Shown piece after piece: positions 1 to 24,489 of a DNA stretch of 24,489 bases. The translations under genes and the position numbers were made by a program. Under the pieces are notes generated by a model. That model was not told the origin of the DNA. It made no database searches and worked only from the letters and a program-made list of their open reading frames with translations. Numbering within the stretch: position 1 is the first letter of the stretch; the number at the start of each line of letters is the position of its first letter. Origin of the DNA: a virus; IMG/VR virus record IMGVR_UViG_3300006920_000238, positions 1 through 24,489 of that record; one strand, given 5' to 3'.

Positions 1-3000
1 TAATCCAGGACATCTGCCTGGGAGGCTTTATCCATGGTGTCGAAGGACATCCCTTCTTCATCTACAAACCAACGGTTCGCAGACTCTACCAGCTGTTCGT
101 AGCTCAACTCACTGAACTCATCTTTGCCACGAGTTTCAGCTTCCATCATCTCTTCAAGAGTGGGGGTTTCTGTCTCGGTCACATCCGGCGCTATCGCGTC
201 CGGTTCTCCCTCGACCGCCGTTGTCGGTTCTTTTGCTTTTTTACGAGCCAACTCCAATGCCTGTTGATTAGTCAAACCTTTGTATGGACCATCCTGCTTG
301 ATCACAGTGTCAGCACCAAAGCGTTCTACTTTCATCCCACGCTTCTGTATCTCCAGAACAGCAGCATTGGCAGCCGGATCATTGGCTTCAATGACTTCGA
401 GCACCTCTTCAGCCAGTTGAAGGATATAGCTTACATCACCCAGCTTCTGTGCATTCTTCTTCGCACGAGCTTCACGATCAGTGTTGTCTTTGACAATGTC
501 AGACTTGACCCAAGAAAGCATGGCCTTGAGACGGTCCATGTGTTGCTCAAGAGCATGAGCTGGATCTTTCTTCTTACGACGGAAGATCTCAAGCAGAACT
601 TTGATATCCCTCTGAAGAGTCTTCGTATCAGGAACAACTGTCGTTCCTTCTTCGATTGGGATGTCCAACAGACTCATCAACGAGGCAAGGTCATTCACTT
701 CAGAAACGACATCTGGAGACAGCGTAGTCTCTGGAATTCTGTTCTCTTCATTCTCTTGACGAAGAGCGTCAGCCTCTTCCTCAGTCAATGGGATACCATC
801 AACCTCTGTTGTTTGTGGATCACCTGTGACAGTCAAATCTGTTTGTGACTCAAATCCACGCAATTCTGGGACACTAAGTTCCCCATCTGGGAAAGACTCA
901 GGGAATGCACGAACAGCAGCGTTGTACGCTTCGACGACCATTACCGCATCAGCATGTACCGTTCGAGCAAAACGAATTCCACCAGGAGAACCAGCCTGAT
1001 AAACAGTCCGTTTTCCAGCACCTTCCACCAAGCCTTTGCCTTTGACGAGGCCAGTATAAGTCTGATCTGAACCACGACCATTGGCATTACGACCATCATA
1101 TGAAGCATTGAGGGCTCCAATCTTATTGATCATGTGTTGGGCAAAATTGTTGAAGTCAGTCCCGATCTCTGTGACTGGAACTGATTGCCCATCTGCATTT
1201 ATGAGTGTCTTGTCAGCAGTCTGTGATCCTTTGAAGATATCACCAACAAACTGTGCAACAGAACGAACCCCATCCTTTGCTGTGAGGTCTGAACCAACAG
1301 CAATATCACGAGTCACAGGATCAGTTGGCAACGGCTTGAGGTTTGGTGTGTCCCCTCGTTGGTCTGCAATTCTTTGAAGCTCAACGTTCTCTTCTTTGAC
1401 GAACTCAACAACATCACCGATCCGTGTGTTCAATGCCTGAGAGATGTTCTTTGCTTCAGTCAGAACTCTGACATCTTCTTCAGTCAGGTCAGTGCGATCG
1501 TCCTGCTCCAGAATTTTGTTCACCACATCTGGGTTCACATTTACTGGGTTGGTTTTCGCAACCGCTGTGCTCTCGGCAACAACCTGATCTGTGATCTCTG
1601 CATCTGCACTTTGGCTCTCATTCAGATTGATCTTGGCAGCCCGATCCTGGACTGCTTTGAAATCAGGAGAAGCAATCAGCTTCTTCACGTTCGGCCGCAT
1701 TGCAACCGGTAGTTTCTGAGTTGAGTCACGAAGAGCATTGAATTGCTGTGAGGCATAGAGCACATCGCTATCGCTCATGCGCTTGATCTTGAAACCCTTC
1801 GATGCAAACGAGGTCATGATCCCAGTCACGTTGTCGAGAACCGTTCCACCAGGCTTCACGTTCTCACTGAATGTGGAGGGAACTGCACCGGAAGTGGGTG
1901 TTTGTGCAATATTCTGAACAGCAGCCTTATTCTCGGCCGTGGTTTCGTTGAAAGCTCCAGTCTCTCTGAGAGGAGTATTCAACTCAGCAGTTGCCAACTG
2001 TTTAACCGCAGCCGCGGTTTCCAGGGTCTGACTCTGAATCTTCTTGTCTGGTCGGTTGTTGAAATCTTCAACCTTACGTCCCACAGCTTTAGCAGCAGGG
2101 ACAACAGTCTTCGAGGCAACTGCCTTGGCCACAGGAGCGACAGCCTGAGCAGCTCTTGACTGGGAAGCCGCCTGAGCACCCCGACCAGCAGCTTTAACCC
2201 CTGAGACAGCAGCTCCAGCGAGTTTCTGAGCAGCAGGAGAGGTTACAACATCTTTTATGGCGCCGGGAGCAGAGGCAGCTGCATTTGGAACTGCAAGAAC
2301 CCCACTCATACCAGCACCTGCAATGGCACCTTCAGCGAACGCTTGTCCAACGCCTTCACCTAAACCTTGGTTCGGATCGACATAATCACGGACAGCAATG
2401 TTTGTGTTGAATTGACCAGTGGCACCTTGTCCACCTTCTTCCAGGGTCTGGGCTCCGACAGCACGAGCTGTTCCAATAATGCCAGCTCCTTTGAAGGAGG
2501 CAATTGGTGCAGCTTCAAACTTACCTGTGATCAGGCCCAAAGCCATAGCTTGTGGGAACTGACGACCGAAAGCTCCAAGTCCTGCATTGGCAGCAATTTG
2601 TGCCTTTGCATCATCTGGGTCTACGTTGTTTGCGATCAGGTCTTTGTACTCGGATGGACCAGCCATCAACTCACCATGGGTTTTTCCCAGGATCTCATTG
2701 ACAGTTTGTGTATATACGCCTGCACCTTCAGCAAGACCAACACCAGCAGCAACCGCTGCACGTTGAGCCTGATCAGCACCGGCAGCCAGGAATCGAGTCC
2801 CTTGGGTAGGTGCAATCTGGTTGGCGATCTTCGCTGCATTAAATGATGCACTCTTTGTGACCAAGTTTGAAGCAGCAGAGGCAATCTTTGCAGAAGGACC
2901 AAGGGAACCAAGTCCCTGAGCAATCACATCTCCAGCAACTGCACCTTCAGAGATAACTCGTCCAGTGTTGTTCAGTGCTCCACGACCCAACCAACGGAGG

Positions 3001-3542
3001 TCATCCATCAACGCTGGTTCTCGGCCGGCAGTATCTCTCTCGTATTGAGCTTGGTTGTCCTCAGCATCGAGAGCACCCTCAACACCTGATACACCTTGAC
3101 GATCCAGTAATTCCCTGGACTTCAGGTTGTTCATTGCTTCTGTGAGTTTCGCAGCAGTGGCTGAGTAATTTGTAGCGTACTCCGATACACTCGTGTCACC
3201 GGTGACCTTCTCTACACCCTTACCAACCACACCGATCCCGAGACCAACGACGGAACCAACAGTACCAACAAATCCTGAACCAGCAGCAAGAGCAGTGTCC
3301 CCGGCTACTTGGCCAAGATCACGTTCACGATTGTCGATGCGGTTAACTTCAGCACGCTGTTGCGTGTATAGATCACGGCTGTCGGCTACATCTTTTCCGT
3401 ATTTATTGACGAGGTATCCGTAGGGAGCTGTTTCAATATCCTGAGTGAACTCTTCGTTCGCAAGTTCATTTCCCTCATTGCCGGCCACAACCATTCTGCG
3501 GGCAGCATTCTCATCAAAAATAGGGGTGTACTCTTCAGCCAT
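1..3542 (-). CDS. N-terminal part of giant virion protein, probable N4 gp50-type virion RNA polymerase (partial)
   Basis: An open frame starts at an ATG at 3542 (MAEEYTPIFDENAARRM) and stays open to the window edge, giving about 1180 residues without a stop. A Gly/Ala-rich hydrophobic stretch lies near residues 83-110, and an Ala/Lys-rich stretch near 430-490. The rest is mostly helical-looking and the visible end is acidic. In N4 relatives the gene at this place, downstream of gp51 and at the end of the late operon, encodes the roughly 3500-residue virion RNA polymerase that is packaged and injected with the genome. Its catalytic domain begins near residue 1000, so almost none of the catalytic motifs would be visible here. 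The identification is therefore from position and size, not from polymerase motifs. A large ejected protein without polymerase activity is the alternative. Confidence 0.72.
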   Translation of the reverse strand, partial: MAEEYTPIFDENAARRMVVAGNEGNELANEEFTQDIETAPYGYLVNKYGKDVADSRDLYTQQRAEVNRIDNRERDLGQVAGDTALAAGSGFVGTVGSVVGLGIGVVGKGVEKVTGDTSVSEYATNYSATAAKLTEAMNNLKSRELLDRQGVSGVEGALDAEDNQAQYERDTAGREPALMDDLRWLGRGALNNTGRVISEGAVAGDVIAQGLGSLGPSAKIASAASNLVTKSASFNAAKIANQIAPTQGTRFLAAGADQAQRAAVAAGVGLAEGAGVYTQTVNEILGKTHGELMAGPSEYKDLIANNVDPDDAKAQIAANAGLGAFGRQFPQAMALGLITGKFEAAPIASFKGAGIIGTARAVGAQTLEEGGQGATGQFNTNIAVRDYVDPNQGLGEGVGQAFAEGAIAGAGMSGVLAVPNAAASAPGAIKDVVTSPAAQKLAGAAVSGVKAAGRGAQAASQSRAAQAVAPVAKAVASKTVVPAAKAVGRKVEDFNNRPDKKIQSQTLETAAAVKQLATAELNTPLRETGAFNETTAENKAAVQNIAQTPTSGAVPSTFSENVKPGGTVLDNVTGIMTSFASKGFKIKRMSDSDVLYASQQFNALRDSTQKLPVAMRPNVKKLIASPDFKAVQDRAAKINLNESQSADAEITDQVVAESTAVAKTNPVNVNPDVVNKILEQDDRTDLTEEDVRVLTEAKNISQALNTRIGDVVEFVKEENVELQRIADQRGDTPNLKPLPTDPVTRDIAVGSDLTAKDGVRSVAQFVGDIFKGSQTADKTLINADGQSVPVTEIGTDFNNFAQHMINKIGALNASYDGRNANGRGSDQTYTGLVKGKGLVEGAGKRTVYQAGSPGGIRFARTVHADAVMVVEAYNAAVRAFPESFPDGELSVPELRGFESQTDLTVTGDPQTTEVDGIPLTEEEADALRQENEENRIPETTLSPDVVSEVNDLASLMSLLDIPIEEGTTVVPDTKTLQRDIKVLLEIFRRKKKDPAHALEQHMDRLKAMLSWVKSDIVKDNTDREARAKKNAQKLGDVSYILQLAEEVLEVIEANDPAANAAVLEIQKRGMKVERFGADTVIKQDGPYKGLTNQQALELARKKAKEPTTAVEGEPDAIAPDVTETETPTLEEMMEAETRGKDEFSELSYEQLVESANRWFVDEEGMSFDTMDKASQADVLD

Positions 3543-3575
3543 TTATTGGATCCTTGGTCTGGTTTCCCCTTCTTT

Positions 3576-3605
3576 ACAGGACTGGAGCATAAACACCAGT
3601 CCTGT
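3576..3605. repeat. Intergenic perfect hairpin upstream of the giant gene
   Basis: A 10-bp perfect inverted repeat (ACAGGACTGG / CCAGTCCTGT) with a 10-base loop fills the gap between the gp51-like stop and the giant gene start. No T-run follows on either strand, so it is not a standard intrinsic terminator. RNA processing, mRNA stabilisation or partial pausing are possible roles. Confidence 0.7.
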
Positions 3606-3613
3606 TAAGTTGT

Positions 3614-5203
3614 TTAGCGGTTCGAGCGTCGTTGAGCACCGATACCTGGAGCAGGGGCAGTAACAGCAGGTCGACCACCTAGAGGACCAGCTGGCTGACC
3701 TTTATTTCCCCATTTATCATACAACCCATCAACTTCAGCTACCAAAGCAGCTTGGTCGACGAGTAGTTGATTGGGAACAGTATCACCGTTGCCTTGAAGC
3801 CTTTGAATCTTTTTAGAGATTCGACCCAACTTTGCTGTGGTATCGTTGATTACCTTTGCTTTTCTTGCATCATCAGCCAGAGCAGCACGAGACTTTGCAG
3901 CACCATCAGAAGAGAAATGCTCACGAGCAAACTTTGCCGCTTCTTTGTTGCTGAGATTGTCACCACCGATCGATAGACGACGACCAAGGCGGCTCTCAGT
4001 TTCAGCAGCACGAGCATATGAGTAAGCAGCTTCTGCCCGACTGATGCCTTCACTGGTTGCCAAAGCGTTGATTGCAGACTCAATATCTGAAGGCTTGGCA
4101 GAAACTCCAAGCCCTTCCAAAGCATCTGTCATCATGCCAGCAGGGTTCTCTTGGTATGTTGCAGCTGCACTCATAGCGACTTTATATGGGTCTCTTGACT
4201 GTTCTTCTTTGATATCTGCCAGAGTTGTATCTGCGGTTCCAATAGAATCTGGGGGAGCACCTGTCAGACCAAGTCCGAGTCGAGCAGCACTCAGAGCACC
4301 ACCATCACCGGTCTCAGCTAGAAGCTTGGCTTTGTTCGCAAGTTGTTCTTTTGCAGTTTTACCAGGAATGTTTTTGTTACCAAGCATAACTGCTTCAGTT
4401 GGATCAACTTGGGTATTAGAAAGATCCAATATGACTTGAGCCATGTTCTCATCATTCTGCTTCACTTCAGCAGCAGTGACTCCAACTTCACCGTTTGCAG
4501 CATAGTTATACTGAGTGTCGAAAGAACCCAAAGCCTCACTAGGTGTTAGGGTTTGTCGACTTGCAAGGTGAGCTTCAAGAGCAGCTTGAGCTGGTCGGTT
4601 AGCAAGAGAACCACCTGCATTCACGGGTTGGCCTTGGACAGGAACCTGTGGGCCATTTGGTCCAACAGGTGAACTCGAAGGAACAGGATCTGCATCCCCA
4701 AGTGTGGTGTTCTCTTTTGCAGCGTTGTACGCCAATATAGCTTGAGCACTTTGCTCATCACGACGAAGAAGATCATACTCCCGATCTTCAAGCTGATTTG
4801 CATGATCAGTATTTGCACGACCGGTGGCAGCCTGAGTTGAAGCAGTTCGTGCATTCACCCCAGCTGTGTTGGCTCCGACCAGTCCAGTATCAGCACGCTG
4901 TTTCTCATACCCCAGGATGTTATCCCGACGGTTGATCAACTCATTACGCATACGATCAGAGATGTTCATCGAGTTGAAATCGAGAGAACCAACCTTCTGA
5001 TTCCATTCTTCTTCAGTCTTTGCCCCTGCCAAGAGGTTTGTCAGTTCGGCATCACCTTGAGCTTCTTGGCCCTCTTGGTATTGTTTTAGAAGGCCGGCTG
5101 CGTTGGAGATGCCTTGTTGAAAGGATTCCCCAGCCCGAGCTGTAGCTTGAGAGGCAACCGATAGATTCGGAGCCTTGATCTGTTCAATAGAAAGTCGAGC
5201 CAT
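3614..5203 (-). CDS. gp51-like internal virion / ejection protein
   Basis: The 529-residue protein starts at an ATG preceded by AAGGAA. It is rich in Ala, Gln, Asn and Asp, has no membrane segment or signal peptide, and is predicted by eye to be mostly helical. A Pro/Gly-rich linker lies near residues 175-200 (PVPSSSPVGPNG) and a basic Pro/Gly-rich tail ends the chain. It occupies the position of N4 gp51, between the small gp52-like protein and the giant gene, where N4-like phages encode proteins carried in the particle and released with the DNA. No enzymatic motif was recognised. The role as an ejection or internal capsid protein is inferred from position and composition. Confidence 0.6.
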   Translation of the reverse strand: MARLSIEQIKAPNLSVASQATARAGESFQQGISNAAGLLKQYQEGQEAQGDAELTNLLAGAKTEEEWNQKVGSLDFNSMNISDRMRNELINRRDNILGYEKQRADTGLVGANTAGVNARTASTQAATGRANTDHANQLEDREYDLLRRDEQSAQAILAYNAAKENTTLGDADPVPSSSPVGPNGPQVPVQGQPVNAGGSLANRPAQAALEAHLASRQTLTPSEALGSFDTQYNYAANGEVGVTAAEVKQNDENMAQVILDLSNTQVDPTEAVMLGNKNIPGKTAKEQLANKAKLLAETGDGGALSAARLGLGLTGAPPDSIGTADTTLADIKEEQSRDPYKVAMSAAATYQENPAGMMTDALEGLGVSAKPSDIESAINALATSEGISRAEAAYSYARAAETESRLGRRLSIGGDNLSNKEAAKFAREHFSSDGAAKSRAALADDARKAKVINDTTAKLGRISKKIQRLQGNGDTVPNQLLVDQAALVAEVDGLYDKWGNKGQPAGPLGGRPAVTAPAPGIGAQRRSNR

Positions 5204-5215
5204 GGGATGAATTCC

Positions 5216-5638
5216 TTACAGTTTGTTCTTTTCGACATACGCATCAGCTTCCGATGAGTCTCGGCCTTCTGAGGCATAACGAGTCCGAATACGATCTTCG
5301 AGCTCTGTGTTGTACGTCTTCGTTTGGTTCCCAAGGTTGGTTTCGAAGGTCCGCTCTTGAAGAGCCAGGGACTTCTTCGCAATCTTGTTCTGCTGGAAGC
5401 TACTCCAGAGTGAACCAAGAGTACCAATGGCGGCAATACCCGTCTGAGCCAAGCCACCTTTTCCGAAAAGACCAGGATTTCCGGTTGTGGTTTTTACACC
5501 ATCCACACCTTCAATTGTCGACTGGTTTCCCCAAAGACTAAAACCACCTTGCTGACCAGAGCCAGCGACAGCAGCATCTGCTCCAGCATTAGAGATTCCG
5601 GGAATCTCAGGAAGTAATCCGTTATATCCGTTTTGCAT
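5216..5638 (-). CDS. gp52-like small internal virion protein
   Basis: The 140-residue protein starts at an ATG with GGAG six bases upstream; that GGAG lies inside the last codons of the preceding gene, so the two are probably translationally coupled. A Gly-rich N-terminal half is followed by a hydrophobic segment near residues 64-80 (LAQTGIAAIGTLGSLWSSF) and then a polar helix with the pattern QQNKIAKKSLALQE...NLGNQTKTYNTELEDR. This helix pattern is common in small podovirus internal virion proteins of the T7 gp14 kind. Gene order matches N4 gp52. The likely role is part of the DNA-ejection apparatus, perhaps membrane-interacting; this is inference from the segment pattern and position. Confidence 0.6.
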   Translation of the reverse strand: MQNGYNGLLPEIPGISNAGADAAVAGSGQQGGFSLWGNQSTIEGVDGVKTTTGNPGLFGKGGLAQTGIAAIGTLGSLWSSFQQNKIAKKSLALQERTFETNLGNQTKTYNTELEDRIRTRYASEGRDSSEADAYVEKNKL

Positions 5639-5640
5639 AG

Positions 5641-8364
5641 TTATCTCCGTGGCAGGGAAAGTTGAAGGTCTCCATAATTGGATACCATAGAAAGGGTGAC
5701 ATCCACAATATCCCCACCAGTCATGGTGGTTCTGTTGATAAACTCGTCTAGTAGCTCAGGAGTATAAGACCCAGAACCATTGCCTTCTACGCTATCTGTA
5801 AGGCTCATGGGGTTAAATGCCAAGTCATTTAATAGGCCCTGACTCCGCATGAGTTCTTCGATACTGGAAGTTGCTCTGTCATATTCTTCCTGGTTTTCTG
5901 TCATAAGACCCATAACGTCTGAAATCTCAGCTTGAACCATACCAGAATATCCGTTGGCTATGGCCGAGCTGAACTTCAAAAGTTGCTCAGGCTGCAATAG
6001 ATCACTCATGGTGAAACTGTCGAATCCGTTCGAGATCCCGTAGTTGACTGCAAAACCTGCGATCGCTCCAATGATCGAGCCCCACTTTTCACCGAAGATA
6101 TCAGTCGATACTTCTGTGATAGCTCGTGAGATTATGATCGCAGCGATCGCATTTGTTACGGCGCCGGCTACAATTGCTGCTGTACTACCTGCGGCAAAGC
6201 CCAATCCAGCACCAACCGTGGCGTTTGTTCCCAATGCACCAGTTGCACCGCCTACGGCCGCTGGAGAGATCAGAACAGAGATCACAACAATAGCGATAAT
6301 GATCAGCAACATCCCAAGGAACGTCTGATACCACTTCTTCTTCACAACCAGATAGCTGTTGAAAGTAATCCATGTATTGGCCGTGGCCATCTGTGTGAAA
6401 TCTTTGATCCCCAGACTTTTCACCGTCGGAGCATGGAGAGGCACAATAAACACCGAAGCCTCAGCATCATCGACACCCTCTTTCAGAGTTGTCCGTACAG
6501 ACTTCCCACCATAGATGAAGTTCTCATGAACCATCCCGTAGATGGACATCCTGGTGTATGTGTTTGCACTGGTTTGTTTGAACAAGATCAGCTCATTAAG
6601 AGTCTTTGTCGTCTTCAAAAAAGAAGGAAACAGCAACACTCCACCACCAGAAACAACTTCCCAAGTGAGAGTCTCCCCATCTTCAAACCAAATATCACCC
6701 TGGACAGCCCCAACTTTACCAACACCTGTCTCATTGGTCTCATTGATGTTGACCCAGGTGTATCGGTTATCAAACCCGCCTAAACTTGGGTGATCTGAAA
6801 TCAGACGAATCGTTGTCGACTCTGGATCTCCCAGAGCAGGAACGCCAGGTTTGGCTGTTCCCCATAAAGGATCAAGTGGGTTATCCTGTGCCTCAACCCA
6901 AGCTGTATGATCTGCAACCAAAGTATCATAGGCTGCTATGTTTGCTTTCAATGCAACGATGGTTGCAGGGGAAGTATTCTGCCTTGGAATCTGATTCTTG
7001 AAGAACTCATACAGATATTTTTTGCATGATTCATCAATGACATTCACCGAAACGCCCCACTGGATATAGGAATAATCGATGTCTCCAATATCTGGGTTGG
7101 CCTCAACTTCTTCAACAACCCCTTCAATGTTCTGCCCTTTGGTTGCTTTCCGGTAGGCTTTCTTTGTCTCTGCAAAGAGAGTGGCATATCCAGCATCCAT
7201 GATCGACACGTTGTTCAATCTGACTGGCAAGAATGGATAGTATTCTGGAGTCAGGGTAGGTGTTGCTTCAACTACCAAAGCATCCAATGTCGCATTGCCA
7301 GTTCCAACCTCGTAAATCCAAATCTGAGGAGTCACATAAATCTTCTCCAGGATCGTGTCCTGTGTGTCTTCACTCCAGTCATAGATTGCTGTGAGGAAAT
7401 CTCCAGCAGTGTTGGTGGTGACTGTTTCTGTCACCCCTGGAACAGGAACATTTGGGTTTACCACAAAAGTTGTTTCACCAACATTATCGATCGTAACCTC
7501 TCGGTTCTCTGTTTGGTACATCCATCTCTCTTGGCTGATCGTCTCTCCCGAGGCCCCATCCCCACCAAGATAATCAATCCGCCCATATGTACGAAGGATT
7601 GGATCCCACATCAGACCACTTGTTACAGGGTTTGTAACGGTCACGATGTCAGGATCACCATTGTCGTATGACTTGGTCTCCGTCACAGTCTGATTGAGGG
7701 TATATGGTCCCTCTGCTGTCTGGTTCGCTGTAGCATCAAGTGAGTACCCAGCTGTCGACGGAGGGGTCAACACATCGAGTGTCACAGCACCAACAACCAA
7801 GGACTGAACCTCAGCAGGCAGAATCTGATAGTATCTGGCCACAACGTACTGCTTGTCTTTGTCAAACGTTCCCGCGGGGAATGATACAGTACCACCACCC
7901 TCGTATTGGATGTTGATCTGGTGAAGATCCGAATCGTAGTCGGCAGCCCACTCTGTTCCGTTCTCCGTTGGATTGTTGGCCAAAATGTATTGCTCTGCCC
8001 AAATTGTATAGTCTCCGTCGGTCAACTCAGAAGTCTGAATGACGGTCGTTAAACCGACAGGTGTCCCAGCAAGCGGGATGTACGGCGCCACAACAGTTGG
8101 ATCGACAGTGACAGCATTCCGAACAGTCAATGTTGGGATCCCTGCAATGTCGTTTCGGACAGCCCAATTGAAGAAGGACCGTTGCGTAATGCCCGGACCA
8201 GTCAGGTAATTTCTGACAATCGACTCTCCAAGGAATGTTTCATACGGATTCATTACCGCACTGAAGAGTGATGATTTTAGGAAGTTGGGACGATCCGCCT
8301 CGTCTCCAGCCAGGTTATAGACTGAGGACGAGACGTAAATCTTCTTGCTACCAAAGAGACCCAC
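5641..8364 (-). CDS. gp53-like large virion protein with C-terminal membrane-type segment
   Basis: The 907-residue protein starts at a GTG (MGLFGSKKIYV) with AAAGGAG seven bases upstream; this strong RBS decides the start. Residues 1-670 are beta-rich and Thr/Val/Asp-rich, as in phage tail or hub proteins. Residues 678-750 switch abruptly to a very hydrophobic Gly/Ala/Ile segment (WYQTFLGMLLIIIAIVVISV, then Gly/Ala repeats), followed by a second hydrophobic patch near 762-780 and a polar helical end. A large soluble domain joined to a membrane-active segment would fit a protein that is part of the virion and enters the host envelope on ejection. It corresponds by order to N4 gp53. No enzymatic domain was recognised. 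Confidence 0.6.
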   Translation of the reverse strand: MGLFGSKKIYVSSSVYNLAGDEADRPNFLKSSLFSAVMNPYETFLGESIVRNYLTGPGITQRSFFNWAVRNDIAGIPTLTVRNAVTVDPTVVAPYIPLAGTPVGLTTVIQTSELTDGDYTIWAEQYILANNPTENGTEWAADYDSDLHQINIQYEGGGTVSFPAGTFDKDKQYVVARYYQILPAEVQSLVVGAVTLDVLTPPSTAGYSLDATANQTAEGPYTLNQTVTETKSYDNGDPDIVTVTNPVTSGLMWDPILRTYGRIDYLGGDGASGETISQERWMYQTENREVTIDNVGETTFVVNPNVPVPGVTETVTTNTAGDFLTAIYDWSEDTQDTILEKIYVTPQIWIYEVGTGNATLDALVVEATPTLTPEYYPFLPVRLNNVSIMDAGYATLFAETKKAYRKATKGQNIEGVVEEVEANPDIGDIDYSYIQWGVSVNVIDESCKKYLYEFFKNQIPRQNTSPATIVALKANIAAYDTLVADHTAWVEAQDNPLDPLWGTAKPGVPALGDPESTTIRLISDHPSLGGFDNRYTWVNINETNETGVGKVGAVQGDIWFEDGETLTWEVVSGGGVLLFPSFLKTTKTLNELILFKQTSANTYTRMSIYGMVHENFIYGGKSVRTTLKEGVDDAEASVFIVPLHAPTVKSLGIKDFTQMATANTWITFNSYLVVKKKWYQTFLGMLLIIIAIVVISVLISPAAVGGATGALGTNATVGAGLGFAAGSTAAIVAGAVTNAIAAIIISRAITEVSTDIFGEKWGSIIGAIAGFAVNYGISNGFDSFTMSDLLQPEQLLKFSSAIANGYSGMVQAEISDVMGLMTENQEEYDRATSSIEELMRSQGLLNDLAFNPMSLTDSVEGNGSGSYTPELLDEFINRTTMTGGDIVDVTLSMVSNYGDLQLSLPRR

Positions 8365-8376
8365 AGTGGTTCTCCT

Positions 8377-9537
8377 TTACAATGCGTTATTCGAACGTAG
8401 GCTCGCAAGAACTGCACTGACCGATGAGACACCCAGCTCTGTTGGAGCTGCAAGGTTCTCATCCAAGGTTTTCTGAGTGATCCAACCATCAAGGTACATT
8501 TTACCAGTCTTGTACTGGGAATCCTTGACGAATGAATCAATCTGCTGTGTGTACAGGTCTTTCTGTTTTCCAACTGAACCAGTGATCGGAGTAAGAGCAT
8601 CCGACCGGACATCCAATGTGTTCGCCCGAGCAGTTTCTTTCTGCTCGTTGAGAAGATTGGTTTGTGCCGGCAACTGGAAGTTCAACAAATGCTGTTCTTT
8701 ACCCAGCTGCACAGGCAGCAGGTTATCCAGTTGGTATTCAGCAGCAGCTTGTTGGGTGACCAACGTCTGTTCTAGGTTGAAGTTCGCGGTGCCTTCTTGA
8801 ATTGGCTGGAGAACCCTGTTTTCAAACTCAGCGATCGAAGCTTGTGCAGGGAGAAGCCGATCAGCAGTAACCTGCTTTGCAGCATACTCAATCGGCATCA
8901 TGTTGTTCCGTTGGTACTCTTGGAGGGACAACTCGGCCGGCAGGAGCCAGTTACGCTTGTACACCTCAGAGTCACGCTGTGCCTCTGTCAGGCAGTAATC
9001 AATATCAGCATTTGCGATCCTCATCTTCGTCAGAGCGTATTCAGCACCTGAATTCTGCATGTCAAAGATTGCTTTTTGGGTCTCGACCTTTGTACGTTCC
9101 AGGTTGATCAAAGCTTCCGTTGCTGCAATCTCAGCAATACGGGCATCCATCTGAGCTTTAATTGCGGACCATTTAGCCTGATCCTTCTGCAACAGGAAAC
9201 TCACAGACTGACCCAAGACAGCAGTCATGACCTGTGTATAGACTTCTGCATACTGGTCCCCGGTGATCCGGTTCCCTTTAAATTCTCGTTGGATGTGCAG
9301 ATCAACGGTGGCCATCAGAGTATCAAAGACACCGGCGCCAGCCAGGTCTTTCTCTGTCAGCTCTTCCAGGGTGACTGCGCTGATGTCGGCATATAATGCT
9401 GAGGTCGTATCAGGTGTGAATGTGTATAACGCACCAGAGAGGTCCACCGTCGGAGGCGTAGGAGCATCCGAGGTGAGAGAGGTAAAGAGTTGGTTCGCAA
9501 CCCCGTCTGCTAGGCAGGCTGTGTCAAGTGCGGCCAT
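8377..9537 (-). CDS. gp54-like virion protein with 15-residue repeats
   Basis: The 386-residue protein starts at an ATG with AGGAA eight bases upstream. Residues 1-180 form a helical N-terminal domain. From about 183 to 292 a motif [LM][LM]P-x-[QE] recurs with exact 15-residue spacing: prolines are at 200, 215, 230, 245, 275 and 290, and degenerate units begin at 183 and 258. The intervals are Gln/Ala/Asn-rich and helix-forming. A strict 15-residue period suggests a regular helical rod or a right-handed pentadecad-type coiled coil. By gene order it matches N4 gp54, a virion protein next to the capsid gene region. It probably forms part of the tail, the neck or the ejected assembly. The repeat is seen directly; the structural reading is inference. 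Confidence 0.6.
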   Translation of the reverse strand: MAALDTACLADGVANQLFTSLTSDAPTPPTVDLSGALYTFTPDTTSALYADISAVTLEELTEKDLAGAGVFDTLMATVDLHIQREFKGNRITGDQYAEVYTQVMTAVLGQSVSFLLQKDQAKWSAIKAQMDARIAEIAATEALINLERTKVETQKAIFDMQNSGAEYALTKMRIANADIDYCLTEAQRDSEVYKRNWLLPAELSLQEYQRNNMMPIEYAAKQVTADRLLPAQASIAEFENRVLQPIQEGTANFNLEQTLVTQQAAAEYQLDNLLPVQLGKEQHLLNFQLPAQTNLLNEQKETARANTLDVRSDALTPITGSVGKQKDLYTQQIDSFVKDSQYKTGKMYLDGWITQKTLDENLAAPTELGVSSVSAVLASLRSNNAL

Positions 9538-9567
9538 TTACTCAATTCCTCTCTCAATGTTTGTTCA

Positions 9568-9584
9568 CCCTGTGCTTAACAGGG
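9568..9584. repeat. Short intergenic hairpin
   Basis: A perfect 6-bp stem (CCCTGT / ACAGGG) with a 5-base loop lies between the gp55-like stop and the gp54-like start. There is no T-run, so it is probably not a terminator. Confidence 0.5.
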
Positions 9585-9591
9585 AAACCTC

Positions 9592-10272
9592 TTAGTTGTC
9601 GATAGAGTGTGAAGCACGCTGGTGAGCAGCGAGGTCTTCAAGCTCTTTCTTGGTCAACATCGGAAGTTCCTCAATGCTGAACTTTGGAATCATCGTGGTC
9701 TTGTATTTCTTCACACCAAAGGCGCCGCCTTTGATTTCTTTGCGAAGAGCAAACTTCTGATTCTTCAGTTGGTTCAACAGGATCTCAGGGATGTGATATC
9801 CGTTCGGAGCTTCTTCATCACCAAATGGGATGTACTTGGCGACTTTACCAGTGAACTTGTTCACACAAGTCACGATCGCACCACTCAACTGTGAATCACT
9901 GGGATCCAGGTTTGAGACCTTTACACGGTGAAGACGAAGAGCTTTTGCACGGACAACCTGGCGAAGCAGTTGTTTGTCAGTGATTTGGTTTGGGTCCATC
10001 TCAAGGATTTCTTCCAAGGACGGTCCTTTGTTGGCCGGCCCAGCAGTGTCTTGGATTTCGTCGAGATTTACATCTTCGCCGCCCAAGTCCGGTAATTCAG
10101 CGTCTTCTTGAGTGTTCAAAGCATCCATAATTTTCTTCCTGAGTGTTCCTTCACCGGTGTTACCGGAGAAACTAAGATTCATGGATTGTGCAGCTTCACG
10201 AAGTTCTTCCACAGTTTCCATTGCCGTGACAGCCTCGATGGCTTCATCGGTTGCGAGTGTACTGATGTTCAT
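9592..10272 (-). CDS. gp55-like virion/capsid-associated protein with N-terminal SAP/HeH-like segment
   Basis: I place the start at the ATG at 10272 (MNISTLATDEAIE), which has GAGAG eight bases upstream; an in-frame ATG at 10287 has no RBS. The result is 226 residues. An N-terminal segment (TVEELREAAQSMNLSF...EGTLRKKIMDAL) resembles the helix-extended-loop-helix of SAP/LEM/HeH domains, small modules that often bind DNA or act as linkers. An acidic linker and a basic C-terminal half (KKYKTTMIPKFSIEELPML) follow. It is the first gene after the major capsid gene and its terminator, in the place of N4 gp55. A role in the capsid, possibly DNA-contacting, is plausible but unproven. Confidence 0.55.
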   Translation of the reverse strand: MNISTLATDEAIEAVTAMETVEELREAAQSMNLSFSGNTGEGTLRKKIMDALNTQEDAELPDLGGEDVNLDEIQDTAGPANKGPSLEEILEMDPNQITDKQLLRQVVRAKALRLHRVKVSNLDPSDSQLSGAIVTCVNKFTGKVAKYIPFGDEEAPNGYHIPEILLNQLKNQKFALRKEIKGGAFGVKKYKTTMIPKFSIEELPMLTKKELEDLAAHQRASHSIDN

Positions 10273-10304
10273 TGGGGTTTCTCTCATTTGAGTTGTTTTT
10301 AAAG

Positions 10305-10333
10305 AAAAAGAAGGGGGGCGTTAGCCCCCCTTC
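10305..10333 (-). terminator. Rho-independent terminator after the major capsid gene
   Basis: On the minus strand a 10-bp GC-rich stem (AAGGGGGGC / GCCCCCCTT plus one outer pair) with a 4-base loop is followed by CTTTTTCTTT. It lies 12 bases beyond the capsid stop codon and ahead of the gp55-like gene, so it would set capsid mRNA levels above those of the downstream virion genes. Confidence 0.85.
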
Positions 10334-10344
10334 CTCAAGGCTGA

Positions 10345-11538
10345 TTACTCAGCAGCGACAGTCTTGACTACAGCAAGACGTTCTGGACGCAGGGCGATGA
10401 AGCCATGGTAGAACGTGATCGAGCTGAAACCAATCTTACCATAAGGATCCTGCACAGTGGCCATTTCCTTACCAGGCTTCCTGACGATGATCTTGAACTT
10501 CTGCTTGGCACCTTTTTTGCCAGACCCTTGCAGGCCAACAGTAGCGAAGGAACCATCACCAACAACCAACATCGGGAAGATGTTGTATGCAGCAGCAGTT
10601 GCAGAGTAACCCAGGTTTGCACCTGTTTCAACTGCACCAGCAGATTCCCAGTTCATCATGTTCGGAACAACGACGATACGGAAGTCACCAACCGAACCAA
10701 TTTCGCCATTCAGAATCGTAGCAGCGTCAGCATACTTACGAACCGGAGTGAACGCTGGGTTCGACAGACCGTCGACCATGTTCTCAACAGTGATCTGAAG
10801 CTCAGAACCAATGTACATGATGCGCGAAGCATTCACGGTCATTGTGTCGGTCATCGTAGAACCTTTGATGATCTTCGTGTTCTTTGGCGTCCGGTTGTCG
10901 TCGAGGACAATCGAAAGCTTCTTCAGGTCCATGTAGGTGACAACCGATGGGTTGGCGCCTTCACCTGTGATCTCACTGTCCTGGGTAGCAACACCGGAGA
11001 ATACAACAGTACCGGCATTAGACAGAAGGTCGATTTGCAGAAGGTCTTCAGTGATCTCGTTTGCACCGGCAACCATCTCGCGGGACATGTGACCGTAAAG
11101 GTCAGAGTCCGTGTCGAAGGTCATCATGTCATCCGAGAATTCAGTGAAGAAACCGTGCTCGGCCAGTGTGCCGGAACGCTCAAGACGGGTGAAACCAACG
11201 CGGTTAACCCGACCACCTTCTTCAGTCAAAGTTGGCATTTTGCTGGAGATCAAACCAACATCTTTCGAACCACCGTACATGTTGACGCCGCTTGCGACAA
11301 CAACACCGGCAGCATCAAGACCTTGGTCGTTGACGTTGCGTTCGTCCAAGAGTGGGACGTAGTAGTAAACTTTGAGCTCTTTGCCGTAGTGCATTGGCAT
11401 CGAACGCGCATCAGCCAGAGGGCTGAAGAACATTTGCTCGGCAGCGTCGATCAAAGACCGACGATCCCAGTAGTGGGTGTTAAACTGAGCGCCGATATCA
11501 GACGGCGAACCCGGAGGAGCATTATAAAGTTGAGCCAT
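10345..11538 (-). CDS. Major capsid protein, N4 gp56 family
   Basis: The 397-residue protein has the size and sequence character of the N4-gp56 family of HK97-fold capsid proteins. The N-terminal region (HYWDRRSLIDAAEQMFFSPL) is the arm and first helix that in this family precede the E-loop region. Polar beta-rich sequence follows, and the C-terminal segment (YGKIGFSSITFYHGFIALRP) closes in the way typical of the family. It forms the icosahedral shell. The start is an ATG with TTAGGAAA upstream. It lies 35 bases after the scaffold-like gene and is followed by a strong terminator, as expected for the most highly expressed late gene. Family assignment is by recognition of sequence pattern and synteny. 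Confidence 0.92.
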   Translation of the reverse strand: MAQLYNAPPGSPSDIGAQFNTHYWDRRSLIDAAEQMFFSPLADARSMPMHYGKELKVYYYVPLLDERNVNDQGLDAAGVVVASGVNMYGGSKDVGLISSKMPTLTEEGGRVNRVGFTRLERSGTLAEHGFFTEFSDDMMTFDTDSDLYGHMSREMVAGANEITEDLLQIDLLSNAGTVVFSGVATQDSEITGEGANPSVVTYMDLKKLSIVLDDNRTPKNTKIIKGSTMTDTMTVNASRIMYIGSELQITVENMVDGLSNPAFTPVRKYADAATILNGEIGSVGDFRIVVVPNMMNWESAGAVETGANLGYSATAAAYNIFPMLVVGDGSFATVGLQGSGKKGAKQKFKIIVRKPGKEMATVQDPYGKIGFSSITFYHGFIALRPERLAVVKTVAAE

Positions 11539-11573
11539 GATGTTTTTCCTAACTTCTCATGAAGACCTGCAAC

Positions 11574-12794
11574 TTAACCTGGAGGAGCCAATTTCATGAA
11601 ATCCTCATCAGACAGGGTCGCATAATCAATTTCTGGTTGTCCGCCGCCATTTGACGGTACGGATCGGGGTGGGGTTGCCGATGAGACGTTTGGAGTGGCT
11701 TGCTCAGTCGTCGGCTTGGGAGCAGGCTTCCGGGTGCCAGTGCCTACTACAACTTTAGCAGGTTGGGCTTCTGGTTTGGGGTCGAACACCTTAGCTTTTT
11801 GCATCGCCTCACCTACCTGATGGTAGGCTTGGAGGAAGGGAACATCGGTTAAAAAACCCATCGTCCGCTGGTATTCCAACTCCGTCTTAATCTTCGAATA
11901 AACTCCCGAAGACTTTTGTGCAAGTATATTTTGAAAGATAGTGGGTTGATCTCGCAGTGCTTCTATCGAAACCGGATCCCATTCTTTGTTAATATCTGCA
12001 ATCAACTCTCGGCCTCCGTCGGACGACATAGTTGTTTTGATCGCATCATCAAATGCAATATCTTTTGGGTCACCTTCATAGTTGGTGGCCTTATAAGGTG
12101 TCTTCATATCAGTTGTGTCGATGTCGATAGGATCAATTTTGTGATCCAGGAGAAGTTGTTTGATCGCTTCTGGGTTACCCTTCGACAGGTCAATCAGAAA
12201 GTTCAACTTCGCCGCATCATTGAGCCCATTGTCTTTCAACATTTGATCTTGAGCACGTAGAGGCTTCATCTCTTCCATACGACGGGAATAGTTCACACCC
12301 ATCTGCATAAGACGAATTGCATCTTCAGGCGACTTCACTGTCACCTCTCGACCATCAGCTTTGAATGGAGCAGAGACTTTCTTGAAAAAGTCCGTAGCTA
12401 CATTTGTATCTACAGGCTCTTCTTTCTCCCCTGCTTTCTCTGCTGTTTCACCCGCTTTATCCTTTGCTGCTGGTTTATCAGCCTCTGCTTTTGGAGTTTC
12501 AGCGGCTTTGTGTGGGTCTGGATTTGCAGACTCCACTGGTGGTTCTTCTTCAACCACTGCTTCTGGGGCCGGCTCTTCTTCGACGGAGACTGGCTGTTCA
12601 TCTTCAGCTTCAACAACAGGCTCTTCAACCACAGTTTCAGATTCAGGAGTCTGTTCAGTCTCAGGTTCTGGGTCAACAACTGGTGGTTCCTCTTCCTGAA
12701 CAGCAACTTCCTGCATTTGAGATGGATCAAGTTTCATGAACTCTTCATCGCTCATCGAGTCGATGTCGAGCACTTCATCTTTTTCATCAGCCAT
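11574..12794 (-). CDS. gp57-like acidic protein, probable scaffolding / capsid assembly protein
   Basis: The 406-residue protein begins with an ATG overlapping the previous stop by one base (TAATG). Residues 25-130 are an extremely Glu/Pro/Val/Ala-rich, surely disordered region. A helical domain occupies about 135-340 and a Pro/Thr/Lys-rich linker leads to the end. The same short motif closes both termini: SDEEFMKL near residue 15 and SDEDFMKL near residue 395. It is encoded just upstream of the major capsid gene, the usual place for a scaffold, and its acidity and helicity fit. The order matches N4 gp57. Scaffold function is inference; a minor capsid or internal protein is the alternative. 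Confidence 0.6.
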   Translation of the reverse strand: MADEKDEVLDIDSMSDEEFMKLDPSQMQEVAVQEEEPPVVDPEPETEQTPESETVVEEPVVEAEDEQPVSVEEEPAPEAVVEEEPPVESANPDPHKAAETPKAEADKPAAKDKAGETAEKAGEKEEPVDTNVATDFFKKVSAPFKADGREVTVKSPEDAIRLMQMGVNYSRRMEEMKPLRAQDQMLKDNGLNDAAKLNFLIDLSKGNPEAIKQLLLDHKIDPIDIDTTDMKTPYKATNYEGDPKDIAFDDAIKTTMSSDGGRELIADINKEWDPVSIEALRDQPTIFQNILAQKSSGVYSKIKTELEYQRTMGFLTDVPFLQAYHQVGEAMQKAKVFDPKPEAQPAKVVVGTGTRKPAPKPTTEQATPNVSSATPPRSVPSNGGGQPEIDYATLSDEDFMKLAPPG

Positions 12795-13183
12795 TAGACC
12801 ATCTCCTCGACGGTGTTCTCAGCCAGGATAGCTTCATTCCAAGCCTGCTCCAGGTTCTCCAACTCACCTTGAGCGATATTACCCTTCTGGATGAAATCCT
12901 GAAGGAAGGTCCGGAGTGAACCAATAGAACGAAGATCAGAAGCACAGTCTTCGAATTGCTTCTCACTCAGGCGCCCGGTAGCCATCAAACCAGCAAGACG
13001 CTTTGGCTCTTGGTCAAAATAGGCATCCATCACGATGTCTTTGAATTCTTGGTTTTCTGAGAGTTTGGCAGCTTTCTTAGCTTGCTCAACGAGCCCTTCA
13101 CAGGATGCTTTGTACTCCTGATATTGCTCATGTGTGAGAGCGGCTACGCCCTCATCGTCTTGTTCGTCGTCATAAATGTTCAT
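12794..13183 (-). CDS. gp58-like small acidic protein of unknown role
   Basis: I use the ATG at 13183 (MNIYDDEQDDEGV), which has AAGGA seven bases upstream; a GTG two codons earlier is too close to that site. The 129-residue product has an acidic N-terminal start and then a helical Gln/Ala/Glu/Lys-rich chain (YQEYKASCEGLVEQAKKAAK) without membrane segments. It lies between the portal and the scaffold-like gene and shares a TAATG junction with the latter, so the two are co-translated. The order matches N4 gp58. A chaperone or minor head-assembly role is possible from position only; no fold was recognised. Confidence 0.5.
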   Translation of the reverse strand: MNIYDDEQDDEGVAALTHEQYQEYKASCEGLVEQAKKAAKLSENQEFKDIVMDAYFDQEPKRLAGLMATGRLSEKQFEDCASDLRSIGSLRTFLQDFIQKGNIAQGELENLEQAWNEAILAENTVEEMV

Positions 13184-13233
13184 TGCCACGTCCTTTGTGG
13201 TTGATGTGTTTCAGTGTGTGGGTCGAGGTAGTA

Positions 13234-13260
13234 CCCTGCTTTACTGAGGTAAAGCAAGGG
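13234..13260. repeat. Hairpin over the portal stop codon
   Basis: TGCTTTAC (13237-13244) pairs with GTAAAGCA (13249-13256) around a 4-base loop, and flanking CCC/GGG add pairs past one bulge. The portal stop codon lies inside the structure. No T-run follows, so a role in mRNA stability or in limiting read-through into gp58 is more likely than termination. Confidence 0.55.
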
Positions 13261-15562
13261 GTTGTGGTTGTGCGCTCTGGAGTGGAGCCATCTGAAGAGT
13301 TGGATCAGGCTCTGGAGGACGACCAACAGGGGCTGTTGGTGTCTGTGCTTGAACCCGATCAGACTCTTCGATCAGTTTGTTGTATCCGACGGCCGCCTCA
13401 ATCATCCCAGCAGGTGTTTCACCTTTGAGAAGACCTTTGGTGACTTCAAGATCTCGGTTACCACGAGCCTGAGCTCCAGCATTCTCAACTGCACGCTGAT
13501 GCTTGGCACCAGTTGACTCAAGTTCTGTATCGAGAGCTTTGTTCTCAGCAGAAGCATATGCCTCAGCAGCTTTGGCTTTGACCAACTCAATATCAGCAGC
13601 TTTGAGATCCATCTCCATCTGGTGCATCTGTTCTGCCATTGGATCAGGTGGTGGTACATAAGAACGAATCTGTTCAGCCAGATGTGGCATACGCTTCAAG
13701 TCAGCAATCTCACCGAGGATAATCCCACGGAGACCTGGGTCCATATCTGGACCGATCGTCTGAAGCATCATCCCGAGGTCTTGAGATTTCTGCTCATCAA
13801 CCTGAGCTGTGGAGATATCGATTAACAGGTCGAAGTCCCCTGCAAGGTCTTCACGACGAATCTTGACGAACTCTTTGTTGGTTACCCGAACGATTTCAAC
13901 TTCTTCCAGGAAGAAGGCATTCATCGACATGATCTTCTTGCCGATGAGTTTCATGCCTTCAGCCAGTCGACGGAGAATACTCATCTCACGTTGGCCGGCC
14001 GCATCCAAAGCTGATCGAGCATTGCTCGCAACCTTACCGTAAGCTTCCCCGGATATTCCGCCTGAGAAGGATTTGACTCCAGAGAGCCCTTCGGCCTCAG
14101 CATTCTGTAACTGCATCATTGTCAGCGCAGATTGCGGAATATCCGGATATTGCAGTTGTTGTATTGCGACCCGTGGATCAGAGTTTGGATTGTACTCAAA
14201 ATCCTCACCTTGGACGAATCGTTTACGGTTTACGGGATCCAGGAATCCTTTGGCATATCCCGACTGTGCATTAGCCGATCGTCCCAAAAGATCGATAGTT
14301 CCGCGGGTTACCGCACCCAGAACACGTTGGTTATCCTGAAGAAGGGAAGCATCTGCTTCTCCCCAGACTGAACCAGCGATAGGCATGTATGGCACAACGA
14401 CGAATGGAGGCTCCCGATCAGGGAAAGGGTTCTCAGTCATCTGGATGACAGTGTCACCGATGAAGGTCACAACGATTGGAACCATGACACCATCTTTGTG
14501 GATGTCCCACAGGCCCCAGTATTCATAGACCAGGACTTTTGCCTTGTCCTGGTTGATGCGTCCGTCGTTGAGTGGTGTGGTTGTTTCGTGGTCTGGATCA
14601 CCGACCTGTGCTTTGATCTGGTTGGCGCCCCAGTTCACTTTGTCCAGGTTCTTGTAGATCTTACGCTTTGTGAGGTCCGACTTCGTCGACTCATAAGTGT
14701 AGACCATGAACTGTGCATCTTCCCACTCACCATCACACGACGGATCAATGAAGAAGTTTGCAACGTCGACGACTTTGAGAGACGGCTGGTTGAATGTGAT
14801 CTTGTCTTCAGTGACAGTTTCCATGGAGACAACTTCAGCAGTAACCATCTCCTGGTTCTCAAGACCGAATTCCACAGCTGCACGCAGCTCATCAGGAATG
14901 GACACGTCCGCTTCCCATGCAGCAGGATCACCCTGTGCCATCTCAGTTGCCTGAGCTAGGAGTGCCATGCCTTCTTCATCACCCATCTCCATGAGGGTGT
15001 ATTCATAAACTGGCTTCTCAACTTTGACCTTCTCGGTCTTTCGTTCCCAACCAACACGAACAACACAAGTTCCCTCATCAACGGTCTTTCGAACGTACCG
15101 ATCAATGAATTCAACTTTGTTGAGCTTGGTATCAAACTGCCAGTTCAAAATCGTCTGGTTTTGTTCTGCCGCTGGCTTGTCTTCAAATGTCCGGGGTTCA
15201 ATGTTGAACATCCGATCGCTGTTCAGAAACGGCTCTGACATGGCAGGGTAACGCCATTCATTGTGTTTCCGGATCAGCTTTGGCTGTACACGGGAGCGTC
15301 CAACAGTCTTTGACTTGGCTCCAGACTCAGGACCAGTGGCATTACGGAGGTTTAACCAACCATCGACGTTGCCCTTCTGGTCTGTGTTTTCCTGGCGGGC
15401 ATATTCCAGATCGCCTTTAATATCTGCGATCGATGGTTCGGCCGCCCACTCTGTGAGCTTCTCTACATTGGAATCGAGATCGGCAGGATTATAAATACTC
15501 GACTCAGAGTCCACCTCTTTCGGGGTAGGAGCCTTCGTGTCGTTCTCGATAAAGTCATCCAT
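13241..15562 (-). CDS. Portal protein, N4 gp59 type
   Basis: The 773-residue protein is close to the length of the N4 94-kDa portal. It forms the dodecameric ring at the head vertex through which DNA enters and leaves. The N-terminal portion (residues 80-130) has the typical run SRVQPKLIRKHNEWRYPAMS, an early part of portal proteins of this group. A central domain runs to about 500, with VKSFSGGISGEAYGKVASNA at the expected late-core position. A long Ala/Glu/Lys coiled helix occupies about 635-720, followed by a Pro/Gln-rich tail. The ATG has GGAG nine bases upstream and lies 12 bases after the Rz1-like stop. Identification is by size, pattern and synteny. Confidence 0.88.
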   Translation of the reverse strand: MDDFIENDTKAPTPKEVDSESSIYNPADLDSNVEKLTEWAAEPSIADIKGDLEYARQENTDQKGNVDGWLNLRNATGPESGAKSKTVGRSRVQPKLIRKHNEWRYPAMSEPFLNSDRMFNIEPRTFEDKPAAEQNQTILNWQFDTKLNKVEFIDRYVRKTVDEGTCVVRVGWERKTEKVKVEKPVYEYTLMEMGDEEGMALLAQATEMAQGDPAAWEADVSIPDELRAAVEFGLENQEMVTAEVVSMETVTEDKITFNQPSLKVVDVANFFIDPSCDGEWEDAQFMVYTYESTKSDLTKRKIYKNLDKVNWGANQIKAQVGDPDHETTTPLNDGRINQDKAKVLVYEYWGLWDIHKDGVMVPIVVTFIGDTVIQMTENPFPDREPPFVVVPYMPIAGSVWGEADASLLQDNQRVLGAVTRGTIDLLGRSANAQSGYAKGFLDPVNRKRFVQGEDFEYNPNSDPRVAIQQLQYPDIPQSALTMMQLQNAEAEGLSGVKSFSGGISGEAYGKVASNARSALDAAGQREMSILRRLAEGMKLIGKKIMSMNAFFLEEVEIVRVTNKEFVKIRREDLAGDFDLLIDISTAQVDEQKSQDLGMMLQTIGPDMDPGLRGIILGEIADLKRMPHLAEQIRSYVPPPDPMAEQMHQMEMDLKAADIELVKAKAAEAYASAENKALDTELESTGAKHQRAVENAGAQARGNRDLEVTKGLLKGETPAGMIEAAVGYNKLIEESDRVQAQTPTAPVGRPPEPDPTLQMAPLQSAQPQPLALPQ

Positions 15563-15574
15563 GTACGATAGCTC

Positions 15575-15913
15575 CTAATCGGTTTCTTCGCACACAATGT
15601 ATGCAACGCAGAGGGTATGCAAACGGGCGTTTGCTGTCAGTAGTCCCTCAGTATTTTGGATATAGCCTTCTGTCAACGTACCGACAGAGTTGACCGGTCC
15701 AGGATATATTGGAACTTGTTCATAAACTTGATCAGGTAGGCCACCGCCCAAGTTGACCAGAATCGGTTTTCCGCATCCACTAATTCCCAAGGCCAATAGC
15801 ACTATGGAACCGGTCAAGCACGCCTTGAATCGACGGGGGCAACTCTTGTGAGTACACCACGTCTGGAACTTCACTAGCAAGTTCTGAAAGGGCTGTGATC
15901 TTAGCTTCTGCAT
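15575..15913 (-). CDS. Rz1-like outer-membrane spanin lipoprotein
   Basis: The reading frame starts at an ATG with a clear GGAG seven bases upstream, inside the Rz-like gene in another frame, and runs past the end of that gene. After a basic stretch (KSCPRRFKACLTG) there is a hydrophobic segment and a lipobox (LGISGC) near residue 47, so the mature lipoprotein would be about 66 residues. It contains several Pro and Gly residues (GLPDQVYEQVPIYPGP), as o-spanins do. Spanins join inner and outer membranes and fuse them in the last step of Gram-negative lysis. The long N-region before the lipobox is unusual; an internal GTG (MKFQTW) is a possible alternative start. It lies in the lysis cassette just before the portal gene. 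Confidence 0.7.
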   Translation of the reverse strand: MQKLRSQPFQNLLVKFQTWCTHKSCPRRFKACLTGSIVLLALGISGCGKPILVNLGGGLPDQVYEQVPIYPGPVNSVGTLTEGYIQNTEGLLTANARLHTLCVAYIVCEETD

Positions 15914-16100
15914 TTCGACGCTCCGTGTTCAGCAGTTGAGTCAGAAGCTCAACATTCTTTTCGTTGATTCCGATCTGAGTCTCCAACAGGAGGTTCTCAG
16001 CTTTCAGTTCTTGGTTCTTATCATAGAGGTGCTTTCCGTAGAAGGCCCCTGCAATAGCCAGAACCAATAGACCAAGTTGTATCATTTTCAAAGGGTTCAC
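15780..16100 (-). CDS. Rz-like inner-membrane spanin
   Basis: The 106-residue product starts at a GTG that overlaps the amidase stop (GTGA), with GGAG eight bases upstream. An N-terminal membrane segment occupies about residues 6-22 (MIQLGLLVLAIAGAFYG). A charged coiled-coil helix follows (KNQELKAENLLLETQIGINE and onward) to about residue 75, ending in a Pro-containing tail. This is the standard i-spanin layout: a membrane anchor and a periplasmic coiled coil. Its 3' part overlaps the Rz1-like gene by 134 bases in a different frame, the classical Rz/Rz1 architecture. The partner lipoprotein supports the call. Confidence 0.75.
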   Translation of the reverse strand: MNPLKMIQLGLLVLAIAGAFYGKHLYDKNQELKAENLLLETQIGINEKNVELLTQLLNTERRNAEAKITALSELASEVPDVVYSQELPPSIQGVLDRFHSAIGLGN

Positions 16101-16771
16101 CAGAATTTCTCCATCATGCGTTTTCGGAGGATGTCCCCGGCTTCTCTCTCGCCCAGGAGTTTTGTTGGGTTACAGGGCAGAACCCTGATGTCCCATTTGT
16201 TCCTCTGTTTGATTCCGATATTGGTTTGAACCTCACAGTGGGTGAGTGTTGTCCAAGGGGACGGCTTGATGTCGAACTCACGACACAGGTCCACAGTCTC
16301 GGCCAACATTGAATCAATGCCTTCCCACGTCAGAGGGTACTGACCCTGATCAACAACACCGGTTCCCCAGTTTGTCTTGGCGCCGGCCATGGCCGCTACA
16401 GATAAACCAACTGCGTGTGTGTTTGCTCTGAACGTATGAGACACGCCGAAGCGTGGAGGGGAGTAAATCGCCTGCTGTTCTGGTGGAGCTCCGCCATCGT
16501 GCATGTTCCCGTCTTTGTCGAAAACCGCATTGTAATGTCGAACAACGTTCCATGTGACTTTATATGTCGAAGCAGCCCAGTGCCAATGGACACGGTAAAT
16601 CCCCGAGGGGTCCATGATCTCTCGCTTGTCAGATACATCGAAGTGATGCTTTGCAATCGCCAGCTCTCGCCTGGTCGCAGGACCACTCATCCCGTCAACC
16701 TTCAGAATAGTTGAACCAGGTAATGCAAGTGAATTACATCGGATTTGGTAGTCTCGAACTGTGTTGGTCAT
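16097..16771 (-). CDS. Endolysin, N-acetylmuramoyl-L-alanine amidase (Amidase_2/PGRP type)
   Basis: The 224-residue enzyme would cut the amide bond between N-acetylmuramate and the stem peptide. A short N-terminal segment (VDGMSGPATRREL) resembles the end of a peptidoglycan-binding domain. The Amidase_2 core follows, with likely zinc ligands His62 or His64 (YRVHWHWAAS), His178 (LTHCEVQT) and Asp194 (NKWDI), and the family signature THAVGLSVAAMAG near 118-130. There is no signal peptide, so export would depend on the holin. The ATG overlaps the previous stop (ATGA), and the end overlaps the Rz-like start. N4 itself uses a muramidase at this place, so amidase type is a difference from N4. The metal ligand assignment is by pattern, not by structure. 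Confidence 0.85.
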   Translation of the reverse strand: MTNTVRDYQIRCNSLALPGSTILKVDGMSGPATRRELAIAKHHFDVSDKREIMDPSGIYRVHWHWAASTYKVTWNVVRHYNAVFDKDGNMHDGGAPPEQQAIYSPPRFGVSHTFRANTHAVGLSVAAMAGAKTNWGTGVVDQGQYPLTWEGIDSMLAETVDLCREFDIKPSPWTTLTHCEVQTNIGIKQRNKWDIRVLPCNPTKLLGEREAGDILRKRMMEKFW

Positions 16772-17319
16772 GGAATACTACCCATAATGGAATCATCTGC
16801 AAGCTCTGGATAGAATATCTTGCTACATGTTTCAGGGGTCTCATCACTGATACCTGTATCAACAGTTGTCGATACATAGGAGATGCAGACTTTGAAAGGT
16901 TGCGTAGGAATTGGTGGAGCTGCGATACCAGTCCCATCATTGAAGAAAGCTTCCCACGTCCAAAGACGAGGGTTGTCCTCTTTTGCTGAATAATCTGACT
17001 CACCACGACGAGTTCCAAGGCGACTATTATCACCATCTCGAACAATACGAATCCACCTTGCTGTCACAAGTTGAGTGGCATCGGCATCATACAGGATCAT
17101 TGGAAGAATATAATCATCAGTCTGGACAACTTCCACAGTCGCAGTCACAAATGGACGTGTTGCCAACGTAGAGTCGTAGACTCTCCCTATCAGGGGAAAG
17201 GTTAACAACATCATGATCATGATCAACGATCCAGCTACCAGCACCTTGAAATCATCTCGATTTCGGGTGGTCTTCTCTGCACGGAATACTTTTGTGTGGG
17301 CAGTCTGAATGTTTTTCAT
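16768..17319 (-). CDS. Lysis-cassette protein with one membrane segment, unknown role
   Basis: The 183-residue protein has a basic cytoplasmic N-terminal segment (KTTRNRDDFK), one strong membrane helix at about 26-46 (VLVAGSLIMIMMLLTFPLIG) and a periplasmic domain of some 135 residues. The only two cysteines, Cys145 and Cys165, are both in that domain and could form a disulfide. It lies between holin and endolysin, with ATGA overlaps on both sides and GGAG seven bases before its ATG, so it is translated with them. A lysis regulator, such as an antiholin-like or host-envelope-binding factor, is a reasonable guess. I recognised no known family. Confidence 0.6.
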   Translation of the reverse strand: MKNIQTAHTKVFRAEKTTRNRDDFKVLVAGSLIMIMMLLTFPLIGRVYDSTLATRPFVTATVEVVQTDDYILPMILYDADATQLVTARWIRIVRDGDNSRLGTRRGESDYSAKEDNPRLWTWEAFFNDGTGIAAPPIPTQPFKVCISYVSTTVDTGISDETPETCSKIFYPELADDSIMGSIP

Positions 17320-17651
17320 TTATTATCTCCATCATCGGTGGGTCCGGAAATAAATCTCTCCACGAGTGTCACTGCTACAAGTCCAATTAGGAATGACGCC
17401 GCTGTAAGGGTTCCCAAAGCTCCAGCCATTTCATCGGGTAAATCCCCGATCCAAGGTCTCAACATGACAGGGCCAAGAACCCCGACGCCGAATGATACAG
17501 CACCGCCAACAAAAATGACACGAAGACCTTCTCGCCAGGATGTCTTCAGCACTGCTGCACGAACAGAACCACCCAACATTCCAAAGAAGGTAAGAATGGT
17601 AGCACGTTGGTTAAATACCTCTGATAGGAGGCTAGGGTCTTTATCAATCAT
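17316..17651 (-). CDS. Probable three-TM holin
   Basis: The 111-residue protein has three hydrophobic helices at about 17-34, 44-64 and 75-98. A basic loop (KTSWREGLR) separates the first two, and the C-terminal tail is short and acidic (TDDGDNK). Size, number of helices and position directly upstream of the one-TM protein and the amidase fit a class I-type holin, which permeabilises the inner membrane to time lysis. The ATG overlaps the last base of the gp67-like stop (TAATG). No sequence signature identifies a particular holin family, so the call is from topology and context. Confidence 0.65.
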   Translation of the reverse strand: MIDKDPSLLSEVFNQRATILTFFGMLGGSVRAAVLKTSWREGLRVIFVGGAVSFGVGVLGPVMLRPWIGDLPDEMAGALGTLTAASFLIGLVAVTLVERFISGPTDDGDNK

Positions 17652-18343
17652 TATACAAAACCCCGATCTGTAAATTTGTCGTTCTCTTCAACTTCAGAAA
17701 TTGAACTGAGATCCTTGGCTTCATCTTCCCCAATGTGGCGCAGGTAGGCCCCATAGTAACTGTCACCCTTCATAGAATGCAGCTCACCACCCATATGCGA
17801 GATATACAATGCTGCAACAAACAGTTGCAAAGCTATTTCCAGATTCGGAGGTAGGTCCATCGAGTCATTAGCAGTGATTGGAACAGGCTTCTGCTGATAA
17901 CGAATTCGAATCTTTCCGGTGGCTTCTCCGATCGCTGAGATCTCATCAATCTTTGACGTAGTGAAACGTAGTGTGTTGTATGACGGCATCATAATGTGAC
18001 CGTTGGTGTTCACAGAATACCGATCACCGAGCTCATCAAAAACATCCAACACTTTCACAAACCTGGCATCCAGGAAGGGCTCACCGACGGAGTCGGTCAG
18101 AGTCGTTCCGATATTTGCTTGCAAAAGCGGATACAAATTCTGTCCGTCAATAAACGTCAGATCGACCTGACTTTTGTAAAGAGGGAATCTTGTGGCAAGG
18201 TCAACCAGTCCCTGGTTCGTCAAAGACAGAACCAAAGGAAGCTCTTCTCCACAAATTTCACCGAGGTTTGTATCACCAACGGCCGATGTATTTTTCAACT
18301 GGCCATAGGCAAGACGACGTTGAAGTTCGTCGAATGTGATCAT
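17651..18343 (-). CDS. gp67-like head-tail joining protein
   Basis: The 230-residue protein begins MITFDELQRRLAYGQLKN and has an ATG with GGAG seven bases upstream. The first two-thirds mix helices and beta strands; the last third is helical, with a polar acidic tail. It sits directly after the large terminase gene, as gp67 does next to gp68 in N4, where gp67 is a 30-kDa virion protein associated with the tail. Small head-completion or adaptor proteins are often found here. The role as an adaptor between portal and tail is inferred from synteny and size. Confidence 0.6.
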   Translation of the reverse strand: MITFDELQRRLAYGQLKNTSAVGDTNLGEICGEELPLVLSLTNQGLVDLATRFPLYKSQVDLTFIDGQNLYPLLQANIGTTLTDSVGEPFLDARFVKVLDVFDELGDRYSVNTNGHIMMPSYNTLRFTTSKIDEISAIGEATGKIRIRYQQKPVPITANDSMDLPPNLEIALQLFVAALYISHMGGELHSMKGDSYYGAYLRHIGEDEAKDLSSISEVEENDKFTDRGFV

Positions 18344-18367
18344 GTTGTTTCTCCAATCGGGAAAGTA

Positions 18368-19993
18368 TCAGACCACGTATGATCCATAATTCGATTCATC
18401 CATAGCATCTGGTGTCAAGTCATTACTACCCCAAACTTGCTCAGAACGCACGTTAGAGGTGTCACTGGAATCAGTTTGTTCCTGACTGGGAACCCAAGGA
18501 TTCATGTATTGCAACATGGAAACCGTGTCGATGCAGTCGTCTTTTCCTTTGATCCCATCCTTGGTTGCCAGAGCAATCTGCTCGACAAAAATACTCAAGG
18601 CTTTGGAATTCTTCAGTTCTTCTGCAAAGAAGATTTTCCCAGACTTGAATAAGGGGACCACCATATTAAAGCGTGACAGTTTGTCCGTCGTCGGTCTGAT
18701 CCCTGGTTTTCCCTTTTGGTTCGTCAGGTTGAAGTATTTGTTCCGATAATTCATCTCATTCATGAGCCATTGGATGAAGCCCTGTTGTTGTCCCGAGACC
18801 TCAACACCAACACCCTGTGGTTCGTATTCATCAACAAAACCAAAAAGATCATCGATCGACTTGTCCATAGTCTGTCGCTCTACCACTCCATCGACCCAGG
18901 TATAGTTCCCATCTGAGTCGTAGGCCCAGACAGATTGTACCGAATAGTCAGCAGTCTGTTTCGACGACGTTGCAAAGTCAGTTGTGATATAAAAGTTGTA
19001 GTTCTGCTTATTTGCCAGAATCGGTGATCTAGGTTTCCACAAGATCTCAGAGTCCTGAACCAAACGAGATTCATCTGACGTAATGCGGAGCATGAGCTCC
19101 TGTCGGAAGGATTTGAGTTTTCCCTCCTGCTTTGCAGATTCATACTGCTCTCTCACATATCCATATGTGAAACGATCTTCCCAGGCGCCGCGGAACTCTT
19201 CTTCGGTACAGGGGAACTTCTCACAGATTGGCCACACGTTGACGTGCCATGCACCAGACTCGATCGCTGCGTAAACGATGTCTTCTTTGTTGAAGGGCGT
19301 ACCATTCAAGATCATCTTGTTTCGTGTTGGGTCCAGAGCATACTGAACTCCAGAGTAGATCGTGTCTTTGATTGCATCCATCGCTGTTACAGATTTGGAA
19401 TCAGCATCTGAAACCAAGTCATCCATCACAGCCAGGACTGGACGTTTACCAAAGATCTTCGTCCCTCGAATACCAGACTTGGCGCCGAACATCTTCACAC
19501 CGAGCTGGTGTCCATTCTTGTTCGTGAACTCCAGATAATTCTCTGTGAATCGGGCATGCGGGATCCAGGATTGAAGGAACTCTGAGTTGTTATACCGGAA
19601 CTCGATCGAGTTTCTGGCAGACTTCACACCGTTCTCCATGGAGTCGGATATATACAACATGCCTGTGACGACTCCAAAATTTGGAAGCACTCCAAACATG
19701 GCGAGATACAGAACCAAGTATTCCATGAAGAGTGTAGTCTTGGCCGTACCACGAGCACAAAGGTTTGCGATCTTCTTCTCTTTGCCGGCCAGCTTGTCCA
19801 ACATGGCCAAGTGCATCACCGGTGTCTTGTTGTCTTCTCCCACATCCCCATTCACCAACTTGATAAAGTTCATGAACTTCAGAGAGAACTCTGAAGGGAT
19901 ATATCCCGCATGGGAATTCAGCATCATGAAGTCGACTTCGTTAAGATAATCGTCGACGGTCTTCGGTGCTACATATGAATCGGATAGGCTCAA
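18368..19993 (-). CDS. Large terminase subunit, N4 gp68 type
   Basis: The 541-residue ATPase-nuclease packages DNA into the prohead and cuts it. The ATPase domain has a Walker A variant CARGTAKTT at residues 79-87, a Walker B VLAVMDD at 186-192, and the coupling motif LNGTP near 229-233. The RNase H-like nuclease domain shows acidic residues Asp339 (ITTDFATSS), Glu398 (GVEVSG) and the Asp485/486/489 cluster (KGKDDCIDTVS). The start is unusual: a TTG overlapping the gp69-like stop (TTGA) without a good SD. No in-frame ATG lies upstream before a stop, and the next ATG is at codon 23. Coupled re-initiation would explain the TTG. Confidence 0.93.
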   Translation of the reverse strand: MSLSDSYVAPKTVDDYLNEVDFMMLNSHAGYIPSEFSLKFMNFIKLVNGDVGEDNKTPVMHLAMLDKLAGKEKKIANLCARGTAKTTLFMEYLVLYLAMFGVLPNFGVVTGMLYISDSMENGVKSARNSIEFRYNNSEFLQSWIPHARFTENYLEFTNKNGHQLGVKMFGAKSGIRGTKIFGKRPVLAVMDDLVSDADSKSVTAMDAIKDTIYSGVQYALDPTRNKMILNGTPFNKEDIVYAAIESGAWHVNVWPICEKFPCTEEEFRGAWEDRFTYGYVREQYESAKQEGKLKSFRQELMLRITSDESRLVQDSEILWKPRSPILANKQNYNFYITTDFATSSKQTADYSVQSVWAYDSDGNYTWVDGVVERQTMDKSIDDLFGFVDEYEPQGVGVEVSGQQQGFIQWLMNEMNYRNKYFNLTNQKGKPGIRPTTDKLSRFNMVVPLFKSGKIFFAEELKNSKALSIFVEQIALATKDGIKGKDDCIDTVSMLQYMNPWVPSQEQTDSSDTSNVRSEQVWGSNDLTPDAMDESNYGSYVV

Positions 19994-20667
19994 GGGGTGA
20001 TGTCTCTGAGTGAGGAAGCTGCAATATCATTAGCAGATGTATTCGGATCATGCTCGATCAAGTCCAACTGCCTTTGGCTGATCTTGACCAGACTCGCTTC
20101 AAGGGCTGCCATGCCATCGTTCAATCCAATGTCAATCTTGAGCTCTGCCTTGTGGACATCAGGTTTTTTCAAGTGAGTCAGCAAACTGTTGGCTGCATCG
20201 GATCGAACCTTCGGGCTCACGTCCCCATCGTGCATCAACTGAACCTGAACATTGATTGCGGACTGGAAATGATCCTGGTTCAAGATCCAGGTAGGAACGA
20301 TCGCCCTTTCCATGATCTTCGTGACCAGTGCGCCTTTGTTGTAGGCGGTTACGATCGATGCGATGTCTTTTGTGGCCTTCCCCATATTGACCATATTTGC
20401 ATAGCGATCAGGGAAGGTGGCCTTGTACGAATCGAGGTTCGATTTGTTCATAACTTTGTGAGAGACATACATCACCGCTCGAACGTAATCCCCAACCTTG
20501 TAACGTCCCTCTTGCAAAACCTGGGAGAAAGTCACAAAGTTCTCCCGGATGTATCGGGCTTCTTCGGGATCACTTGAGAGAGCGTTGAGCTGGTTCACCA
20601 TATCTTGGGTGATGTTCTGACGGTGGTTTGCCGGCAGGGACTCTTGAACGGATGCTAGTGTCAGCAT
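19990..20667 (-). CDS. gp69-like protein, candidate small terminase subunit
   Basis: The 225-residue, mostly helical protein begins MLTLASVQESLPANHRQNIT and has GAGG about ten bases before its ATG. An N-terminal segment could form a helix-turn-helix-like DNA-binding unit, and a central part (PDRYANMVNMGKATKDIASI) is followed by helical sequence and a polar tail. It is the first gene of the late block and overlaps the large terminase gene. N4 has gp69 at this position. Small terminase genes typically precede the large subunit, so that role is plausible; I see no decisive signature. It stands at the divergent junction with the fibre genes. Confidence 0.55.
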   Translation of the reverse strand: MLTLASVQESLPANHRQNITQDMVNQLNALSSDPEEARYIRENFVTFSQVLQEGRYKVGDYVRAVMYVSHKVMNKSNLDSYKATFPDRYANMVNMGKATKDIASIVTAYNKGALVTKIMERAIVPTWILNQDHFQSAINVQVQLMHDGDVSPKVRSDAANSLLTHLKKPDVHKAELKIDIGLNDGMAALEASLVKISQRQLDLIEHDPNTSANDIAASSLRDITP

Positions 20668-20746
20668 TGCCTGATTACCTCGAACTGTGTTAGAGCGAAA
20701 AAGAATTACACGTCTTTAACCTGAACTTAGACTGGAAAGCAAACAA
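20668..20746. promoter_or_regulatory. Divergent intergenic region between the late block and the fibre genes
   Basis: These 79 bases separate the minus-strand late block from the plus-strand fibre genes, so promoters for both are expected here or within the neighbours. I see only AT-rich stretches and no good sigma70 -35/-10 pair. N4 late promoters are weak sigma70 sites activated by the phage SSB, which would be consistent, but nothing here proves it. Confidence 0.4.
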
Positions 20747-21046
20747 ATGGCAATATGCACAACAAATTACACCTGCGTCCCTGTCTGGTACACTGCTGCC
20801 GACATAGATGTCATTTCATACGCTGCCGGTCCTTCGGCCGTAGACTTGAATGTGACCTGTGTCGTAAACACAGGCAGTGTTGTATTTCAGGTCAAAGATG
20901 AGAACGACGCCTGGTTCACTCCAAGTGAAGCATCGTACACAGTTCTCGCTTCCAATGTTGTTCGTCTCCCTCGGGCCAATATGCCAGATATTCGAATCTT
21001 GGCCACGGGTGATGCAACATTCTCCGTTGCTGGTGCTCTGCGCTAA
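20747..21046 (+). CDS. Small beta-rich virion protein, fibre operon
   Basis: The 99-residue product starts at an ATG with GGAAAG eight bases upstream. It is rich in Val, Thr, Ala and Ser and looks like a single beta-sandwich: CVPVWYTAADIDVISYAAGP, then alternating strands to RILATGDATFSVAGALR. It has no membrane segment. It is the first gene of a plus-strand set, 15 bases before a fibre-like gene, so a head decoration, fibre adaptor or chaperone role is possible. No family was recognised. Confidence 0.5.
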   Translation: MAICTTNYTCVPVWYTAADIDVISYAAGPSAVDLNVTCVVNTGSVVFQVKDENDAWFTPSEASYTVLASNVVRLPRANMPDIRILATGDATFSVAGALR

Positions 21047-21061
21047 AGCAAAGGAACTCCC

Positions 21062-22213
21062 ATGCCTACAACATATACCCAGCATGTTTATACCAAAAAC
21101 ACGATTGGATCTACTTTCATCAATCCGTCCATCATGGAGGGCGAACGAGGATTGTCCAGTATTCTTGGAGAAGATTCGGCACTTCGAATTGTTCGGTTTG
21201 CTCCAACCTTCACCAATGATCCTACGATCAGCGGGGAACCAAAAGTACCAGCAACCCTCACCTGTAATCCCGGAACTCAAGAATCCTCACCACAGTCTTT
21301 GATATTCTATCAGTGGAAATCCAATGGGGTAGATATCCCTGGAGAAACTGCATCAACATTTGATACTGATGCGGCCGACGATACAAACACCATCACATGT
21401 GAAGTGACTGCCGTGAATTTCCTAGGTGTTGCCGCAGCTGAGTCAAATGGAATTGTTGCAGTTCTTGTCCTCCCGATCGAAGTCGTGGAGCAGGGTCTGT
21501 ATGCTGTCCAAGGAATGGGCGCACCAAATTTCCAGACTCTCATGAATAACGAGATTATAGCCATTCAAGGTCTACCGGTCGACACAGCCCAGACATGTAT
21601 GGGTGTATTGGCCTTCGTCATCACGGGCCTGAACCAACCAAATGTTCAAACAATGAACGCATATGACATCTACAGTATTTCTCACTCAATCCTTGATGTC
21701 GAACTGCCTCTCATAAACAAGGACTTTGAAACTGGTGACTTCACTGGTTGGACAGTCACATCAGGCGCCCCAACAATTCATGCGGGATCCACCACCTACT
21801 ATCTCAGAGGTGATAACACTGGCTCTCAAGTCGACAACGTTGTCCACCAAGATGTGGCAGTCCCAGTTGCATCAGAAGCTGCGATTGATGCTGGAGATCA
21901 CTCCATAGTGATCAACGCCGAGGTACAGGACTATTACGGATATGACGATGGAGTCAGACTCCGTGCAAAATTCTACAATGGCGCTGCCGCTCTAATTGGC
22001 ACATCTCCCACCTATTCATGGGATTCTTGGCCAGGTGGTTCTAGTTGGAATCCTGTGAAGACTGGCTTCTTAGCTATCCCTCCACTCACCCGAACCATTC
22101 GTATTGAGATCGTGCTATACTCTATCCAATACAGCTCGGTCTCTTCTATAGTGGAGTTTGTCGAAGTAAACCTATATACCCAACCCAACGCGGCCCTTGT
22201 GGCCTATACCTAA
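21062..22213 (+). CDS. Tail-fibre-like protein with Ig-like and galactose-binding-like domains
   Basis: The 383-residue protein starts at an ATG after AAGGAACTCCC. Residues about 54-130 match a phage Ig-like domain (LTCNPG..., YQWKSNGVDIPGETAS, TITCEVTAVNFLG). Residues 145-210 hold two imperfect copies of one unit (LYAVQGMGAPNFQTLMNNEI and LAFVITGLNQPNVQTMNAYD). Residues 218-372 look like a jelly-roll carbohydrate-binding domain (INKDFETGDFTGWTVTSG at its start). Such composition is usual for adhesion proteins that bind cell-surface glycans. It is placed between two other putative adhesion genes. Receptor binding is inference. Confidence 0.6.
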   Translation: MPTTYTQHVYTKNTIGSTFINPSIMEGERGLSSILGEDSALRIVRFAPTFTNDPTISGEPKVPATLTCNPGTQESSPQSLIFYQWKSNGVDIPGETASTFDTDAADDTNTITCEVTAVNFLGVAAAESNGIVAVLVLPIEVVEQGLYAVQGMGAPNFQTLMNNEIIAIQGLPVDTAQTCMGVLAFVITGLNQPNVQTMNAYDIYSISHSILDVELPLINKDFETGDFTGWTVTSGAPTIHAGSTTYYLRGDNTGSQVDNVVHQDVAVPVASEAAIDAGDHSIVINAEVQDYYGYDDGVRLRAKFYNGAAALIGTSPTYSWDSWPGGSSWNPVKTGFLAIPPLTRTIRIEIVLYSIQYSSVSSIVEFVEVNLYTQPNAALVAYT

Positions 22214-22226
22214 AGGACAATGAACC

Positions 22227-23198
22227 ATGACGAATATCGCCTTCGCTTCAAATAACCTGGCTCATTGGCCTGGAAGTACATCTGGCTCCACAGCTGGTCA
22301 CTACGACTCTGATCGAGTCCCTTATTCCATCAACTCTGTAAATGGGCAGGCGTTGTCCTCTCCACAGTGGCTTGATCATGCTGGAGATGAAACATGGATT
22401 CACTTCAACTACTATTGTGGTGATACCTCACTCTCATCATCAGTGACCTTTTTCCAAGCGTATGATGATCAAGGTAATCTTTTGTATGCACTCATCCAGC
22501 GATTCAATATCAACGCTATGGCTTTGGAGTTGCGTCTTTATGATGGGGCTACGACCAAAGCAATCAACCTGACTGGTTATGCAAATGATGATGTCTTGAG
22601 CTTTATGGACTTCAAACATGTAGCAACTGCGTTTGGTCTATCCATTGATATTTATGCTGGTGGTGCTTTGCTTGGGTCTGAAAGTTTCCCAGCAAATGCA
22701 AACAATTATGGCAAACCGGTTCGTTGTATTCTGACAGCTGCGTTCTCCACCAGCGTTCCGTTTGAGATGTCAGAATTCATCGTAGCTGACGGTGATACCC
22801 GGAATGCTCGAATGGATCTCCTTCGGCCGGCCGCCACTGGTGCTTACTCTCAATGGCAGGGTTCGATCTCCACTCTGGCAGATGACGACTCGACAACTGG
22901 GATCTTGACCACTCTGGCTGCCCAGCGACACTCGATGACTCTGACTCCATATGCTGGGGCGCCCAACGTTTCAAACCTCGTTGCAGTGAGTCAGACAACT
23001 CGTGGCCAGAACTCTCCGACGAAGCTCCAACACTCGGTTCGTCTGTCACTCGTCGATTATGATAATGCTCTGGTTCATGATATTGGTTTCCCTCTTGAAC
23101 TGAAGGTGACCGATTTCACATTGAACCCTGCCACTTCTCTTCCTTGGACTGACGCGGATTTAGCCGCGGTCGAGATGGGATTTATCTCGGTCGCATAA
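22227..23198 (+). CDS. Tail-fibre/receptor-binding protein, lectin-like domain plus conserved C-terminal region
   Basis: The 323-residue protein starts at an ATG after AAAGGAC. Residues 1-190 alternate strands in a pattern like a ConA-type lectin (HFNYYCGDTSLSSSVTFFQA, DIYAGGALLGSESF). From about 195 the sequence (RPAATGAYSQWQGSISTLAD) and the end (NPATSLPWTDADLAAVEMGF) match a common phage structural protein style in which a 'NPxTxxxWTxxDL' ending closes the chain. It is the last gene before the plus-strand terminator and probably the distal adhesin. Assignments are by pattern only, and the target is unknown. Confidence 0.6.
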   Translation: MTNIAFASNNLAHWPGSTSGSTAGHYDSDRVPYSINSVNGQALSSPQWLDHAGDETWIHFNYYCGDTSLSSSVTFFQAYDDQGNLLYALIQRFNINAMALELRLYDGATTKAINLTGYANDDVLSFMDFKHVATAFGLSIDIYAGGALLGSESFPANANNYGKPVRCILTAAFSTSVPFEMSEFIVADGDTRNARMDLLRPAATGAYSQWQGSISTLADDDSTTGILTTLAAQRHSMTLTPYAGAPNVSNLVAVSQTTRGQNSPTKLQHSVRLSLVDYDNALVHDIGFPLELKVTDFTLNPATSLPWTDADLAAVEMGFISVA

Positions 23199-23262
23199 CA
23201 CTTAGAGCTTCTCTCTCAAAACCTTGTGTGCCATACATAAGGGGCAGTTAGTCTCCAAAGAA

Positions 23263-23280
23263 AAGGAGGTGATCTTGATC
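23263..23280 (+). promoter_or_regulatory. Perfect anti-SD complement (copy 1 of a short repeat)
   Basis: AAGGAGGTGATC at 23263-23274 is an exact 12-base complement of the bacterial 16S rRNA 3' end, followed by TTGATC. A TTG five bases beyond GGAGG opens a 26-codon frame that runs through the terminator, but there is no convincing gene. A near-identical copy lies at 23905-23920. Confidence 0.6.
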
Positions 23281-23288
23281 TTAGAAAG

Positions 23289-23312
23289 CGGACTCCGAGG
23301 AGTCCGTTTTTT
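23289..23312 (+). terminator. Rho-independent terminator of the fibre operon
   Basis: An 8-bp stem (CGGACTCC / GGAGTCCG) with a minimal loop is followed by six Ts. It lies between the convergent fibre operon and the DUF1127 gene; on the minus strand only a weak CTTTCT follows, so it acts mainly on the plus strand. Confidence 0.88.
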
Positions 23313-23318
23313 AATGTC

Positions 23319-23459
23319 TTACGTGCCTCGGACTATCCGACGGATGTCACCCCGGTAGATACCCAGATCGTGGAGCTCACGATTGGTCAGTTGATTCAGT
23401 TCACGGATCGAGATGCGCTCTGCATTCCATCGTTCTATTTTTGCCATAATACGTTTCAT
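23319..23459 (-). CDS. DUF1127 (YjiS-like) small protein
   Basis: I place the start at the ATG at 23459, with AAGGAG seven bases upstream, giving 46 residues (MKRIMAKIERWNAERISIRE...). Upstream in-frame codons to 23552 lack an RBS and cross hairpins. The C-terminal half (LNQLTNRELHDLGIYRGDI, then RRIVRG) is a full match to the DUF1127 pattern 'L..L....L.DLG..R.DI'. Such very short, Arg-rich proteins are abundant in alphaproteobacteria; CcaF1 of Rhodobacter sphaeroides is an RNA-binding member that affects RNA turnover. It is read on its own, downstream of tRNA genes and convergent to the fibre operon. A role in taking over host RNA metabolism is inference. It could have been acquired from a host. 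Confidence 0.85.
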   Translation of the reverse strand: MKRIMAKIERWNAERISIRELNQLTNRELHDLGIYRGDIRRIVRGT

Positions 23460-23521
23460 TGATTTCTCCTTTTCTGGGGGCTGCCTACTCAACTTGAGCC
23501 AGGTGAACCAGAGGAGAAATT

Positions 23522-23536
23522 GCATAGCGGCTATGC
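23522..23536. repeat. Hairpin 1 upstream of the DUF1127 gene, 3-base loop
   Basis: GCATAG / CTATGC is a perfect 6-bp stem with a CGG loop. The size (5-7-bp stem, 3-base loop with a purine in the middle) resembles N4 virion-RNA-polymerase promoter hairpins, though the start-site bases of N4 are not seen. Confidence 0.6.
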
Positions 23537-23551
23537 GTATGATCACGGTCA

Positions 23552-23574
23552 TTCTGACGCTTTCAGCGTCAGAA
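23552..23574. repeat. Hairpin 2, 10-bp stem with 3-base loop
   Basis: TTCTGACGCT / AGCGTCAGAA is a perfect 10-bp inverted repeat around TTC (GAA on the minus strand). It has no T-run. It lies 16 bases from hairpin 1. Confidence 0.75.
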
Positions 23575-23602
23575 CTCCCTAATGGGTGTGATCGTTGTCA
23601 TT

Positions 23603-23618
23603 GGGTCACATATGACCC
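23603..23618. repeat. Hairpin 3, 6-bp stem
   Basis: GGGTCA / TGACCC with a 4-base loop; the core also contains CATATG. A short palindrome CCATATGG follows at 23628-23635. The segments before hairpins 2 and 3 are imperfect copies of one another (about 14 of 21 bases). Confidence 0.55.
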
Positions 23619-23660
23619 CTTATCCACCATATGGCGTCTTATCTGACACATATGGCCTTT

Positions 23661-23734
23661 TGGCATTGGTCCACAGAATCGAACTGTGATCTTCAGGTTT
23701 GGAAGCTGCTGTTCTGCCATTGAACTAGACCAAC
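23661..23734 (-). tRNA. tRNA-Trp (CCA), Gly-like body
   Basis: The minus strand folds into a cloverleaf: a 7-bp acceptor (GTTGGTC / GACCAAT, outer G-U), D-stem GTTC/GAAC, T-stem CACAG/CTGTG with TTCGATT, discriminator G and an encoded CCA end. The anticodon loop aligned to the stems is TTCCAAA, giving CCA (Trp); G73 fits Trp. The anticodon stem has only three pairs. The D-arm (GTTCAATGGCAGAAC) looks like tRNA-Gly, and a one-base shift would read TCC (Gly), but that register pairs badly. It may be partly degenerate. Confidence 0.7.
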
Positions 23735-23756
23735 ATGGGTCGCAGCTTTTAGAATT

Positions 23757-23842
23757 TGGTGGGGAGATCAGGATTCGAACCTAACCAGGAATTACCCGAG
23801 AGATTTACAGTCTCCGACCTTCACCAATAGGAGAGTCTCCCC
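23757..23842 (-). tRNA. tRNA-Tyr (GTA)
   Basis: The acceptor GGGGAGA pairs fully with TCTCCCC, followed by A and an encoded CCA. The anticodon stem is GGAGA / TCTCT with loop CTGTAAA (anticodon GTA). A long variable arm, typical of bacterial tRNA-Tyr, is present, and the T-arm carries TTCGAAT. Confidence 0.92.
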
Positions 23843-23904
23843 AAGAGTGAGGGGACTCAATAAAAGCTACGATGTGAGCTTTCTGGCCAACGATGGGCCT
23901 GGAG

Positions 23905-23920
23905 GGAGGTAATCTTGATC
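23905..23920 (+). promoter_or_regulatory. Second copy of the SD-like repeat
   Basis: GGAGGTAATCTTGATC repeats 23265-23280 with one change. An ATG follows directly at 23921 and opens a 23-codon frame ending at 23992. GGAGG is 11 bases from that ATG, longer than usual. Read on the minus strand, the copy lies just after the start of the predicted tRNA-Tyr transcript. Confidence 0.5.
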
Positions 23921-23992
23921 ATGGGAAATCATTTAGTACAACTTCCCCTACCTGTCAAGCAGCGAAAGCCCGCCCACGTTTTTTGGCGCTAA
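23921..23992 (+). CDS. Possible 23-residue peptide after the SD-like repeat
   Basis: An ATG directly follows the second SD-like repeat and opens a 23-codon frame (MGNHLVQLPLPVKQRKPAHV..., ending FWR). The frame overlaps a promoter predicted on the opposite strand, and I recognise no family. The support is the SD-like element only, with a spacing longer than normal, so this may be chance. Confidence 0.2.
   Translation: MGNHLVQLPLPVKQRKPAHVFWR
23930..23958 (-). promoter_or_regulatory. Sigma70-like promoter for tRNA-Tyr, tRNA-Trp and perhaps DUF1127
   Basis: On the minus strand a consensus -35 TTGACA (23958-23953), a 17-base spacer and TAAATG (23935-23930) as -10 lie upstream of tRNA-Tyr. The -35 is perfect and the -10 weak. 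It suggests a host polymerase reads these genes. Confidence 0.5.
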
Positions 23993-24011
23993 TTGGACTT
24001 AGACTAACCTC

Positions 24012-24082
24012 CACCACCACCAGGATTTGAACCTGGATCTTCCCACGGACAATGTGGGGCTCTCCCATTGAGCTATAGTGGC
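24012..24082 (-). tRNA. tRNA with ambiguous anticodon (TGT Thr or GTC Asp)
   Basis: The cloverleaf has acceptor GCCACTA / TGGTGGT (two G-U pairs), D-stem GCTC/GAGC, T-stem CCAGG/CCTGG with TTCAAAT, and discriminator G. If position 26 is absent, the anticodon stem is a perfect CCCAC/GTGGG with loop ATTGTCC, giving TGT (Thr). If position 26 is kept, the loop reads TTGTCCG and the anticodon is GTC (Asp), with mismatches in the stem; G73 favours Asp. No CCA is encoded (GAG follows), unlike its neighbours. It begins two bases after the CCA of the Met tRNA. Confidence 0.65.
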
Positions 24083-24084
24083 TT

Positions 24085-24159
24085 TGGTTGCGAGCGCGGG
24101 ATTCGAACCCGCAGCTCCAAGTTATGAACCTGGAAAGTTAACCATTACTCCAGCTCGCA
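24085..24159 (-). tRNA. tRNA with CAT anticodon (Met, or Ile2)
   Basis: The acceptor TGCGAGC pairs with GCTCGCA, followed by A and encoded CCA. The anticodon stem is CCAGG / CTTGG with loop TTCATAA (anticodon CAT), and the T-stem is GCGGG / CCCGC with TTCGAAT. A paired first position argues against an initiator tRNA. Elongator Met and lysidine-modified Ile2 cannot be separated by sequence reading alone. Confidence 0.88.
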
Positions 24160-24194
24160 ACAATTTGTTACCGTATCCATGAATATAAGTCAAT

Positions 24195-24274
24195 TCTCCT
24201 ACGCCCCACCCCCTCTGGTAGGAGATTTCACTACTCCTGTGCCATCTGACGCACGATTCTCCCACATATCGTGC
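24195..24274. repeat. Two hairpins with flanking direct repeat
   Basis: TCTCCTAC (24195-24202) pairs with GTAGGAGA (24218-24225) around a 15-base loop. GCACGAT (24251-24257) pairs with ATCGTGC (24268-24274) around a 10-base loop. The direct repeat CATCTGACGC overlaps the second hairpin at 24243-24252 and continues from it at 24274-24283. No T-run follows. Confidence 0.6.
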
Positions 24275-24276
24275 AT
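24199..24276 (-). CDS. Possible 25-residue peptide
   Basis: A minus-strand ATG at 24276 with GGAG six bases upstream opens a 25-codon frame (MHDMWENRASDGTGVVKSPT...). A further ATG at 24288 has AGGAG but only two bases away. The frame crosses the hairpins described above, so structure rather than protein may be what is conserved. No family is recognised. Confidence 0.22.
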   Translation of the reverse strand: MHDMWENRASDGTGVVKSPTRGGGA

Positions 24277-24359
24277 CTGACGCTCCATATCTCCTGTTTC
24301 AAAAACTTGACACGAATATCTCGAAAATCGTAGGGACGTAGCACGGCCCATTCGGTGGC

Positions 24360-24489
24360 TTAGGGAAAAGCTTGCCACAGGTCTGTCAGTAAACTGACAA
24401 CCGGTTGAGGCAGAGGAGCCTCAACAGTCTCCTTCGGAAAATCAATAGCATTTTCCTCACTCGACAACCCAAGAGAACAACTCCCAGGA
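24360..24489 (-). CDS. C-terminal fragment of a possible gene at the window edge
   Basis: A minus-strand frame enters from the window edge and ends at a TAA at 24362-24360 after 42 codons, with an ordinary-looking acidic and Pro-rich end (ENAIDFPKETVEAPLPQPVV, then a short hydrophobic finish LLTDLWQAFP). Codon use looks ordinary. The same DNA holds three perfect hairpins in a row, which makes a non-coding reading equally possible. No family is recognised. Confidence 0.4.
   Translation of the reverse strand, partial: PGSCSLGLSSEENAIDFPKETVEAPLPQPVVSLLTDLWQAFP
24384..24456. repeat. Three consecutive perfect hairpins
   Basis: TGTCAG / CTGACA (24384-24399, 4-base loop), GTTGAGGC / GCCTCAAC (24404-24425, 6-base loop) and GGAAAAT / ATTTTCC (24436-24456, 7-base loop) follow each other within 73 bases. 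No T-run follows them. They lie within the possible edge gene. Confidence 0.65.

What the first reader, a model, noticed from the sequence alone, without database searches (positions are those of the whole stretch)
23319..23459. Phage-encoded DUF1127 protein
A complete 46-residue DUF1127 (YjiS-like) gene with its own RBS sits in the accessory end of an N4-like phage. Host members such as CcaF1 bind RNA and alter RNA turnover. A phage version could redirect host RNA metabolism, or act on tRNAs encoded beside it. Acquisition from an alphaproteobacterial host is likely.
Basis: partly seen in the sequence, partly recalled or inferred. Interest (0 to 1): 0.6.

Follow-up and report, generated by a model that had tools for sequence, protein, structure and literature searches.

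The report
Phage DUF1127 gene beside tRNAs
A virus of marine-type bacteria carries a tiny bacterial regulatory gene (DUF1127) inside its cluster of transfer-RNA genes; the gene is real and looks taken from a bacterial host, but similar genes occur in hundreds of related virus sequences and nobody has yet tested what they do for the virus.

Summary
On the minus strand, 23459-23319 encodes a complete 46-aa DUF1127 protein (PF06568, 49.7 bits, cut-off 23.3) with a good Shine-Dalgarno, in the accessory end of a 24.5-kb fragment of an N4-like phage close to the Rhodovirinae. Substitutions against its nearest viral relative show purifying constraint. The closest host proteins found are Paracoccus DUF1127s. 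Phage DUF1127 is not rare: isolates of at least six unrelated phage types and several hundred viral contigs carry it, and some public phage records already bear the name. New here is the place: 11 Rhodovirinae isolates lack it, and it stands in a tRNA cluster that a relative (phiCB2047-B) has without it. A minority of other phages also have DUF1127 inside same-strand tRNA arrays or tRNA-repair gene rows; statistically the tRNA link is weak (p about 0.04 without the window). The 201-nt gap between tRNA-Trp and the gene is unusually structured. Function is inferred only: an RNA-processing helper of a protein-plus-noncoding-RNA transcript (like ccaF1-CcsR) is my leading guess, with sensor-kinase (PhoR) modulation a close rival. 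New member of a known kind; moderate to low interest.

The parts
23319..23459 (-). DUF1127 (YjiS-like) gene, 46 aa, ATG to TAA
   Evidence: PF06568 49.7 bits, cut-off 23.3; phrog_26566 E 1e-8; pN 0.23, pS 0.83 against L029; AlphaFold pLDDT 94.3, helices 2-22, 26-31, 36-44
23466..23471 (-). Shine-Dalgarno AAGGAG, 6 nt before the ATG
   Evidence: read from the sequence
23460..23660 (-). structured leader between tRNA-Trp and the gene: a chain of hairpins
   Evidence: 202-nt fold of 23460-23661 -78.5 kcal/mol, z -6.8; 160-nt windows z -4.3 to -5.0 against background mean -0.5, sd 1.05, lowest -4.2; no Rfam family
23462..23520 (-). last leader hairpin, in which AUUUCUCC pairs with the Shine-Dalgarno region GGAGAAAU
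   Evidence: MFE -21.6 kcal/mol; Shine-Dalgarno accessibility ranks only 4th-5th lowest of 18 genes, so regulation is inference
23522..23536 (-). hairpin GCAUAG-CCG-CUAUGC, weakly terminator-like
   Evidence: number of such sites in the region not above chance
23552..23574 (-). hairpin UUCUGACGCU-GAA-AGCGUCAGAA
   Evidence: exact copy elsewhere only in contig IMGVR_UViG_3300025645_002665
23661..23734 (-). tRNA-Trp (CCA)
   Evidence: ARAGORN, Rfam RF00005
23757..23842 (-). tRNA-Tyr (GTA)
   Evidence: ARAGORN
24012..24082 (-). tRNA-Thr (TGT)
   Evidence: ARAGORN, Rfam RF00005
24085..24159 (-). tRNA-Met (CAT)
   Evidence: ARAGORN, Rfam RF00005
23930..23958 (-). possible promoter TTGACA-N17-TAAATG ahead of tRNA-Tyr (weak, seen by eye)
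   Evidence: second hexamer matches 3 of 6, not listed by the scan
23289..23312 (.). terminator-type hairpin CGGACTCC-GA-GGAGTCCG then TTTTTT on the + strand, between the convergent tail gene and DUF1127 gene
   Evidence: read from the sequence; the simple scan did not list it
23265..23287 (+). direct repeat copy 1 (GGAGGTGATCTTGATC...), downstream of the DUF1127 gene
   Evidence: family D2
23905..23927 (+). direct repeat copy 2 (GGAGGTAATCTTGATC...), upstream of tRNA-Tyr; the two copies bracket tRNA-Tyr, tRNA-Trp, leader and DUF1127
   Evidence: family D2

Best explanation
SHOWN: a genuine DUF1127 gene in the tRNA locus of an N4-like phage related to the Rhodovirinae, on the same strand as four tRNA genes, behind a strongly structured leader, and evolving under purifying constraint. 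LIKELY: acquired from a Rhodobacteraceae host. INFERRED mechanism: the tRNAs, the structured leader and the DUF1127 mRNA form one transcript; the arginine-rich helical protein (9 Arg of 46, pI 11.2) binds structured RNA and promotes its cutting and turnover by host RNase E, helping to mature the phage's tRNAs and structured RNA and shifting host RNA turnover. This would be a phage counterpart of the ccaF1-CcsR protein-plus-noncoding-RNA operon of Rhodobacter. Co-transcription, RNA binding and RNase E involvement are all untested for this protein.
For: Gene identity. Same-strand tRNAs, the nearest 201 nt upstream. Leader structure beyond background. Same arrangement in other phages: in L029 the tRNA-Arg begins right after the DUF1127 stop codon, among 8 tRNAs; L110/L109, L117, L138, L159 have 9-18 tRNAs, the nearest on the DUF1127 strand; Rhizobium phage RHph_I1_18 has CCA-adding enzyme, DUF1127, tRNA-His guanylyltransferase, RNA ligase and polynucleotide kinase in a row. 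CcaF1 is co-transcribed with four sRNAs, promotes their RNase E maturation, and such loci are frequent in alphaproteobacteria (PMC10253847). Constraint.
Against: Only a minority of phage DUF1127 genes lie near tRNAs: 6 of 89 distinct sequences within 350 nt; combined position test p 0.044 without the window, 0.021 with it, on an incomplete tRNA list. Cobaviruses keep DUF1127 between mazG and ribonucleotide reductase with no tRNA near. The CcsR hallmark CCUCCUCCC is absent here. The leader has no diverged relative, so its structure has no covariation support. Other DUF1127 proteins act on sensor kinases (PMC12501420), and YjiS showed no RNA partners (PMC11707872).
Confidence: 0.4

Rival explanations
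1. Sensor-kinase modulator. The phage protein binds host PhoR (or a similar kinase), as Agrobacterium SDPs and E. coli YjiS do, and resets phosphate uptake during infection. Its position beside tRNAs is incidental.
For: Direct PhoR binding by three methods, and cross-species complementation by DUF1127 proteins of Sinorhizobium, Rhodobacter (CcaF1 included) and E. coli (PMC12501420). Cobaviruses place DUF1127 near mazG and phoH. The core residues are invariant across phage copies of all contexts.
Against: Loss of host DUF1127 raises phosphate uptake, so an extra copy should lower it, which is not an obvious gain for a phage. No phosphate gene was seen in this window. Nothing here tests the interaction.
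Confidence: 0.3
2. Passenger or mild-benefit cargo. tRNA loci of large phages collect small host genes; DUF1127 arrived with or into the tRNA cluster, perhaps by recombination between the GGAGGTNATCTTGATC repeats, and has no dedicated role with tRNAs.
For: Absent from 11 Rhodovirinae isolates; phiCB2047-B has the tRNA cluster without it; two direct repeats bracket the tRNA-Tyr, tRNA-Trp, DUF1127 segment; tRNA arrays of other phages hold many other small ORFs.
Against: Purifying constraint and uptake by several phage lineages point to a benefit of some kind. The repeat pair is short and may be chance.
Confidence: 0.2
3. The leader, not the protein, is the main point: an attenuator or sensor that switches DUF1127 on when ribosomes or charged tRNAs run short, as reported for a Sinorhizobium DUF1127 gene.
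For: Leader fold z -6.8; Shine-Dalgarno paired in the last hairpin; a DUF1127 gene of S. meliloti is controlled by leader attenuation (PMC12218461).
Against: The S. meliloti case needs a translated upstream ORF and Rho; no matching upstream ORF was shown here, and Shine-Dalgarno pairing is not exceptional among genes of this phage. No covariation data exist.
Confidence: 0.1

Closest known systems
CcaF1 of Rhodobacter sphaeroides (71 aa) with the CcsR1-4 sRNAs (CIN1-type locus)
   Same: DUF1127 domain; gene on the same strand as adjacent noncoding RNA genes; arginine-rich
   Different: Here 46 aa only; RNAs are tRNAs plus an unclassified structured leader, placed upstream not downstream; no CCUCCUCCC motif; in a phage; RNA binding and co-transcription untested
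Small DUF1127 proteins SDP1-3 of Agrobacterium and YjiS of E. coli (PhoR-binding)
   Same: DUF1127 domain; the SDPs are likewise hardly more than the domain
   Different: Phage gene; kinase binding untested
PHROG 26566 and other phage DUF1127 proteins (Sinorhizobium phiM12/phiM19, cobaviruses SIO1 and P12053L, HMO-2011-type CRP phages, RHph_I1_18, Atu_ph07, Ochrobactrum OC, Methylophilales Melnitz)
   Same: All match PF06568 over its cut-off where scanned, and PHROG 26566; already in public databases, some named DUF1127 or YjiS-like
   Different: None is N4-like; only some are near tRNAs
tRNA cluster of N4-like Sulfitobacter phage phiCB2047-B
   Same: Same genomic place beyond the tail genes, and tRNA-Met, Tyr, Trp in the same order
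   Different: 14 annotated tRNA genes and no DUF1127

Membership tests
DUF1127 (PF06568) | Profile match over the curated cut-off | tested here: met
   49.7 bits against 23.3, full model 1-37
DUF1127 (PF06568) | Short, arginine-rich, helical protein with the conserved D-[IL]-G-[IL] core | tested here: met
   46 aa, 19.6% Arg, pI 11.2; DLGI core with L21, E28, L29, D31, G33, R36, I39 invariant; helical model pLDDT 94.3
CcaF1-CcsR type (CIN1) locus | Protein gene co-transcribed with CcsR-like sRNAs bearing CCUCCUCCC loops (motif from own knowledge) | tested here: not met
   No CCTCCTCCC within one mismatch near the gene; no sRNA family found; co-transcription not testable
CcaF1-like RNA-binding protein | Binds RNA and affects RNase E processing | not testable with these tools
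   Needs co-immunoprecipitation or binding assay
PhoR-binding small DUF1127 proteins | Direct binding of PhoR and repression of pst genes | not testable with these tools
   Needs two-hybrid, pulldown or complementation
SAM domain (PF00536), considered | Score over cut-off and SAM fold | tested here: not met
   20.2 bits, under the cut-off of 23; no supported SAM match in the structure comparison (p73 C-terminal domain only at E 9.9, TM 0.30)
N4-like phages (Schitoviridae, near Rhodovirinae) | Virion RNA polymerase, N4 gp68-like terminase, N4-type portal | tested here: met
   phrog_2206 virion RNA polymerase, phrog_1216 portal, terminase about 70% identical to Rhodovirinae; subfamily assignment by tree not done, record is a fragment

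The most novel reading that the evidence does not exclude
Phages have repeatedly taken a host DUF1127 gene into their tRNA arrays and tRNA-repair operons to make a phage-run RNA-processing unit: the small protein guides RNase E to mature long phage tRNA/noncoding transcripts and retunes host RNA decay, with its own structured leader as target or control.
Probability: 0.2. Interest if true: 0.65.

Novelty: new member of a known kind. Interest (0 to 1): 0.36.

Why it matters
DUF1127 proteins are disputed: RNA binders or sensor-kinase binders. Phages of several lineages have picked the domain up, so phage copies show which minimal form is useful during infection and give small natural test proteins (46 aa, core only) for settling RNA against PhoR binding. 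If the tRNA link is real, it would also point to a helper for maturing phage tRNA arrays. As it stands, the gene is an uncharacterised accessory gene of a kind already present in public phage records.

Tried and rejected
General tRNA association of phage DUF1127: not supported broadly, weak in the position test. DUF1127 as a standard gene of N4-like roseophages: rejected, absent in 11 isolates; no N4 terminase in 33 DUF1127 contigs (an empty search without a positive control, and many contigs are fragments). Leader as a known RNA family: none. Cuckoo/CcsR motif: absent. SAM-domain kinship: several phage members score weakly, host copies hardly do, and the fold comparison does not back it; left as a curiosity. 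Strict RBS sequestration: pairing exists but is not exceptional in this phage. Longer 77-aa start at 23552: no good ribosome site. V13 gp75 at the same place as a diverged DUF1127: no. Host scan with the first alignment failed for lack of a conserved stretch. Scan for related leaders found only one identical contig. Phylogeny of about 42 columns resolves little.

Full report
WHAT IS THERE. The minus-strand frame 23459-23319 encodes 46 residues ending in TAA with AAGGAG six bases before the ATG. Pfam DUF1127 matches across its full length, 49.7 bits against a cut-off of 23.3, and PHROG 26566 matches at 1e-8. The AlphaFold model is confident (mean pLDDT 94.3): helices 2-22, 26-31 and 36-44. Compared with the nearest viral relative (contig L029), pN is 0.23 and pS 0.83; the L031/L110 pair of other phages gives dN 0.09 and dS 0.71. 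The frame is a real gene.

CONTEXT. The window is an entire IMG/VR record of 24,489 bases, a linear fragment. Late genes run leftward (virion RNA polymerase, portal, terminase), then three rightward tail or structural genes, then the DUF1127 gene and four tRNA genes on the minus strand. The terminase is about 70% identical to Rhodovirinae phages of Dinoroseobacter, Ruegeria and Sulfitobacter. Sulfitobacter phage phiCB2047-B carries a 14-tRNA cluster at the corresponding place with tRNA-Met, Tyr and Trp in the same order. So the DUF1127 gene stands inside a tRNA locus that this phage group also has without it. It is absent from 11 Rhodovirinae isolates searched whole with the Pfam model. The only near-copy found is a 5.7-kb contig whose sequence is identical across the gene and its leader.

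THE LEADER. Between tRNA-Trp and the start codon lie 201 bases that fold far better than shuffles (z -6.8 for 23460-23661). In 160-base windows the minus strand reaches z -4.3 to -5.0; 120 background windows from the rest of the phage average -0.5 with a lowest value of -4.2. The final hairpin pairs the Shine-Dalgarno region. Its accessibility is only fourth or fifth lowest of 18 genes, so I do not claim a riboswitch or attenuator. No Rfam family matches, and no diverged homologue turned up in the collections searched, so covariation could not be tested.

HOW COMMON. tblastn against 50,697 phage records finds DUF1127 in Sinorhizobium T4-type phages, cobaviruses, HMO-2011-type CRP phages, Rhizobium RHph_I1_18, the jumbo phage Atu_ph07, Ochrobactrum OC and Methylophilales Melnitz phages, confirmed with the Pfam model in those rechecked. 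BFVD already holds phage proteins named DUF1127 or YjiS-like. The phage gene is therefore not new as such. I found no held paper on its role in phages.

THE tRNA LINK. Of 89 distinct phage DUF1127 sequences, six lie within 350 bases of a tRNA (L029, L159, L117, L110, L138, L109), with the nearest tRNAs on the same strand, in arrays of 8 to 18 tRNAs; two of these (L109, L110) are one lineage. In L029 a tRNA-Arg starts right after the DUF1127 stop codon, and L029 is also the viral protein most like the window's, 72% over 36 residues. RHph_I1_18 has DUF1127 between a CCA-adding enzyme and a tRNA-His guanylyltransferase, followed by RNA ligase and kinase genes. Against this, the large cobavirus group and most others have no tRNA near. 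A uniform-position test over 20 records gives a combined p of 0.021, or 0.044 without the window. That test used a truncated tRNA list and some short contigs, so I call it suggestive only.

ORIGIN. The best matches in the plasmid collection are Paracoccus DUF1127 proteins, 53-56% identical, E down to 1e-8, better than any named phage. The tree groups the window with Paracoccus copies, one viral contig and HMO-2011-type phages at SH-aLRT 81, which is weak with 42 columns. Phage copies need about eight label changes, at least two forced by strongly supported branches, so phages probably gained the gene more than once.

FUNCTION. Two experimental lines exist for host proteins. CcaF1 is co-transcribed with four sRNAs, binds RNA and promotes their RNase E maturation (PMC10253847). 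Agrobacterium and E. coli proteins bind PhoR and hold down phosphate uptake, and CcaF1 itself complements that defect (PMC12501420); YjiS showed no RNA partners (PMC11707872). The phage gene's company (tRNAs, structured leader; tRNA-repair genes in RHph_I1_18) tilts me toward the RNA reading at 0.4, with PhoR at 0.3. Shown here: gene, constraint, context, leader stability. Inferred: co-transcription, RNA binding, RNase E, host effect.

VERDICT. Observation confirmed, interpretation partly supported, new member of a known kind, interest 0.36.

Noticed in passing
window 23265-23287 and 23905-23927 (+): A 23-base direct repeat (83% alike, GGAGGT[GA]ATCTTGATC core) brackets tRNA-Tyr, tRNA-Trp, leader and DUF1127; on the minus strand it resembles the 3' end of 16S rRNA (GATCACCTCC). 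Could mark a mobile segment or be a regulatory site.
   Followed up: partly
window 23322-23459 (protein residues 13-44); alignment A4: Weak but repeated sequence resemblance of phage DUF1127 proteins to SAM domains (7 of 17 members; PDB hits to CNK2 SAM, best E 0.0005), not supported by the structure comparison.
   Followed up: partly
L004 995-4900 (Rhizobium phage RHph_I1_18): DUF1127 sits in a row of tRNA repair genes (CCA-adding enzyme, Thg1, RNA ligase, polynucleotide kinase), which looks like a counter to host tRNA-cutting defences.
   Followed up: no
L029 2066-2608: A protein in the tRNA array near DUF1127 reads like a Pth2-type peptidyl-tRNA hydrolase (by eye; PHROG 1866 has no function name).
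   Followed up: no
L007 4678-7162, L010 3756-6180: Cobaviruses keep DUF1127 tightly between mazG and ribonucleotide reductase; in SIO1 the gene is not annotated at all.
   Followed up: no
L262 1-1641 (Paracoccus methylovorus plasmid p2): A close host DUF1127 lies near phnD, a phosphonate/phosphate transporter gene, with a DeoR-type regulator between.
   Followed up: no
window 24160-24489: Beyond tRNA-Met the minus strand holds further hairpin-rich, apparently non-coding sequence up to the contig end.
   Followed up: no
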